Assembly (NCBI RefSeq): GCF_001571405.1
Contig: NZ_BCNX01000006.1
Coordinates: forward strand, 434,001 to 498,000
Source: Methanoculleus thermophilus
GTDB taxonomy: Archaea; Halobacteriota; Methanomicrobia; Methanomicrobiales; Methanoculleaceae
Reading direction: 5' to 3'
DNA length: 64,000 nt
The translations under genes and the position numbers were made by a program. The number at the start of each line of letters is the position of its first letter. Position 1 is the first letter of the stretch. Of this stretch, positions 1 to 64,000 are shown one piece after another. Under the pieces are notes generated by a model. That model made no database searches. It saw only the letters and a list, made by a program, of their open reading frames with translations, and was not told the DNA's origin.

Positions 1-665
1 AACTGAATCTGGGAGACCTCGAGCACCAGTCCGAGGTGCCGATCTTTCGCGACGGTGAGAAGGTGAAGGGTGTCCGGGTCGCTGAGCTCGATTTCACCAC
101 TCTCTGCCATCCGGACCTCTGCCACGCGATGGTCCGGATCATCGGGAGCGTGAAACTCTTCCGTGTCGGGGATATGGTCTCTATCGGGCCCACACCGGTG
201 AATAAACTCCTTGTCCGGGGTGAGGTCTATGGAATGGATGAAAACCTGCAGGCGCTTCTTATCAGCGTCGCGGAGATGATATCCCTTCCGAAACAGGCGA
301 TCAAGCACTACATGAGCACACCGCTTCTGACCCTGCCGGTCTCCGCCACCCTTCGTGACGCAGTTCACCTCTTTAATCTCCACCGTATCCACGGTGCCCC
401 GGTGATTGGGGATAATGGCGATCTTGCGGGCATCGTGACGCTGAGCGATATCGCTCGCGCTCTGGACGAAGGGTTGAGTATGGATGCGCCCGTTGCACAG
501 ATTATGACCCCCGATGTGGTGATGGTGCCGTCATCAATCCGACTCTACGAACTCGTTAGACGATTCAAAGAACGAGAGATTGGGAGATTGATTGTAGTCG
601 AGGATGGTAAGCCCGTTGGGATCGTTACTCAGACCGATATTATTCGGGTCTTTCCCTCACTTTGA
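1..665 (+). CDS. CBS-domain protein (5' end outside window)
   Basis: The reading frame is open from the first bases, so the true start lies upstream; the GTG at 36 is only an internal candidate. The C-terminal 125 or so residues form a pair of CBS domains. The first begins near the motif MSTPLLTLP and the second near MTPDVVMVP, each ending in the usual GIVTxxDI strand-helix. The preceding 80 residues are a separate alpha/beta region that I do not recognise. CBS pairs usually bind adenosine nucleotides or S-adenosylmethionine and regulate an attached domain, so this is probably a ligand-sensing regulator. What it regulates cannot be seen here. The gene is followed by the histone gene on the same strand, which has its own promoter. 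Confidence 0.8.
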   Translation, partial: LNLGDLEHQSEVPIFRDGEKVKGVRVAELDFTTLCHPDLCHAMVRIIGSVKLFRVGDMVSIGPTPVNKLLVRGEVYGMDENLQALLISVAEMISLPKQAIKHYMSTPLLTLPVSATLRDAVHLFNLHRIHGAPVIGDNGDLAGIVTLSDIARALDEGLSMDAPVAQIMTPDVVMVPSSIRLYELVRRFKEREIGRLIVVEDGKPVGIVTQTDIIRVFPSL

Positions 666-716
666 TACCCTCCCCGTTCTGAATTTGTCACTTCAACCCC
701 TCTGCTGACGGATAAG

Positions 717-725
717 TATTTATAT
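717..725 (+). promoter_or_regulatory. TATA box of the histone gene
   Basis: The AT-rich block TATTTATAT stands in otherwise GC-rich DNA about 90 bases before the histone start codon. A start site about 25 bases downstream would fall near 748 and leave a leader of about 60 bases, longer than for most genes in this window. Confidence 0.6.
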
Positions 726-753
726 GAGAATACCTATGGTGCTTCTGTAAAAC

Positions 754-786
754 GAGCTCTGTTTGAGAGTACAATGAACAGAGCTC
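754..786 (+). promoter_or_regulatory. Perfect 10-bp inverted repeat in the histone leader
   Basis: GAGCTCTGTT at 754-763 is the exact reverse complement of AACAGAGCTC at 777-786, with a 13-base spacer. It lies just downstream of the expected transcription start and upstream of the ribosome binding site, so it can act either as an operator or as a hairpin in the 5' leader of the histone mRNA. Confidence 0.55.
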
Positions 787-809
787 AATGAAAAGGGGGG
801 AATAAGATC

Positions 810-1019
810 ATGACTGATATACCTCTGGCACCAGTTGGGAGAATCGTGAAGAAATCCGGCGCGGAGCGAGTTAGTTCCGATGCCAATGAAGAACTTGCAA
901 AGTTAATGGAGCAGTACGCGTCGAGAATCGCAAAAGAGGCGATTAAACTCGCAGGTCATGCAGGCAGAAAGACAGTCAAAGCAACAGATGTTCGGATGGC
1001 CGCCGAGACTGTTAAATGA
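810..1019 (+). CDS. Archaeal histone
   Basis: A 69-residue histone-fold protein of typical archaeal length. It opens with the IPLAPVGRIVKKSGAERVS-type first helix, has the central helix, and ends with the TVKATDVRMA segment that forms the last helix. Archaeal histones dimerise and wrap DNA into extended nucleosome-like particles. There is no N- or C-terminal tail. The G-rich stretch at 795-800 is the ribosome binding site for the ATG at 810. The gene is monocistronic, with its own TATA box, a leader containing a perfect inverted repeat, and a T-rich terminator. Confidence 0.95.
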   Translation: MTDIPLAPVGRIVKKSGAERVSSDANEELAKLMEQYASRIAKEAIKLAGHAGRKTVKATDVRMAAETVK

Positions 1020-1041
1020 AACAATTCTAACTTCTATTTTT

Positions 1042-1073
1042 CGGCCAGGGCAAACCCTTTGGGCGGCTTTTTT
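1042..1073 (+). terminator. T-rich terminator after histone
   Basis: A short GGG/CCC-containing stem region is followed by a run of six T at the end, about 50 bases after the histone stop codon. Such T runs end transcription in archaea. The rest of the 240-base gap to the next gene shows only this and a promoter. Confidence 0.5.
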
Positions 1074-1230
1074 GCAGATATTCCTCTTGAAATCCGCATA
1101 GATCCTCCTCAATCGTCAATCCCGGTCTTTCTTGGGGTATGACCAGCACGATCCGGAATTCATCCGGGTGTTCTCAACCCTCATTCTAATTCCGGAACGC
1201 CGCATTTAAAGGATATTTGGGAAATTTAAA

Positions 1231-1241
1231 AGTTTAAATAG
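1231..1241 (+). promoter_or_regulatory. TATA box of the PRC-barrel gene
   Basis: AGTTTAAATAG is centred about 27 bases before the ATG at 1263, so the transcript is predicted to be leaderless. Confidence 0.6.
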
Positions 1242-1262
1242 TAAAAAGACCTCAAACTCTGT

Positions 1263-1520
1263 ATGAGCAAAACCTTCTGCCGGACCCTTGCAAAGAAAAG
1301 AGTAATGAGTAACGATGGCATGCTCATTGGAACTCTCAAGAACATCATGGCCGATCTCAATACCGGGCAGATAATTGACCTGATCGTCAAACCGGATGAG
1401 ACATTCAGGACTGATGGTTACCGAATGGATGGGGACAAGATGCTCGTTCCGTTCGAGGCGGTAAAGGATATAAAAGATTATATTGTTGTCGACCGTTATC
1501 TGCTGAAGAGATCGGGATAA
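1263..1520 (+). CDS. PRC-barrel domain protein
   Basis: An 85-residue protein consisting of a single PRC-barrel, the small beta-barrel also found at the C-terminus of RimM and in photosystem reaction-centre subunit H. The visible pattern is a start like KRVMSNDGMLIGTLKNI, then a strand-rich middle and the closing VPFEAVKDIKDYIVVD segment. Standalone archaeal PRC-barrel proteins are common, and proposed roles are in RNA or protein interactions. The exact role is unknown. The 3' end overlaps the convergent phosphatase gene by 25 bases. Confidence 0.8.
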   Translation: MSKTFCRTLAKKRVMSNDGMLIGTLKNIMADLNTGQIIDLIVKPDETFRTDGYRMDGDKMLVPFEAVKDIKDYIVVDRYLLKRSG

Positions 1521-2200
1521 TACTTCTTTACCGCCTCTACGAACCCCTCTCCGTACATCCCCTGTGAGACCCAGTCTGCCGCCGATTGCGTCAGTGCCGG
1601 GGCATTTCGTACTGCGACTCCAACTCCGGCGGCTCTGAGCATCTCGATGTCGTTCTCCGAGTCGCCGATAGCCATCATCTCGTCCGGGTGAATCCCCAGC
1701 TCTCCGGCGAGTTCCCGGAGCGCCGTTCCCTTGTTGACGCCGAGAACCTGGAGGTGGATCGCAAACCCGGTGTCGAGCACCCGGACGGGGAGGTGACGGT
1801 CGCGGATGATCGCCCTCGCTTCATCGGCGTCGATGTTCCGGGCAAAGGCCACATCGGCGAACCGGTACTGCGCGCCAAAAAGTTCGAGTTCAATACCCTT
1901 CTCGGCAAAATAATCCCTGAGTTCTTCAAACGCAGCAAGACAGACTTTCTGGTCACCGGAGATGTTGAGCGTACCTGAGAATGTCCTCCGATAGACTCCT
2001 CCGTTCTCGCCGATGATGGTCCCGTCCGTCCCAATCATCTTGCAGAGCCCGTCCATGAAGCAGACGGTGTTGCCGCTTGCAAGCACCACTGTGATCCCGG
2101 AATCGACGAGCGTCCGGATGGCCTCGATGGCGGCGGTATTGATCCGCCGCCGTCTGTCGGTTATGGTGCCGTCGACGTCCGTGACAAGCGCCTTTAACAC
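1496..2200 (-). CDS. Phosphoglycolate phosphatase, archaeal HAD type
   Basis: A 234-residue HAD-superfamily phosphatase of the archaeal phosphoglycolate phosphatase group. Motif I is DVDGT at residues 8-12, with the nucleophilic Asp first; motif II lies around the VLASGNT segment; the C-terminal [12 protein letters not shown] supplies the Mg-binding acids. The cap is of the C2 type, inserted between motifs II and III. The likely reaction is 2-phosphoglycolate to glycolate plus phosphate, but HAD enzymes are often promiscuous. The start overlaps the radA stop by seven bases, so it is co-transcribed with radA. The 3' end overlaps the convergent PRC-barrel gene. Confidence 0.85.
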
Positions 2201-3168
2201 GGTTTGAGCCCTGCCTGCTCGACTACGAATGCCGCTTCGCCTTCGGGGAGGTTGGGACTGTCCACCAGGCGGGCTACCCGCTTTCCTCCCTTGCTCTTGC
2301 GCAAGTATATCCGGAAGGTTGCAGTGTGCCCGACGATGTTGCCGCCGATAGGCTTCGTGGGGTCGCCGAAGAGGACGCCGGGGTTCGACATCACCTGGTT
2401 GGTCACGAGACCGACTGCATTGTGGTCGTCGAGCAGTTTTAAGAGGTCGTGCATGTGGCGGTTCAGCTTCTGCTGCCGGGGGGCGAGGGTGCCGCGCCCT
2501 GCATACTCCGAACGGAAGAGCGACGTCAGGGAGTCGATAACGAAGAGCCTGATCGGGTAGTCGGACTTACGCAGGTCGTTTGCTAACTCGCGTGCGGTAT
2601 CGAGGAGCAGCATCTGATGGTCGGAGCTGTGTGCCCGGGCGACGTGGATCCGCTCGAGGACCTCGTCAATCGATCCTATATCGGCTTCTTCGGGGAGTCC
2701 GTTGACCATCTGCTCGATACGCTCCGGACGGAACGTGTTCTCGGTATCGATATAGACGACGCCGCCGTGCAGCCCTCCGATTTCTTCGGGGAGCTGGACG
2801 TTGACGGCCATCTGGTGTACGATCTGGCTCTTTCCAGACCCAAATTCTCCGTAGACCTCGGTTATCGCCTGTGTCTCGAAACCCCCGCCGATCAGTTCAT
2901 CGAACTCGGGAACCAGCGTCTTGAGTTTCTGGACGTCCTTTCTCTTGTCGAGGATATCCCGGCCCGTCTTGAAGCCTCCGATATCCGCCATCTTGCGGGC
3001 GGCAAGGATCAACTTCTTTGCGGTCCCCTCACCGATCTCCGCTGCTTCGGCAAGATCCGCTGTGATAGCCGTTGCAACGCTTTCGACGGTCCCGTAACCG
3101 GCTTCGCGGAGTTTTTCTGCAGTGGCCGCCCCGACGCCGGGCAAATCTTCAAGATCAATCTCTGACAT
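2194..3168 (-). CDS. radA: DNA repair and recombination protein RadA
   Basis: The archaeal RecA/Rad51 recombinase, which forms filaments on single-stranded DNA and promotes strand exchange. An N-terminal helix-hairpin-helix domain ([15 protein letters not shown]) covers residues 1-60. It is followed by the FKTGRD linker and an ATPase core with Walker A GEFGSGKS, the Walker B strand ending in [11 protein letters not shown], and the L2 region near NQVMSNPG. The length of 324 residues is normal. I chose the ATG at 3168 rather than the in-frame GTG at 3180, because GTGAGG just upstream serves as its ribosome binding site and homologues start with [12 protein letters not shown] minus-strand promoter lies in the 108-base gap before rpa. 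The phosphatase gene follows with overlap. Confidence 0.97.
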
Positions 3169-3276
3169 CTCAATCCTCACTTGATCTCTATGGTGTGTTC
3201 CGTTACGTTACACTAAGAGTCTATAGCGTGAGACATAAAGGTCGCTCGCCGTGCGGGGTGAAAGTGAAGATCGGGA

Positions 3277-4560
3277 TCAGGGCTTCTCGTTGAGCCGATC
3301 CAGGCGTGACTGCAACGCGTCCCGATCGGGAGTTATGCTCTCCAGATGGCTTATTTGGATAACCCCCCGATAAACGGTTCCTCTCGCGCGCACCAGGTAT
3401 CCGACCGGCAGGGGCTCGGCAAGGAGGTAGCAGGCATCGGCGGTCTCGAGAGCCGTCCCCTGTCGGGTTGGGATGATCGTCCCTTCGACCTCCACCTCCA
3501 CCTCTTCTTTAGCAAGGATAACGAGGGCGCTTCCCCAGGAGACATGCACCTCAAGATCGCCGTATCGACCTTTCCGGGCGCTCACGTTGTAGACTTCGAG
3601 CGTGTCACCGACTGCCAGATGCTCTTCTGCCTTCTCGCCCCAGATGACGACCGGGATCTCCCCGGTCCGGTCGGCGATGACCAGGTTCCGGACCAAAGAC
3701 TGCCTCCCGCTCCGCGTGACAAATGAGCGGGCGGGCTGCACCTGCACAACCGTGCCGGAAAGAGAATAGGCCCCCCCTTCCTCGACGTCGGCGATGGTAT
3801 CCAGCGGGACGACGATCTCCCGCTCCGTTCGGGTGATGGAGCCCGCTTCGCCGAGGCTGTACTCTATTCCCTTCTCCCCATCCTTGACAGCGGCACCGCG
3901 GATGACGACCGTCTCCCCCGCACGGAACCCCTCTAGAATAGCGGGAGCCCAGACGACGAGCCGAAAGACTCCCTCTTCGTTCCCGATCACCGCTTCGACC
4001 ATCTCTCCCGGGGTTCCATCGCGCCTCGTGAATGCCCGCGGGCTCCCGAGGGCGATGAGCCTCACTTCGAGATCTTCTCTCGAACTTTGGGGTGCAGAGG
4101 TCTCCGCCTCATCGCAGGTGATCTCGCACGCCGCCTCCTGGGCCGCAACGACGGTGACGTCGGGGATCTTCCCGCGCCCCTTCGGCCTGCCGAGGACCTC
4201 AAGGACGTCGCCTACCCCGATCTCGGCAATCCCACCGGCCTTCTCGTCCCAGAGGGTCAGCCTGGCCCTGCCGGTCTCATCGCCCACCAGCACGTTCGCG
4301 ACAAGGCCGGTCGTGCCGTCTGGCCGCTCGAATTCCCGGGGCTCCTCGATGGAGAGGACCTTTCCAAAGAAGCAGGCGAGGCTCGAAGCCCCGGCAAGGT
4401 CGCGTATACGAACATGCGAACGGCCGAGGTCTTTTACGACCAGCATAGCCGCCGTCTGTTCGTCGAGGAGGTCTCCCGACTCCGCTACCTTCTCCTCCAC
4501 CCGTCGTTCGAACTCCTCCTTTCCGAGGAGATCGTCGACCAGAAGGTAGTGGAACTTCAC
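3277..4560 (-). CDS. Single-stranded DNA-binding protein, RPA-like with several OB folds
   Basis: A 427-residue replication protein A homologue of the euryarchaeal multi-OB type. Three or more OB folds can be followed: about residues 65-150 (FFGKVLSIEEPREF to GRGKIPDVTV), 165-250 (RLIALGSPRAFTRRDG) and 260-345 (LSGTVVQVQPARSFVTRSG), with a final beta-rich segment. Each repeats the pattern of a G-V strand, an RxDG or RSG turn and a VIWG/VVWA strand. I see no Cys4 zinc finger. The protein coats single-stranded DNA in replication and repair, matching radA 100 bases downstream on the same strand. It lies 16 bases after lysA, so it may be the last gene of a dapL-lysA-rpa unit. Confidence 0.88.
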   Translation of the reverse strand: MKFHYLLVDDLLGKEEFERRVEEKVAESGDLLDEQTAAMLVVKDLGRSHVRIRDLAGASSLACFFGKVLSIEEPREFERPDGTTGLVANVLVGDETGRARLTLWDEKAGGIAEIGVGDVLEVLGRPKGRGKIPDVTVVAAQEAACEITCDEAETSAPQSSREDLEVRLIALGSPRAFTRRDGTPGEMVEAVIGNEEGVFRLVVWAPAILEGFRAGETVVIRGAAVKDGEKGIEYSLGEAGSITRTEREIVVPLDTIADVEEGGAYSLSGTVVQVQPARSFVTRSGRQSLVRNLVIADRTGEIPVVIWGEKAEEHLAVGDTLEVYNVSARKGRYGDLEVHVSWGSALVILAKEEVEVEVEGTIIPTRQGTALETADACYLLAEPLPVGYLVRARGTVYRGVIQISHLESITPDRDALQSRLDRLNEKP

Positions 4561-4576
4561 GTCTGCCGCTCCGCGC

Positions 4577-5869
4577 CTACTCCTGCCAGGGCACCGTCAC
4601 CATGGTGGCGGTCAGGTCCTCGATCGTCTCGGCACGGCGCATCAGGGCTGCCTCCTTGCCTGCAAGGAGGACTTCGGCGCACCGCGGGCGGCTGTTGTAC
4701 TGGGACGACATCGCAAACCCGTAGGCCCCGGCGTCGAGCACCGCGATGATGTCGCCTGCTGCAAGTTCGGGGAGCATCCGGTCTTTCGCGAGGATGTCGC
4801 CCGTCTCGCAGATCGGTCCCGTGACGGAGTACTCGGAAACGGCTGGGGCGTCGGCTTTGTTCGCCGCCACGACCTCGTGGTAGGAGTCATACATCGTCGG
4901 CCGGATCAGGAGATTGAACCCGGCATCGACGTTCGCGAAGGTCTTGTGAGCGGTCTTCGTGGAGTTGACCCTTGTTAGGAGGATCGTTGAGTCGGCGACG
5001 AGCCACCGGCCCGGTTCGACCCAGAACTCGGGCTCTATCCCGAGTTCTTTGATGCCGCGGAGGAAGACCGGCATCACCGCTCCCGCGTAGTCCTCAGGCG
5101 TCGGGGCCCGGTCCGTCTCCCGGCGGTAGGGGATCCCGAGGCCGCCTCCGATATCGATGAACGCGGGATCGACCCCGATATCGAGGAGGTCGCGGGCGAC
5201 GTCGATCAGCACCTCGACCTCGCGGGCGAAGGGTTCCACGGCGAGGATCTGCGAGCCGATGTGGCAGTGGATCCCGACGGGGTTCACGTTCTCAAGCGCG
5301 AGCGCCTCGCGGTAGGCATCGAGGATCTGCCCGGCCGGAATGCCGAACTTGCTCGTCGCAAGCCCAGTTGCGATCTTCGGGTGGGTTGGGACATCGATTG
5401 CGGGGTTGACCCTGAAGGCGATCTCGACGGTCTTTCCCGCCTCTTTCGCTACGGCGTCAAGCTGCCGGAGTTCGTCGACCGAGTCCACCGAGACCCGGAT
5501 CCCCTTCTCGACCGCGAGGGCATGGTCCGAGGGAGTCTTTGAGCTCCCGTTGAAGAGGAGCGACTCTGGCCGCATCCCTGAGGCGAGGGCGAGGGCGACC
5601 TCTCCTGCGGAGAAGACGTCCGCCCCTGCGCCCATCGATGCAAGGGTCTTGAAGACCGCGAGGTTGCCGTTCGCCTTTGCGGCGTAGAGGATGCGGACCT
5701 TTTTGTAATGGGCGGTGAGTGCGCCGGAGAGGCGCTGGAAGTTCTCGCGGATCCTGTCCTCGCTCGTGACGTAGAGCGGGGTGCCGAACCGTTCGGCAAG
5801 GCCCACCGTATCGTGCTCGCCGATCCAGAGGTGGCCGTCCCTGACCGAGAGGTGGGGTGGGAGGATCAC
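4577..5869 (-). CDS. lysA: Diaminopimelate decarboxylase
   Basis: A 430-residue fold-type III PLP enzyme that converts meso-diaminopimelate to L-lysine. The PLP lysine lies in YAAKAN near residue 65. The barrel carries HCHIGSQI and the glycine-rich phosphate loop [10 protein letters not shown], then EPGRWLV. The C-terminal CETGD contains the catalytic Cys contributed across the dimer. The GTG start overlaps the dapL stop in a GTGA junction, a strong sign of translational coupling. With DapL it gives the last steps of lysine synthesis by the aminotransferase variant of the DAP pathway. Confidence 0.96.
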
Positions 5870-7014
5870 AGGTCAAGCCCCCGCATCCGGTCGACCGCCT
5901 CGTTGATCCGCTCGATCGACCTGGTGATTGCGAACCGGACGAATCCTTCGCCGTTCTTGCCGAAACCTACTCCGGGGGTCGCGACGATCCCGGCCTGGTC
6001 GAGGAGTTTTGCAGCAAACGCCATGCAGTCGTCGACCGGCGCCCAGACGTAGAAGGTCGCCTTCGGCGCCTTGACGTCAAGCCCGATCTCGGTAAGCCCT
6101 TTCACAAGCGCGTCCCTGCGCTCCTGGTAGATCGCGCAGGCGTTCGCGACACAGTCCTGGGGGCCGGTAAGCGCGGCGATTGCGGCGTGCTGGATGGCGT
6201 CGAAGGCCCCGGAGTCGACGTTGGTCTTGACCCGGCCAAGCCCTGCGACAATATCGGCGTTCCCGCAGGCCATCCCGATCCGCCACCCGGTCATGTTGTA
6301 GGTCTTTGAGAGCGAATGCATCTCGATGCCCACCTCCATTGCGCCGTCCACCTCAAGGAACGAGGGCGCCCGGTAGCCGTCGAAGGTGATCTCGGAGTAG
6401 GCGTTGTCGTGGACGACGACGATGTTGTGCTCGCGCGCAAACTCGACGACCTCCTCAAAGAACGAGAGGGGCGCCGTGGCGGCGGTGGGGTTGTTTGGAT
6501 AGTTGATGAACATCAGTCTTGCCTGCTTCACGACGTCGGCGGGGATATCCTCGAGCACCGGGAGGAAGTTGTTCTCCGCGAGAAGAGGCATCTCGTAGAC
6601 CTTTCCTTCGGCAAAGAGCGTGGAGGTCTTGTAGACGGGGTAACCGGGGTCGGCGGCGAGGACGTATTCTCCGGGGTTGACAAAGGCCTCGGCTATGTGA
6701 GCGATGCCTTCCTTCGACCCGATGAGCGCGAGGGTCTCTTTCTTCGGGTCGAGGTCGACCCCGAACCGGGCCCGGTACCATTGGGCAACCGCTTCGCGGT
6801 AGGCGAGCATACCCGCGTAGGAGGGGTAGTGATGGTTCTTTGGATCGCGGGCTGCCTCACAGAGCGCCTCCACGATGTGCGGGGGAGTTGGGAGGTCAGG
6901 GTCGCCGACACCGAGGTCGATGACGTCGACACCCTGGCGCAGTTTCTCCTCTTTCATCTCGTCAATGCGTGCAAAGAGATACGGGGGAAGGTTATCCATG
7001 CGTCTTGAGTACAT
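5866..7014 (-). CDS. dapL: LL-diaminopimelate aminotransferase
   Basis: A fold-type I PLP aminotransferase of about 382 residues. It converts tetrahydrodipicolinate directly to LL-diaminopimelate, bypassing the succinyl or acetyl branches. Visible features are [12 protein letters not shown] near the N-terminus, NYPNNPTAA in the substrate region, [10 protein letters not shown], and the PLP-lysine motif [14 protein letters not shown]. The open frame continues far upstream, but that extension has low-complexity Pro/Arg/Cys-rich sequence unlike any aminotransferase. The ATG at 7014 ([14 protein letters not shown]) fits the family; the ATG at 6999 is a second choice. It overlaps lysA by four bases. 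A methionine or aspartate aminotransferase role is less likely, given the lysA neighbour. Confidence 0.9.
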
Positions 7015-7365
7015 TGCCAGAATGGTTTCGCATGGAACCCTATCTAATTTCTTGCTTGCCCCCGGGGTGCTTTCCGTGCCGGTAATGCAGTTACGGTAGC
7101 AGACCCGACGCTCCGGTGGATACAAACTCTCCGGTGGAGCGCAAACCCAGCATATGAGATGGCGCGGGAAGGCAGGTGGCGGCGGCTCTCGGGGCTCTCC
7201 CGGCCGCGAAGGTGCACGACTTGAGCCCTTGCAAGCCATGCCTTCCGGACCACGATCAACGATTACCGAACCCATAGAGGGCTTTCTCCCTGGGAGATGG
7301 ATAGGGTGGGTGCTCCGGCTCCCGTCCCGCGAACGGTTAAATACGGGCGATGCGAAGTTAAATTC
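7015..7365. other. Divergent intergenic region between dapL and cutA
   Basis: About 350 bases with promoters pointing both ways and no convincing gene. The ten-base direct repeat CTCCGGTGGA occurs at 7111-7120 and 7129-7138. The cutA TATA box lies at the right end. Confidence 0.6.
7335..7344 (+). promoter_or_regulatory. TATA box of the cutA operon
   Basis: GGTTAAATAC is centred about 27 bases before the cutA ATG, predicting a leaderless transcript for the cutA-fdhD-DUF1890-DUF1894 operon. Confidence 0.6.
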
Positions 7366-7683
7366 ATGGCTCTCCCGGAATACGTTGTGGTCTTCTGTAC
7401 GGCCCCCGCAGATGAGTCGGAGGCAATAGCAGAGGCAATCATTGATGCACGCCTGGCAGCCTGCGTGAATATCACCGGTGTGCGGTCTCTCTTCCGGTGG
7501 GAGGGGGCGGTCGAGGAGGAATCCGAGCATCTCCTGATCATCAAGACCCGGTCGGATCTGCTCGACGCACTTGTTGCGCGGATCAAGGGCCTGCACAGTT
7601 ATGAAGTCCCGGAGATCATCGCCCTCCCCATCATCGGCGGTTACGCGCCTTACCTAGACTGGATACAGGAGGCGACATCCTGA
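7366..7683 (+). CDS. cutA: CutA1-family divalent cation tolerance protein
   Basis: A 105-residue trimeric CutA1-type protein with a ferredoxin-like fold. It shows the family pattern [13 protein letters not shown], then [10 protein letters not shown], and [17 protein letters not shown], ending with the [11 protein letters not shown] and YLDWI segments. The ATG at 7366 is chosen because it has a well-placed TATA box and matches the usual N-terminus; an ORF extension to 7297 runs through the promoter. CutA1 binds divalent metals, but its cellular role is unsettled. The stop and the fdhD start share one base (TGATG), so the genes are translationally coupled. Confidence 0.92.
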
Positions 7684-8426
7684 TGCAGATCGTCTGCCGC
7701 GCCGGGATCCAGGTGACGGGTGAAGATGCACGGGAGGTTCACGATGACATCATCGTCGAGGACCATGTGCGGCTCTTCTTAAACGGAGAGTTCCTCACGG
7801 CCCTGGTGGCGAGCTACGACCGGCTCGCCGACCTCGGGGCCGGGTTCGTCATCACCGAGGGGCTGGCGGAGAGGGTCGATTCGGTGGAGGTCGACGGGAA
7901 GGATATCTATATCTCCGCCCCGGCGAGAAAGGAGTTCCAGCTTGAGACTGAGTCTTCCGGTGGCTCCCGCGTGGTCGGCGAACCGCGATCCGTCGCATCG
8001 TCCATAACCATAACGGCCGACGGCGTCCGCGCGGTCACGGCGGCGATCGAGTCGGATGTCTGGCGGAGAACCGGCGGCGTCCACTGCTCGGTTCTCTTCT
8101 GCGACGGCGAACTCATCACCCGGGCCTGCGATGTCGGGAGGCACAACACCGTCGATAAGGTCGTGGGCTATGCGGCCCTCCAGGGGCTTGACCGGTCCAG
8201 GTGCATCCTCGGCTGCACAGGCCGGCAACCGGCTGGGATGGTCGCGAAGGCGGCGAATGCGGGCATCCCGATCGTCGTCTCCCGCGCCGCCTCGACCGAC
8301 CGGGGGATCCTCACGGCCGAGAGAGCGGGAATCACATTGATCGGCTTTTCGCGGGGGGAGCGGTTCACCATCTATACGCACCCTGAGCGGGTGCCTGACG
8401 TCTTTGAACGCCTAAAGAAGGCTTAA
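7683..8426 (+). CDS. fdhD: FdhD-like formate dehydrogenase sulfurtransferase
   Basis: A 247-residue member of the FdhD family, which transfers sulfur to the Mo/W-bis-pterin cofactor of formate dehydrogenase. The conserved core is present: TGGVHCSVLF, CDVGRHNTVDKV, GCTGRQ, PIVVSRAAST and the closing AERAGITLIGFSRGERF. The CxxC motif that bacterial FdhD uses for sulfur transfer, normally after a run of Ser/Thr, is absent: the equivalent site reads SSGGSRVVG. Other cysteines remain near residues 139, 145, 153, 177 and 180. It sits between cutA and the methanogen pair DUF1890/DUF1894. Confidence 0.88.
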   Translation: MQIVCRAGIQVTGEDAREVHDDIIVEDHVRLFLNGEFLTALVASYDRLADLGAGFVITEGLAERVDSVEVDGKDIYISAPARKEFQLETESSGGSRVVGEPRSVASSITITADGVRAVTAAIESDVWRRTGGVHCSVLFCDGELITRACDVGRHNTVDKVVGYAALQGLDRSRCILGCTGRQPAGMVAKAANAGIPIVVSRAASTDRGILTAERAGITLIGFSRGERFTIYTHPERVPDVFERLKKA

Positions 8427-8428
8427 TC

Positions 8429-8914
8429 ATGAGAGAAAACGACAACAACGAAAAGACTGCACTCATCCTGCTCGGGTGCCCGCAGGTGCCCGTCCAGACG
8501 AGCATGGCGCTCTATCTCGCGCATGCGCTGAACCAGCAGGGTATCCGGCCGGTGATTGCCGGAACGACGGCTGCGCGGAAGTTAATGGAGGTGGCCGACC
8601 CGGGCCGGTATTACATCTCGGAGATGGCCGATCTTGACGATACTATCGATGCGATCACGGAAAAAGAGCGAGATTTCGACCTCTGCTTCGTCTTCATCCA
8701 CAACGATTCAGGGATTGCGTATGCAGGCACCATGGCCTACATATCAACAGCGCGGTTGTATGCGGTTCTCTTCGGGGAGCACGCCGACGATCTCGCCGGC
8801 GAGATCGAGTTCCCCTGCGAGATCGTCGCGGCGAAGGCCGTGCACAACCCCATGCCGCTGAAGCGGAGACTTGACGAGGTGATGCAGCAATGGGCGGCTG
8901 TCTCGAAGCACTGA
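8429..8914 (+). CDS. DUF1890 family methanogen protein
   Basis: A 161-residue protein of the DUF1890 family, known from methanogens. It begins with a charged leader and then ALILLGCPQVPVQT, followed by an alpha/beta pattern with ADPGRYY and a HNDSGIAY motif, which together resemble a Rossmann-like nucleotide or cofactor fold. The function is unknown. It starts two bases after fdhD, and its 3' end overlaps the DUF1894 gene by 25 bases; the two families are typically adjacent. The context suggests a link to formate or electron metabolism, but that is inference. Confidence 0.82.
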   Translation: MRENDNNEKTALILLGCPQVPVQTSMALYLAHALNQQGIRPVIAGTTAARKLMEVADPGRYYISEMADLDDTIDAITEKERDFDLCFVFIHNDSGIAYAGTMAYISTARLYAVLFGEHADDLAGEIEFPCEIVAAKAVHNPMPLKRRLDEVMQQWAAVSKH

Positions 8915-9168
8915 AACCCGAGATCATCCTCTCCCAGTCCTCATTCAAGGAGGCGCGGGAGTATATCAAGAAGAACGTCAAAGAATACCACGAGGTCGAG
9001 CCGGGCTATAAGATATTCGACGTCCACATCATCGGCGTCCCGCCGCTCTATATCGGCGTGGAGGGCGAGCACCTCATCTTCCCCTACACCAAACCCTGCC
9101 ACGGAACGTTCGTGGTGAAGGTCCCGGGCGGAGAGGAGATCGCGCGGCTGCGGGCGAGGAAGAAGTAA
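8890..9168 (+). CDS. DUF1894 family methanogen protein
   Basis: A 92-residue protein of the DUF1894 family, found in methanogens next to DUF1890. It shows the family features EYHEVEPGYKIFD, IIGVPPLYIG and the closing PYTKPCHGTFVVKV. A short basic tail ends in ARKK. No catalytic motif is recognised. It is the last gene of the cutA-fdhD operon and is followed by a T-rich stretch. Confidence 0.82.
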   Translation: MGGCLEALKPEIILSQSSFKEAREYIKKNVKEYHEVEPGYKIFDVHIIGVPPLYIGVEGEHLIFPYTKPCHGTFVVKVPGGEEIARLRARKK

Positions 9169-9181
9169 CCGTCTCTATTTT

Positions 9182-9206
9182 CCAAAAAAAAGTAGACGAG
9201 TTTTTG
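9182..9206. terminator. Bidirectional T-rich terminator
   Basis: Between two convergent genes, a run of A (T on the minus strand) at 9184-9192 and a run of T at 9201-9205 can end transcription from both sides. Confidence 0.45.
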
Positions 9207-9213
9207 AGCCGTC

Positions 9214-10467
9214 TCAATCGTAATCCCGGGAGAGTCCCGGGTTCTGCCGCCGCCTCCACCAGCGGCGGACCAGATAGCCTCCGGCGGCAAGCACCAGGAT
9301 CAACAAACCGATAAGGGCGAAGGTCCCGAGCGGGATCTCGGGCGCCGGCTCGCCGGCCGGAGCGGCCGTGGTCTGCGTCGCGGTGGGTTCTGCCGTCGCT
9401 GTCGGGGTAGTTGCGGGCTCCTCGGGCTGCTTGATCCCCGTGATCGCAGAGAGCCCGAACCCGGGACTCGTCGCCGTGAAGGTGGCCGATGTCCCGGTGA
9501 TTTCCACGACCGTCGTCGGGAGCGCCTCCCACGCCGTGCCGTTGTAGCGGTACATCACCATCTCCTCTGCGGTGAGGTTGTGCTCATCGAGCCACGCGAC
9601 CGGGACGGTGAAGGTGATCGTCGCCCCGGTGATCGTCTCGAACCGGGCCGGCACCAGGTTGATGTACTGGTACGGGATGCCCGGCACCGGGGGGATCCCG
9701 GAGCCCGGGGAGGACTGCGCCCAACCGGTGACGATCAGCCTGGAGAGCCCCGTGCCGGTGACATTGACCTTGCTCACGGCCGAGTCGCCGCCCACGTTGT
9801 AGCCGTCCGGCCCGCCCGTCTTGCCGCCACCACCACCACCACCGTGGCTCGGCTGGCTGGTCGGGGTCGGCGTGGGTGCGGCGGAGACCCAGATGTAGTC
9901 GGTCCTGGTGCTCGTGTTGCTCCCCGCCGCATTGCTGACCGTCAGGCTGACCGTGTAATTCCCGGCGGCGGCGTAAGTGTGCGTGACGTTCCTCTCCGCC
10001 GCGTCCGTGGTGTTGTACCACGTACCGTCCCCGAAGGACCTGTTCCAGACGATCGGCGATCCGGTGGAGGTGTCGTTGAACTGCACGGCAAGTGGGGCGG
10101 TGCCGGAGGTCTGGTTGGCGGTGAAACTAGCCGTTGGGGGGACCGGATCCGTGACTGTGATGTTCATTCGCGTGGCGTTGTAGCCGCCGTTGTTGTATAC
10201 CTGCAGGGTTACCGTGTAGGTGCCCGGTGTGGTGTAGGTGTGCGTGGGGTTCCGGTCGTTCGATCCTGCGGTCTTAAGGCGCCAGACGTCGCTCAGGCCG
10301 CGGTCTCCTTCTCCATAGCCGCCGGAGAACGCCGGGCCCCGCCGGCCGCACACGATACCGCCGTCCCCCAAACCGCGGCATCGGTCCTGACCCGGCACAC
10401 CCAAAGAATGAGGTATAAATCTCCCAGAGGAGGTACTACAAGTTAATGAATACCCGGTCGCGGGCAT
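9214..10467 (-). CDS. PKD-domain surface protein with PGF-pre-PGF region; 5' end probably lost
   Basis: A cell-surface protein anchored by a C-terminal membrane segment (about 385-405) followed by an Arg-rich cytoplasmic tail. Two PKD-like beta-sandwich regions are visible: a partial one ending in PTHTYTTPGTYTVTL and a full one from ASFTANQTSGTAPLAVQF to THTYAAAGNYTVSL. Then come a glycine-rich spacer, a PGF-pre-PGF-like domain (TFTVPVAWLDEHNLT) and a Thr/Ala-rich stalk. The first 70 residues are abnormal: no signal peptide is found, and the first PKD lacks its front half. A trace of a DGG...SDVW repeat, as in the surface protein at 21-24 kb, is visible around residues 33-62. The start overlaps the divergent kinase gene. 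It is therefore probably a 5'-truncated or decaying gene. Confidence 0.65.
   Translation of the reverse strand: MPATGYSLTCSTSSGRFIPHSLGVPGQDRCRGLGDGGIVCGRRGPAFSGGYGEGDRGLSDVWRLKTAGSNDRNPTHTYTTPGTYTVTLQVYNNGGYNATRMNITVTDPVPPTASFTANQTSGTAPLAVQFNDTSTGSPIVWNRSFGDGTWYNTTDAAERNVTHTYAAAGNYTVSLTVSNAAGSNTSTRTDYIWVSAAPTPTPTSQPSHGGGGGGGKTGGPDGYNVGGDSAVSKVNVTGTGLSRLIVTGWAQSSPGSGIPPVPGIPYQYINLVPARFETITGATITFTVPVAWLDEHNLTAEEMVMYRYNGTAWEALPTTVVEITGTSATFTATSPGFGLSAITGIKQPEEPATTPTATAEPTATQTTAAPAGEPAPEIPLGTFALIGLLILVLAAGGYLVRRWWRRRQNPGLSRDYD
10412..10420 (+). promoter_or_regulatory. TATA box of the sensor kinase gene
   Basis: GGTATAAAT lies about 30 bases before the ATG at 10446, with an AGAGGAGG ribosome binding site between them. 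It falls inside the questionable 5' part of the opposite PKD gene, further evidence that the latter's start is not real. Confidence 0.55.
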
Positions 10468-12884
10468 GGCCGCGCGCGGCGGTTAGCCTTTCTCGGCCGG
10501 AACAGATGCGTTTGCGCCGATACGTGCGGGTACCGGGCCTGGATGCGAGTGAGACCATGAGTGAACCCTTAAGCGTGCTGCTGATCGGGAAGAGTCCCGA
10601 TAATCTCCGGGAGATTCTCCGCGAGTTCGGGCGTGAGGTTGAGTTGATCCACTGCGAGCGCTCGGAGGACGGGCTTACTGCGGTTTCGGGGGGTGGAACC
10701 GATGTGGTGCTCCTCGACCTCGATCATCTGGGGGACCCGGAAGCGACGGCCTTCGACCATCTGCGGGAAGTAGCGCCGGAAATCCCGGTAATCGTGCTTG
10801 CCGCGGCTGGAGATGACCCTGCCGTCCTCCGTGCTATGGAGTGCGGCGCGCAGGATTATCTGGTCAAAGGAAAGACTGATGCGGAACTCTTCTCCCGGGC
10901 CGTCAGGTATGCGCAGGAGCGGAAGCGGATGGAACTCGCGCTCCGCCGCTCAGAGGCGATGTACCGGAGACTGGTCGAGAATCTCAACGAAGGTGTTCTC
11001 TCCGTGGACGCGGCGGGCCTCATCACCTTTGCAAACCCGCGCATGGGGGAGATCCTTGGGTGCCCTGCCGAACGCCTGGTCGGGTCGCCGATTGCCGGGT
11101 TTATTGAAGCTCAAGTAAATCCGTTTTGCCGTCAAACCGACGAGAGGCAGGAGTTCGAACTGGACCTGCTCCGCAGCGACGGCGAGCGCGTCCACGCTCT
11201 TGTGGTCACGTCCCCGATCATCGATGCATCCGGAGTCTTTGGCGGCTGTCTTGCCGGAGTCCTCGACATCACCCGGAGAAAGCGCGTTGAAGAAGCGCTC
11301 AGGCAGAGCGAACAGAAGTACCGGCTTGTCGTCGAGAGTCTCAGCGAGGGGATATGGGTGCTTGACCCGGATGCCTGCACGTCGTTTGTCAACCCACGGA
11401 TGGCGGAGATGCTCGGGTACTCACCGGAAGAGATGGTCGGCAGATCCATCTACGCATTTGTCTCACCTTCCTGCCGCGCCAGAATATCCGACCACCTGAA
11501 CCGCCAGAAAGCCGGCATTCGGGAGGAGTATGAGTGTGAGTTTGTCAGGAGTAACGGCGAGCGGATCACGGCGCTGATGATCACGTCACCGCTTGTGGAC
11601 GATGCGGGCGTATTCAAAGGCACCCTTGCCGCTGTGGTGGATATCACCGAGCGCAAGCGGGTGAATGAGGAGATCCGGATCCGAAACGAGCAGCTCATGG
11701 TGCTTAACCAGGTAATCAGTGTTACGGCGACCTCCCTTTCTCTTGCCGAACTTCTGGAGGAGTCTCTTGAGAAGACGCTTGACCTGATGGGGCTGCACCT
11801 TGGGATCGTCTATATGCTCGATGCCGAGCGAAAGCGGGCCCTCTTGCACTGCCAGAGAGGGATGCCCTCATCCAGCGTATCCCGGAACCGTGTGATCAAG
11901 GTCCATCACTGGCCGTTCAACTTCATCTTCGTTGCCGGCCAGCCCCGGTATATCGAGCGACGGGGTGATCTCAACTCAATCGAAGCAAGCATACTCGAGG
12001 AGCTCGAGGTCTCGTCGCTTGCCTGTATCCCCCTCATCGCAGAGTCGGTCGTTGTGGGGGCGGTCTATGTCGGGAGCAGAACAAAAGAATCCTTCTCCCG
12101 TGAGGAGAGGGCGCTCCTTGAGACGATAGGGAAAGAGATCGGGTCGGGCATCCTGAAAGCAATGCTCCATAAGAGACTCGAGGCGGCGAACCGGGAGGCG
12201 AACCTCTACCTCGACATCCTGACGCACGACATCAAGAACGCCGAGAATGTCTCGAGCCTCTATACGGATCTCCTCATTGAGATGCTGGAGGGGGAGGCCG
12301 GGCTGTACGCAAAGAAGATCAGGAGCAGCATTCGTAAGAGTGCTGAGATTATCGGGAATGTCTCGACGATTCGGCGCATCCATCATGATCCCCCAGATCT
12401 AGGCGAATTCGACCTTGACGCCATCATCAGGGGAGAGATTGCTGCCTTCCCGGATGTTGCGATTGAGTATGAGGGCACTTCCTGCAAAGTCTGGGCTGAC
12501 GGCCTTCTCCCTGAAGTCTTCTCAAACCTCATCCGAAACGCCGCGAGGCTCGGCGGTCCTGAGGTCATGATCACCATACGGGTGGAGGAGTACGATGGCG
12601 AGAATGTGCTGGTATCGGTCGAGGATACCGGGCCGGGTATTTCCGACGGACTGAAGGAGGCGATCTTTCACCGGTTCGAGCGCGGATGGGCCGAGGGTTG
12701 CGGTGACGGGCTTGGTCTGTATATCGTTCGCACCCTCATCGAGCGCTACGGCGGGAGAATCTGGGTGGAGGACCGGATCGCGGGGCGGCTGGATGCCGGT
12801 GCGGCGTTTCGGTTCACTCTCCGTGAGGTCCTCCCCTCCTGGCCCGACGGGGATGATGAGGACCCTGATGATGAGTGTGAGTGA
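10446..12884 (+). CDS. Hybrid sensor histidine kinase: receiver-PAS-PAS-GAF-kinase
   Basis: A soluble sensor kinase of up to 812 residues. In order: a CheY-like receiver (about 40-160), PAS (175-290, with RRLVENLNEGVLSVD), PAS (295-410), GAF (430-570), a histidine phosphoacceptor helix with LTHDIKNAENV near 595, and a HATPase domain with N box LIRNAAR, DTGPGIS and GDGLGLYIV. The receiver keeps the phospho-Asp strand (VVLLDLD) and the Lys (YLVKGK), but the N-terminal acidic pair is replaced by LLIGKSP, so metal binding may be lost. The start at 10446 has a ribosome binding site; the receiver itself begins at the ATG at 10557, which is a good alternative start. No membrane segment is seen, so a cytoplasmic signal is likely. 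Confidence 0.88.
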   Translation: MNTRSRAWPRAAVSLSRPEQMRLRRYVRVPGLDASETMSEPLSVLLIGKSPDNLREILREFGREVELIHCERSEDGLTAVSGGGTDVVLLDLDHLGDPEATAFDHLREVAPEIPVIVLAAAGDDPAVLRAMECGAQDYLVKGKTDAELFSRAVRYAQERKRMELALRRSEAMYRRLVENLNEGVLSVDAAGLITFANPRMGEILGCPAERLVGSPIAGFIEAQVNPFCRQTDERQEFELDLLRSDGERVHALVVTSPIIDASGVFGGCLAGVLDITRRKRVEEALRQSEQKYRLVVESLSEGIWVLDPDACTSFVNPRMAEMLGYSPEEMVGRSIYAFVSPSCRARISDHLNRQKAGIREEYECEFVRSNGERITALMITSPLVDDAGVFKGTLAAVVDITERKRVNEEIRIRNEQLMVLNQVISVTATSLSLAELLEESLEKTLDLMGLHLGIVYMLDAERKRALLHCQRGMPSSSVSRNRVIKVHHWPFNFIFVAGQPRYIERRGDLNSIEASILEELEVSSLACIPLIAESVVVGAVYVGSRTKESFSREERALLETIGKEIGSGILKAMLHKRLEAANREANLYLDILTHDIKNAENVSSLYTDLLIEMLEGEAGLYAKKIRSSIRKSAEIIGNVSTIRRIHHDPPDLGEFDLDAIIRGEIAAFPDVAIEYEGTSCKVWADGLLPEVFSNLIRNAARLGGPEVMITIRVEEYDGENVLVSVEDTGPGISDGLKEAIFHRFERGWAEGCGDGLGLYIVRTLIERYGGRIWVEDRIAGRLDAGAAFRFTLREVLPSWPDGDDEDPDDECE

Positions 12885-12959
12885 AACAGGCGTATTGTCG
12901 GCCTTTTGCTGAGGCAGTGATCGGCTCCCGGATTGATATCAAAAGATTTAAGGGCCACG

Positions 12960-13463
12960 ATGCCCATCCTTGGCTTCGTGGCACCAGCATACATCCGGTT
13001 CGTTCAGCTTCTGGTGGCGATAGGGGTCTGCCTGATTGCGGCGCTCATCGGGTCTCTCTTCACGACGCCGGCTGTCCCGACGTGGTATGCAGGGCTTGCA
13101 AAGCCCGATCTAAACCCTCCTGCGTGGGTCTTTGGCCCCGTCTGGACGGTGCTCTACATCCTCATGGGCATTGCGCTCTACCTTGTCTGGAGCAAGGGGT
13201 GGAGCAAGAAGGGCGTGAAGGTTGCTATGGCGATCTTTGCCGTCCAGCTGGTTTTGAACGTCCTCTGGTCGTATCTCTTCTTCGGACTGCAGGCACCGCT
13301 CTTTGCTCTCATCGAGATCGTGCTCCTCTGGGTCGCCATCCTGATGACGGTCGCGGCCTTTTACCGGGTATCGGTACCCGCGGCGGTGCTGCTCATCCCC
13401 TACCTCATCTGGGTGACCTTTGCGACCTACCTCACCTATGGAGTTTATATCCTCAATCCATAG
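12960..13463 (+). CDS. tspO: TspO/MBR family membrane protein
   Basis: A five-helix membrane protein of about 167 residues in the tryptophan-rich sensory protein (TspO, peripheral benzodiazepine receptor) family. The signature PTWYAGLAKPDLNPPAWVFGPVWTVLY is divided here between helices one and two; later landmarks are LNVLWSYLFFG and WVTFATYL. The family binds porphyrins and related tetrapyrroles. In a methanogen the ligand could be a corrinoid or F430 intermediate, which is inference. The ATG at 12960 is preferred over an upstream TTG; AAGGG lies just before it. Confidence 0.9.
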   Translation: MPILGFVAPAYIRFVQLLVAIGVCLIAALIGSLFTTPAVPTWYAGLAKPDLNPPAWVFGPVWTVLYILMGIALYLVWSKGWSKKGVKVAMAIFAVQLVLNVLWSYLFFGLQAPLFALIEIVLLWVAILMTVAAFYRVSVPAAVLLIPYLIWVTFATYLTYGVYILNP

Positions 13464-13572
13464 GGTGTACTTTCGTTCGAGGCAGAGGGCGTCCGCGCAA
13501 TTGAAGGTATCGCATCGAGGTCGCAGAGGACCAATCGCGCTCGAGAGCGTGGTCGCTGCTCCCCATCGAACT

Positions 13573-14175
13573 TCAGTGCTTCTCTATCTGCCGCCAGACG
13601 TGCGCGAACCGCTGGATGGCGGTGTAATGTCCGAGGATGCCGAATATAACAAGAAGCCAGCCGAGATAGTTCAGGCCGTAGATCTCCCCCGGGATCAGCA
13701 CCGTGAGAACGCCCGCGATGATGATCAGCACGAGCCTGTCCGCCCGGCCGAGGATACCCCCGTAGTACCTCCCAATTCCAACGGCCTGCGCCTGGGTGCC
13801 GAGGTATGAGGACATCAGGACGCCGGTCAGCGCAAAGACACCGATCGGCCAGGAAGCGGCGCCGCCCGCGAAGATCCCGGTGATGATGAATATGTCGGCG
13901 TAGCGATCGATGACGTGATCGAGGAAGTCGCCGCGGAGTCCCGCAACCCCCATCTCCCGGGCAAGCGCTCCGTCGAGCGCGTCGCAGACGGCGTTGAGTG
14001 CGACCATGATGGTGCCGAGGACAACGCCGCCGGCATAGAACGCAATTCCCGCCAGTGCCGATACAAAGAGCGATGCGATCGTGAGCCCGTTCGGGGTGAT
14101 CCCGATCTTTCGGACCTGGTTTACTACGGGCTGAACGATCCACTGCACCTGCGGTCGGAACTGGTCGAGCGTCAT
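13573..14175 (-). CDS. CDP-alcohol phosphatidyltransferase (archaeal phospholipid synthesis)
   Basis: A membrane enzyme of about 200 residues that swaps CMP for an alcohol head group on CDP-archaeol. The family motif is complete: DALDGALAREMG, with the following GDFLDHVIDRYAD supplying the last two Asp residues. About six membrane helices follow. In archaea such enzymes make archaetidylinositol phosphate, archaetidylserine or archaetidylglycerol phosphate; placement after an adenylate kinase-like gene fits archaetidylinositol phosphate synthase, but this cannot be settled from sequence alone. The ATG at 14175 overlaps the upstream stop in an ATGA junction; the upstream frame extension is not conserved-looking. 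Confidence 0.85.
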   Translation of the reverse strand: MTLDQFRPQVQWIVQPVVNQVRKIGITPNGLTIASLFVSALAGIAFYAGGVVLGTIMVALNAVCDALDGALAREMGVAGLRGDFLDHVIDRYADIFIITGIFAGGAASWPIGVFALTGVLMSSYLGTQAQAVGIGRYYGGILGRADRLVLIIIAGVLTVLIPGEIYGLNYLGWLLVIFGILGHYTAIQRFAHVWRQIEKH

Positions 14176-14684
14176 CTGCCTATCTCCAGGTAATCGGTCC
14201 AGTCGATGGAGCCGTACGACGGCGGCACCTCTCCCCGGATGAACTGTTCTATCCGATCCGCGCATTCATGAACGGAGAGATAGGTTGTGTCCACCTCAAG
14301 GATCTGATCGTCCGGGTGCTCCTCGAGCGTCTCGATCAGGATGACGTCGAGCGCCTCCGCCTCGGCGTTCTCCGCAACCTTCTCTTGAGGGTAGTCTCTC
14401 GGGGCGAGGCGCTCGGCGAGGATATCCGGACGGCACCGGAGCACCACCACCCGGTCGCAGGGGAGAAGGTGCGCGAGATGTCCCTCAATGATCCCGTCGA
14501 AGGGTTCGAACTCATCGACCCACCGGTCGACGTCCACCACCATCGTCTGGCGGTCGCAGTCCTCCTCAATAATGTAAGGCTGCACCGTATCCTTCAGGTG
14601 GACGACCCGGTGACCTCGCCGTTCGAGTTCGACTGCGACGGACGTCTTTCCTGTTCCCGGCGTGCCGGTGATGCCGATCATCAT
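14172..14684 (-). CDS. Adenylate kinase family protein (AK6/Fap7-like)
   Basis: A P-loop kinase of 170 residues. Walker A is GTPGTGKTS at residues 7-15. The nucleotide lid region contains LAERLAPRDYPQEKV and the segment IIEGHLAHLLPCD follows the family. The short length and lid resemble the AK6/Fap7 group, which acts in ribosome maturation as well as in AMP phosphorylation. It is joined by ATGA overlaps to hisC upstream and to the phosphatidyltransferase downstream, so all three are translationally coupled. Confidence 0.8.
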   Translation of the reverse strand: MMIGITGTPGTGKTSVAVELERRGHRVVHLKDTVQPYIIEEDCDRQTMVVDVDRWVDEFEPFDGIIEGHLAHLLPCDRVVVLRCRPDILAERLAPRDYPQEKVAENAEAEALDVILIETLEEHPDDQILEVDTTYLSVHECADRIEQFIRGEVPPSYGSIDWTDYLEIGR

Positions 14685-15739
14685 ATGTCCTTTATCGCCT
14701 CGAGGAATTGGGCGTTCTCCCAGTCTTCACCAATGCTGACTCTGATATAATGGTTGCCGAGCCCCGGGAAACTGGTGCAGGATCGGACGAGGACGCCCCT
14801 TGCTGCAAGGCGTTCCGTCACCTCATCACCGGTGTGGGGTGTGACGTCGATCATGACGAAGTTTGCGTCGGATGGATATACCCTAAACGGTATCTCTTCA
14901 AGGAACCGCCGCCGCCATATTCGCACGTGGTCGCGGATCTTCTGCATCCGGTCGAGATCCCCGAGCGCTCCGATGGCCGCCGCCATCGAGACCGAGTTCA
15001 ACGCAAATGGCGTTGCTGCCTTCTGGTAGAACGGCTCCAGCCACTCCGGGACGAAGGCGTAGCCGACCCGGAACCCGGCAAGGGCGAAGAGTTTCGACAT
15101 AGTCCGCCCAAGAATCAGGTTCTCATGACGGTGCATCAGCGGCCGGTAGTCGAGGTCGGCAAAATCGACGTAGGCGTTGTCGAGGAAGAGCAGCCCGTCC
15201 ATCTCCTCGAGGATCTCCTCGACAACCTCCGGCGGGACGGAGTTCCCCGTGGGGTTGTTCGGTGAGCAGAGGAAGGCAAGCTTTGCCCCCCGGCATGCCT
15301 CGATGAAGGCCGCCGGGTCGACCGAGAAGTCCTCGCGGCGGGGGACGCTCGTGACCCGTGCGCCGTGTGCTGCGGCCGCAATCCCGTAAAAAGAGAAGGT
15401 CGGGGTCGAGACAACCACGCTCTCGCCGGGCTCGACGACCGTCCGGATCACCGTCTCAATGACCCCGTCCATGCCCGAGCCGGTTACGAACCGGTAGTCG
15501 CCGTGGTAGCGGCGGAGAGCCTCGATCAGGGCAGACGCCCGCTCGTCCGGGTAGCGGTTTGCCGTCCGGAGGGCGTCTGCCGCCGCCTCGATCGCGGCGG
15601 GAGAGGGGGGCCAAGGGTTCTCGTTGCTCGCAAGATGGGCGACCCGATCGAAGCCGTACTCCCGTGCGACATCATCCGCCTTTTTGGCGTATGAGTAACC
15701 GCCCGCACCCGTGTAGCACGCTCTAATCAAGCGCCGCAT
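14681..15739 (-). CDS. hisC: Histidinol-phosphate aminotransferase
   Basis: A 352-residue fold-type I PLP aminotransferase of the HisC group, which converts imidazole-acetol phosphate and glutamate to histidinol phosphate. Landmarks are LASNENPWPPSP, RYPDERASAL, CSPNNPTGNSVP and the PLP-lysine region RTMSKLFALAGFRVGY. The ATG at 15739 is chosen; a GTG at 15748 is possible. Its start lies within the end of argD, and the AK-like gene starts at its stop, so it belongs to the pyrG operon. hisD lies elsewhere, at 31.5 kb, so histidine genes are scattered. Confidence 0.9.
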   Translation of the reverse strand: MRRLIRACYTGAGGYSYAKKADDVAREYGFDRVAHLASNENPWPPSPAAIEAAADALRTANRYPDERASALIEALRRYHGDYRFVTGSGMDGVIETVIRTVVEPGESVVVSTPTFSFYGIAAAAHGARVTSVPRREDFSVDPAAFIEACRGAKLAFLCSPNNPTGNSVPPEVVEEILEEMDGLLFLDNAYVDFADLDYRPLMHRHENLILGRTMSKLFALAGFRVGYAFVPEWLEPFYQKAATPFALNSVSMAAAIGALGDLDRMQKIRDHVRIWRRRFLEEIPFRVYPSDANFVMIDVTPHTGDEVTERLAARGVLVRSCTSFPGLGNHYIRVSIGEDWENAQFLEAIKDI

Positions 15740-16859
15740 TGATGACACCGAGAGCGGTCTCGATCTCTTCGTCGGTGATCACGAGCGGTGGAACCAGTCG
15801 GAGGTTACCGTCGGCGGCGCAGTTGACAAGCACCCCGTTCTCGGCGCAGGTCTGCTGGACCTCCGGGCACCGCTCGCCGACGGAGATCCCGATCATCAGG
15901 CCGCGGCCGCGGGGGTTGTGGCGGGAGAGCCCCTTCATGAAGAGCTCGCCCTTGCGTGGGATATCGGGGAGGATCTCCTCGATGACCTCAATCGTCGCGA
16001 GGGCTGCCGCACAGGCGAGCGGTCCTCCGGCAAAGGTGCTGCCGTGCTCGCTCCGTTTGAACTCGAGCCCCTCGCGGGCGACGAGCGCCCCGATGGGGAA
16101 CCCGCTCGCAAGCCCCTTCGCGAGCGTGACGATGTCGGGGAGGACGCCGGTGTGCTGGATCGCAAGCCACTTCCCTGTCCTGCCCATCCCGGTCTGCACC
16201 TCATCGACGATCATCAGCGCGCCGGTATCGTCGCAGATCTCCCGGACGCCCCGGAAGAACCCTTCCGGCGGGATCAGCACCCCGGCCTCGCCCTGGATCG
16301 GCTCGACGAAGACCCCGGCGGTATCCTTGTCGACCGCATCTGCAAGGGCGTCGAGGTCGCCGTAGTCGACGAAGGTGCAGGGGGGTGAGAGCGGCTCGAA
16401 CGGCTCCCGGATCGCGGGCTTGTGCGTGACCGCAAGCGCCCCGCAGGTCCTGCCGTGGAACCCGTGGTTGAACGCGACGAACTTCTTCCTCCCTGTCCGC
16501 ACGCGGGCCAGTTTGATCGCGCCCTCGTTCGCCTCCGTCCCGGAGTTCGAGAAGAACGCCTTGGACAGTCCCGTAATTTCCACAAGTTTTTTTGCGAGTT
16601 CCGCCTGGTTCGGGACGTAGTAGAGGTTCGAGCAGTGGATCAACTCTTTGGCCTGGTTGCAGATTGCCTCGACCACCTTCGGGTGGCAGTGGCCGGTGCT
16701 GCAGACCGCAATACCTGCCACACAATCGATGTACTCCCGCCCCTGATCATCCCAGACGCGTGAGCCCGAGCCGCGGACGATCTTCATCGTCCGGCCGAAC
16801 GCGGGCATATAGTAGCGTGCATCAAGCGCGCGTGAATCTTCTGCCATATTCTCACTCAT
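15723..16859 (-). CDS. argD: Acetylornithine aminotransferase
   Basis: A 378-residue class III PLP aminotransferase for arginine synthesis: N-acetylglutamate semialdehyde to N-acetylornithine. Landmarks are [53 protein letters not shown], and [13 protein letters not shown] with the PLP lysine. The ATG at 16859 overlaps the guaAb stop by eight bases; the longer frame to 16961 is a spurious Pro/Arg/Ser-rich run. In many prokaryotes ArgD also serves as DapC, but DapL is encoded nearby, so arginine synthesis is the likely main role. Confidence 0.93.
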
Positions 16860-17769
16860 ACTCGATCGTCGCCGGGGGTTTGGGGGTGACGTCGTAGACG
16901 ACCCGGGCAACCCCGGGGATCTCGGCGGTGATCCGGGTTGCCATTCGCGAGAGCGTCTCATAGGGGAGTTGCAACGGGTCGGCGGTCATCCCGTCCCGTG
17001 ACTGGACGGCCCGGATGGCGACGATCCAGCCGTGCAGCCGGACATCTCCCTTGACCCCCGTTCCAAGCCCAATGAGGGCCGCGAAACACTGCCAGGGGTG
17101 GAACTCCTCCACCAGGCACTCCTCAACGATGGCGTTCGCCTCACGGACGATCGCGATCTTCTCCTTTGTCACCTCACCGAGTACCCGGACCGCAAGCCCG
17201 GGTCCCGGGAATGGCATCCGGTGCTGGATCTCCTTCGGAAGCCCGAGCCCGCCGGCGACCTCACGGACCTCATCCTTGTAGAGATCGGCGAGCGGCTCGA
17301 TGACGCCTTCGAATTCGATATCGAGGGGCATGCCGCCGACGTTGTGGTGGCTTTTTATGCCCCCTTCGCTCTCGATGCGGTCGGGATAGATTGTTCCCTG
17401 GAGGAGCATCGTCGCACCGGTCCGTTTAGCCTCCCGCTCGAAGATTCTGATGAACTTTGCGCCGATAGCCTTGCGCTTCTCTTCGGGATCGGTGATGCCC
17501 GCAAGGGCCTCAAAGAACTCATCCGCCGCATCCACGACGCGGAGGTTTGTGTCGGCAAAGAGGGACCGGATGCGATCGGTCTCTCCTTTGCGCATGAGGC
17601 CGGTATCTACATATATCGGGATGAGTCGGTCGCCTATCGCACGGGTGGCGAGCGCCGCACAGACCGAGGAGTCCACTCCGCCGGAGAGTGCCATGACAAC
17701 CTTCTTCTCCCCGGCAGCGTCGCGGATCTGCTGGACTGCCTGGTCGATAAACTTTGAGACATCTACCAT
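16852..17769 (-). CDS. guaAb: GMP synthase ATP-pyrophosphatase subunit (subunit B)
   Basis: A 305-residue protein holding only the synthetase half of GMP synthase, which adenylates XMP and replaces it with ammonia. The PP-loop motif [14 protein letters not shown] lies near residue 27. The C-terminal dimerisation domain has [13 protein letters not shown] and ends in PPATIEYE. There is no glutamine amidotransferase domain; in archaea that subunit (GuaAa) is encoded separately. It is ten bases downstream of pyrG and overlaps argD. Confidence 0.95.
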
Positions 17770-17778
17770 TCTATTACT

Positions 17779-19368
17779 TCACCTGTTTTTTGGGGATAAT
17801 TTGTTCTTCTTGCATGCCTCTACAAACCCTATGTAGGGTGGGGAGGGATTTGTCGGGCTTGACTTGAACTCGGGGTGGAACTGTGTCGCGAGGTAGAAGG
17901 GGTGGTCCGGGAGCTCGCAGACTTCCATCCTCGATCCGGAGAAGCCCGAGAAGATGAGGCCGGCGGCCTCAAGGTCGGCGATGAACTCCGGGTTCACCTC
18001 GTAGCGGTGACGGTGCCGTTCTACGATTCTGGTCCTGCCGTAGAGAGCAGCCACCTTCGTCCCTTCCTTGAGGACGATCTCCGAGTCCCCGAGGCGCATC
18101 GTGCCCCCGAGGTCCTGGACTCCTTCCTGTTCGGGGAGGAGGGCGATGACATGCGTCCCCTCTCCCATCTCTTCGCTTGTGGCGTCTGAAATCCCAGCGA
18201 CGTGCCGGGCGTACTCGATCACCGAGAGCTGGAACCCCAGGCAGAGGCCGAGAAAGGGTTTTTTGTTCTCGCGAGCGTACTGGATCGCCCTGATCTTGCC
18301 TTCAATTCCGCGTTTGCCGAATCCTCCCGGGATCAGGATGCCATCGACGTCGACGAGATCGTGGATGTCACACGTCTCTGCATCAAGCCAGCGTATGTTC
18401 ACTTCGGTAGAGAGCGCTCTTCCGGCATGTTTGAGCGACTCTTTGATGGACATGTAGACATCCTCGATCCCGTACTTGCTGACGATGGCGACGGTCACCC
18501 GGTTCGTGTACTCCTGCGAGACGACCCGGTACCACGCGGGGTCCGGTTCCCGGTTCTCGATCTGGAGGTAATTGCAGATGACGTCCGCAAGACCCTCTTT
18601 TTCCAGTTCCATCGGGATCTGGTAGATGTCGGGAACGTCCTTTGCGGCGACCACGGCCTTTACCGGGACGTCGGTGAAGGCGGAGATCTTCTTCTTCGTC
18701 TGCGGCCCGATCACCTCTCTGCTCCGCGCAACGATGATGTCGGGCTGCAATCCGAGTTCCCGGAGCGCTTTGACCGAGTGCTGTGTCGGCTTGGTCTTGA
18801 AGTCGCCCATGGTGTCCATCGGGACCAGGGTGACATGGACCAGGATCATATCCTCCGGTGCCAGTTCCCCGTGCATCTGACGGATTGCTTCGAGGAACGG
18901 CATGCTCTCGATGTCGCCGACAGTCCCGCCGACCTCTACCAGGCAGATCTCAGCTCTCTTTCCGCCGTTGATCTCCTCCATCGCCGCACGGCGGATGCAG
19001 TGCTTGATCTCGTCGGTGATGTGGGGAATGATCTGGACGGTCGCGCCGAGGAAGTCCCCGCGCCGCTCTTTATCGATGACGTTCCGGTAAACCTTGCCCG
19101 TTGTGATGTTGTGGATCGATTTGAGGTTGATATCCAGGAATCGCTCGTAGTTACCGAGGTCAAGGTCGACTTCCCCACCATCGGAGAGGACGAAGACCTC
19201 ACCGTGCTGGGCGGGGTTCATGGTACCAGCATCGATATTCAGGTACGGGTCGATCTTCACCGCCGTCACCTGATAGCCGCGGTTTTTTAAGAGGCGGCCG
19301 ATGGATGCGGTGGTGATGCCTTTCCCGAGCCCGCTCATGACGCCGCCGGTTACGATGATATACTTCAA
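17779..19368 (-). CDS. pyrG: CTP synthase
   Basis: A 529-residue enzyme that aminates UTP to CTP using glutamine. The synthetase domain opens with [15 protein letters not shown] and has [13 protein letters not shown]. The C-terminal class I glutaminase has GLCLGFQ with the nucleophilic Cys, and FHPEF for the His/Glu pair. It is the first gene of the operon pyrG-guaAb-argD-hisC-AK-like-phosphatidyltransferase (19.4 to 13.6 kb), where all junctions are overlapping or within ten bases. The promoter must lie in 19369-19504, which includes an AT-rich block near 19405-19440. Confidence 0.97.
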
Positions 19369-19504
19369 ACTCTCGTTCCCCTCCGGTTGTTCCAGAGTCT
19401 CTATCTCATTATGTGATCTTTTGTATTGAGAATGTATTGTTCGGGATTCCCGGGGGAATCCCTGCCGGCGCGATGGCGGTCTCGATCGGGCGTCAATAGC
19501 GCCG

Positions 19505-19915
19505 TTATGGGCCTATGACAGCAAACGATGTTGATGTACGTGTAAGAAGTGTATCGTCTGCCGCGCTCCGGACCTCCCCGTCTGCAAACGCCACCCTGCG
19601 GCCCTTCCGGATGACTCTTCCGGTGGCGACGATCCTTCCGGCATTGACCCCTTTTATGAAACTGGTGTGCTCGTCAATCGTTGCGATCCTCTCGTTCTCG
19701 TCAAGGAGCGTGTAGAGCGCAAGCGCGATCGCCTCGTCCGCGAGCGCCACGTAGACCCCTCCCTGGAGCCACCCGGCGCCGTTGAGCATATCCGGCCGGA
19801 CCTCCATGCTCAAGCGGGCGCGCCCGTCGCCGAACTCATCCACCTCGATACCCATCAGTTTGAAGAAGGGGTTTGCGTCCCTTCCGATCCGCTTTATCTC
19901 ATCTATGTAGCCCAC
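19505..19915 (-). CDS. PaaI-type hotdog-fold thioesterase
   Basis: A 136-residue protein of the PaaI/YbgC hotdog thioesterase family, which hydrolyses acyl-CoA or aryl-CoA thioesters. The catalytic region [23 protein letters not shown] follows the usual N/G...GG...D pattern, and the substrate strand [13 protein letters not shown] is present. The start codon is GTG, preceded by an AGGTG ribosome binding site. Its substrate is not evident. It stands alone. Confidence 0.85.
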
Positions 19916-20019
19916 GTGACCACACCTGTCTCCAAGAGGCTTTGAAAGTCAGTTGCGATAAGTATTGTGAACATTTTTTCGGGGGAGATTGATGTGGGAG
20001 CGCTTCCTACCATTCACTC

Positions 20020-20253
20020 ATGCAACAGGATGAAGAACTCAAAGAGATGCTCCGCGACCTTGTCTGGCTCAACGCCGTGATTGCTACCGAACTCATCCAG
20101 ATAACCGAGAACACCTCCGCCATTCTCAGGAAGGCCGCCCCGCCGGAGACCTGCATCGCAGAGCACGCGGCCCTGCGCGCGAAGGCGCTCGAGATCGCCG
20201 ATCGCTGGCAACCCGGCACGATGCTTCGGCAGCACGTCGAGAAGCACCGGTAA
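20020..20253 (+). CDS. Small hypothetical protein
   Basis: A 77-residue, mostly helical and acidic protein with no recognised family. One helix (residues 8-35) is amphipathic, and a second (45-62) is Ala/Arg-rich with two Cys-His positions (TCIAEHAAL). An AT-rich block at 19958-19970 could be its promoter. A nearly coextensive minus-strand frame exists, but it has Arg/Ser-rich composition typical of a shadow. It may be a small regulator or an antitoxin-like helical protein; nothing nearby decides this. Confidence 0.5.
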   Translation: MQQDEELKEMLRDLVWLNAVIATELIQITENTSAILRKAAPPETCIAEHAALRAKALEIADRWQPGTMLRQHVEKHR

Positions 20254-20257
20254 TGTG

Positions 20258-20282
20258 CTCAAAAAAATGAGTGTTGTTTCCG
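20258..20282. terminator. Short hairpin with A/T run between convergent genes
   Basis: CTCA and TGAG flank a run of seven A (seven T on the minus strand), placed between the stops of the small plus-strand gene and the minus-strand SdrD-like gene. It can serve both. Confidence 0.4.
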
Positions 20283-20288
20283 GCTCCG

Positions 20289-20795
20289 TCAGCCTTCGGC
20301 CGGCACGAGCCCGGCGTCCCTGACGACGAGGTCCATCGTCTGGATAACCTCGGGAGTCAGGTCGATGCCGGTGGATCTCCCGCTGATCGGGTCGATGGTG
20401 CTCGCCGTCTCTCCCGGGGCGCCCCGGCCTGGGAGGGTGAAGGCGTATCCCTCCGGTAGAACGACCTCGACGGTGTAGTTCCCGGGAAGAACGCCGCTGA
20501 AGATGTAGAGCCCTTCACATGCGTGGGAGAACGTCTCCGCCGTCGCGATCCTCTCGCCCGCGGCGTCCCTGAGGTGGACGGCAACGCCGCTCATACCCCG
20601 CTCCCCGGGGTCCTGCACGCCGTTTGCGTTGGCATCAAAAAAGATCGTTCCTCCTATCGTACCGCTGGTTTTTGCCTCTCCTGCATCCGGCCCCGATGGG
20701 GTATGGGCCGTTGCGTTTGCGATCGAACCTAAGACGAACGCTGATACGATGATGGCTATTAGAATGCTAGCGCCTCTCAATCGGTTCACCTTCAT
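20289..20795 (-). CDS. Secreted SdrD-like B-domain protein
   Basis: A 168-residue exported protein. Residues 1-30 form a Sec signal peptide (basic MKVNRLRG then a long hydrophobic stretch ending ANATA). The rest is one SdrD-type B domain: GTIFFDANANGVQDPGERG carries the calcium-binding loop pattern, with GNYTVEVVLPEGYAFTLPG as the later strands. There is no C-terminal anchor. It ends with VVRDAGLVPAEG, almost the same phrase as near the end of the large protein at 21.2-23.7 kb, so the two are related and may work together on the cell surface. Confidence 0.75.
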   Translation of the reverse strand: MKVNRLRGASILIAIIVSAFVLGSIANATAHTPSGPDAGEAKTSGTIGGTIFFDANANGVQDPGERGMSGVAVHLRDAAGERIATAETFSHACEGLYIFSGVLPGNYTVEVVLPEGYAFTLPGRGAPGETASTIDPISGRSTGIDLTPEVIQTMDLVVRDAGLVPAEG

Positions 20796-20936
20796 TCCGG
20801 GATGCGTCTTTCATGCGCTCCCGGGCACATAACCCCTATGGAAGGCTGCAGCACTCGCCTGGCCGTCTGACGGCAGCAGGATGAATCGAAATTTTCCCCG
20901 GTACTTCGCCTGCCAGGGGTTCTGGCTCTGAATTGC

Positions 20937-20947
20937 TTTTATAATAT
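20937..20947 (+). promoter_or_regulatory. Strong AT-rich promoter-like block
   Basis: TTTTATAATAT lies in a long gap between two minus-strand genes. On the plus strand it would start a transcript near 20965, where no protein gene exists. On the minus strand the same block could drive the SdrD-like gene at 20795 with a leader of about 120 bases. Confidence 0.4.
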
Positions 20948-20964
20948 AATAATGTTTTTATGGG

Positions 20965-21041
20965 TCAGGGGTTGCGGGACCCCGTTAGAATTGGAGTGTT
21001 CTGGTCTCTGCAGCCGCAAGTTGCGGAGAATAGGGTTTTTT
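20965..21041 (+). ncRNA. Candidate small structured RNA
   Basis: This stretch has a TATA-like block 20-28 bases before it, a GC hairpin (GGGGT 20968-20972 with ACCCC 20979-20983), a second stem (CCGC 21014-21017 with GCGG 21023-21026) and a run of six T at 21036-21041. No open frame fills it. Further inverted repeats follow at 21069-21100 (GTCGTC/GACGAC). It does not resemble tRNA, 5S, SRP or RNase P RNA as far as I can judge. The rest of the 20796-21173 gap shows no gene. Confidence 0.25.
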
Positions 21042-21173
21042 AGGTGAATGTCTCTTATTTGCCGGGGTGTCGTCCAGCTCTCTCGCCCTAAGGCGACGAC
21101 CAATGGGGTGCCGGGTCAGAGCTCCGGCGCGGGATGCTGCTTGTTTTTATGGAGCATTCCAAGCCCCGCGGGT

Positions 21174-23705
21174 CTATGCCCCAACTTCAGTCGGCGGTAG
21201 TCGCCCCATCTCATCCGCCGCCTCCACATCAGCGGCATCGTAGATCTGTCCTTCAAGCGGATGGGCAACGGGTCCGACCCCGATCCCTGCAGCAGGTGCG
21301 GGGATCAGCCCCGCATCCCTGACAACTATCTCCCCCTCGCCGACCGTAAACGGTGCCGTCATCCCGGTCTCTGGGTCGGCGTGACTATCCTGCCCGGGCT
21401 CCGTGAAGATGTAGTCGTCCGGCGCGGTGAATATCAACGAATACTCCCCGGGCGGGAGGGGGCCGAAGAGATACAGCGACGTGTAATCGTCATGATGACC
21501 CGTGCGGGTCGATGCCACCACATTCCCGCCTGCATCCATGAGGCGGACCTCGATATCGGTTAAGCCGTGGTGTTCATTCATGATGCCATCCTGGTCGCCG
21601 TCGTTCCAGGTCGTTCCGAGCACCCACCCGTAGGCGGCCGAGGGGGTTTGGGGCTGGTAGCCCCCGACAAACCCTGCGTTCAGGATCCATCGTCCCGCCC
21701 CGCCTTGGGCGAATGCCACCCCCTCGCCGGCCGGGCTGGCATCGCTGCCCAGACCCGGGATGGTGCATGAATAGCCGTTCGGGAGAAGAAACTCCGCACC
21801 GGCGTAGTCTCCGGTGGGGATCGTCTCAAACCGATATGACCCGTCCGGGCCGGTGACGGCATGGTCAAGCATGGTCCGTTTTCCAATCAGCCTGACCCCG
21901 ATGCCGGGGATGCCCGGCTCACCGGGATCAAGGATGCCGTCGCCGTCCAGGTCGTACCAGACCGTTCCGGAGAGCGACCCGCTGCTGCCGGGATTGCTCT
22001 CGTTGTTGTCACTATTGTTCTCATCTCCTCCGTTACCGCCGGTCTCGTTGCCGTCGACGCCATTCTCATCTGTTCCGTTCTCGTCCCCGTTCTCATCCGG
22101 TGTTGTATTGGTGGTCGGTGTCGGCGTCTCCGTTGGTGTCGGAGTTGGGATCTCCGTTGGCGTCACGGTGGGTGTTGGTGTCGGAGTTGGGATCTCCGTT
22201 GGTGTCACGGTGGGTGTTGGTGTCGGAGTTGGGATCTCTGTTGGCGTCACGGTGGGAGTTGGGGTCGGCATCTCCGTCCGTGTCACGGTAGGTGTTGGCG
22301 TGACTGTCGGCGCTTCGGTAGGTCTTACGGTCTGTGTGGGCCTCTTCATCGGCGTCTCTGGCGGCTTTGTCATGGTCGGCCCCGGAGTTGCCGTTACCGG
22401 TGCCTTCTTGGGCACTTCCGGTGCTTTCGGTGGCTTTATCGGCGTTACCGTGGGTTCCGGCGTCGGTGTCGGCTCGGGGCGCGGCCCAAGTCTCACGGCC
22501 CAGGCGTCAGTATCTGCCGGTCCATCCGGCTTCGTAGCGTTAAATGTCCCTGCAAAGAGATACTCGCCCGGCGCGATCTCGATGACCGATGCAGCTCGAT
22601 CGCCTGGCTCCTCACCCCCGAAGGTTCGGCTCCACCTCACCGCCCCTTCGGCATTGGTCGCGACAAGCCAGGCATCGGTATCATCCGTATCCGGATAGGC
22701 CGTCTCCCCGGAAAAGAGATAACCGCCGTCTGCGGTCTCGATGACGGATGCGGCCGATTCGTTCACGCCGAAATCGCCGTAAATCCAGTTCCAGACGATA
22801 TCTCCGGCGGGGGTGAGTTTGATCAGGAGGGCGTCGGTATCGACCATTGCATTATCGGGCCTCTCCGTGAACGAGCCGGCAACGAGCAGGTTCCCATCCG
22901 TCGTGTTGATCACTGCCAGAGCAGCATCGTCATCAGGACTGCCGAACGTCCTGTTCCAGACCTCGTTGCCCGACTCGTTCAGCCGGACCACCCAGACGTC
23001 GCTTCCGCCGGCACCGGAAGACTCGGTTCTGCCGGCAAAGACGAAGTCACCGTCCGGGAGCCGTGTGACGGCGTTTGCCGTATCGTTTCCACCTCCACCA
23101 AACGTCCTGTTCCAGACCTCGCGGCCCGACTCATTCAGCCTGACCACCCAGGCATCCGACTCGCTCCCTTCGTGGGGCATGATGGAGCCGACGAAGATGT
23201 AACCGCCGTCATCGGTCCGGGTCACCGCGTTCGCCGAGGCGTTGACGTCCGGACCGCCGTAGGTCCGGTTCCATACCTCATTGCCCGAGCCCTCTATCTC
23301 AATAATCCAGGCATCGGTGTCCCGTCGCGTCTCGTTCGTGACGAACGTGAGGCTTCCGGCGATGAGCAGGTTGCCGTCACCGATCTCGATGATCGAGCGT
23401 GCAGTGTCGGCCTCTGCTCCGCCGTAGGTCCTGTTCCAGTCCTCGGTTCCTCGCGGCGTTGCCCGGATCACTAAAACGTCAGTCTTTCCATCCTCGAGCG
23501 GGTCTCTCTCCCCGGCGAGGAAGAACCCAGGTCTCCTGGGGTCCATGACGATAGAATATGCCGCCTCCTTCGAATCAGGCGCTCCATACTTCTGGTCCCA
23601 GATCACTTCAGGTTCATCTATCTGTGCCCCCACGATTACAACAAGTGCGAGCGCTGCCAGAAGAAGGACGATCCCGAGATACAAGTTGCGTCGCATGACT
23701 GCCAC
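21174..23705 (-). CDS. Large secreted protein: propeller-like repeats, Pro-Thr linker, SdrD B domains
   Basis: An 843-residue exported protein. A signal peptide or anchor (residues 4-27) is followed by about seven repeats of 50-55 residues (28-410), each with DGGYxFxG, a DxWxVRLxxxG strand and EVWNRTFGG. This pattern suggests a beta-propeller. Next is a Pro/Thr-rich linker (420-545) containing three 14-residue tandem units, then an Asp/Asn/Gly-rich stretch (550-585). Two SdrD-type B domains follow (SGTVWYDLDGDGILDPGE and GTTWNDGDQDGIMNEH). No C-terminal anchor is visible. It is probably a cell-surface adhesin or sheath component rich in NxT/S glycosylation sites. The smaller SdrD-like gene lies downstream on the same strand. 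Confidence 0.75.
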   Translation of the reverse strand: MAVMRRNLYLGIVLLLAALALVVIVGAQIDEPEVIWDQKYGAPDSKEAAYSIVMDPRRPGFFLAGERDPLEDGKTDVLVIRATPRGTEDWNRTYGGAEADTARSIIEIGDGNLLIAGSLTFVTNETRRDTDAWIIEIEGSGNEVWNRTYGGPDVNASANAVTRTDDGGYIFVGSIMPHEGSESDAWVVRLNESGREVWNRTFGGGGNDTANAVTRLPDGDFVFAGRTESSGAGGSDVWVVRLNESGNEVWNRTFGSPDDDAALAVINTTDGNLLVAGSFTERPDNAMVDTDALLIKLTPAGDIVWNWIYGDFGVNESAASVIETADGGYLFSGETAYPDTDDTDAWLVATNAEGAVRWSRTFGGEEPGDRAASVIEIAPGEYLFAGTFNATKPDGPADTDAWAVRLGPRPEPTPTPEPTVTPIKPPKAPEVPKKAPVTATPGPTMTKPPETPMKRPTQTVRPTEAPTVTPTPTVTRTEMPTPTPTVTPTEIPTPTPTPTVTPTEIPTPTPTPTVTPTEIPTPTPTETPTPTTNTTPDENGDENGTDENGVDGNETGGNGGDENNSDNNESNPGSSGSLSGTVWYDLDGDGILDPGEPGIPGIGVRLIGKRTMLDHAVTGPDGSYRFETIPTGDYAGAEFLLPNGYSCTIPGLGSDASPAGEGVAFAQGGAGRWILNAGFVGGYQPQTPSAAYGWVLGTTWNDGDQDGIMNEHHGLTDIEVRLMDAGGNVVASTRTGHHDDYTSLYLFGPLPPGEYSLIFTAPDDYIFTEPGQDSHADPETGMTAPFTVGEGEIVVRDAGLIPAPAAGIGVGPVAHPLEGQIYDAADVEAADEMGRLPPTEVGA
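22141..22302 (-). repeat. 42-bp tandem repeats encoding the Pro-Thr linker
   Basis: Three almost identical 42-base units at 22141-22182, 22183-22224 and 22225-22266, plus a diverged partial copy to 22302. Each codes 14 residues of the TPTPTPTVTPTEIP type. The low divergence points to recent expansion and likely length variation between strains. Confidence 0.9.
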
Positions 23706-24065
23706 TCCTTATCTTCACCCCGGAAATGTGCTGTAGATCCATGATGAACACCCGGCATCCTTCCGCCTTATCTTGGTCCAGCGGGAGGTCGAGTCCCCTG
23801 TAGCGGTTATGGTTCTGTCCTATGCGGGGTTGGGACAAGAATGGCGCAATTATTATAATAATCTTATTTCAAAATTTAGTGTGGTCATAGACTGAAAAAA
23901 CAGGTGATCTCCTTGAGATCATGCGGATCACGATGCCTCGCTCCCCGGGACGGCCGAGACATATGCCGGTACGTGCGGCGTTCTCGAACGATCCGGTTAT
24001 GTCGGTCTATTCCCGCTCCACAACCATCAATACACTTATGAACAAAACCTGCTAGGGAACCCAAC
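23706..24065. other. Intergenic region with divergent promoters
   Basis: 360 bases without a convincing gene. An AT-rich block at 23849-23880 could drive the large surface protein gene with a long leader. CACTTATG near 24035 lies about 28 bases before the DJ-1 gene. A perfect 7-bp inverted repeat, TGATCTC/GAGATCA (23905-23921), sits next to a run of six A, which is terminator-like on the minus strand. Confidence 0.5.
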
Positions 24066-24581
24066 ATGAGATTCGTGTTTGCGATTGCACCGGAGCAGTA
24101 CAGGGACGAAGAACTGGAGGTCCCGAAGAGAGCGTTTGAGGAGGTCGGGATCGACGTCGATATCGCCTCGACGGCTGCCGGAACGTGCACCGGGATGCTG
24201 GGTGGCACTGCAGAGGCGGCCATGGCATTCGATTGCCCAAACCCGGACGACTACGCCGGGATTGTGGTCGTGGGCGGTTCCGGCTCAAAAGTTCACCTCT
24301 GGGGAGACGAGCGACTCATCGCCCTTGTCCGCTCGTTCTTTGAGCAGGGGAAGGTTGTTGCCGCCATCTGTCTTGCACCGGTCGTCCTCGCTCGGGCTGG
24401 TATCCTCTCCGGACGGCAGGCCACGGTATACCCTAGCCCGGAGGCAATTAGGGAGATGGAGAAAGCGGGAGCAAATCTCCTTGACATCCCCGTCGTCGCC
24501 GATATGCAGATCGTGACCGCGAACGGCCCCGCTGCTGCCGCGCAGTTCGCCGAGACCATCATCACGAAACTGGAATGCTAA
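24066..24581 (+). CDS. DJ-1/PfpI family protein
   Basis: A 171-residue class I glutamine amidotransferase-like protein of the DJ-1/PfpI superfamily. The nucleophile-elbow Cys lies in AAICLAPVVLARAG (about residue 100), with the upstream glycine-rich GIVVVGGSGS. Members act as proteases, chaperones or glyoxalase/deglycase enzymes; the specific activity is undetermined. The stop overlaps the glycosyltransferase start by seven bases. Confidence 0.85.
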   Translation: MRFVFAIAPEQYRDEELEVPKRAFEEVGIDVDIASTAAGTCTGMLGGTAEAAMAFDCPNPDDYAGIVVVGGSGSKVHLWGDERLIALVRSFFEQGKVVAAICLAPVVLARAGILSGRQATVYPSPEAIREMEKAGANLLDIPVVADMQIVTANGPAAAAQFAETIITKLEC

Positions 24582-25288
24582 ACGATACACGTGCCGACGG
24601 TGTGAACCAGACTGACTGCACCCTGGTGATCCCTGCATATAACGAAGAGCGACGGATACAGTCGCTCCTTCGAGATCTCTCGGGTTTTGCCGGTGATCTC
24701 GTCTTCGTCTGCGATGGGACCGACGCCACTGCAGAGATCATCAAAGCGTTTGCAGCCGAGCATCCGGATCTCCGCATCCGGTGCCTGACGTTTCAGACCC
24801 GCCTCGGGAAAGGGGGAGGGGTTGTCGCCGGCATGAAGGCGGCGACCACGCCCTTTGTCGGCTACATGGATGCCGACGGCTCGACCGCCCTCTCCGAGAT
24901 GGTGCGTCTCTTTGACCGTCTCACGACATCGGACGGCGCCATCGGCTCGCGCTGGGTCCCGGGCTCGATCCTGGAGGTAAAGCAGGGGCTCCGACGCAGG
25001 ATCGAGAGCCGTCTCTTCAACCTTCTGGTAAGACTGCTCTTTGGACTCGACTACCGGGACACCCAGTGCGGAGCAAAGGCCTTTCGGCGGGAAGCTCTCG
25101 AACCCGTTCTCCCCTCTCTCCGATCGACCGGGTTTGAGTTCGATGTCGAGCTCCTCTGGCGGCTGCGGCAAGCCGGCCGCAGGGTGGAGGAGGTTCCGAT
25201 CACGTGGGCGAACCGGGATGAGTCCAAGGTGATGATCTCGGATGCAAAGGAGATGCTGCTTGGGATGATCAGGCTCCGGTTTGGTTGA
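24575..25288 (+). CDS. Family 2 glycosyltransferase (dolichyl-phosphate sugar synthase-like)
   Basis: A 237-residue GT-A enzyme. Landmarks are LVIPAYNEERRI at the start, the DxD-like YMDADGST, DTQCGAKAFRREAL and EVPITWANRDESKV. This combination matches ALG5/DPM1-like enzymes that transfer glucose or mannose from a nucleotide sugar to dolichyl phosphate, feeding protein N-glycosylation. There is no C-terminal membrane segment. It is coupled to the DJ-1 gene by overlap. Confidence 0.85.
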   Translation: MLNDTRADGVNQTDCTLVIPAYNEERRIQSLLRDLSGFAGDLVFVCDGTDATAEIIKAFAAEHPDLRIRCLTFQTRLGKGGGVVAGMKAATTPFVGYMDADGSTALSEMVRLFDRLTTSDGAIGSRWVPGSILEVKQGLRRRIESRLFNLLVRLLFGLDYRDTQCGAKAFRREALEPVLPSLRSTGFEFDVELLWRLRQAGRRVEEVPITWANRDESKVMISDAKEMLLGMIRLRFG

Positions 25289-25440
25289 CGGCCTTTACGC
25301 GCGAGACTCTGCCGTTATGCTCCCGACTCTATTCTTAGCCCGGGTGCTTGTTGTTCCATGGGATGTGGAACCAGTTCTGGAATAGATCGCCGGGTTTTAA
25401 AGTTCTTCGAGCGAACGAATTTCATAGGAGCAGTGATCCG

Positions 25441-26397
25441 GTGCTTGAGAAGATGCTCTTTGTCGCGGAGATCGGCGGGAGTATGCAGGTCGACGCACCC
25501 TTTGTGGTCGACGCTGCAGAACTGAAGGAGAAGAGGGATGGAGGCAAGTATATCCAGCTCTCCATCTCCGATAAGACCGGTCGGGGAACCTGCAAGGTCT
25601 GGGGGACGCCCGTTCAGACCGTGGAGCAGATGGAGGCGCTCTGCCACGCGATCCGGCCGGGTGAGGTCTATCGTATCCAGGGTTATGCGAAGGTCTACAA
25701 CGGGACCTGTGAGGTCAACGTGAATGATGGGATCGCGAACCTTCGAGCCCCGATACCGCCGGACGGCTTCGATCCCTCCCTGTTTGTCTATGCGCCCGTC
25801 GACTGCGAAGCTGTCCGGCAGGGGCTCGCCCGCGTGGTCGCGAAGATCGAAGATCCCGGCATATACTCACTCGTCTCCGCTGTCATAGACACCACTGCAG
25901 GATTTCTTGAAGCCCCGGCGGCGAAATTTCACCACCATGCCTACATTGGCGGCCTTGCGGAGCATACTCTCGAGACCGCGGAGATTGCGCTCTCGCTTGC
26001 GAACACCGTCAGCCGGGCGGAGATGGATCTCGATGTCCTCCTTGCCGGAGCGCTCCTCCACGACATCGGCAAGGCGTCATGCTTCCGTCGTCAGGGGTTC
26101 TCGTTCGTCGCGCTCCCCGAGTACACCCTCGTCGGGCATACGGCGATCGGGGCTGCTGTGCTCCTCCGACACTCCGCCGGTGTCGACCCCTCCCGGTTTG
26201 CACACATTCTCCATATCGTGATGTCTCATCACGGCCCTCACGGCGAGATCCAGCCCCGGACGCCCGAGGCCTGGGCGGTTCACTTCGCTGATAACGCGAG
26301 CGCCTTCCTCCGGGAAGTCCTGGACGACGCCAGCGACCTTGCGCCGGGAGAAGGGCGTCAGGGGGCGCGGTGCGGACAGTCAGTCTATCGATTCTAA
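25441..26397 (+). CDS. OB-fold plus HD-domain protein, YhaM exoribonuclease-like
   Basis: A protein of about 318 residues. An N-terminal OB fold (about 20-100, with KYIQLSISDKTGRGTCKVWG) is followed by an HD phosphohydrolase domain (150-300) with the metal ligands HHHAYIGGLAEHTLE and ALLHDIGK. This order is that of bacterial YhaM, a 3'-5' exoribonuclease; archaeal members are less studied. The GTG at 25441 has an AGGAG ribosome binding site ten bases upstream. The frame to 25348 runs through the likely promoter. Its C-terminal tail of about 20 residues is not HD-like. Confidence 0.8.
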   Translation: MLEKMLFVAEIGGSMQVDAPFVVDAAELKEKRDGGKYIQLSISDKTGRGTCKVWGTPVQTVEQMEALCHAIRPGEVYRIQGYAKVYNGTCEVNVNDGIANLRAPIPPDGFDPSLFVYAPVDCEAVRQGLARVVAKIEDPGIYSLVSAVIDTTAGFLEAPAAKFHHHAYIGGLAEHTLETAEIALSLANTVSRAEMDLDVLLAGALLHDIGKASCFRRQGFSFVALPEYTLVGHTAIGAAVLLRHSAGVDPSRFAHILHIVMSHHGPHGEIQPRTPEAWAVHFADNASAFLREVLDDASDLAPGEGRQGARCGQSVYRF

Positions 26398-26545
26398 TGC
26401 CATCACCCACAGAATGTGGTGCAGAGACGACGAGATTGCAGCAGGTCCCGGTTTTTTGAAAATAAGTAACCCGCTGAATATCTATCCCGGGCTCTCTTTG
26501 ATCTCTCTATCCCCGGTTCGCTCCAGCGAGACGCCCCTCACCGGC

Positions 26546-26553
26546 AAAAAAAG
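26546..26553 (-). terminator. T-run terminator after copA-YHS
   Basis: Seven or more T on the minus strand directly after the YHS stop codon. The remaining gap up to the OB-HD gene (26398-26545) shows no gene. Confidence 0.45.
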
Positions 26554-26555
26554 GG

Positions 26556-26705
26556 TTACTCCCCTTTCAGATACGCCTCGGGGTCTCGCTCAAAGAGTTT
26601 CTTGCACCCGGGGGCGCAGAAGTAGTAGGTCTTCCCCTTGTACTCGGCGGTGTACTTCGCGGTCGCCTCGTCGACGTCCATCTTGCATACCGGATCAAGT
26701 GCCAT
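26556..26705 (-). CDS. YHS-domain metal-binding protein, 49 residues
   Basis: A complete 49-residue YHS domain. It begins [16 protein letters not shown], has the aromatic core [12 protein letters not shown] and ends DPEAYLKGE. The three Cys positions (7, 30, 34) are those that bind metal in YHS and TRASH-like domains of copper-handling proteins. Its ATG lies 11 bases inside the end of copA, and a CGGAGG ribosome binding site sits within the copA coding sequence, nine bases upstream. It is co-transcribed with the copper ATPase and probably passes or senses the metal. Confidence 0.85.
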
Positions 26706-29160
26706 GTGTATCAACCTCCGATAAGATCCCTCTCTTCGCTGGTGGTATATATCTCTTGAGCAGCAGGGAGAGCGAGACGACCGTCACCGACGAGAGCGCC
26801 ATCGCGAGCGCCGCATACTCCGGCTGGAAGGTGATGCCGAAGACGGGATAGAGCACCCCGGCGGCGAGGGGGATCAGGGCGGCATTGTAGGCGAACGCCC
26901 AGAAGAGGTTCTGCTTGATCCGGCTCATCACCTTCCTGGAGAGTTCGACGGCCGCGACGGCGTCGACGAGATCGTCGCGGATGAGGACGACATCCCCGCT
27001 CTCGATGGCGACATCGGTCCCGCTCCCGATGGCGATCCCGACATCCGCCTGCGCGAGCGCCGGGGCGTCGTTGATCCCGTCGCCCACAAACGCCACGACC
27101 TCCCCCCGCTTCTGGAGGGCCCGGACCTCCTGTGCCTTCTCCTGGGGGAGCACCCCGGCATGGACGTCCGTGATCCCGACCTCCCGTGCGATGGCGTTTG
27201 CCGTCCGCGGGTTGTCGCCGGTGATCATCACGACCGATAGACCCATCCTTTTGAGGTCTGCGATAGCCGTTCTTGCCGTCGGCTTCAGGGTGTCTGCGAT
27301 GGCGATGATGCCTGCAAGTTCACCCCCGGCGGCGACGAGGATTGCGGTCTTTCCCACATCCTGGAATGCGGTTATCCTCATCTCGGCCTTCGGCGGGATG
27401 GCGATGCCGCGCTCAAGGAGGAAGGGCTGGTTCCCGATGAGGATCTCCGTCCCTTCCACAACGGCGCTGACCCCCAGGCCGCCGTAGGTGGTAAACTGCG
27501 TTGATGCCGGGATCGCAACGCCGGCACTCTCCGCCCGCCTTACGACCGCTTCCCCGAGCGGATGCTGTGAGTTCTTCTCGACCGCCGCGGCGAGCGCTAA
27601 AAGTCGGTCCTCCGGAAGACCGAACGCAACGATATCGGTGACGTCGGGTTTTCCCCTGGTGAGGGTCCCGGTCTTGTCGAAGACGATCGTTGTCAGTTTC
27701 TCTGAAATCTCGAGGGCTTCGCCGTTCCTGATCAGCAGCCCGAGTTCGGCCCCCCGGCCGATCCCGACGGTCACGGCGGTCGGGGTCGCGAGGCCGAGCG
27801 CACAGGGGCAAGCGACGACCAGGATGGATATCAGCACCGTGAGCGCAAAGAGAAGCGAGGCGTTGAGTCCCACATACCAGATGAGGAAGGCGCCGATTGC
27901 GATCACGAGCACGACCGGGATGAAGTAAGAGACCGCAACGTCGGCGATCCGCTCCACCGGCGGCCTTGAACCCTGGGCGTCCCGGACGAGCCTGATGATC
28001 TGCGAAAGCACCATATCCTTCCCGATCTTTTCGGCCCTGATGCGGAGGACACCGTTCATGTTCAGGGTGCCGCCGACGACCTCGCTTCCCTCCCGCTTGT
28101 CGATCGGGATGGGCTCGCCGGTGATCATGGACTCGTCGACTGAACTCTCGCCGCCCACGACCACGCCGTCCACCGGCACCATCTCTCCAGGCCGGACCAA
28201 GACGACGTCGCCGACGACGACATCCTCGATCCTCGTCTCAATCTCCCGCCCGTCCCGGATCACGGTTGCGGTCTTCGGGCGAAGCCCTATCAATTTCTTG
28301 ATGGCTTCGGACGTCCTACCCTTTGCCCGGGCCTCAAGGTACCTTCCGAGCGTCAGGAAGGCCGCAAGCATCACCGCGGTCTCGTAGAAGTTGAACTCCG
28401 GGGTGAGGACAATATCAAACGTCCCAAGAATACTTGAACCGTATGCGACGCCGATTCCCATCGCGTACATGACGTCCATCGTCAGCGCCCGATTTCTGAG
28501 CGAGGCGGCTGCCGTCTTGAATATGGGAGTACTTACGTAGAGAAAGACTGGCAGGGTGATGAGGAGCATGATGAGGTTGATCGAGACCGGGAGGGCAGCC
28601 GCGCCGGGCATCCCAAAGAGCATGTAGAAAAAGAGCGGGATGCTGACCGCAAACCCGATTGTGAACCGTCGGAATTTGTCCCGGAGGTCCGCTTCCCGCA
28701 TCCTCTCTTCGACGTCCTCGGTGACTTCTTCCTCGAGTCCGAGATACTGGTAGCCGGCCTCTTCGATGGCGGCACGAATATCGGGTATCGTGACCAGCGC
28801 CGGGTTGTAGACGACGTGTGCGTCCTCTGTCGCGAGGTTGACCCGGGCCTCGTAGACCCCCTCGAGGTTGGCAAGCGAGGCCTCGATCACCTGGGCGCAG
28901 GCCGCACAGACCATCCCGCCGATTCTCGCGGTGACCTCGCTCCTCACAACCTCGTAACCGGCATCGGTGATTGTCCGTTCGAGGTCCGTGAGGCTGGCCT
29001 TCGTCGGGTCATATTCGATGGCGACCGTCTCGGCCGCGAGGTTGACCCGGGCATCGTAGACGTCGTCCCGATCCTGGAGGGCACGTTCTATATTGAGGGC
29101 GCAGGATGCGCAGTGCATCCCGGTGATCTTCAACTCGGCCGTCCTCTTCTCCTCAGGCAT
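26695..29160 (-). CDS. copA: Copper-translocating P-type ATPase
   Basis: A P1B-type ATPase of 821 residues. Two N-terminal heavy-metal domains carry GMHCASC and GMVCAAC. Eight membrane helices follow; helix six holds the CPC motif ([13 protein letters not shown]), typical of Cu+ and Ag+ transport. The phosphorylation site is DKTGTLT, and TGDNPRTA and [10 protein letters not shown] form the ATP-binding hinge. CPC with no His-rich stretch supports Cu+ export. The ATG at 29160 is preferred to a GTG nine bases earlier. A TATA box at 29183-29192 is centred 27 bases before it. The gene ends inside the YHS gene. Confidence 0.95.
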
Positions 29161-29182
29161 GATGATCACCTCGCTCTGCGGA

Positions 29183-29192
29183 GATAAATATC
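29183..29192 (-). promoter_or_regulatory. TATA box of copA
   Basis: GATATTTATC on the minus strand is centred about 27 bases before the ATG, predicting a nearly leaderless transcript. Confidence 0.55.
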
Positions 29193-29269
29193 TGTAACCA
29201 CCGGGCTACTGCTCCAGGTACAATTCCCCCAGGAAATAGTCCCAATTCCCAATATTCTATGCTGCAAAT

Positions 29270-29280
29270 ATTATACATAA
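29270..29280 (+). promoter_or_regulatory. TATA box of the first HEAT-repeat gene
   Basis: ATTATACATAA is centred about 29 bases before the ATG at 29304. Confidence 0.5.
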
Positions 29281-29303
29281 CATTATTATACTCACGCTCG
29301 GTT

Positions 29304-30263
29304 ATGCCCCCTTATTCTGAGGTGATTGTGGTGCAAAGAAAGGATCCTCCAACGGGGGAGAAGCAATACGATCTTGAGCGTATGACATCAGGGGGGGACA
29401 TCAGCGGTCTGACCGCTGCGTTGCAGAGCGGCGTTCCGGCCGTCCGCCGACGTGCAGCCCTCGCCCTTGGCTCGCTTGGAGAATGGAGGGGGGTGGATCC
29501 CCTTATCCGGGCGCTAACCGATCCGGCGCCAGATGTGCGGGAGGGGGCGGCAAACGCGCTTGCCATGATCGGGACGCCGGCGGTGGAGCCGCTGATCGAG
29601 ATTCTCGAGCGCCCCAAGATCGCGGCGGCATACGGGTTACCGCGGGAAGCACCCGAGGAGGGCCTTACCCAGATCGACCTCCTCGGCGGCCCTGAGAATA
29701 TTCCGCCCGAAAAGAGGAAACTCCGGCACAGGAGCGGTATCAGGCAGCACGACGCCCTTGGCGGCCCGGAAGATATCCGCGAGGCGGGGGGCGGAAGAGC
29801 CCGCGATGAGGAGGAGGGCCTCGCCCAGCACGATGCTCTTGGCGGTCCGGAGGATATCCGCAAGGCAGGAGGGAAAGTGTCCCGGGATACAGAGGAGGAG
29901 ATCACCCAGCACGACCTTCTCGGCGGACCGGGCGATGTCGGGACGGGAAAGACTCTCCGGCACCGGGAGCTCGCCCAGCACGACCTCCTCGGCGGCCCGG
30001 AGGATGCAAAAGAGCACGAACGGCTCTTCCCTGGAGCGAGGAGGGCCGGTGCCGTACCGGAGGGCGTTCTTCCCGGCGCAGGGCTGCGCCGCGCCTATGC
30101 TGCCGTTATCCTTGGAGAAATTGGGGACCCGCGGGTGGAGGCGCCCCTTACCCGGGCCCTCTCCGATAGCGACCCCGCTGTCCAGAGGGCGGCGAGAGAC
30201 GGACTTCATCGATTCCACGAGAGGCGGGGTGCAACGACGTCTGTCCCGCCTGCCTCGCGTTGA
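29304..30263 (+). CDS. HEAT-repeat protein with an inserted array of LGGPED repeats
   Basis: A 319-residue protein. HEAT/PBS-lyase-type repeats occur at the front (VRRRAALALGSLG, DVREGAANALAMIG) and at the back (LRRAYAAVILGEIGDPR). Between them, about residues 120-240, lie five copies of a short motif of the form QHDLLGGPED, spaced 23-27 residues apart and joined by charged Gly/Arg/Glu-rich segments. The HEAT scaffold usually mediates protein binding. The inserted array looks disordered, with repeated short linear motifs, and I know no named family for it. The ATG at 29304 has a well-placed TATA box. A second HEAT gene follows about 200 bases downstream. Confidence 0.75.
   Translation: MPPYSEVIVVQRKDPPTGEKQYDLERMTSGGDISGLTAALQSGVPAVRRRAALALGSLGEWRGVDPLIRALTDPAPDVREGAANALAMIGTPAVEPLIEILERPKIAAAYGLPREAPEEGLTQIDLLGGPENIPPEKRKLRHRSGIRQHDALGGPEDIREAGGGRARDEEEGLAQHDALGGPEDIRKAGGKVSRDTEEEITQHDLLGGPGDVGTGKTLRHRELAQHDLLGGPEDAKEHERLFPGARRAGAVPEGVLPGAGLRRAYAAVILGEIGDPRVEAPLTRALSDSDPAVQRAARDGLHRFHERRGATTSVPPASR
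29670..29999 (+). repeat. Five imperfect tandem repeats inside the HEAT gene
   Basis: Copies begin at CAG codons at 29670, 29745, 29826, 29907 and 29976. Each starts with a block resembling CAGCACGACCTTCTCGGCGG. Spacing is 75, 81, 81 and 69 bases. The blocks are highly similar at the DNA level while the connecting sequences differ. Confidence 0.8.
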
Positions 30264-30463
30264 AGCCGGGATAGACTCATTTTTTCGCGGGTGCCGCGAT
30301 ACCGCCGGAGGGTGGTGGTACCCGCGGTTATCGGATGAACCACTCTCGTCAGATACCTCTCGCCGTTACCCCGCTGTGTCTTGTCCGGGATGCTCCTGCA
30401 GGTGGCCATGCAAAAGTTATTATATCGACCGTTCGCCATACCCCGGGCACGGAGGCGAAAGGA

Positions 30464-31405
30464 TTGGAGCAAAAGAGCAATCTTCCTGGAGAGCGACAGA
30501 GCGGACGGAGGTTCAACATCGACCTCCTGCGGGCAAATGAGGACGTCGACGGCCTGATCGAGGCGTTAGGGAGCGATGACGGCCTGACCCGGCAGCGGGC
30601 CGCTCTTGCTCTCGGTGACCTCGGGGGGGCGCGGGCGGTCGAACCGCTCATCCGTGCCCTCGGCGACCCGCTCTCGGCGGTGCGGGAAGCGGCGGCGGAC
30701 TCGCTCACTCTGCTTGCAGGCGCGTCGGTCGAGCCGTTGATCGAACTCATCGTGAATCCTGAGGCGTCCGGGAGGTATGAGGAGTCGGCGCCCACCGGGG
30801 GACCGGCTATTGTGGCCGCACCCACCGGTCAGATGGTGGAGATCGAGACCCGGCGAGACCTCCGGCGGGTCTACGCTGCCGCCATCCTCGGCGAGATCGG
30901 GGATCCGTCTGCGGTGGAGCCGCTCACCCGGGCGCTCAAGGATCCAAACGACGATCTGCGGTGTCAGGCGACCGGAGCCATAGCAAAGTTAGGTCGGAGA
31001 GCAGTTGAGCCGCTCGCTGCGATGCTCACCGACCCGGACCCCGAGATACGAACCGTCGCGGCCGGGATCCTCGGCGATATCGGAGGGGCGACCGCGGTCG
31101 AAGCGCTCGTCAAAGCCCTCCGCGACAGAGATCCCGACGTTCAAGGGGCGGCTGCGGGCGCTCTCTTCCGGATGGGTGATCTTGCGGTGGATCCGCTTAT
31201 TGCGGCGACGAAGGACCCCGACAAGAACGTCAGGCTCTACGCGGCAGGGGCGCTCAAGTACATCGGCGACCCTCGGGCGATCGACGCCCTCGAGGCTCTC
31301 GCCCGGAACGGCGATGCGGAGGAGAAGAGCGTCGCGGAGGATGCCATCGAGAAGATTCGGATGGTCCGGGGCGAAGCCGCGCCATCGCCGCCGACGTCTC
31401 GGTGA
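30464..31405 (+). CDS. HEAT-repeat protein (PBS lyase type)
   Basis: A protein of about 313 residues built almost wholly of HEAT/PBS-lyase repeats of 31 residues. Examples are RQRAALALGDLGGARAVEPLIRAL, cut here at loop ends, then VYAAAILGEIGDP, EIRTVAAGILGDIGG, DVQGAAAGALFRMG and NVRLYAAGALKYIGD. Such proteins are docking scaffolds. The frame is open from 30335, but that part covers a TATA-like AAGTTATTATA (30414-30424). A TTG at 30464 with GGAGG nine bases upstream is the likeliest start. It is a paralogue of the preceding gene without the LGGPED array. Confidence 0.72.
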   Translation: MEQKSNLPGERQSGRRFNIDLLRANEDVDGLIEALGSDDGLTRQRAALALGDLGGARAVEPLIRALGDPLSAVREAAADSLTLLAGASVEPLIELIVNPEASGRYEESAPTGGPAIVAAPTGQMVEIETRRDLRRVYAAAILGEIGDPSAVEPLTRALKDPNDDLRCQATGAIAKLGRRAVEPLAAMLTDPDPEIRTVAAGILGDIGGATAVEALVKALRDRDPDVQGAAAGALFRMGDLAVDPLIAATKDPDKNVRLYAAGALKYIGDPRAIDALEALARNGDAEEKSVAEDAIEKIRMVRGEAAPSPPTSR

Positions 31406-31534
31406 AAGATGGGCGGAACGCCCGGAGTTGGCGTTTCAACGGCCAAAATTACGGGAGATTCAAAATGTGGGGGGTGTTCCGCGCTCTCGACTGTGGTCGG
31501 GAGCGCCTCCTCTATTAATAGTATGGGTATCCGC

Positions 31535-32803
31535 CTATCCTCTTCTCCGCACCCGCACTCTTCTCCGCACCCGCACCGACTCCGCGTGAGCGTGGAGCCC
31601 CTCAGCATCGGCGATCGTCTCCACCACGTCGCCGATGGCCTCAAGCCCCTCCCGCGTGATCATCTGGACCGTCGAGCGTCGGCAGAAGTGGTTTACGTCG
31701 AGGCCTGAGTAGAGCCGGGCGTAGCCGGCCGTCGGGAGGACGTGGTTTGTTCCGGAGGCATAGTCGCCGCAGGCCACCGCCGCGTAGGGACCGACGAAGA
31801 TCGACCCGGCGCTCCGGATGCGGTTGATGACCGAGAGCGGGTCGGCCACCTGGATCGAGAGGTGCTCGGGAGCGATCCCATCGACGGTCGCGACCGCCTC
31901 GTCAAGGTCACCGACGATGATGTACCCCGAGTGTTCAAGCGCCTTTACGACGATCTCTTGACGCTTTGCCTCCCCCGCCATCCGCCTCACCTCGGCGCCG
32001 ACGCGGTCGGCGACTCCCGCATCGGTCGTCACAAGCACGCAGGCGGCGTTCGGGTCGTGCTCGGCCTGAGCGAGGATATCGGCCGCGACGAAGGTCGGGT
32101 TCGCCGTGCCGTCGGCGAGGATCGCGATCTCGCTCGGCCCCGCGGGAAAGTCGATCTCGGCCTCGTCGCGCAGAAGCATCTTCGCGGCGGTGACGTAGAC
32201 GTTCCCCGGGCCGACGATCTTCTCCACCTTTGGTATCGTCTCGGTCCCAATCGCCATCGCCGCGATCGCCTGGGCGCCGCCGACCCGGTAGATCTCGTCG
32301 ACCCCGGCGATATCAAGCGCGACAAGCGTGATCGGGTTGATTGGCGGCGGGGTGCAGCAGCAGATCTCCGCAACCCCGGCGACCGTTGCAGGGACGGTGC
32401 ACATCAGCGCCGTTGAGGGGTACGCCGCCCGTCCGCCGGGGACGTACGCACCCACCCGGGAGAGGGGTGTCGTCTTGACCCCGAGCGTGATCCCGGGCTC
32501 CATCTCCTGCAACCAGAGGTCGCGTCCGCGCTGCAGTTCGTGGAACTGGCTGATCCGCGCCTCCGCCTCCACGAGGCTCTCGACGAGGCGTGCATCCACC
32601 TGGTCGTAGGCCGCCTCCCGCTCATCATCGGAGACCGCGATCTCATCGAGATCGATCCCATCAAACCTCTTTGTCAGGTCAACGAGGGCCGCATCGCCCT
32701 CCGCCCGCACCCGTGCAATGATCTCGGAGACCGGTCCTTTCACCCGGTCGAGGTCCGACCTCCGGCCGGCAATCCAGGTCTCGATATCCAGGGCTTGCCA
32801 CAT
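31535..32803 (-). CDS. hisD: Histidinol dehydrogenase
   Basis: A 422-residue zinc enzyme that oxidises histidinol to histidine in two NAD-dependent steps. Landmarks are RVGAYVPGG, GGAQAIAAMA, KIVGPGNVYV, DFPAGPSEI, AQAEHDPNA and the closing GTNHVLPTAGYARLYSGL. The last residues are an odd VRVRRR motif written twice, produced by an 18-base tandem duplication just before the stop. It is alone here and transcribed away from the Mo/W island. Confidence 0.96.
   Translation of the reverse strand: MWQALDIETWIAGRRSDLDRVKGPVSEIIARVRAEGDAALVDLTKRFDGIDLDEIAVSDDEREAAYDQVDARLVESLVEAEARISQFHELQRGRDLWLQEMEPGITLGVKTTPLSRVGAYVPGGRAAYPSTALMCTVPATVAGVAEICCCTPPPINPITLVALDIAGVDEIYRVGGAQAIAAMAIGTETIPKVEKIVGPGNVYVTAAKMLLRDEAEIDFPAGPSEIAILADGTANPTFVAADILAQAEHDPNAACVLVTTDAGVADRVGAEVRRMAGEAKRQEIVVKALEHSGYIIVGDLDEAVATVDGIAPEHLSIQVADPLSVINRIRSAGSIFVGPYAAVACGDYASGTNHVLPTAGYARLYSGLDVNHFCRRSTVQMITREGLEAIGDVVETIADAEGLHAHAESVRVRRRVRVRRRG
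31540..31575 (-). repeat. Perfect 18-bp tandem duplication at the hisD 3' end
   Basis: The 18-base unit CTCTTCTCCGCACCCGCA (plus strand) is present twice without change, at 31540-31557 and 31558-31575. It codes the doubled Arg-rich C-terminus of HisD. Confidence 0.9.
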
Positions 32804-32852
32804 GAGGAACAGGGTCGGCGGGTGGGAGCGTTAAGGTTTCGACCCTGGGCTT

Positions 32853-33236
32853 ATTCCTGGGCAGGAGACCGGGAGCGGTATGGGCGAGACCCTGACCCTC
32901 GCCAACCAGAGGGAAGCTCACGGGCTCTCCGACATCGGAACTTACCTCGCCTTCCAGGACCAGTTGGACCTCGTGCAGCTGGTGACGGGGGGCGATGACC
33001 TCCTGAACCGCTACAGCGCAATCGTGGTCAATCCCGATATGGCGCAGGGTGTCATGATTGATGAGACCGACAGGTTCATCGACAGGATCTCCTCAAACGA
33101 GACCAAAGAGTTTCTCGGAGACTTCGGTCTTGTGGTGTTCGGCCAACCGCTCTTTACTCCGCTCTATCCACCTGAATGCACCGAACCTCCGTACAACTGC
33201 ACCACATGTTCAGGATCGATGAATATGACGGCATGA
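32853..33236 (+). pseudogene. Remnant of a tungstate-binding protein gene (C-terminal part)
   Basis: The frame reads QETGSGMGETLTLANQ and runs to the C-terminus, matching the last 115 or so residues of the two full TupA proteins in this window, including LLNRYSAIVVNP and LFTPLYPPECTEPPYNC. The N-terminal two thirds, with signal peptide and the TTTS oxyanion motif, are missing. An ATG at 32880 could start a 118-residue product, but this could not form a two-lobed binding protein. The closest relative appears to be the tupA that follows, so this is probably the dead half of a tandem duplication. Confidence 0.75.
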
Positions 33237-33368
33237 TCTGGAAGATATGGAGTATCCGCCTCCTGCCGTTCGTCCGGGCAGGCGGCATCGCCGTCTTTGC
33301 ACAAAGGTGCGGTACGTTCTCCTTCATTCGCAAGGATTCTTTTGTTGACTCCGGATTATAGTTAATTA

Positions 33369-33465
33369 GGCTCTGTTGAAATGCCCTGGATAACCTCCAG
33401 CTGCCGCCCGGATACCAAAGATAGTAGGCAGTATGGCCTTCAAGGAAGAGGGTTTCAACAGAGCC
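33369..33465. mobile_element. 97-bp MITE-like element with 13-bp inverted repeats and 8-bp target duplication
   Basis: The element begins with GGCTCTGTTGAAA (33369-33381) and ends with its exact reverse complement TTTCAACAGAGCC (33453-33465). It is flanked by identical octamers GTTAATTA at 33361-33368 and 33466-33473, the mark of a transposition event. There is no transposase frame. The end sequence and 8-bp duplication resemble those of IS6-family elements, so it may be mobilised by such a transposase elsewhere in the genome; the family assignment is inference. It lies in the tupA promoter region. Outside the element, the gap from 33237 to 33506 holds no gene. Confidence 0.85.
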
Positions 33466-33485
33466 GTTAATTATTTATCATCAAC
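33466..33485 (+). promoter_or_regulatory. Promoter and probable operator of tupABC (first copy)
   Basis: GTTAAT and ATCAAC are near-perfect inverted half-sites separated by eight bases, overlapping the AT-rich TATA region 22-41 bases before the tupA ATG. The same arrangement occurs at 36385-36404 before wtpBC. The left half-site is part of the 8-bp target duplication of the adjoining MITE. Confidence 0.5.
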
Positions 33486-33506
33486 TGAACATCCAGACGC
33501 GTTGCT

Positions 33507-34484
33507 ATGAAGACGAATGCAACTCTTCTGATGGCGGGGGCCATCACGATCCTCTTCATCCTCGCTCTCGCTGCGGGATGCACCACCCCGGCGCCGGGCG
33601 GAAACGAGACCCCGGCCGGAACGGCGACACCCGCTCCCGCCGGCGGGGCGAACGTGCTCCGGATAGCCACCACGACAAGCCTTGAGAACACCGGGCTGCT
33701 TGCGGAGCTCGAACGAGTTTACGAGAGCGAGACCAGAGTGGACCTTCAGTTCATCGCTCAGGGAACCGGACAGTCCATCGACTCGGGCAGGCGCGGCGAT
33801 GTCGATCTCGTCCTCGTTCACTCCCCGGATCTCGAGCAGCAGTTCATCGACGAAGGCTACGGCATCAACCCGCGATGCATCGCCTACAACTACTTCATCA
33901 TCGTCGGCCCGGCGTCCGACCCGGCCGGGATTGCGAACATGACCCCGGTGGAGGCCTTCCAGACGATCTACGCCGCCGGTACGAACGGGACGGCAGGCGT
34001 CGCCTTCGTCTCCCGCGGCGACAACTCCGGGACCCACAACCAGGAGAAGGCGCTCTGGGAGGAGGCGGGCTACGACTATGAGACCGAGATCGTTGACTCC
34101 GGAGCCTGGTACGTCGAGGCGGGCAAGGGCATGGGCGACACCCTGATCCTTGCAAACGAGCAGCAGGCCTACACGCTCTCTGATGAGGGGACCTACCTCT
34201 CATTTGCCGATCGCCTCGATCTCGTGCCGGTCATCGCCGAAGGGGCCGAACTTCTCAATCGCTACAGTGCGATTGCGGTCAATCCCGCAATGCATCCGGG
34301 TGTGAACGCGCAGGGTGCCGCGGACTTCATCAACTGGCTCACCACGAACGAGACTAAGCAGATGATCGGTGAGTTCGGTGCCGAGGAGTTCGGTAAACCG
34401 CTCTTTACGCCGCTTTATGCCCCAGAATGCACGGAGCCGCCGTTCAACTGCACCTGCGCGGAGCCGGTGCCCACCCCAACTTAA
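33507..34484 (+). CDS. tupA: Tungstate ABC transporter, substrate-binding lipoprotein
   Basis: A 325-residue exported binding protein. A signal peptide ends in a lipobox-like ALAAGC, so the mature Cys near residue 25 is probably lipidated. A Pro/Gly/Thr linker follows, then the TupA core beginning LRIATTTSLENTGLL; the TTTS segment binds the oxyanion. RRGDVDLVLVHSPD, NYFIIVGP and SRGDNSGTHNQEK complete the two-lobe signature. TupA proteins bind tungstate very tightly and discriminate against molybdate. tupB and tupC follow. A second tupABC lies at 44.9 kb, and a dead fragment of a third tupA lies just upstream. Confidence 0.9.
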   Translation: MKTNATLLMAGAITILFILALAAGCTTPAPGGNETPAGTATPAPAGGANVLRIATTTSLENTGLLAELERVYESETRVDLQFIAQGTGQSIDSGRRGDVDLVLVHSPDLEQQFIDEGYGINPRCIAYNYFIIVGPASDPAGIANMTPVEAFQTIYAAGTNGTAGVAFVSRGDNSGTHNQEKALWEEAGYDYETEIVDSGAWYVEAGKGMGDTLILANEQQAYTLSDEGTYLSFADRLDLVPVIAEGAELLNRYSAIAVNPAMHPGVNAQGAADFINWLTTNETKQMIGEFGAEEFGKPLFTPLYAPECTEPPFNCTCAEPVPTPT

Positions 34485-34546
34485 AGCAGGAAAGATAGGG
34501 GAGACGTGGATGAGGTGATTGGCAGGGCGACGGAGGGCAAGGGCGC

Positions 34547-35242
34547 ATGGTGAATGGGAACCCTATCATCGAAGGGTTCATCGAGGCCATCGAGCTCATC
34601 ATCACCCTTGATCCCCAGGTGGTGGAGATCACCATCCGCTCGCTCTACGTCTCCCTCACCGCCACCTTCTTTGCGTCGCTGATCGCCCTGCCTCTCGGCG
34701 CGCTCATCTACTTCTACGATTTCCGGGGCAAGCACGCGGTCATCTCCACGCTCCAGACGCTCTATGCCCTCCCGACGGTCATCGTGGGTCTGGTCGTGTT
34801 CCTCCTCCTCTCAAACGTCGGCCCCTTCGGGTTCCTTCGCCTCCTCTACACCCCCGGCGGCATGATCGCCGCCCAGACCGTCCTCATCATACCGCTCCTG
34901 ATGGGACTGACAGTCACGGCGCTCTCGGGGATCGATCGGGACAAGCGCTACACGATCACCGCCCTTGGTGCGAGCAGGTTTCAGACGGTCCTGACCATCA
35001 TCGCGGAGGCACGGTTCGCGGTCATGGCCGGCATCCTTCTCGGCTTCGGGAGAGCGATCGCCGAGGTGGGGACGGTGATGATCGTCGGCGGGAATATCCG
35101 GGGCGCCACCCGTGTCCTCACCACGGCGATCGCGCTCAACACATCGATGGCAAATTACTCCCTCTCGATTGCGCTCGGGATCATCCTCCTTGCGGTGGCG
35201 CTCGGCGTGAATATCGCCCTCTCTCTCGTACAACGGCGGTGA
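34547..35242 (+). CDS. tupB: Tungstate ABC transporter permease
   Basis: A 231-residue membrane protein with about five or six helices and the ABC permease EAA-like loop ALGASRFQTVLTIIAEARF followed by GFGRAIAEVG. It is very similar to the second TupB at 45.9 kb (shared EALxLIITLDPxV opening and ALSGxD loop). It starts 62 bases after tupA and ends four bases before tupC. Confidence 0.9.
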   Translation: MVNGNPIIEGFIEAIELIITLDPQVVEITIRSLYVSLTATFFASLIALPLGALIYFYDFRGKHAVISTLQTLYALPTVIVGLVVFLLLSNVGPFGFLRLLYTPGGMIAAQTVLIIPLLMGLTVTALSGIDRDKRYTITALGASRFQTVLTIIAEARFAVMAGILLGFGRAIAEVGTVMIVGGNIRGATRVLTTAIALNTSMANYSLSIALGIILLAVALGVNIALSLVQRR

Positions 35243-35246
35243 TGCC

Positions 35247-36332
35247 ATGACAATCATCGAAGCACACAATATCACGAAGTTCTACGGCGATCTGAGGGTT
35301 CTGTACGACGTCGACCTCTCGGTCGAGGAAGGAGAGATCGTAGGATTGATCGGCCCGAGCGGCTCGGGGAAGAGCACGCTCCTCCGGATTCTCGACCTCA
35401 TCGAGCCGGCAAACGGAGGAGAACTCTCGATCTTTGGGATCGATGTGGCGAGGGAGCGCGGTCGCTGGCTCGATCTGCGCCGCCAGATGGGAATGCTCTT
35501 TCAAAGACCGGTCGTCTTCAATGCATCCGTCTACGATAATGTCGCGATGGGGCTGCGCTACCGCCGGGCCCCCGCCGACGAGGTCGATCGGCGGGTGAAG
35601 GAGGCCCTCGAGGCCGTCGGTCTCTCCCGCTGCATAAAGAGCCGTGCGACCGATCTCTCCGGTGGCGAGCAGCAGCGGGTGGCGCTCTCGAGGGTGCTCG
35701 TGACAGATCCCCGGATCCTCTTCCTGGACGAACCGACGGCGAACCTGGACCCGGGCTCGACCGCCACCATCGAAGCGATCGTGACGCAACTGAACCGCGA
35801 AGCCGGGACGACGGTCATCATGAGTACGCACGACCTTATGCAGGGGCAGCGGCTCGCCCACCGGATCGCCGTGATGATCGACGGCACGATCGCCCAGACA
35901 GGAAGTTCAAGCGAGATATTCCATGCGCCGAAGAACCGGCGGATTGCCCGGTTCGTGGGTGTTCAAAACATCATCCCGGGCCGGGTCGTCTCCCGGCGCG
36001 GGGGCCTCACCGTCGTGGAGGCGCGAGGAAAGGAGATCCTCTCGGCGACCCCGCCGCCCGCCGACGAAGTGGAGATGGTCATCCGCGGGGAAGACATCTC
36101 CCTGCACCGGAGAAAACCCGGCTACGAGGAGGCGGAGAACCTCTTCTCCGCCGCGATCGTCCGGATCGAGTCCACGGCGCCGTTCGTGAACGTTACGGTG
36201 AACTGCGGGTGCGATCTCTCCGCGCTCGTGACCGCGAGGAGGGCGGAGGCCCTTGAACTTCACGAAGGGATGGAGGTCTGGGTCTCTCTTCAGGCAAAGG
36301 CGGTTCATCTTATCCCGATGGAGGGGTCTTGA
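35247..36332 (+). CDS. tupC: Tungstate ABC transporter ATP-binding protein
   Basis: A 361-residue ABC ATPase. Walker A is GPSGSGKSTLL, the signature is LSGGEQQRVALSRV, Walker B is ILFLDEPTANLD and the switch His lies in STHDLMQGQRLAHR. The C-terminal 120 residues are beta-rich and TOBE-like (VFNASVYD belongs to the Q-loop; NIIPGRVV starts the regulatory domain), which may bind the oxyanion and allow feedback inhibition. Last gene of the first tup operon. Confidence 0.92.
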   Translation: MTIIEAHNITKFYGDLRVLYDVDLSVEEGEIVGLIGPSGSGKSTLLRILDLIEPANGGELSIFGIDVARERGRWLDLRRQMGMLFQRPVVFNASVYDNVAMGLRYRRAPADEVDRRVKEALEAVGLSRCIKSRATDLSGGEQQRVALSRVLVTDPRILFLDEPTANLDPGSTATIEAIVTQLNREAGTTVIMSTHDLMQGQRLAHRIAVMIDGTIAQTGSSSEIFHAPKNRRIARFVGVQNIIPGRVVSRRGGLTVVEARGKEILSATPPPADEVEMVIRGEDISLHRRKPGYEEAENLFSAAIVRIESTAPFVNVTVNCGCDLSALVTARRAEALELHEGMEVWVSLQAKAVHLIPMEGS

Positions 36333-36384
36333 GTCAGATTCAAAGCGATACCGCCTGGTCCCTGCTCCTTCAGGGACTCCTGCG

Positions 36385-36404
36385 TTAATTATCGTACATT
36401 AACT
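36385..36404 (+). promoter_or_regulatory. Inverted-repeat operator before the wtp genes
   Basis: GTTAAT and ATTAAC are perfect inverted half-sites with an eight-base spacer. Fifteen of the 20 bases are identical to the site before tupA at 33466-33485, including GTTAATTAT at the left. The rest of the 36333-36732 gap holds only the possible wtpA remnant. Confidence 0.5.
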
Positions 36405-36579
36405 CCATCCTGAATGAATACCTTTAACAATGGAGTTTTCAAAAGAATTTCTTCATGAAGATAACCCCTCCAAGCGCGTTTATCTCTCAAAACGCCGCTG
36501 CCGGGGTCCAATTCTCCGGCCGTATTGGGGCGACGGTGACCGACCCGGCGTCCGACACCAATATTCGGACCCCTGCACC

Positions 36580-36666
36580 AACGACGGCCAGCCTCCGATC
36601 GTGCCTGCAGGCAGCTACGGCAGCGTACCTCGCGCTTTCCAGTCGCTTGTTGCGAGCAAGGCCTGA
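36580..36666 (+). pseudogene. Possible C-terminal remnant of a molybdate/tungstate-binding protein gene (wtpA/modA)
   Basis: In one frame the last 28 codons before a TGA read NDGQPPIVPAGSYGSV and onward to LVASKA. This resembles the end of WtpA/ModA-type proteins, where an NGQPPIVPA-like segment is followed by a short tail. The position, just before wtpB, is exactly where wtpA belongs. Upstream codons show no binding-protein sequence. So the gene seems to have been deleted except for its end. The match is short and from memory of the family. Confidence 0.4.
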
Positions 36667-36732
36667 TCCTCACCTCATTTTCTGGTGAATCTCAACACTG
36701 CACCTATTTGGGCATTCAGCAGCATCACAACC

Positions 36733-37614
36733 ATGAAGACCGAAACGCTCTCATCCGATCCTTTCCCGGCAGATAGGAAGACGGCCGTTACCCGGTGGAA
36801 AGAGCACCGTGGGTGGTACGTGGACTGGTGCACCGTATGGTTCTGCGTCCTTGGCGGTCTGATCGTCGGGATCACGGTGCTTGCGCTCGCGAACATAGCG
36901 ATGACGGAACTCGCCGATCCGGCTCACCTCCTTGAGGTGGCACTATCGTCGGAAGTGATCCACTCGATCCTCCTCACGTTTGGTGCGGGAGCGAGCGCCG
37001 TCCTCCTCCTTATCCTCTTTGGGACCCCGCTCGCCTACGTCCTTGCGCGATCCCGTCCTTCCCGCTTAAAAGGGGTCGTCGAGAGCATCGTCGACATCCC
37101 CCTCATCCTGCCGCACACCGTGGCGGGCCTGCTTGTCTACCTCCTCTTCATGCGCCGGGGATGGCTCGGCGCGCCGCTCTCGGAGATCGGGCTCGCGTTT
37201 GAGGATGCATTGCCGGGAACGATCGTTGCGATGCTCTTTGTTTCTTCCCCGTTCTTCATCAATACCATGCGCGAGGGATTCGAGATGGTGCCGGTCCACA
37301 TGGAGAACGTTGCCCGCACGCTCGGGGCGGACACATTCACAGCGTTTCGAACGGTCACCCTTCCTTTAAGCCTCCGGCACATGTACAGCGGAGCCGTTCT
37401 CGCCTGGGGAAGGGCCATTGGGGAGTTTGCCGGCGTCGTCATGATCGCCTACTACCCGTTCATCATATCGACGCTGATCTACTACTTCTTCACGACTGAT
37501 GGAATCTACACGAGCAGGAGCATCGCATTTACGGTCATCCTGGTCAGTCTTGGGGTATTCTACCTTCTGCGGAGGATGACCCGGTACTTAGGGAGGTACG
37601 ATGATAGAGTTTGA
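36733..37614 (+). CDS. wtpB: Molybdate/tungstate ABC transporter permease
   Basis: A membrane protein of about 293 residues with six helices and the ModB/WtpB-type loop ENVARTLGADTFTAFRTVTLP, followed by GRAIGEFAGVV. The N-terminal 30 residues are hydrophilic. The ATG at 36733 is chosen over a GTG at 36685; neither has a clear ribosome binding site. The gene overlaps wtpC by 14 bases. No intact binding-protein gene lies next to it, so the transporter is either inactive or borrows a binding protein. Confidence 0.85.
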   Translation: MKTETLSSDPFPADRKTAVTRWKEHRGWYVDWCTVWFCVLGGLIVGITVLALANIAMTELADPAHLLEVALSSEVIHSILLTFGAGASAVLLLILFGTPLAYVLARSRPSRLKGVVESIVDIPLILPHTVAGLLVYLLFMRRGWLGAPLSEIGLAFEDALPGTIVAMLFVSSPFFINTMREGFEMVPVHMENVARTLGADTFTAFRTVTLPLSLRHMYSGAVLAWGRAIGEFAGVVMIAYYPFIISTLIYYFFTTDGIYTSRSIAFTVILVSLGVFYLLRRMTRYLGRYDDRV

Positions 37615-38668
37615 CCGCGTCTCGCTCAATCTCGGCTCGTTCTCGCTTGACGACGTCAGCCTGACAATCGGTATGGGCGACTACTACTTCATCGTCGGGC
37701 CTTCGGGTGCAGGAAAGACAGTCCTCCTCGAAGTGATTGCCGGACTCCACCGGCCGGACAGCGGCCGCGTCCTCCTTCGAGGCACCGAGATCACCACCCT
37801 CCCTCCGGAGAAACGGGGGATCGCCCTCGTCTACCAGGACTACTCGCTCTTTCCGAACATGACGGTCGTGGACAACGTCTCATACGGCCTCCGGGTGCGG
37901 GGAATGCGAAAGAATGAGGCCCGTGCCGAGGTCGTCCCACTCCTCGAGCGGTTCGGGATCGGTCACCTCGCCGACCGCTACCCGGGATCCCTCTCCGGCG
38001 GCGAGCAGCAGCGGGTGGCGCTTGCACGGGCTATCGCGGTGAAACCGGATATCCTCCTCCTCGACGAACCGCTCTCGGCCCTCGACCCAATCACGCAGGA
38101 GAAGTTCATCGCCGATCTCAAGCGGCTCCACCGGGAGGACGGGCTCACCATCGTCCAGGTGAGCCACTCCCGGCGGGAAGCGCACCACCTCGCCACTCGT
38201 ATGGCGGTGCTCATCGATGGAAAACTCGTGGACGAGGGGGAGGCGGGGGCCGTCCTGAACACTCCCCGCAGCCGCGAGGTCGCCAGGTTTGTCGGGATCG
38301 AGAACGTCCTGGATGGGATCGTGACCGAAAACGATGGAGGGCGAGCGATCGTGGATCTCGGGGGGTGGTCCTTCGAGGCGGTGACGGATGCCGCCACGGG
38401 CGAGGAGGTCACCCTCTGCATCCGGGCCGACGATCTCATCATCTCCGTCGGGCATGATCCGCGTACCAGCGCCCGGAACAGAGTGGCCGGCACGGTCGTC
38501 TCGGTCGTGGAGAACGGGCCAATTGCCGAGGTGCGGGTGGATGCGGGCGTCACGCTCACTGCGGTCCAGACCCGACGGTCGGTGCGGGACCTGGGCCTTG
38601 TCCCGGGAACGCCAGTCACCCTCTCCGTGATGGAGACGGGGGTCCACGTTATCCGTTCTTTTTCTTAA
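37601..38668 (+). CDS. wtpC: Molybdate/tungstate ABC transporter ATP-binding protein
   Basis: A 355-residue ABC ATPase: Walker A GPSGAGKTVLL, Q-loop LVYQDYSLFPNMTV, signature LSGGEQQRVALARAI, Walker B ILLLDEPLSALD and the His of VSHSRREAHH. The C-terminal part after residue 235 contains a TOBE/MOP-type beta domain (NRVAGTVVSVVENG) of the sort that binds molybdate in ModC-like proteins. It is coupled to wtpB by overlap, and its end overlaps the convergent SemiSWEET-like pseudogene. Confidence 0.9.
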   Translation: MIEFDRVSLNLGSFSLDDVSLTIGMGDYYFIVGPSGAGKTVLLEVIAGLHRPDSGRVLLRGTEITTLPPEKRGIALVYQDYSLFPNMTVVDNVSYGLRVRGMRKNEARAEVVPLLERFGIGHLADRYPGSLSGGEQQRVALARAIAVKPDILLLDEPLSALDPITQEKFIADLKRLHREDGLTIVQVSHSRREAHHLATRMAVLIDGKLVDEGEAGAVLNTPRSREVARFVGIENVLDGIVTENDGGRAIVDLGGWSFEAVTDAATGEEVTLCIRADDLIISVGHDPRTSARNRVAGTVVSVVENGPIAEVRVDAGVTLTAVQTRRSVRDLGLVPGTPVTLSVMETGVHVIRSFS

Positions 38669-38912
38669 GCGAGAGGGAGGGGCCGACCAGGACGACTGTA
38701 GCGCCATTTGCCGCCACGATGGCAAGGCCTCCCTTTATCACTCCATAGGCGAACCAGAGAAGGGCATCTGTGGGGAAGATAACGAGCATCGCAAGCGAAA
38801 GTTCGGTGGTTGACTGCGTGCGCCAACCCGACAGATCTGCGGTGCAAACGCGGCTGTCATGAGCGAGCCGGGGCGACAAGACCGAGTGCGATTATGGTAT
38901 CGTGGTTCAGCG
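38649..38912 (-). pseudogene. SemiSWEET-like (PQ-loop) sugar transporter, frameshifted
   Basis: Three pieces of one SemiSWEET protein occur in three different frames. They are IIALGLVA near 38895, MTAAFAPQICRVG near 38850, and STTELSLAMLVIFPTDALLW with the following YGVIKGGLAIVAANGATVVL up to the stop. Joined, they give the normal order: first helix, the PQ motif, the arginine-rich turn, then helices two and three. At least two frameshifts separate them, so no functional 85-90-residue product is possible as sequenced. A sequencing error is the alternative. Confidence 0.6.
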
Positions 38913-38947
38913 GTCTCTCCCGCTGAACATGATAACCCCCGGTCTGA

Positions 38948-40081
38948 TCACGACCCGGACTGCCGGCTGCCTTCCCGCCACTTGAGAGCGTAGGCGAGAA
39001 CCATCCCTATGATGAACGCAAACGTGAGGCCTATTATGAGGGTGAGGATCGCGATGACCGCCGTGACCAGGTAGGACTCCGTCTTGATGCTGTGTTTCCC
39101 TAGCTCTATCGCTACAAAGACGAGGAGCGCTCCAAAGATCCCGAGCGGGATGAGTGTCAGCACCTCCGGCGGGGCGAAGGCAAGGGCGAAGATGAGAATG
39201 AAGATTCCGGCGACGATATTCGCCCCGCCGGTCCTCGCGCCGAACCGGTACATGGCCGCAAGCCCCCCGGCGCCGTGGCACATCGGAAACCCGCCGAGCG
39301 GCGTCGAGACCAGGTTCATGACCCCGATCGTCCGGGAGAGCCGGTCGGGGTCCACACCCTTCTTTGGGAAGAGGTCGTAGGTGAGGAGGGATGTCGCGAG
39401 GATGGCGTTTGCAATCGTGAGGGGAATCTGAGGCAGCGCAAGGTCCCAGGTCGCGGCGATGAAGTCCGTCGGCATCGGAATGAGGAGGGCGGGAAGGGGC
39501 ATCAGGCGGAACGGCGGCATCCCCTGCGTGGCGATCCCCATGGCAAGCCCAATGATCAGGACCAGGAGTGCGGAGATGTCGGGGATCCGGGTGCGCTGCG
39601 ATACGATGAAGAAGGCAAGGATGATTGCTATCGCGACCGCCGCAACAAGGAGGTCGGGGAGGATATAGCCAAGCGATGTCTCCAGGAGGACGAGTGCAAG
39701 CCCCGCCTGGACGCCCCGGATGACGCTCTTTGGGATCCGGTCCCCGAGCCACGTCATCCCGCCGACGAGTCCGAGCACCAGGAAGAGCACGCCGACGACG
39801 AGGCCCGAAGCCACGATCTCGGCACCGCAGAGTCCTTCGGCGATGACGATGGCCCCGATCGCCTTCATCGGCTCGATGGGGATTGGGAGGCGGTAGTAGA
39901 ACCCGGTGATGATGAACCAGGCGGCGAGGAAGAGGAAGAAGTGGCTGACGTTCACGTCCGGGCAGACGATGGCCACACCGAGCAGAATCGGGAAGATGGT
40001 GCCGAAGTCGCCGACCGCTCCGGCGATCTCTTCAAGAGAGATCCGTATGCCGCCCATTCCCGTCCCGGTCTCCTCTGCCAT
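38948..40081 (-). CDS. MOT1-family molybdate/sulfate transporter
   Basis: A 377-residue membrane protein with about ten helices, related to the SulP-like MOT1 molybdate transporters. The two family signatures are present: YYRLPIPIEPMKAIGA near residue 65 and the FPMCHGAGGLAAMYRFGART segment in the second half. It begins with a hydrophilic 15-residue tail. In this position, among tup and wtp genes, molybdate is the likely substrate; sulfate cannot be excluded. It is transcribed alone towards the wtp genes. Confidence 0.85.
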   Translation of the reverse strand: MAEETGTGMGGIRISLEEIAGAVGDFGTIFPILLGVAIVCPDVNVSHFFLFLAAWFIITGFYYRLPIPIEPMKAIGAIVIAEGLCGAEIVASGLVVGVLFLVLGLVGGMTWLGDRIPKSVIRGVQAGLALVLLETSLGYILPDLLVAAVAIAIILAFFIVSQRTRIPDISALLVLIIGLAMGIATQGMPPFRLMPLPALLIPMPTDFIAATWDLALPQIPLTIANAILATSLLTYDLFPKKGVDPDRLSRTIGVMNLVSTPLGGFPMCHGAGGLAAMYRFGARTGGANIVAGIFILIFALAFAPPEVLTLIPLGIFGALLVFVAIELGKHSIKTESYLVTAVIAILTLIIGLTFAFIIGMVLAYALKWREGSRQSGS

Positions 40082-40152
40082 CCTTCCCTCTTTGAGCCCT
40101 CCCTCGATTCAACGATTATGAATTGAGGATCCGGTGCGTCAGTGCTCTCTGA

Positions 40153-40169
40153 TGCAGTATACTACTGCA
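40153..40169. promoter_or_regulatory. Palindrome upstream of the MOT1 gene
   Basis: TGCAGTA and TACTGCA flank TAC, a perfect 7-bp inverted repeat 72-88 bases before the MOT1 start. The surrounding gap (40082-40332) is AT-rich to the right and holds no gene. GTGTTTAT also occurs twice near 40190 as a direct repeat. Confidence 0.4.
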
Positions 40170-40332
40170 ACCAGGTAAGTAAGTGTGTTTATTTAATGGT
40201 GTTTATACGGGTCGATTTCTAATCGGGATTTCCTGCATGAAGGTATCCGTGCAAAAAGAATTCTGCATCTCGTTCGCCTTTCTGCAATCGAAACCTCTTG
40301 TTCTGGCCCTAAAGGGACTAAAGACCCAATTC

Positions 40333-41340
40333 TCACGTCGCCTGTCCGGGAGCGGTGCCCCTCTCGCGGCCTTCGCCGGTCGGGGGAGAGATCGGAGGGC
40401 CGGGTTCCTCCTCCTCCTTCTTCTCGTCGAGGAGGCCTTCGGCCTTCAGCCGTTCGATGGCCTGGTCCAGGTACTCCGAGACGATCCTGTCCCTCTCGTG
40501 GATCTGCCGTATCCAGACCCGCACCGTCAGCCTGATCCACTCCTCCTTGATCGACGAGACCTGCACCTTCGGCTCGAGGAATGCCTGGTCGGCGCGGGGG
40601 AGATCGGAGGAAAGGCGCCCGATGTAGGGCAGATCGAAGAGGCTCTGGAGGGCGGACCGCTCGGCCGGCTCGACGTGGGTCAGGATCAGGGGATGGTCAT
40701 GCGCGGCGGTAAGCGCGATCTCCTCCACCCGCGTAAGATCTGCGGTGATCGGGACGGCGAGCGGGATCGAGACCTCCAGAAGTCCGGCGCGGGAGTAGTT
40801 GATCACTTTTGAGGTTATGATACTCGAATTCGGTGTGAGGATCAAACCGCCGTCGAGACCCTTGAGGGTCGTCGTCGTGAGGGAGATATCCTGCACCTTG
40901 CCGGGCCCGGTCTCCGGCCTTCCGCTGACGCTCACCCATTCCTCGAGCTGGATGGGGCGGTTGATGGTTATCAGGACGCCTGCGATAACGTTCTGGATAA
41001 TCTGGCGCGATGAGAAGGCTATGACGATACCGAGGATACCGAGCGAGGCGGCGAAGGCCGTTGGATCGAAGGCGAGGAAGTGCCGTGCGCTCGCGTAGAT
41101 CCCTCCAAGGGTTATGCCGTACTGCAGTACGGCCGATGTCCACTTGGCCGTCCCACGGGATACCCGCCCGTCAAGGACCCGCCGAAGGAGCATGTAAGCG
41201 AGGTTGCCGAGGAAGAGAAACCCGATAAGCGTGAAGAGGAATGCGAGGAACGCATCGAGGGGAACTCCGCCGATGAGGAGCGAACCGCTCTCCTGTATGG
41301 GGGTGAGGTGAGAGATGGTAGAATTAATTCCTTCCGTCAT
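40333..41340 (-). CDS. MscS-family mechanosensitive channel (second of a tandem pair)
   Basis: A 335-residue small-conductance mechanosensitive channel homologue. Three N-terminal helices are followed by the pore-lining region FAASLGILGIVIAFSSRQIIQNVIAG, split here, and the beta domain (NRPIQLEEWVSVSG, TTTLKGLDGGLILTPNSS). The C-terminal domain ends in an acidic/Pro-rich tail. The ATG at 41340 overlaps the upstream channel stop (ATGA). The frame is open further upstream, but only as a shadow of the neighbouring channel. The paralogue differs at the pore (SSRQII here, SSTQIT there). Confidence 0.88.
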   Translation of the reverse strand: MTEGINSTISHLTPIQESGSLLIGGVPLDAFLAFLFTLIGFLFLGNLAYMLLRRVLDGRVSRGTAKWTSAVLQYGITLGGIYASARHFLAFDPTAFAASLGILGIVIAFSSRQIIQNVIAGVLITINRPIQLEEWVSVSGRPETGPGKVQDISLTTTTLKGLDGGLILTPNSSIITSKVINYSRAGLLEVSIPLAVPITADLTRVEEIALTAAHDHPLILTHVEPAERSALQSLFDLPYIGRLSSDLPRADQAFLEPKVQVSSIKEEWIRLTVRVWIRQIHERDRIVSEYLDQAIERLKAEGLLDEKKEEEEPGPPISPPTGEGRERGTAPGQAT

Positions 41341-42221
41341 GCCGCATCGACCTTCACCGGGATCTCCTCGGCCGAGAGACGCCTGAGAACTTCTCGCATG
41401 TACCGGGAGATGATATCGTCCTTCTGTGGGATCTTGCGGGTCCAGACCCGGATGACCAGTTTGATCCAGCCGTCGGTGACCGATGTGATATGGATGGCCG
41501 GTGCAAGATCTGCAACGTCGGTGCTGTCGGAGGAGACGCGCCAATTGTAGGGATGGTTCAAGAGATCCTGAATAATGGAGTGCTCGACCGCATTGGGGTG
41601 CTGAATGATACGCGGGTCGTCGCGCGCCACTGAAAGTGCGATCTCCTTTGCCCGGGTCAGGTCCGCCCAGGCCGGGATGGTGATCGAGACCCGGATCTCC
41701 ATCAACCCGCCCCGGGAGTAGTTGACAACCTTTGAGGCTATGATGCTTGAGTTCGGCATGAGGATGAGGGAGCCGTCGAGCCCCTGAAGGATCGTCGTCG
41801 TGAAGGAGAAGTCGCGCACCCTGCAAAGCCCTGTTGACGGCAGCTCCCCGACGACGATCCACTCCTCGAGCTGGACCGGGCGATTGATGGTGATAAGGAT
41901 ACCTGCAAGGATGTTCTGCGTGATCTGGGTCGATGATACGGCCACGACGATACTGATGATTCCAAGCGATGCGACGACGGCGTTCAGGTCGAAGGCAAGG
42001 AGATACCGGGCACTCGCATAACCCCCGCCGATGATGACGGCATACTGCAGGATAGCCGCCGTCCACTTGGCCGCCCTCGGTGAGACCCGTCCATCCAGTG
42101 CTCGTCTAAGAAGCATGTAGGCGAGGTTGCCAAGGATGAGGAGCACGATGAGGGTGAGGATGAACGCGAAGAACGCGCCAATGGATCCCCCACCGATGAG
42201 GGATGGCTCGCTCGATTGCAT
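41337..42221 (-). CDS. MscS-family mechanosensitive channel (first of a tandem pair)
   Basis: A 294-residue MscS homologue with the same layout as the following gene: LLILGNLAYMLLRRALDGRV, the pore helix VVASLGIISIVVAVSSTQI, and INRPVQLEEWIVVGE with TTILQGLDGSLI. It lacks the charged C-terminal tail. A TATA-like GGTTAATTC lies about 28 bases upstream on the minus strand. Such channels release solutes or ions on osmotic downshock. The pair may form mixed heptamers. Confidence 0.88.
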   Translation of the reverse strand: MQSSEPSLIGGGSIGAFFAFILTLIVLLILGNLAYMLLRRALDGRVSPRAAKWTAAILQYAVIIGGGYASARYLLAFDLNAVVASLGIISIVVAVSSTQITQNILAGILITINRPVQLEEWIVVGELPSTGLCRVRDFSFTTTILQGLDGSLILMPNSSIIASKVVNYSRGGLMEIRVSITIPAWADLTRAKEIALSVARDDPRIIQHPNAVEHSIIQDLLNHPYNWRVSSDSTDVADLAPAIHITSVTDGWIKLVIRVWTRKIPQKDDIISRYMREVLRRLSAEEIPVKVDAA

Positions 42222-42264
42222 CTTAGGTGTAGTGGGTGTGAGAGAGAATTAACCCACTGTATCA

Positions 42265-42633
42265 TCAGTCGCCGTCCTGACACCCGGGGACGGCTGCACG
42301 AGCCTGCAGTGCCGAATAGATGTCTGGCCCTAGGACCTCTTTTGCGCGCTCGCCGTAACGCTCTGCTATGACTGCAAGGAGCTTACGGGTCCCCGAGGCT
42401 GTGGTGGAGATTCCGACCCGTTCCACCCGGCGGATCAGCCCGTCGCGCTCCATATCGCCGAACCGGGGAAGGACATAGTAGTGGGGTATCCCGAGGTGCT
42501 CGGCGAGCTTTCGGGTCGTAGGGAACCGTATGGTAACTCCATCTGGTGAAAAACCGATCGTTATGCAGCGTTCCTCTTCAAGAAGGATTCTCGCGGCCGC
42601 GTCAAAGATGTCGTCGTGCTCGTGCGTGGTCAT
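42265..42633 (-). CDS. Winged-helix DNA-binding protein, small
   Basis: A 122-residue protein. Residues 30-80 look like a winged helix: TTRKLAEHLGIPHYYV (recognition helix) followed by MERDGLIRRVERVGI and a short wing. No ligand or metal domain is visible. It is probably a transcription regulator, and its position between transporters and the MoSto gene makes it a candidate regulator of this island. It sits upstream of the MscS pair on the same strand. Confidence 0.55.
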   Translation of the reverse strand: MTTHEHDDIFDAAARILLEEERCITIGFSPDGVTIRFPTTRKLAEHLGIPHYYVLPRFGDMERDGLIRRVERVGISTTASGTRKLLAVIAERYGERAKEVLGPDIYSALQARAAVPGCQDGD

Positions 42634-42683
42634 CCGATCGCAACAGTAGTTGCACCCGACGGGAAAAAAGAGAGTCGGTCTGG

Positions 42684-42920
42684 TTACGCCGCTTCGGCTG
42701 CCTTCATCTCGCCCCGCTCTTCCTCGGGCATCTCCTCGAGGTAGACAACCTCCGCCCCGACGTCTTTTGCAATCTGTTCGAGTTCAACTTTGCGGAAGTG
42801 GGTTCCCTCGACTTTCAGGTGTTTCTCATCGCCCTGCTCTTCGATAACGGCGACGACACGGAACCTGGGTTGCTTCACACCGGTGCCGACCTTCTGGCGC
42901 TCTCGTACGTAGATCTTCAT
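42684..42920 (-). CDS. Small conserved-looking protein of unknown function
   Basis: A 78-residue charged protein. It starts MKIYVRERQKVGTGVKQPRF, continues with VVAVIEEQGD, and has a helical middle (KVELEQIAKDVGAEVVYL) and an acidic tail. It may be a small RNA-binding or regulatory protein. AGGAG lies 11 bases before the start. It is divergent from the MoSto-like gene and shares its control region, which contains two GGTATACC palindromes. Confidence 0.6.
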   Translation of the reverse strand: MKIYVRERQKVGTGVKQPRFRVVAVIEEQGDEKHLKVEGTHFRKVELEQIAKDVGAEVVYLEEMPEEERGEMKAAEAA

Positions 42921-42943
42921 ACCGCATTCATCTCCTATCAGGT

Positions 42944-42963
42944 GGTATACCAGTTGGTATACC
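42944..42963. promoter_or_regulatory. Double GGTATACC palindrome in the MoSto control region
   Basis: GGTATACC occurs at 42944-42951 and 42956-42963 with AGTT between, so the two eight-base palindromes lie 12 bases apart, centre to centre. The TATA-like GATATAAC of the MoSto gene lies eight bases further right, and the divergent small gene starts 23 bases to the left. This is a typical place for a dimeric regulator that controls both genes. Confidence 0.5.
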
Positions 42964-43009
42964 CCAAAGGGATATAACGTTTTCCCTCAAACTGAAAGTC
43001 AGTGGTTTT

Positions 43010-43819
43010 ATGGCAGAACGGATTGAGATGAGATCGAGGTTCAAAGGTGAGAGCCTGGTCCGGCGAACCCTGCTCCGCGAGACCGAGGCGGGCGAGCAGA
43101 TCAGGATCATGCCGGACTTAAACGTGGTCAAGATCGGCGGCCATGGCGTCATCGACTACGGACGGGCCGTGGTCTACCCGCTGGTAGAGGAGATCGGGGA
43201 ACTCTCCCGGAACCATAAGATCCTGGTCGCCACCGGCGGCGGCGTCCGGGTCCGGCATATCCTCGACGTCGGGATCGACCTCGGGATGCCGACGGGGGTG
43301 CTTGCGGAACTCTCGGGTAAGATCAGTGAGCAGAACGCGATCATGCTCTCCATCCTCCTCTCGAAGTACAACGGAGTTCGGATCACTCCCGGCGATCTCT
43401 TAGATCTCCCCTCGATCATATCCCTTGGAATGCTCCCTGTCGTCCAGGGCACCCCACCCTACGGGCTGTATGAGCACCCGCCGAGACTCGGGAGCATCCC
43501 GCCGCACCGGACCGATACCGGCGCCTTCCTGATGGCGGAGGTCATCGGCGGAAAGAGTTGCATCCTCGGAAAGAACGTCGACGGTCTCTACACCGAAAAT
43601 CCTTTTGAGAACCCCGACGCCGAGTTCATCCCGGAGATCACCGCCGACGAGCTCCTGGAGATGCACCTTGAGGATATGGTGCTCGAACCGATGGCGGTCG
43701 AGCTCCTCCGTGATGCCGTCCACGTGAGAGAGATCAAGATCGTGAATGCCCACGTGCCGGGGAATATCACGAAGGCCGTGAACGGGGAGCGGGTTGGGAC
43801 CCTGATTCGGGCCTCGTAA
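43010..43819 (+). CDS. Molybdenum storage protein (MoSto)-like, amino-acid-kinase fold
   Basis: A 269-residue protein of the UMP-kinase-like fold. It follows Azotobacter MoSto subunits closely: RIMPDLNVVKIGGHGVID with VYPLVEEI and RNHKIL, GGGVRVRHILDVGIDLGMPT, PPYGLYE then SIPPHRTDTGAFLMAE, NVDGLYTENP, and the end REIKIVNAHVPGN with GERVGTLI. MoSto forms a cage that stores polyoxomolybdate or tungstate clusters using ATP. Only one subunit gene is present, against alpha and beta in Azotobacter. The 34-residue N-terminal arm before the kinase fold is also MoSto-like. The position between Mo/W transporters fits storage. A plain UMP kinase is the alternative but lacks this N-terminal arm. Confidence 0.8.
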   Translation: MAERIEMRSRFKGESLVRRTLLRETEAGEQIRIMPDLNVVKIGGHGVIDYGRAVVYPLVEEIGELSRNHKILVATGGGVRVRHILDVGIDLGMPTGVLAELSGKISEQNAIMLSILLSKYNGVRITPGDLLDLPSIISLGMLPVVQGTPPYGLYEHPPRLGSIPPHRTDTGAFLMAEVIGGKSCILGKNVDGLYTENPFENPDAEFIPEITADELLEMHLEDMVLEPMAVELLRDAVHVREIKIVNAHVPGNITKAVNGERVGTLIRAS

Positions 43820-43858
43820 ACCTCTCTGTCAATCTTTTCCCATTAACTCGAAAGATGG

Positions 43859-43869
43859 CTTATTTAGCC
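43859..43869 (+). promoter_or_regulatory. TATA box of the TiaS-like gene
   Basis: CTTATTTAGCC is centred about 32 bases before the ATG at 43896, so this gene can be transcribed apart from the MoSto-like gene. Confidence 0.45.
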
Positions 43870-43895
43870 TTGTAGGTCGATCAGTACAATATCCT

Positions 43896-44594
43896 ATGAC
43901 TATCTACCTTGGCATTGACGACACCGACACCCGCGAGTCCCGGGGAACCGGACGGCTCGCTCGCGCGATTGCAGCAGAACTCGCCAGGATGTATACGGTG
44001 ACGGGGGTGACCCGGCACCAACTCTTTGTCCACCCCGCTGTCCCTTACACCTCGCATAACAGCTCAGCGGTCATCCACATCCATGAAGAGACAAACGGGG
44101 CCGTGGCCGAGATCTTTGAGACGGCAAAGGAACTGATGCTCGCCGACTTCATCGAGGGGAGCGATCCCGGGATCTGTGTCGCTGGCGACCGAAAGATCAA
44201 CGGCGACATCACCCACTTCGGGCTCGCCGCAAAGACGAGTATCGTGACGCAGGATGAGGCGCGTTCCCTTGCCCGCGAGGCCGGAATCCTCCTTGAAGGG
44301 CTTGGAGGTACCGAGGACGGCGTCATCGGCGCGCTCGCTGGGGTGGGTCTCGCGGCATCGGGGAACGATGGCAGGTTTGTTCAGAAGGGAACGATCCGGG
44401 ACCTACGCGGCAACCAGACGATTGCGGCGATCCTTAATTCCGGCGTCGACCGGGTCATGACCCGCGACGGCGCAGCGGTCGAGGAAGGTGTCGTCGCGCT
44501 CCGGAAGTTCCCAAAACCCGCCTGCGTCGGGGGAAAGGCGATCCTCTACGTCGAGGCTGACGGCGAGGGATATCGCGATATCGTGGTGGGATGA
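43896..44594 (+). CDS. TiaS-like protein lacking the OB and zinc domains
   Basis: A 232-residue protein that opens with IYLGIDDTDTRESRGTGRLA, similar to the ATP-binding start of TiaS, the archaeal enzyme that attaches agmatine to the wobble cytidine of tRNA-Ile. HPAVPYTSHNSSAV also corresponds to a TiaS segment. Full TiaS has about 420 residues with RNA-binding OB and zinc-ribbon domains, which are missing here. It may be a phosphotransferase that uses the IDDTD active site on another substrate. Its place between the MoSto-like gene and the second tup operon hints at a role in metal or cofactor handling, which is inference. Confidence 0.6.
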   Translation: MTIYLGIDDTDTRESRGTGRLARAIAAELARMYTVTGVTRHQLFVHPAVPYTSHNSSAVIHIHEETNGAVAEIFETAKELMLADFIEGSDPGICVAGDRKINGDITHFGLAAKTSIVTQDEARSLAREAGILLEGLGGTEDGVIGALAGVGLAASGNDGRFVQKGTIRDLRGNQTIAAILNSGVDRVMTRDGAAVEEGVVALRKFPKPACVGGKAILYVEADGEGYRDIVVG

Positions 44595-44912
44595 ACCGCG
44601 GAGATCCCGGTTCTCTATAAATCTTTTTTGAGTTCGCCTTCGGCGGTCAATCCCTATCCTCCCATCGCACCCCTCGCAGTTGCTCGTTCTCTTTCCTGTC
44701 TTCGGGCTCCTAGTCTATTAATCAGCATCTTTACTGCGACTGCCGTTCCGCGCCCGGCGGCGGGGGGTCGGCGGAGCACCCTGTCCCGGGGGCCTTAATA
44801 ATCAAATTTAGTTTCTTTTTTTTCTGTGTTAATATGATTAACTTTATTAAGTTTCTATTAATTCAAAACAGTTCTATTTAAATGTAGATATCACGATATC
44901 TCTTTGAGAACT
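44595..44912. other. Long control region before the second tupABC
   Basis: No gene is seen. A T-rich stretch near 44625 may terminate the preceding gene. The right half is very AT-rich, with an inverted repeat GTTAAT-ATG-ATTAAC (44828-44842), a TATA-like TCTATTTAAATG (44874-44885) and the palindrome listed separately. Confidence 0.6.
44886..44901. promoter_or_regulatory. Palindrome between TATA box and start of the second tupA
   Basis: AGATAT and ATATCT flank CACG, a perfect 6-bp inverted repeat directly after the TATA box and 12 bases before the start codon. A protein bound here would block transcription initiation. Confidence 0.5.
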
Positions 44913-45836
44913 ATGCAACAAAGAACCATTTTTGCAGTTACGGCCATATTGGTCGCATTTATGCTCATCTGCGGCTGTACTGGGACGACATCCGACCAGA
45001 CTCCCGGAGAAAAGCAGCAGCTCCGTATCGCAACGACGACCAGTCTCTACGATACCAAACTCCTCGATCACCTCACCCCGATCTTTGAGGAGAAGTACAA
45101 CGCCGAGCTGATCATTGTCTCTGGCGGAACCGGCAAGGCGATCGAGTATGGACAGCGGGGCGACGTTGACGTCCTGATGGTGCACGACCGTGCACGTGAA
45201 GATGCCTTCCTCGCCGACGGCTACGGTACCAACCGGCGCGTATTCGCCTACAACTACTTCATCATCATCGGACCCGAGTCCGACCCGGCCGGCATCAAGG
45301 GCATGGACCCCGAGCAGGCATTCACCACCATCCGTGAGAAGGGAATGGCTGGTGAGAATGTCGTCTTCGTCTCGCGCGGCGACGCCTCGGGAACGCACTC
45401 AAAGGAGCAGGCAATCTGGAAGGCAGCCGGATTCAACTACTCGACAGATATCCAGGGCTCCGGCAGCTGGTACCAGGAGGCCGGGACCGGCATGGGTGCG
45501 ACCATTGCGATGGCGAATGAAAAGCAGGCCTATGCTCTCTCCGACATCGGGACATTCCTTGCCTACAAGGGCGATGTTGACCTCGTAGCGCTCGTCGACG
45601 AGGGCGATGCCCTGCTCAACGTCTACTGCGCAATGCAGATCAACCCCGAGAAGTACCCCGACACCAACACCGCCCTCGCGAAGGACTGGATCAACTTCCT
45701 GATCTCTGACGAGATCCAGCAGGAGATCGCCTCCTTCGGTGTCGAAGAGTATGGCCAGCCGCTCTTCTATGCCGCCCAGAACGACTGGGAGAAGATCGGC
45801 GTGCCGCAGGCTGAAGTGAAGGACCCGGTCCTCTGA
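44913..45836 (+). CDS. tupA: Tungstate ABC transporter, substrate-binding lipoprotein (second copy)
   Basis: A 307-residue lipoprotein: the signal peptide ends in the lipobox LICGC (Cys about residue 21), with a short linker and then the TupA core LRIATTTSLYDTKLL. The binding-protein signatures QRGDVDVLMVHDR, NYFIIIGPESDPAG and SRGDASGTHSKEQ match the first copy. Unlike that copy it has no Pro-rich linker and no Cys-rich tail. The ATG at 44913 follows a TATA box and palindrome; an upstream TTG at 44904 is less likely. First gene of tupABC copy two. Confidence 0.9.
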   Translation: MQQRTIFAVTAILVAFMLICGCTGTTSDQTPGEKQQLRIATTTSLYDTKLLDHLTPIFEEKYNAELIIVSGGTGKAIEYGQRGDVDVLMVHDRAREDAFLADGYGTNRRVFAYNYFIIIGPESDPAGIKGMDPEQAFTTIREKGMAGENVVFVSRGDASGTHSKEQAIWKAAGFNYSTDIQGSGSWYQEAGTGMGATIAMANEKQAYALSDIGTFLAYKGDVDLVALVDEGDALLNVYCAMQINPEKYPDTNTALAKDWINFLISDEIQQEIASFGVEEYGQPLFYAAQNDWEKIGVPQAEVKDPVL

Positions 45837-45894
45837 TCCAGCCAAAAAATCTACCCTTTTTGTCCAGGAACGGACCACAGTTAGGTGCCAAAGT

Positions 45895-46596
45895 ATGTAC
45901 GAGATCATCGAGGGATTTCTGGAGGCGCTCCGGCTCATCATAACGCTTGATCCTGATGTTATGGCAATCTCCTTGCGGAGCATCATTGTCTCATTCACAG
46001 CAACGATCTTTGCCTCACTGATCGCCGTTCCGCTCGGCGGCGTAATCTACTTTGGGTCGTTCCCGGGCAAGAAGAGTCTCATTAACCTGATTCAGACCCT
46101 CTACTCTCTGCCGACGGTCATCGTCGGGTTGCTCATCTTCCTGCTCCTCTCCCGCGTCGGGCCGTTTGGATTTCTGCGACTGCTCTTCACCCCGACCGCC
46201 ATGATCATCGCACAGACGGTTCTTATCCTGCCGATCATGATCGGTCTTACGATATCCGCTCTCTCGGGGGTCGATCCGATCATCAGGGATACCCTCCGCT
46301 CGCTTGGAGCGACTCGTTTTCAGTTCCTCGCAAACACCATGAAGGAGGCCAAATTCGCGATCCTTGCGGCCGTTGCACTTGGATTCGGGCGGGCGATATC
46401 CGAGGTCGGAGCGGCGATCCTTGTCGGCGGCAACATCATGGCGTCGTCATTTTCGAGTTCGACCCGGGTGCTGACGACCGCGATATCTCTCGAGACCTCG
46501 ATGGGGAACATCTCTCAGTCCATCGCACTCGGGATCGTCCTCCTCGCAATCGCTCTCGTCGTCAACTTCGTCATAACCACGGTCCAGCACAGGTGA
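45895..46596 (+). CDS. tupB: Tungstate ABC transporter permease (second copy)
   Basis: A 233-residue permease with about five or six helices, the loop SLGATRFQFLANTMKEAKF and GFGRAISEVG. It is collinear with the first TupB, with an extra Ser-rich insertion (ASSFSSSTR) before the penultimate helix. Four bases separate it from tupC. Confidence 0.9.
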   Translation: MYEIIEGFLEALRLIITLDPDVMAISLRSIIVSFTATIFASLIAVPLGGVIYFGSFPGKKSLINLIQTLYSLPTVIVGLLIFLLLSRVGPFGFLRLLFTPTAMIIAQTVLILPIMIGLTISALSGVDPIIRDTLRSLGATRFQFLANTMKEAKFAILAAVALGFGRAISEVGAAILVGGNIMASSFSSSTRVLTTAISLETSMGNISQSIALGIVLLAIALVVNFVITTVQHR

Positions 46597-46600
46597 TCCC

Positions 46601-47677
46601 ATGATTGAACTTGAAGGCGTCAGAAAATCGTTCGACGGCAAGGAGGTGCTTGCCGGCGTTTCCGCACGCATCGAGCGTGGGGAGATCTTTGCCGTCATCG
46701 GGCCAAGCGGGTCCGGAAAATCAACCCTGCTGCGCCTCATCGACCTCCTCGATACCCCGACAGGAGGCGCGATCCGGATCAACGGCGTCGATATCCATGC
46801 AAATCGTGAAGAGAGTCATAGAGTACAGCGGATGATGGGGATGGTCTTCCAGAAACCCGCCGTCTTCAACACGACCGTTGCGGAGAATATTGCAGTTGGA
46901 CTCCGGTTTAGAGGGATCAAGGAGGCGGCGATCAAGGCGAAGGTCGAGGAGGCCCTTGCCGTGGTCGGCCTTGCCGGCTACGAAGAACGGCGGGCCAGAA
47001 CCCTCTCGGGCGGGGAGATGCAGCGGGTGGCGCTTGCCCGGGCGATGGTGATCGAACCGGAGATCCTCCTGATGGATGAACCGACCGCAAACCTTGATCC
47101 CGTCTCGGTGGAGAAGATTGAGGAACTGGTGGTGCGGATCAACCGCGACCTCGGGACGACGATCGTCTTTTCGACCCACGATATGTACCAGGGCCAGCGG
47201 CTTGCCCACCTGATTGGCGTACTGATGAACGGGCGGTTTGCGCAGGTAGGGACTCCGCGGGAGGTCTTCACCCATCCGGCAAGTCGGGAGGTCGCCCGGT
47301 TCGTCGGGATCGAGAATATCATCGACGGCGTCGTCGTCGCCAGCAACGGCACCTGTGCCGTCGATGCTGGCGGCGTCAGGATTCGGACTCGCTCGCCGCT
47401 TACCCCGGAGGAACTGGTCAGTCTCTGCATCCGTTCGGAAGACCTGCGGGTCACCCCGGCAGGTGAGGCGACGACCGCGCCGGGAAAGAACACCCTTCCC
47501 GGCATCGTGACCTCGATCGTGCCTCGCGGCCCGTTCAGCAGGGTGACTGTCGACTGCGGGATAACCCTCTCGTCAATTCTTTCCTGGAAGGTGGTCGACA
47601 ATCTCGGCATCCGCGAAGGGAGCCATGTTGCGGTCTCGTTTGCGGAAGAGTCGGTTCATGTTGTCAGGCGGGGATGA
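46601..47677 (+). CDS. tupC: Tungstate ABC transporter ATP-binding protein (second copy)
   Basis: A 358-residue ABC ATPase with Walker A GPSGSGKSTLL, signature LSGGEMQRVALARAM, Walker B ILLMDEPTANLD and FSTHDMYQGQRLAH. The C-terminal 110 residues form a TOBE-like domain beginning NIIDGVVV. It parallels the first TupC along its length, so the two operons come from a whole-operon duplication or from transfer of a related copy. Confidence 0.92.
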   Translation: MIELEGVRKSFDGKEVLAGVSARIERGEIFAVIGPSGSGKSTLLRLIDLLDTPTGGAIRINGVDIHANREESHRVQRMMGMVFQKPAVFNTTVAENIAVGLRFRGIKEAAIKAKVEEALAVVGLAGYEERRARTLSGGEMQRVALARAMVIEPEILLMDEPTANLDPVSVEKIEELVVRINRDLGTTIVFSTHDMYQGQRLAHLIGVLMNGRFAQVGTPREVFTHPASREVARFVGIENIIDGVVVASNGTCAVDAGGVRIRTRSPLTPEELVSLCIRSEDLRVTPAGEATTAPGKNTLPGIVTSIVPRGPFSRVTVDCGITLSSILSWKVVDNLGIREGSHVAVSFAEESVHVVRRG

Positions 47678-47766
47678 GGGATTCCCGCGTGTTGGACTCT
47701 CGCGTGACCCGTACTATTGCGGCTGCACGGGTCGAGACGATAGACCCCAACCATCTTTTCTCAAGT

Positions 47767-49140
47767 CTACCGGTCTTTTGCCGCGAGGTGCTCCCGTACC
47801 TCCACCAGGTACCGATCCAGCCGGCGCCGGAACTCCCGGGGATCGAGGCCCCGCGCCTCGTGGCCCGACAACTGCAGGATACGATCGGCCTGCGCGATCA
47901 GGATGTCGAGCGATGATGCTGCGTAGATGAGCGTCGTCTCCCCGAGCGCCTCTCGCCGGGTGGCGAGCAGTGTCGATAACGGCGTCACCTCGCCGCTCTG
48001 GAGGCAGCCCGGAACCAGCAGATTTGTCGCGGAACGGTCCTCGTCGAGGATGAGGATCGGCACCCCGGCCGAGAGCGCGGTCTGGATCTCGTGCGCCATC
48101 ACAAGCGACCCGCTCCCCTGACCGGATGCCGCCCCGGGATGGCCGTCGATCCCGGGCGGGAGGCGGCCAAAGAAGAGGCTGACGTCCGCCCTATCAAGGT
48201 GGCGCTCGCCTGCCTCAGCCTGGGCGATCCCGCCCAGGCTGACGAGGAGTTCCCGCCCGTCCCCTGCGGCATGGTCGTCCTGTCCGGCGATGACCGCATG
48301 AAGGAAGGTGCTCTTTCCCTCGGCGTTCGAGCCCGCGACCGCAAAGACCTCCCGCCGCTGCAGCCCAAGACCGGTCACGACCCTGCCGCTCCCGGCGAGT
48401 TCCACCTCGACCGGATCGAGTTCCAACGGGCATCGGAAGGGGATGTGCGTCCCCTCTTTCGGGCCCGCGATCCGGTGGTGACACCGAAACTGAGTGAACT
48501 GGCGGGCCGGCCGCGTCCCGTCGCCGATGAATGCCACAAGCCCCATCTTCGGGAGAGCGCGTCGGAGCGCCTTCTGGTCGATGGAGAGTTCTCGGGCCGC
48601 GGCAAGGTCCCTCTCGGGCACCCGGCGCACGACACGATCGATCGCCTCGAGGAGTGATCCGAGCCGCTCGAGAACCTCTCTTACCGTGGCATGCGTGGGC
48701 GGGCCCGGGTACGGGAGGGCGCCCCTGACGACGAGATGAAGCCCGGAGCCGTCAATCCGATTCTCGTTGTCCGGACGCCAGAGGTTCGTTCCGAGGGCAC
48801 TGTTTGACGCGATCAGCGTGACCGGCTCCACGTTCTGCAGGCAGTGGGCGGGGTGCTCCGTCCCGATCCCGGCTATCGGACCGAGGTCCCGCTCGGTGGG
48901 GACCGCCGCCTTGATTGCCTCGATAATCACCCCGACAGCCCCATCGCCACCCAGATCGAAAATCTGTACCGGGAGCAGCACCGGGATGCTGAACCGGAGC
49001 GCCGTTGTATCGAGCGACCGGACAAGGTACGTGTTGACGAGGTCACGCGCTGCCTCCCGGTCGATGCGCACCCGGCCCCCGTCAAGATCCGCGATGATCC
49101 GGTGAACCTGCCCCTGCCAGGATTCCGCCGCCCCGCTCAT
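47767..49140 (-). CDS. Predicted ATPase of the ABC class
   Basis: A 457-residue soluble protein of the family annotated as predicted ABC-class ATPase. A deviant P-loop VAGSNAEGKSTFLHAV lies near residue 270 and a Walker B-like ILILDEDRSATN near 372, followed by a Thr-rich segment and the LIYAASSLDILIAQADRIL region. The N-terminal 200 residues are family specific and contain a RIDG-type nucleotide contact. The biochemical role is unknown; an energy-coupled RNA or protein remodelling role is a guess. It is convergent with tupC copy two. Confidence 0.75.
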   Translation of the reverse strand: MSGAAESWQGQVHRIIADLDGGRVRIDREAARDLVNTYLVRSLDTTALRFSIPVLLPVQIFDLGGDGAVGVIIEAIKAAVPTERDLGPIAGIGTEHPAHCLQNVEPVTLIASNSALGTNLWRPDNENRIDGSGLHLVVRGALPYPGPPTHATVREVLERLGSLLEAIDRVVRRVPERDLAAARELSIDQKALRRALPKMGLVAFIGDGTRPARQFTQFRCHHRIAGPKEGTHIPFRCPLELDPVEVELAGSGRVVTGLGLQRREVFAVAGSNAEGKSTFLHAVIAGQDDHAAGDGRELLVSLGGIAQAEAGERHLDRADVSLFFGRLPPGIDGHPGAASGQGSGSLVMAHEIQTALSAGVPILILDEDRSATNLLVPGCLQSGEVTPLSTLLATRREALGETTLIYAASSLDILIAQADRILQLSGHEARGLDPREFRRRLDRYLVEVREHLAAKDR

Positions 49141-49202
49141 CCTTTCTCATCAGGTAATGGTCTCCTGGATCCAAAGGTTTTCCGCACAACTGCCCGCCGC
49201 GC

Positions 49203-49212
49203 CCTTAAATAG
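49203..49212 (+). promoter_or_regulatory. TATA box of the MBL-fold gene
   Basis: CCTTAAATAG is centred 27 bases before the ATG at 49235, predicting a leaderless transcript. Confidence 0.6.
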
Positions 49213-49234
49213 AGATGCGGCCCACCATTCTATA

Positions 49235-50017
49235 ATGGAACTGATAGTCCTTGCGAGCGGGAGCAAAGGAAACTGCACCTACCTGCGAGGGGAGCGAGGT
49301 GCGCTGCTCATCGACGCAGGGCTCTCAGCACGTGAGACCCTCCGGCGCCTTGCGGATGCCGGTGCCGATGCATCGCTCATTGAGGGCATCCTAGTCACCC
49401 ACGAGCATATCGACCATGTTCGGGGCGTCGACGTCCTGGCAAGGAGGCTTGGCGTCCCGGTCTATGCGACCGGCGGCACGCTGGCCGCGCTTTCCGGGAA
49501 ATGCAGGCAATCGATGGAACTGCGACGGTGCAGGTGCGGTGAGTCATTTGCTCTCGGCGACTTTTCTGTCGAGCCCTTTGCCGTCTCCCACGATGCTAAC
49601 GAGCCCTGCGGGTTCTCGGTCACTGAGGGCGACCTCCGCATCGGGTGCTGCACCGATACCGGGACCATAACCCCGACGATCTTCGATAGCCTCGCCTCCT
49701 GCGATGCTATCCTTCTTGAGAGCAACCACTGTCCCAATATGCTTGAGAATGGTCCGTACCCCGCCTATTTGAAGAGCCGGATACGCTCAAAGCGCGGGCA
49801 CCTCTCAAACCCCGACGCCGCTCGCTGCCTGCAGCGGCTTGCCGACCACATTCACATGGCCGTGCTCGCCCACTTAAGCGAGATCAACAACACGCAGGAG
49901 AAAGCGTTGGCGAGCGCCCTTGAAGGCCTCGGGTTCTACTCCGACCAGGTTGCCGTCACCGTGGCCTCCCAGAACCCGGATCCTCTGCACCCGGAGTTCT
50001 GCGGTCTCCAACTCTGA
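49235..50017 (+). CDS. MBL-fold metallohydrolase
   Basis: A 260-residue metallo-beta-lactamase-fold hydrolase. The metal motif THEHIDHVRG is complete, with the nearby Asp (LLIDAGLSARE) and later ligands CTDTG and AHLSEINN. The opening ELIVLASGSKGNCTYL is typical of the YycJ/WalJ-like group; related members act on nucleic acids or nucleotides. Substrate unknown. The start at 49235 fits the TATA box; the longer frame to 49157 does not. Its stop lies two bases from the convergent PAS gene. Confidence 0.85.
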   Translation: MELIVLASGSKGNCTYLRGERGALLIDAGLSARETLRRLADAGADASLIEGILVTHEHIDHVRGVDVLARRLGVPVYATGGTLAALSGKCRQSMELRRCRCGESFALGDFSVEPFAVSHDANEPCGFSVTEGDLRIGCCTDTGTITPTIFDSLASCDAILLESNHCPNMLENGPYPAYLKSRIRSKRGHLSNPDAARCLQRLADHIHMAVLAHLSEINNTQEKALASALEGLGFYSDQVAVTVASQNPDPLHPEFCGLQL

Positions 50018-50019
50018 TA

Positions 50020-51282
50020 TCACGCCTTCCGGAGCGTGCAGACCATACCTATCACGCCACCCGTGACATCGGTGATCGGAGCAGCAGAGATGCGGACCCA
50101 CTGGCTTAATCCCTCGTTTCCTACGAGCAGGGTTCCCTCAGTGCACTCTGCAGGTCTGCCCTGTCCGAGAACCTCCGATGAGAGAACTTCCCGAATGTTA
50201 TCGCCAGAGAAGAGCGACCAGATCTCTCTCCCGGTCAATTCTTCACTCCCGTAGCCGATCAGATCCCCGGCGGCCTCGTCAGCGATGACGACCACCCCGG
50301 ATGCATCGGTGGTGATCCTTACCTCGGCATCATCAGCAATCAGGTTGATCGATGAATCGAGCCACTCTTCTGCGGCTCTTCGCTCGCTCATCTCAATAGA
50401 ATGGAGGAGTTGCTTGAGTTGCTCATTTGTGCGTTCGAGTTCGGCAGTCCGTTCGGCGACGAGTTCCTCCAGGTGTTTGTGGTGGCTCTGGAGTACCTGC
50501 TCTGTCTGCTTTCGCTCCGTAATCTCCCGGATGATGGCCATCAAGTGTGTGTCATGAAGCGGCACGACACGGGCCTCATAGTATCGCACTTCCCCGTTCT
50601 CCGTATGGCAGAACTCCAGGGACGTGGCAGGGGCACCGGTCTGGGCGGCCTGCTGAACGGCGTCCAGGAGTGCGTCGCCAATCTCTGCCGGGAAAATGTC
50701 CTGTATGCGCCGTCCGAGCAGTGTTCTCGGTACAAGCGAGGTCTTTGCCAGTCTGCCGATCCTGGTGTTGATGATCGTGCCGTCGATGTTTAATCGGAGG
50801 AAGAGGTCGGGAAATGCCTCAACCACCGCCGTCAATTCCGACGTGATCTGCCGGAGGCGTTCTTCGATCCGGACTTGTTCGGTGACATCCCTGACAGTGA
50901 GCAGATTGCAGCCGCTACTGAGTGATGATCGCCTGATCTCGATATCGCGGACTTTTCCGTCCCCGCAGACCACGCTCGTCACGAGGCTGTTTCGGCTCCC
51001 CTGGAGCAGTTCCTCCCACATCTCCTGTACTCTCTGACGGTATGCCGGGTTTGGGTGGGCACGCTCAAGCCAGGCAGAGGTTGTCGGAAGATCTTCGAGA
51101 GTATATCCGGTAATCCTGGTAAACGCCGGATTGAGATACTGGCACCTGCCTTCAGCATCAACCATGACGAACCCATCGGGCGCTTCAAAAAGAATCGAGC
51201 GGTAAGTCTCTTCATTGAGGTGCGATTGGTCGTGGAATGTTTCCCGCTTGGCGCCTCGACTAGTATCATTCCCCGTCATCAT
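50020..51282 (-). CDS. PAS-domain sensor protein without kinase domain
   Basis: A 420-residue protein with three PAS domains: residues 25-135 (SILFEAPDGFVMVDAEG), 150-265 (DLFLRLNIDGTIINTRIG) and 320-418. A coiled coil (EELVAERTAELERTNEQL) links the last two. There is no histidine kinase, GGDEF or other output domain. It may pass a signal by protein contact or act as a sensor partner for a kinase such as the one at 10.4 kb. The long AT-rich region at 51283-51516 upstream contains its promoter. Confidence 0.82.
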   Translation of the reverse strand: MMTGNDTSRGAKRETFHDQSHLNEETYRSILFEAPDGFVMVDAEGRCQYLNPAFTRITGYTLEDLPTTSAWLERAHPNPAYRQRVQEMWEELLQGSRNSLVTSVVCGDGKVRDIEIRRSSLSSGCNLLTVRDVTEQVRIEERLRQITSELTAVVEAFPDLFLRLNIDGTIINTRIGRLAKTSLVPRTLLGRRIQDIFPAEIGDALLDAVQQAAQTGAPATSLEFCHTENGEVRYYEARVVPLHDTHLMAIIREITERKQTEQVLQSHHKHLEELVAERTAELERTNEQLKQLLHSIEMSERRAAEEWLDSSINLIADDAEVRITTDASGVVVIADEAAGDLIGYGSEELTGREIWSLFSGDNIREVLSSEVLGQGRPAECTEGTLLVGNEGLSQWVRISAAPITDVTGGVIGMVCTLRKA

Positions 51283-51516
51283 AACTCCCTCTGGTAGCTC
51301 CTGGACTGCGGACTCTGCCTATAGAAATTTTTCCCCGCAAGTTATTATAAATCCATCGTTCTTTACTTTCTACATATATTGCTGATAATCTTTTTTTGAT
51401 TGATTTCGATCGGATTGCTGTAAATTTACCTCATTAATGATTTTTTTGCCTCTAGATAGGCACATGCAGTCTTGAACAGGGAGGAGGGGTGCGGCCTGGC
51501 TGCTCCAATGAGGAGT

Positions 51517-52701
51517 TCACAGTCGGTCTTCGCCGATCTTTAAGACACGCATACAATACCGGTCGACACTGGTGATGAAGGCCGATTTCGCCCGAATTTC
51601 CCGGCCTTCGCCCCCATCTATATAATCGCGGAGAATGTAGTCCAGCGCTGTAATGTAGTAGTCTCGCGCGGATGCGATCTTCTTTGCCTCCTCAAAACAG
51701 AGATAACTCGCGGCCTTATGGTTGCACATGATCTCGAGCACGGTATCCAGCAGCAGGAGCGGGCATTTTGGAAATCCCTTTATAATCGCCAGTTTCCGAA
51801 AGTTCGCGTAAGGTTCTGGTTGCGCCCCGAGGATCGCAAGTTTCAAACCAGAATAGAGAGTGTCGTGATCGTTGGGATACTGTTGCAGCATCTGTTTGAC
51901 GATCGCGGCAGCCTCGCTTCCTTTGCGCAGTTCTATGCAGGTATCGAACGCCTCTGCGAGGAAGAATTTGTTGTCCGGGAACTGCTTTATGGCATGGCCG
52001 AGGAGTCGCTGGCGGTGCTCAAGGTCGTTCTCATGCTTTGTCTGCAGGATCCCGATGCGGTAAAGCCCCGATTCACTTGGGAACCAGGTGAGTGCCAGAT
52101 CGAACATCGACCAGAAGATCTGGTTCAGCCGGGTTCCTTTGCGGTCAAACACCCCCAGACGGTTGAGCGGGGGTCGAGACCGGGCGAGATACAGCATCTC
52201 TTCACGGGCACGGATCTCCATATCACTGGATTGGGCACCCTGCTCCCCGTTGACTGCCCGGGATTGGATATGGTAACAATAGGCAATTGCGGCGTTGATC
52301 CGTCCGTCATAATTTCTATGACGCATCAGATAGTCGGTCGCCAGGTGATAGTTGCCTGCGTCGAGCAGCCTGAGGGCCACGATCACATCGAGGGTTGTGC
52401 GCTCTCTCTTTCGCCGCTTCCCCCTCATGGCGTGCCGCAGAATCTTCTCGAAGTATTCGGCTGTTGGGGCTTCGCGCGTAGCGTTAATGACCGTACCGGT
52501 GATCGCATCGATGAAATCATCGTAGGCCCTATCGTCCAGGTTAGGAAAGGTTTTATCAAGCGTGGCGGTAACATGCCCGAAGAAGACTGGGAGATTTGCC
52601 TCAACCCGGGCTATGTTTTTTTCGATATAACTATTCATAGTTGCCTGAAGTTGCTCGAGTCTTCTATTCCCGGGCACCTTGGACCGCCATATGCCTTCCA
52701 T
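51517..52701 (-). CDS. Helical-repeat (TPR-like) protein of unknown function
   Basis: A 394-residue, nearly all-helical protein. Pairs of helices such as ALRLLDAGNYHLATDYLMRH and FFLAEAFDTCIELRKGSEAA resemble degenerate TPR repeats. The first 60 residues contain a separate helical region (ARVEANLPVFFGHVTATLD). There is no membrane segment or catalytic motif. An ATG at 52638 is an alternative start. A long frame on the other strand (51718-52710) is a shadow. It could be an adaptor protein; no neighbour gives a hint. Confidence 0.6.
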   Translation of the reverse strand: MEGIWRSKVPGNRRLEQLQATMNSYIEKNIARVEANLPVFFGHVTATLDKTFPNLDDRAYDDFIDAITGTVINATREAPTAEYFEKILRHAMRGKRRKRERTTLDVIVALRLLDAGNYHLATDYLMRHRNYDGRINAAIAYCYHIQSRAVNGEQGAQSSDMEIRAREEMLYLARSRPPLNRLGVFDRKGTRLNQIFWSMFDLALTWFPSESGLYRIGILQTKHENDLEHRQRLLGHAIKQFPDNKFFLAEAFDTCIELRKGSEAAAIVKQMLQQYPNDHDTLYSGLKLAILGAQPEPYANFRKLAIIKGFPKCPLLLLDTVLEIMCNHKAASYLCFEEAKKIASARDYYITALDYILRDYIDGGEGREIRAKSAFITSVDRYCMRVLKIGEDRL

Positions 52702-52869
52702 GTATTTTAGGAATGTTTAGCGAAAGATATCGTTTACTATATGTTCCTCTCCGGGTTCGTCCGGGATGCAGCCAAGTACGGTGTAAGAGATCCGCTCTCC
52801 TCCGTCCCCTCGCGGCACGCCAAAAGACAGAAGCATTGATTCACCCCGCCGGGAAATATTTCAGACGAT

Positions 52870-54525
52870 ATGGGTATGCAGTTTCTGGAGTTCGCTCAAA
52901 TCTGCGAGCACCTTGAGGGTATCTCCGGGCGCCTGGAGATGATCGAGCAGGTCTCCGCCGTCCTGCCCCGTCTCGACGACGAGGAACTTCCGATCTTCGT
53001 CCGCTTCATCATGGGCAGGGTCTTTCCCGACTGGAGCACCAAAAACCTCGGCGTGGGTCCAAACCTCCTCTACGACGCCGTGGCCTACGTCGTCGGGACG
53101 AAGAGGGGCGTGGTCAGGGAGGCGATCAACGCGGTCGGGGATGTCGGTCTCGCGGTCGAGCAACTCCTGGAAAAGAAGGAGCAGACATCGTTTTTCATCC
53201 AGGAACTGGACCTCTCCGAGGTCTATCACGCTTTCGAGCGGATGGCCGCCGCAGAGGGGCAGCGGTCGCAGCGGGAGAAACTCCGCATCGTGCAGGGCCT
53301 CTTTGGGAACGTCCGACCGCTCGAGGGACGTTATCTCGCGCGGCTGATGCTCGAAGAGCTCCGGATCGGCATGGGCGAGGGGAACGTCCGCGACGCCGTC
53401 GCCCGGGCATTCAATGTCGACGTCCGCCTGGTCGAGCATGCCCACCAGGCGATGAACGACCTCGGTGCGGTCGCCCTCCTTGCCCGGCGGGACCCGGAGG
53501 CGCTCTCCCGCGTCACGATCGAGCCCTTCCACCCGGTGAAGATGATGCTTGCCCAGGCCGGGACGATCGCCGCTCAGATTGCCGATCACGGCGAGGTTGC
53601 GGTCGAGTACAAGTACGACGGGAGCCGGTTCCAGTTCCATAAGGTCGGCAATCTCTCCCGGATTTACTCACGGAAACTTGAGGATGTCACGGGCAGCCTC
53701 CCGGATATCGTAAAGATCCTCTCGGAGGCAACCGACCATGACGTCATCCTCGACGGGGAGGTGGTCGCCGTCCGGGACGGCAGGCCCATGCCGTTCCAGT
53801 ACGTCATCAGGCGGTTCCGCCGTAAGCACGAGGTGAACTCGATGATGGAGAAGATCGAGCTCGTCCCGCGAGTCTTTGATATCCTCTACCTGGACGGCGA
53901 GACCCTGATGGATCGCCCCTTCGCCGAGCGGCGGAAGCTCCTTGAGGCGGTGCTCGCCGGATCATACGTTGCCCCGCAGTTCCGGGTGAGCGATCCCGCT
54001 GCGGCGGAGGCGGTCTACACCGAGGCGCTCGATCTCGGGCACGAGGGTGTGATGGTGAAGGTCCCGGACTCGCCCTACACCCCGGGCGTCCGCGGCCGCC
54101 TCTGGGTGAAGGTGAAGCCCGGTGTCGAGACCCTCGACCTCGTGGTCGTCGGGGCCGAGTGGGGCGAAGGCCGCCGGGCGGGGATGTTCGGCTCGTTCCT
54201 CCTCGCGGTTCAGGATCAGGGCCGGCTCCTCCCGGTGGGGAAGGTGGCGACCGGGATCACCGATGAGGTGCTTGCGGACCTCTATGCCCTCTTAAAGGAC
54301 AAGGTCATCGCCCACTCGGGAAAAGAGGTGACGCTTGAGCCCGAGGTGGTCTTTGAGGTGGGCTACGCCGAGATTCAGACGAGCCCGAACTATGCAAGCG
54401 GCTACGCGCTCCGGTTCCCGCGGTTTGTCCAGGTCCGCGTGGACAAGAGCGTCGAGGAGGCTGAGAGCCTTGAATCTCTCGCCGAGCGCTATCGGCAGCA
54501 GAAGAATGGGCAGGGGTCGCTCTAG
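52870..54525 (+). CDS. lig: ATP-dependent DNA ligase
   Basis: A 551-residue archaeal ligase that joins nicks in DNA and seals Okazaki fragments. An N-terminal helical DNA-binding domain spans residues 1-230. The adenylation domain carries the nucleophilic lysine in VEYKYDGSR (about residue 248), with the motifs [16 protein letters not shown] and HEGVMVKV. The C-terminal OB fold has WVKVKPG and ends in a charged helix. Length is normal for the family. The last four bases overlap the convergent nreA gene. Confidence 0.96.
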
Positions 54526-55670
54526 AAATCAAAGAGCGTCTTCTGCGTCATAATCTCCGGGATAAGTCTGCTGTGGGACCGCCAGTGGGAGAAGCCGATG
54601 ATCCGCGAGGCAAGGTCGATTGCCTCCGAAAGACTCTCACACGGTGTCTTTTGGCCCCGCATGGCGTTCCGCGTCGCTTCCCGGACGACCCAGGTGCCGA
54701 GCGGCGCCCAGTACTCGCTCGTGACGTTTCTGAGCACAAGCACCCGTGCCGAGCGCTGCACGCTCTCCAGATACTCCGTGACCGCGAGGCGTGCCGAGTA
54801 GTAGGCCCCTGCGAGCGGGGAGTAGTCTGACTTGGTGAGATCTTCGCCGTCCCGGGCAATCGTCTCGCTCCCGCCGCCCCAGAGCGACTGTTTACCCCAG
54901 ACCTCGATCATCTCGTACTTCCAGTCTCCGGGGACGAGGATGCAGACGATATGATTCCCGTAAAGTGAGGCGGAGAAGACCTCTATCCCGCCAAGCGGTG
55001 GGTAACGGGCGATCTTCTTCTTGAGCTGCTTTGAGACCGTGTCGTCGACCGCCGTGATCGCCCAGCGGGTAGGAACGACGCGTCGCTTCTTCTCACTCCC
55101 GAGGAGGCCGGCGGTGAGGAGCTGGGTGATCCGGTAGACGTCGGTCCCAGAGGTGTGGAGGATCTCACAGGCATCTGTCGCACCGAGATCGGTATCGGAC
55201 GTCACCCGATCGACAGCCCGATCGACCCGGGCATTCCCGAGGATGTCCATCTTCTGGATGGCGCCGGTCAGCCCGACGGGTGCGATCGTCCCGTCGAACC
55301 GGAGGTCGAAGGAGACGGGTTTTGTGAACCGGACCTCCACGTCGAGGGGTTTGCTTGAAAGCGCAATCTCCTTCAGGTTCTCTGCAATCCTCATCGACTC
55401 ATCCGCGCCGCGGATCGTGCGGGCCCGGAGCACCACGATATCCTCGATCCCGAGGCCCTTCGCCACCCATTCCGGCGGGTGGTCGGCGTCGTCGATCATC
55501 AGCGGCCCCCCTGCGACCTTCGGGTAGCCGTAACTCCCCACAAAGACCGACGGCGCCGCCCCCTCGTAGTGGTCGCTCTGCTTAACCGAGAGCCTGGCGT
55601 AGAACCTGCTCATGATCGGGCAGCGCTCAAGCCCGCAGAACCCTCTCCCCTTGCACTCGGCGCACTGCAT
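54522..55670 (-). CDS. nreA: NreA-type DNA repair protein with PCNA-binding tail
   Basis: A 382-residue protein of the archaeal Nre family, which acts in DNA repair after alkylation damage. The N-terminus has a Cys-rich cluster ([16 protein letters not shown]), consistent with a zinc finger. The last residues QKTLFDF form a PCNA-interacting PIP box. The ATG at 55670 is chosen because GGGAGGA lies six bases upstream and the family starts here; the frame to 55742 is Arg-rich and spurious. It is convergent with the DNA ligase gene, another PCNA partner in archaea. Confidence 0.88.
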
Positions 55671-55672
55671 CT

Positions 55673-56707
55673 CTATTCCTCCCGGAGGTCCAGAACGACC
55701 CGCACCCTCCCGGCGAGAGCGCGGAGCGTCTCTTCGACCCAATCCTCCCAGCAGGTTGCCTGGAGGCTGCGGGCAGCCGCAATCTCCCGGCCGATATCGT
55801 CATCGCGGCCAGAGACGACCTCGACCACCACCGATCCCTGGGCATACCCGGGCTCGATGATGGCGTCGGCGTCCCCGTCGACCACCCCGAAGATGGGGAT
55901 GCCCGCGTGTGAGCAGATGTGGCCGCAGACTGCCGTGGTATCGTCGCCGATGGAGAGGACTCCGCAGACCTCTCCCTCAAGCTCGCGGTAGAGGGTATGG
56001 CCGCAGTGGTCGATGACCACGACTCGGCCGGAGCGGGGAGCGCGTTCGCCCGGACCGGGCGCCCTCCTTCGCACCGGCCCGCTCTTGCACCAGGCGGTCT
56101 GAAGGTCCGGTAGACCCGCCCGGAGGAGTTTCTCAAACCCGTGAGGCTTTGGGTCGAGGCCGGAGACGACCCATATGGTGCCGTCTTCGCTTGCAAGGAC
56201 GACGGTCTCTTCCGTTGCGGTCCCGATGACGATCCCGTTTACAAAGACCGCCTCTCCAGGTATACACCCGCGGATCTCCCGCACGCCCTCCCGCCGGGTC
56301 CGGGTGCTCGTTGCGTGGACGAGGGCGTAGCCCGTCCGCTCCGCGATTGCGGCCGCGAGCCTCTCATCGGCGTTGTCCCAGCAGTAGACTGTGCTGTCTG
56401 AGCACTCCACGTGGATGAGCCCCGCAAGACGTCCGGCGACGAGTTCGCCGAATATCCGCCCGGACTCCGGGGTCTTTCCCCGGTTGACCATGCACGCGGG
56501 CCCGGAGAGTGCGCCGAGGACCACGCTCGGGCGCTCGTCCGTACAGGTGGCCGGAAGCCCCGACTCCTCGGCAGCGGTCCGGGCCATAATCCCTGCGACG
56601 AGGACCTGCCGGGGGGAGAGGAGCCCGTTCAGCCGTTCGACGTCTCCGGCATCGAAGGCTTCGGGGCCGTGCACCACCATGACGAGGTCTGCCATTGAGG
56701 GATTCAT
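55673..56707 (-). CDS. DUF2117-like archaeal protein
   Basis: A 344-residue protein that resembles the DUF2117 family of methanogens. It starts with MVVHGPEAFDAGDVERL, which suggests a Rossmann-like N-terminal half, and continues with conserved-looking Cys residues (MVNRGKT, CSDSTVYCWDNADERLA). The C-terminal part contains VVIDHCGHTLYRELEG, SIGDDTTAVCGHICS and GIPIFGVVDGDAD. The GDDTT and VVDGDAD motifs suggest metal or nucleotide binding. The function is unknown. It lies two bases upstream of nreA, so the two are co-transcribed and may be linked in DNA metabolism. Confidence 0.65.
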   Translation of the reverse strand: MNPSMADLVMVVHGPEAFDAGDVERLNGLLSPRQVLVAGIMARTAAEESGLPATCTDERPSVVLGALSGPACMVNRGKTPESGRIFGELVAGRLAGLIHVECSDSTVYCWDNADERLAAAIAERTGYALVHATSTRTRREGVREIRGCIPGEAVFVNGIVIGTATEETVVLASEDGTIWVVSGLDPKPHGFEKLLRAGLPDLQTAWCKSGPVRRRAPGPGERAPRSGRVVVIDHCGHTLYRELEGEVCGVLSIGDDTTAVCGHICSHAGIPIFGVVDGDADAIIEPGYAQGSVVVEVVSGRDDDIGREIAAARSLQATCWEDWVEETLRALAGRVRVVLDLREE

Positions 56708-56738
56708 GCCGTAAAATTGGATCTTGTGGACTATCAGG

Positions 56739-57431
56739 TTACCGTCCCGACGTGTTGCTCTGGATGGGGAGGTAAGGAATCAATGAACTTGCGAGTTTTG
56801 CGATATCCATCGATTGCAGGACGACTTTACCCGGCCCCGTCAGCGTCGTCAGGAAGAGTCCTTCACCGCCGAAGAGGACGGTCTTTACGCCGCCGGCGAG
56901 CTGGATGCTGTAGTCGACGGTGCTCTCGAACCCGACGACGAGCCCGGTCTCGACCCGGACGACCTCGCCAGGTGCAAGCGTCATCTCCATGATGTCGCCG
57001 CAGCAGTGGAGGAAGACCTTCCCGGAGCCGGAGAGCCGCTGGAGGATGAACCCCTCACCGCCGAAAGCCCCGGATCTGAGGCGTTTGGTGAAAGCGATAT
57101 CGAGGTCGACGCCCTGTTCCGAGCAGAGGTATGCATCTTTCTGGGCGATGAACTCACCGCCGGAAAGATCGAGGTCGAATATCTTGCCCGGCACATTCCC
57201 GGCGAACGAGACGAACCCCTCCCCGCCCGTTGGAGTGAACTCGGTCATGAAGAGCCCCTCGCCGGTCATCATCCGTTTGAGCCCCTTAAAGAGTCCACCC
57301 TTCATGTTGGTGGTCATCTGCATGTTCCCGCTCATGTTGACCATGGCGCCGGCCTCGGCGCAGACGCTCTCGCCAGGAGCGAGGTGGATGGTCACCATCT
57401 GCAGGTTGTCTCCCGCTATAGTATACTGCAT
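56739..57431 (-). CDS. AIM24/TIGR00266-family protein
   Basis: A 230-residue all-beta protein with internal repeats of the AIM24 family: VTIHLAPGESVCAEAGAMV, then FLTTLTGPGKVVLQS near the end, with glycine-rich GGEGF turns. In yeast AIM24 is linked to mitochondrial organisation; the prokaryotic role is unknown. The ATG at 57431 matches the usual MQYTI start. Confidence 0.82.
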   Translation of the reverse strand: MQYTIAGDNLQMVTIHLAPGESVCAEAGAMVNMSGNMQMTTNMKGGLFKGLKRMMTGEGLFMTEFTPTGGEGFVSFAGNVPGKIFDLDLSGGEFIAQKDAYLCSEQGVDLDIAFTKRLRSGAFGGEGFILQRLSGSGKVFLHCCGDIMEMTLAPGEVVRVETGLVVGFESTVDYSIQLAGGVKTVLFGGEGLFLTTLTGPGKVVLQSMDIAKLASSLIPYLPIQSNTSGR

Positions 57432-57608
57432 GGAGATGCGTTTTTTGCCGTCGAACAATAGGTTTTCGGTTATCTTACAGAGAATTCTCCCAGTTCTCGC
57501 GGTTGTGCCGGACGGACCGGCGGCAGGACGGTAGAGCGCCTCTCCTCTCTCCCCTCCCGAGACCAGCCGGGAACCGGCTGTCCGTTCCGCCCCCTGCCGC
57601 CTGCCGTA

Positions 57609-57617
57609 AGGTATATC
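57609..57617 (+). promoter_or_regulatory. TATA box of the HNH-like gene
   Basis: AGGTATATC is centred 28 bases before the GTG at 57641. Confidence 0.5.
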
Positions 57618-57640
57618 TTTCCAGACTGGTATCTCCCCGT

Positions 57641-57925
57641 GTGGTTAGCGAGCGCGGAGTACAGATAACGGCGCCTTCGAAAGAGGTGTTTGCCGGGGGA
57701 GCGTACATAACAGACGAGACCATGCAGGCTGTTCTCGAGCGGCAGTGCCACCGGTGCGCCGGGTGCAACGCCCCGCTGGTGGCCGGGTCGACGCACTTCG
57801 ACTTCCGCGAACCCGTGATCTGCGGCGGCGCCCTCACGCCGGGGAACTTCGAGGCCCTCTGTCCGTTCTGTCACCAGAACAGGATGCGTCGGATCCGGGA
57901 GCGGTTTGCCGGCCGCAGAAAATAA
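57641..57925 (+). CDS. Small HNH-like zinc-binding protein
   Basis: A 94-residue protein with two Cys pairs: CHRCAGC near residue 36 and CPFCHQN near 74, and a HFDF segment between them. This arrangement matches small HNH endonuclease domains, where the zinc ribbon holds a beta-beta-alpha-metal nuclease site. The GTG at 57641 fits a leaderless transcript; the longer frame from 57503 is Arg/Pro-rich and unlikely. It is isolated, with no phage genes nearby, and the substrate is unknown. Confidence 0.6.
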   Translation: MVSERGVQITAPSKEVFAGGAYITDETMQAVLERQCHRCAGCNAPLVAGSTHFDFREPVICGGALTPGNFEALCPFCHQNRMRRIRERFAGRRK

Positions 57926-58180
57926 GTACCGATCGAGTTACTCACCCGGTCATGGTCTGTAGACGGAGTGTATCTGAGGTTGGTGTGTGGCGATCTACGA
58001 CGATGAGCACGGCGGGTGATCTGGCGGCGAGGTTTGCGCTCCCGGCCTCGCCCCCGGGAGGGGAATGGCGGTCCTCTACGATGAGGATGCTCGACGCCGT
58101 CGTCACCCCCGGGACGGCGGCCAACCTCGCGGCCTCGGTTGCCGTGACGACACTCGTGCTTCCCCGGATTCCGAACCGGT

Positions 58181-60022
58181 TCATCGCGGCGGTCGCCGGG
58201 TTTGCCGCTTGCGCGGTCCTCCAGAGGGGCTCCTGCCCCGCGCCGGGACGAGGCACTGCCACGCGTTCCCGATGAGGTCCTCTCTCCCGGCCGCCTGGAG
58301 CCCTTCGCAGACGAGCCCGTAGTTCTTCGGGTCCCGATAGTGCATGAGCGCCCTCTGGATTCTCTTCTCCCGGCCTTTCGGGACATGGACCTCCTCGAGG
58401 GTGAAGGGGTTTAGCCCGGTGTGGTAGATCGTCGTCGAGATGCTCATCGGCGTTGGCGTGAAGTCCTGGACCTGCTCGGTGTAGAGGCCCGTATCCCGGA
58501 CGTACTCGGCAAGTTCGACCATATCTTCGATCCGGCACCCCGGGTGCCCGGACATGAAGTAGGGAACGAGGTACTGCCGCTTCTTCTTCCCCTCCTGGAG
58601 GGCCTCGAACCGCTTCCTGAAAGCATCGAAGACTTCGCGGGAGGGTTTCCCCATGCAGGCACAGACCCGGTCCGAGATATGTTCTGGGGCGACCTTGAGA
58701 TGCCCGGAGACGTGGTGCTTGCAGACCTCTGCGAGATACTCTTCATCCTCCGGCCCGATAAGGTCGTAACGGATACCGGAGGCGATGAAGACCTGCTTCA
58801 CCCCCGGTATCTCCCGGAGCCGCCGGAGCAGGCGGAGTTGCTCTTCGTGGCTGCGGTCGAGCACGGTACAGTCGATGCAACGGCGATCCGGGCAGGTCCC
58901 GGCGGACTCCCACCGGCCGCAGTGGATCCCGTACATATTGGCCGTAGGCCCGCCGACGTCCTGGATGATGCCGGTGAACTCCGGCATCTTTGCGATCCGC
59001 TCCACCTCGCGGACGATCGAGTCCACGCTCCGGCTCTGGATGATCCGGCCCTGGTGATGGGTGAGGGCGCAGAAGGAGCAGGCGCCAAAGCATCCCCGGT
59101 GACTGACAATCGAGAACCTGACGGGCTCAAGGGCGGGGATGGGCTCGGTGTAGGAGGGGTGAGCCCTCCGGGTGTAGGGGTACTCGTAGATCCGGTCGAG
59201 TTCAGGGCCGGATAGGGGCTTTGCCGGAAGATTCTGGACGACGACGGTCTTTGGGTGCGGCTGGGCCACAGGCCTGCCGCGGAAGGGATCCTGCTCGTTA
59301 TAGTGCAGGGCGAACGCCCGTGCATAGGCGTACCGATCCTCCTTCACCTCCCGGAAATCGGGAAGGACGACGTAGCCTGTATGGTCCATGCCCCGCCAGG
59401 TTTTCAGGTCAACCCGGTAGGCGGTGCCGGGGATATCGGTGAGGGAGTGAATCGTCTCCCCGGCGGCGAGCCTCTCTGCAATCGTGACCACCTGGCGCTC
59501 GCCCATCCCGAAGACGAGGAGGTCGGCAGGGGCGTCGGCGAGGATGGACTGCCTGACCGAATCGGACCAGTAGTCGTAGTGGGCGAACCGACGGAGACTC
59601 GCCTCGATCCCGCCGATGACGATCGGCGTCTCCGGGAAGAGGGCGTGGATCCGGTCGGTGTAGACGAGGGTCGCCCGATCGGGCCGCAGAAGCCTCCCTC
59701 CGGGGGAGTAGACATCCGAACTCCGGCGTTTTAAGTTCGGCGTGAAGGCGTTCACCATCGAATCGACGTTTCCGGCCGAGACCGAGAAGAAGAGCCGTGG
59801 CTCGCCGAGGCGCAGGAAATCGGCATCGCTTCGCCAGTCCGGCTGGGCGATGACGCCGACGGAGTATCCTGCATCGACGAGCACCCGCCCGAGCAACGCC
59901 GTCCCGAAGGATGGGTGATCGACGTAGGCGTCTCCAGAGATGAGGATAATATCGAACCGGTCTATCCCGAGGCGCTCCGCCTCCGCAACCGTCATGGGGA
60001 GGAATTCGGGTTGATCGGTCAT
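58181..60022 (-). CDS. YgiQ-family radical SAM protein
   Basis: A 613-residue protein of the YgiQ family. The N-terminal cobalamin-binding-like domain (IILISGDAYVDHPSFG) is followed by GGIEASLRRFAHYDYW. The radical SAM cluster motif is GCFGACSFC near residue 315, with a further CPDRRCIDC cluster and HLKVAPEHIS. The reaction is unknown. The C-terminal 30 residues are a basic, Arg/Pro-rich tail. It is joined by an ATGA overlap to the DUF296 gene upstream. Confidence 0.88.
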   Translation of the reverse strand: MTDQPEFLPMTVAEAERLGIDRFDIILISGDAYVDHPSFGTALLGRVLVDAGYSVGVIAQPDWRSDADFLRLGEPRLFFSVSAGNVDSMVNAFTPNLKRRSSDVYSPGGRLLRPDRATLVYTDRIHALFPETPIVIGGIEASLRRFAHYDYWSDSVRQSILADAPADLLVFGMGERQVVTIAERLAAGETIHSLTDIPGTAYRVDLKTWRGMDHTGYVVLPDFREVKEDRYAYARAFALHYNEQDPFRGRPVAQPHPKTVVVQNLPAKPLSGPELDRIYEYPYTRRAHPSYTEPIPALEPVRFSIVSHRGCFGACSFCALTHHQGRIIQSRSVDSIVREVERIAKMPEFTGIIQDVGGPTANMYGIHCGRWESAGTCPDRRCIDCTVLDRSHEEQLRLLRRLREIPGVKQVFIASGIRYDLIGPEDEEYLAEVCKHHVSGHLKVAPEHISDRVCACMGKPSREVFDAFRKRFEALQEGKKKRQYLVPYFMSGHPGCRIEDMVELAEYVRDTGLYTEQVQDFTPTPMSISTTIYHTGLNPFTLEEVHVPKGREKRIQRALMHYRDPKNYGLVCEGLQAAGREDLIGNAWQCLVPARGRSPSGGPRKRQTRRPPR

Positions 60023-60468
60023 GGGAGTACCCGGTCAAAGACCGGCAGGTTGACGCCGGTCGCCTCGTCTGCGAGCCGCCGACCGGAGATGCCGAGGAAC
60101 TCCATGACGACCGCCTCGACGACGATGTAGACCTCCGCTTTCTCCCGGAGGCATCCGGCGAGCGAACGTATCCCTTTCCCCGCCGCCGCGTGCATGTGAA
60201 TCGACGGTCCATCCTCTCCCGGGTAGATGGTGGCGACCCCTAGGAGTTCCCAGCCGCCGAAGATCTCCTCTCCTCGTGGTGAGGGAGGGAGGACCGGTTC
60301 TTTTGGCCCCGTCACAATCTTTGCGTTCCGTACGGCGCCGAGGAAGTGGATCATGCCGTTCTGGATATTCATCGCCGCGACGAACCGCTCGATCTCCCTG
60401 ATGAAATCCTCGCCGTCGTCGATCCGGACGGTGAATACTCTGCCGACCTGTCCTTCTGAGTACTGCAT
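60019..60468 (-). CDS. PPC/DUF296-domain DNA-binding-like protein
   Basis: A 149-residue protein of the PPC (plants and prokaryotes conserved, DUF296) family. The pattern is GRVFTVRIDDGEDFI, NIQNGMIHFLGAVRNAKI, then a strand pair ending IHMHAAAGKG, where the two His residues bind zinc in relatives, and the trimer strands VYIVVEAVVMEF. It was called DNA-binding on account of plant AT-hook relatives; the archaeal function is unknown. AT-rich sequence near 60510 is its promoter. Confidence 0.85.
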   Translation of the reverse strand: MQYSEGQVGRVFTVRIDDGEDFIREIERFVAAMNIQNGMIHFLGAVRNAKIVTGPKEPVLPPSPRGEEIFGGWELLGVATIYPGEDGPSIHMHAAAGKGIRSLAGCLREKAEVYIVVEAVVMEFLGISGRRLADEATGVNLPVFDRVLP

Positions 60469-60598
60469 GATGGTGCAACTCCCGATAGATTGGTGGTGTC
60501 GTAAGGTATTATTAATGCCTGACCGGCCCGATCCAGGGATTCATATACCGCGGCCTTCAACCCTGTACTGCTCGCCCGCGGGCGGAGGTGTGACTTCG

Positions 60599-61771
60599 GT
60601 GGTCTGGTTCCGGGAGATCGAGTATATGCGCGGGTTTGCTGCCCTCGCCGTGATCGCCGTCCACATATCGATGAACTATACCCAGATCCCCACCGTGAAC
60701 CTGCTTGCTCTCCTTAACCTCTTTATCTACATCGCCGCTCACTTTGCGGTGCCGGTCTTCGTCTTCATATCCGGGTGGGTGCTTGCGGCGCGATACGCGC
60801 GTGAATATCCGGTCATGACGTTCTACCGGCGCCGGGCCCGGACGATTCTCCTCCCATATCTTTTCTTTACGGCTCTCTACCTCATGGTGAGGGTGGACGG
60901 CACGATCGGGTTTGCCGGAGTGCCTACACCCGGGAGGGTGGTTGAGGCCCTTCTGCTCGGGACCGCGGCCTATCACCTCTGGTTCTTTGTGCTGATCATC
61001 CAGCTCTACCTTCTTTATCCGCTGATTGCCCTGGGCTATGACCGGTTCGACCGGGCTGGAACCGGGCTCTGCCTCCTCCTCTTGCTCCTCATCGTCCAGC
61101 CTCTCTGGAATGCAGGGGCCCATCTGGTGGGGGGGCTGGCCGGTCCGGAGTGGTATACGGTCCTGATCCGACTCTTCCCCTCGCACCTCTTCTACTTCGT
61201 CCTCGGGATCCACGTCGCCCGGCATACGGGTCAGTTCCGGTCGACACTCCGGTCGCTGCCGACGATAGGGGTTCTTGCTGCAGCTGGCGGAGGGGCTCTA
61301 GTTCTTGGCGGCATGTGGGTAGCAAGCGCCCTCCTGTTGGGGAGCCTAACCAGCACAACGCTTGCGGTCTTCTGCATCTACCGCCTCCTCGAGCCCTTCT
61401 ACTATATCCCGGTCATCGCCGTGCTCGTCCTCGCGGCCTGGCGACTGGAGGGGGCAATCGGCCGGGTGAGCGCTGCCGCCCGGTCGTTTGGGGACTATTC
61501 CTACGGCATCTACCTCGTCCATCCACTCGTCATCGCCGCCGGTGCGAGCATCTTGTTCTCCCTTACGGGGCTGTCATGGGCGGACTGGCTCACCTACCCG
61601 GTGCTCTTCCTCGCGGCGGCAGCGGTGAGTTACGGGGTGGTGCGGGGGGCATCGAGGGTCCCGTACGCGGGGTATCTGATAGGAGAGTCACGGGGTTCAC
61701 GGGAGCCCGGTAATAGATCGTCTTCCCACCTGGCCGAGCGGGGAGATTTTGAGATCGATCTGCCGCGGTGA
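60599..61771 (+). CDS. Acyltransferase 3 family membrane protein (OafA/YrhL-like)
   Basis: A protein of about 390 residues with ten membrane helices. It opens FREIEYMRGFAALAVIAVHI with the catalytic His in helix one, and has the R-x10-H family pattern and WFFVLIIQLYLLYP. Such enzymes O-acylate sugars or polymers on the cell surface. The GTG at 60599 with GGAGG ten bases upstream is preferred. Upstream parts of the frame run over the promoter. The C-terminal 25 residues are hydrophilic. Confidence 0.82.
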   Translation: MVWFREIEYMRGFAALAVIAVHISMNYTQIPTVNLLALLNLFIYIAAHFAVPVFVFISGWVLAARYAREYPVMTFYRRRARTILLPYLFFTALYLMVRVDGTIGFAGVPTPGRVVEALLLGTAAYHLWFFVLIIQLYLLYPLIALGYDRFDRAGTGLCLLLLLLIVQPLWNAGAHLVGGLAGPEWYTVLIRLFPSHLFYFVLGIHVARHTGQFRSTLRSLPTIGVLAAAGGGALVLGGMWVASALLLGSLTSTTLAVFCIYRLLEPFYYIPVIAVLVLAAWRLEGAIGRVSAAARSFGDYSYGIYLVHPLVIAAGASILFSLTGLSWADWLTYPVLFLAAAAVSYGVVRGASRVPYAGYLIGESRGSREPGNRSSSHLAERGDFEIDLPR

Positions 61772-61933
61772 ACTACGATACTGTCGAGTCGGGGATCGAG
61801 GCCCCGGTCCGGGGTGACGCCGAGTTTCGGACGGCACGGCACCTCAATGGAGGTTGCCCGGTGGGTCTTGTAGCGCGGCCGATAACCTATAATATGGATG
61901 AAGTCGGTTGGGGGACGAAAGGAGATGGATAGC

Positions 61934-62464
61934 ATGGCAGAGCAATCGCGAAGAAGCGGCGAGCAGGCGTTGAAGGAGAGGAATCCCACCCGGATCACTG
62001 CAGAGCCCGGAAAGCAGGAACTGATCATCGTCCGTGAGTTCGATGCTCCGCGAGACCTTGTCTTTTTGGCCCACACCGACCCGAAACTCTATGAGCAGTG
62101 GATCGGTCCGCGGGGCTACACCACGAAGATAGAGGCGTTTGAGGCCCGGAGCGGTGGGAACTGGCGGTACGTTCAGAAGGATAAGGACGGGAGCGAGTAC
62201 GGGTTCCACGGGGTGTTCCACGATGTGACGCCGCCCGAGCGGATCATCCAGACGTTCGAGTACGAGGGGCTCCCGGAGTCCGGTCATGTCGTCCTCGAGG
62301 AGGGGAGGTTCGAGGAGCTGCCCGGCAACCGGACGAGGTTCACCGGCAGGTCGGTCTTCCTCTCGGTGGAGGATCGCGATGGGATGGTGCAGTCCGGCAT
62401 GGAGGAGGGTTTGAAGGACTCTTTCTTGCGGCTCGACGAGCTCCTGGAGAGACTGCAGAAGTAG
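61934..62464 (+). CDS. AHSA1/SRPBCC-domain protein
   Basis: A protein of about 176 residues. A charged N-terminal arm (1-35) precedes an SRPBCC/AHSA1 domain: [46 protein letters not shown] and [18 protein letters not shown]. This helix-grip fold binds hydrophobic ligands; relatives include Aha1 and various stress proteins. AAAGGAG lies nine bases before the ATG at 61934. It stands alone. Confidence 0.85.
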
Positions 62465-62521
62465 ATGTAGGCCGATAGGGGGTTCTCGATCCACCCTCCC
62501 ATCCATGAGCCCGGCTTCCGG

Positions 62522-62790
62522 TCACCCCGGCGGGCTGACCGTCGCGGCGGAGAGGAGCGCGCGGACCTCCCCGCGGATGGAGTGAGTTTCTCCGGTGATG
62601 GTGAACCCGGCGCTGGACCGGATATCGCTCGAACTGCTGCCCGCGCTCACCTCCACCGGACCGGGCTCTAGGTCGAGCCGGGCGAACCCGACGAGCTGCT
62701 GTGCGGGGGGTCACGCCGGTGGCGGTGTCGGCGGCGTAGAGTTGCACGACCTCGGTCCCGCGCCGGGTCCTCGTGTTGGTGACGGTGAGC
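62522..62790 (-). pseudogene. Decayed C-terminal fragment of a GH3 beta-glucosidase
   Basis: On the minus strand one frame reads SLTVTNTRTRRGTEVVQLYA and stays in frame to about 62700. A second frame then carries QQLVGFARLDLEPG, and later SAGFTITGE close to a TGA at 62522-62524. Together they follow the fibronectin-like C-terminal domain of GH3 glucosidases, but with a frameshift and an apparent deletion. The gap 62465-62865 contains nothing else. It lies directly downstream of an intact GH3 gene, so it is probably the residue of a tandem copy. Confidence 0.65.
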
Positions 62791-62865
62791 GAGGGGGTTT
62801 CTTCTGCCGATTTTTTCCGGTGTTACAGCCTTTTGTACCATATCATCCTCTCTCGCCGGGATCGG

Positions 62866-64000
62866 TCAACTCCCAAACAGCCTCGCGGATAACCAGGTCT
62901 CGCCTGTCAATACCAGATCCGTGGCTGATTTCCCGATCGCCACCCGGTATGTTCCTTCTGCAATGCGCCACCTGCCGGCTTCTTCGTCGAATCGTGCAAG
63001 CAGGCGGGGGTCGGCCTCGATCGTCACCTGCCGTCTCTCACCCGGCCCGAGCAGGACGCGCTGGAATCCGAGAAGCCGCATCCGCCTCTCACCCGCCGCC
63101 TCCGTCAGATACACCTGTGGTACGTCCGCACCCTCGCGTTCGCCGGTGTTCGTCACGGTGAACCTCGCCGTGATCGTCTCGCCGCCGCCGACCGCAAGAT
63201 CGCTGTAGGCAAACGTCGTGTAACTCAACCCGTGGCCGAAGGGGAAGAGCGGTGTATCACCCGTCTTTGCGAACCAGCGGTAACCGACCTCCGCGCCTTC
63301 GTCGTAATGGATGGTGGTCGGTGTGCCCCACGGCGTGCCGAGGCCGGGGAGGTCCGGCCTCGGAGTCTGGGCGAGGTCGGCCGGGAAGGTAATCGGCAGA
63401 CGGCCGGAGGGGTTTACCGTCCCGGTGAGCACCTCGGCGATCGCCTGTCCGCCGGCCTGTCCTGGATACCACGCCTGGACGACCGCCTTCACCTTATCCA
63501 GCCACGGCATCGCGACCGGGTTGCCGGTCTCCAGCACCACGACGGTGTTCGGATTGGCAGACGCCACGGCCTCGATGGCGGCGTCCTGGCCCCAGGGCAG
63601 CGAGAGATCGGCGATGTCGAAGCCTTCGCCCTCGACGCGGATCCCGAAGACGATGGCGACGTCCGAGCGTCGTGCGAGCAGAACCGCCTCCGCCGGCGTC
63701 TGTCCGGGGTCAAACTCGATCTCCGCTGAGGGCAGGAGTCTCTTCAGCTCCTCAAGAGGTGACGACGGGAGAAGGTAGAGGTTCCGTGCGCGCCCCAGGG
63801 GCCCCGGGCCGCCGATCTTGACGATACCTGCATACCCACCCCCCGGGAGCACCGCACCCGATCCGGTGCCGCTCGGGACACCGAGCTGCGCGTAGCCGCC
63901 GATCACTGCGATCTTGAGCGGTCTTTCGGTCGCGAGCGGCAGGATGCCGTCGTTCTTCAATAGCACGATACCCTGCCGGGCGGTCTCGAGGGCGATCTCG
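62866..64000 (-). CDS. GH3 beta-glucosidase-like hydrolase (N-terminal part outside window)
   Basis: The C-terminal 378 or so residues of a family 3 glycoside hydrolase. The visible part starts within EIALETARQGIVLLKNDGIL and has the second alpha/beta sandwich (IAVIGGYAQL, GRLPITFPADL) and the closing fibronectin III-like domain (TPLFPFGHGLSYTTF, FTVTNTGEREGADVPQVYL). The nucleophile Asp of the first domain lies outside the window. Substrates may be glucosides or cello-oligomers. A methanogen normally does not live on sugars, so this gene, next to a decayed copy, may have been acquired. Confidence 0.88.
   Translation of the reverse strand, partial: EIALETARQGIVLLKNDGILPLATERPLKIAVIGGYAQLGVPSGTGSGAVLPGGGYAGIVKIGGPGPLGRARNLYLLPSSPLEELKRLLPSAEIEFDPGQTPAEAVLLARRSDVAIVFGIRVEGEGFDIADLSLPWGQDAAIEAVASANPNTVVVLETGNPVAMPWLDKVKAVVQAWYPGQAGGQAIAEVLTGTVNPSGRLPITFPADLAQTPRPDLPGLGTPWGTPTTIHYDEGAEVGYRWFAKTGDTPLFPFGHGLSYTTFAYSDLAVGGGETITARFTVTNTGEREGADVPQVYLTEAAGERRMRLLGFQRVLLGPGERRQVTIEADPRLLARFDEEAGRWRIAEGTYRVAIGKSATDLVLTGETWLSARLFGS

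Follow-up and report, generated by a model that had tools for sequence, protein, structure and literature searches.

A single-gene relative of the Azotobacter molybdenum storage protein and a co-inherited small protein in a Mo/W gene neighbourhood of Methanoculleus thermophilus

The locus and its Mo/W setting

The window (the whole stretch of 64,000 nucleotides of Methanoculleus thermophilus DNA that was analysed) contains a gene of the molybdenum storage protein (MoSto) family, with exact reading-frame bounds, set among genes for oxyanion transport (Table 1). The first-pass annotation had placed this gene between tungstate transporters together with Wtp and MOT1 genes, and this setting was confirmed. 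Note that the Tup and Wtp matches are clear yet fall under the NCBIfam cut-offs, and that specificity for Mo or W is not fixed by them. Three features are new relative to that annotation: a co-inherited small gene designated here as sm78, operator-like repeats between sm78 and MoSto, and a winged-helix-like gene, sm122.

Table 1. Features of the MoSto locus (window coordinates)
Feature	Position	Strand	Remarks
TupA/TupB/ATPase, set 1	33507-34484, 34547-35242, 35247-36332	+	
WtpB-type permease	36685-37614	+	NCBIfam WtpB 229.5 bits, below cut-off
WtpC-type ATPase	37601-38668	+	NCBIfam WtpC 368.5 bits, below cut-off
MOT1-type molybdate transporter	38948-40081	-	Pfam MFS_MOT1, E 8e-53
sm122, candidate transcription regulator	42265-42633	-	122 aa; winged-helix-like; after sm78, same strand
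sm78, uncharacterised	42684-42920	-	78 aa; predicted b-b-b-a-b-a
Operator-like palindromic repeats (two GGTATACC, TACCARYTGGTWTA)	42936-42963		Divergent promoter region between sm78 and MoSto
Single-gene-type MoSto-family protein	43010-43819	+	269 aa; amino-acid-kinase fold with N-terminal arm
TiaS-TCKD-like / methanogenesis-marker-11-like protein	43896-44594	+	
TupA-type tungstate/oxyanion-binding protein, set 2	44904-45836	+	NCBIfam TupA 194.8 bits, below cut-off
TupB-type permease, set 2	45895-46596	+	NCBIfam TupB 156.8 bits, below cut-off
ABC transporter ATPase with TOBE domain, set 2	46601-47677	+	Pfam ABC_tran and TOBE

Tup-type transporters and MOT1 recur near MoSto across families, the Mo/W island being conserved across lineages. 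For 59 MoSto loci outside the Methanoculleus-like set, raw counts gave a Mo/W transporter nearby in at least 39 and FdhA/FdhB, FmdE or MoeA nearby in at least 15; these are lower bounds, many of the loci being cut by contig ends. Several details of the island were also recorded. No obvious WtpA binding protein lies alongside the WtpB/WtpC-type pair. Two neighbouring MscS-type channel genes occupy 40333-42221 (minus strand), a slot that in several relatives holds a second WtpB/WtpC-type pair, and the TiaS-TCKD/marker-11-like gene adjoins MoSto also in the Geobacter-type loci L101, L110 and L181 (1729-2496).

Family membership of the MoSto-like protein

Searched against the PDB with phmmer, the protein encoded at 43010-43819 matched MosB best (E 7e-69, 235 bits, residues 15-269), with MosA at E 2e-48 (168 bits) and the best UMP kinase at E 7e-10 (no more than 42 bits). 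The homology that had been claimed along most of the length was thus recovered, and the motifs cited for it are present: GGGVRVRHIL at residues 76-85, IPPHRTDTGAFL at 163-174 and GERVGTLI at 259-266. Fold, full-length homology and the presence of an N-terminal arm are all shared with Azotobacter vinelandii MosA and MosB (PDB 2OGX, 4F6T, 5O5W, 6RKD). An AlphaFold model (pLDDT 83) lay closest to MosB chains (TM 0.88), followed by MosA, and the structural alignment with MosB gave 46% identity. The RxRH, QN, PPY and RTD signatures of MosA and MosB are invariant or nearly so in the single-gene family. At the ATP site the KxGG motif is kept; Lys41 (shared with MosB, where it is Lys42), Gly43 and Gly44 are invariant in single-gene MoSto, and a Kb42S variant of MosB is present in the PDB.

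An arm of approximately 35 residues precedes the kinase core and is kept within the single-gene family, in which Arg4, Glu14, Leu16 and Arg18 are conserved. Of the earlier claim about this arm, its presence and its conservation in the family therefore stand, but with MosA and MosB it could be aligned only loosely.

Because the fold and a glycine-rich core motif are common to MoSto and the archaeal UMP kinase PyrH (TIGR02076), because UMP kinase structures superimpose on the model at TM ∼0.70, and because MosB-type genes are often named “uridine (monophosphate) kinase” in databases, the protein might be a divergent UMP kinase, or another enzyme of the amino-acid-kinase family, mis-assigned through fold similarity. 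Pfam returned only the generic amino-acid-kinase family. The NCBIfam PyrH models, however, gave 62-65 bits on this protein (top score 65.5, against a cut-off of 158.05), and a true UMP kinase scoring 263.6 bits is encoded separately in the M. thermophilus genome. UMP kinases lack the arm, and the match of the M. thermophilus enzyme begins at the core. A maximum-likelihood tree, which together with an alignment had been proposed as a check, separated UMP kinases from MosA, MosB and the single-gene clade with a 100/100 split. Given also the Mo/W gene context, UMP kinase identity was rejected and an assignment of this kind is highly improbable. Sequence comparison and structural modelling make it nearly certain that the gene encodes a true relative, of single-subunit type, of Azotobacter MoSto.

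The M. thermophilus genome (2.22 Mb, 99.5% complete) carries one MoSto copy, unlike Azotobacter, where two subunit types form an (alpha-beta)3 cage. Since there is one MoSto gene per genome, the homomeric assembly suggested at first is plausible. To see whether homomer preceded heteromer, we asked if MosA and MosB fall in or outside the single-gene group; support in the tree was weak (44/71), and a monophyletic single-gene clade was not rejected (AU p 0.27).

Distribution, sm78 and the divergent promoter region

Of the 232 Methanomicrobiales genomes, 152 carry MoSto. Beyond this order it occurs sporadically in the rest of the phylum, in Asgard MAGs (Borrarchaeum, Sifarchaeum) and in genomes of the Geobacter/Anaeromyxobacter type, and the genes mostly lie within Mo/W islands. 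The bacterial and Asgard genomes checked have one MoSto gene each. MoSto was present in 30 of the 141 genomes from the Geobacter order, in one of them as the MosA/MosB type. Methanospirillum-type genomes have two copies in tandem, each with its own sm78; these were considered as a hidden MosA/MosB pair, which was rejected, as MosA ligands are in neither copy.

Work on MoSto has treated it as a protein of Azotobacter that supplies nitrogenase. A link of this kind was rejected for Methanomicrobiales, where no positive association with nifD was seen among the 232 genomes: MoSto occurs in 22 of 41 genomes with nifD and in 130 of 191 in which nifD was not detected (Fisher p 0.10). The M. thermophilus genome, in which no full NifD was found, has three genes each for FwdB/FmdB and FdhA. 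The single-gene type thus differs from Azotobacter MosA/MosB both in having no nitrogenase link and in having an sm78 partner. According to a genetic study (PMC6448029), no homologs of MoSto are known from databases, and our literature search, which covered papers readable without subscription, found no description of archaeal or single-gene MoSto.

sm78 starts 90 bp from MoSto. Members of the family range from 70 to 78 residues and mostly lie right beside MoSto. Searches of Pfam, NCBIfam and the PDB gave no family match. Model confidence is low (pLDDT 69), and in a fold search the best PDB match had E 0.12, with several top matches to complex I NDUFS4-type proteins that are too weak for use. 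Conserved residues are mostly basic, with one histidine among them (Lys2, Arg6, Arg8, Lys10, Pro18, Ala24, His41, Arg43, Glu46).

Among Methanomicrobiales, sm78 is present in 151 of 152 genomes with MoSto and in 4 of 80 without it. The tally was 151 with both, 1 with MoSto alone, 4 with sm78 alone and 76 with neither, and the Fisher value of 4e-55 overstates independence, the genomes being related. The four genomes with sm78 alone are 62-84% complete. In Geobacterales, 29 of 30 MoSto genomes have sm78, compared with 2 of 111 genomes without MoSto; of those two, one has its copy at the edge of a contig, and in the second sm78 is a 33-residue fragment with a stop. The one MoSto genome in this order without sm78 encodes MosB (83% to Azotobacter) and MosA (74%, cluster ligands present), and so provides a natural control for the partnership. 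Profile searches found sm78 adjoining MoSto in Asgard and bacterial loci as well. Taken together, the distribution and adjacency of the two genes argue strongly for a functional link.

The one Geobacterales exception is a true MosB/MosA pair in a genome whose relatives have sm78 (G662, locus L180, 2511-4182, minus strand). Two loci in Methanomicrobiales genomes G103 and G189 (L122, 1480-2315, and L123) have a broken or frameshifted MoSto and keep sm78.

The palindromic repeats lie in the region from which the two genes diverge. GGTATACC occurs three times in the 64 kb, against 0.26 expected. In 39 of 72 archaeal loci the 150 bp upstream of MoSto include an exact copy of TACCARYTGGTWTA; the 925 kb elsewhere contain a single match, and this also sits between sm78 and MoSto. 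Allowing up to one mismatch within 250 bp, TACCARYTGGTWTA was detected in 56 of 68 archaeal loci and in none of the 6 bacterial ones, the background being 0.007 per 250 bp. No such motif was found upstream of the Tup or MOT1 genes in the 64-kb window. sm122, which has weak HTH matches only, was detected at 115 loci, often next after sm78; those that were checked are all archaeal, and the bacterial loci lack it. Six loci have the motif with no detected sm122. sm122 may bind the repeats and regulate the locus.

This layout bears on what sm78 does. In archaea it is transcribed away from MoSto, beside the winged-helix-like gene and the operator-like motif, as might be expected if MoSto were a homomeric Mo/W store and sm78 a regulatory or housekeeping neighbour taking no physical part in the cage. 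In Geobacter-type bacteria, however, sm78 lies downstream of MoSto on the same strand, with neither sm122 nor the motif (in Geobacter argillaceus it is preceded by a ribosome-binding-like AGGAGG), so co-inheritance outlasts loss of the regulatory layout; furthermore, sm78 is missing where MosA and MosB stand in for the single-gene type. We consider a mere neighbour rather unlikely.

A possible Mo/W store and the role of sm78

Azotobacter MoSto is loaded in an ATP-dependent manner with ∼100 Mo or W atoms as polyoxometalates. That the M. thermophilus protein uses Azotobacter-type storage chemistry, as had been supposed at first, is not borne out by its residues. Glu129 and His156 of MosA are named as cluster ligands (PMC4504029). 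In the M. thermophilus protein, MosA Glu129, His140 and His156 are replaced by Thr126, Ile136 and Gly152, and single-gene relatives mostly have His126, Leu136 and Gly152 at these positions. His140 lies at the three-histidine W3 site of MosA and is likewise a cluster ligand. The protein also differs from MosB in having Thr148 at the position of Met149, presumably the entry gate, a role for which this residue was reportedly proposed in a 2019 PNAS study of the MoSto mechanism. Another set of residues is fixed in the single-gene clade: His45, Lys104, Glu107, Thr148, Glu155 and His248. Because the three MosA residues are not conserved, cluster storage may not occur in single-gene MoSto or may differ, and a homomer would contain no MosA-type cluster ligands. 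Note, however, that MosB is likewise without these ligands, and their absence alone does not exclude storage.

The replaced ligands and the different fixed residue set would suit an ATPase that handles Mo/W oxyanions without storing them as polyoxometalates. It might, for instance, serve as an activator or chaperone and, together with sm78, deliver the metal to cofactor synthesis; the conserved Arg, Lys and His residues of sm78 could bind an anion, and MoeA, FmdE and Fdh genes lie near MoSto in some loci. Such a function is unlikely, since MosB, the closest relative, is part of a working store despite lacking the same residues and since the cage-forming MoSto signatures are retained.

The best explanation, and a probable one by a modest measure, is a homo-oligomeric, ATP-driven store of Mo/W oxyanions in which sm78 takes on work done elsewhere by MosA. 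The product of the single gene would assemble into a homo-oligomeric, likely hexameric, cage. The flanking transporters would import molybdate or tungstate, ATP would drive its loading into the cage, and the stored metal would buffer the supply to formylmethanofuran and formate dehydrogenases. sm78 would exert its effect at the cage or inside it, perhaps in oxyanion handling, cluster nucleation or ATP-site closure, and would thereby take on work performed by MosA in Azotobacter; given the low confidence of its model, any such molecular role is a guess.

Since sm78 is present in almost every MoSto genome, usually adjoining, the store may have two parts. More tentatively, and with the balance somewhat against it, archaea and Geobacter-type bacteria may have a second Mo/W storage architecture, a homo-oligomeric cage that works only with sm78, the sm78 and MosA solutions swapping between genomes. 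The idea that sm78 replaces MosA draws on one heteromeric genome in the two orders surveyed and on two plasmid MosA/MosB loci of Azospirillum, where no sm78 was found within ∼4 kb.

The Mo/W storage proteins Mop and Tub consist of TOBE domains, Tub being a TOBE hexamer with eight tungstates, and have likewise been proposed to store Mo/W oxyanions in anaerobes that carry Tup transporters (PMC11980592). They are of unrelated fold and, unlike the store proposed here, are not ATP-driven. If single-gene MoSto does store metal, Mo/W buffering would be a widespread trait of hydrogenotrophic methanogens.
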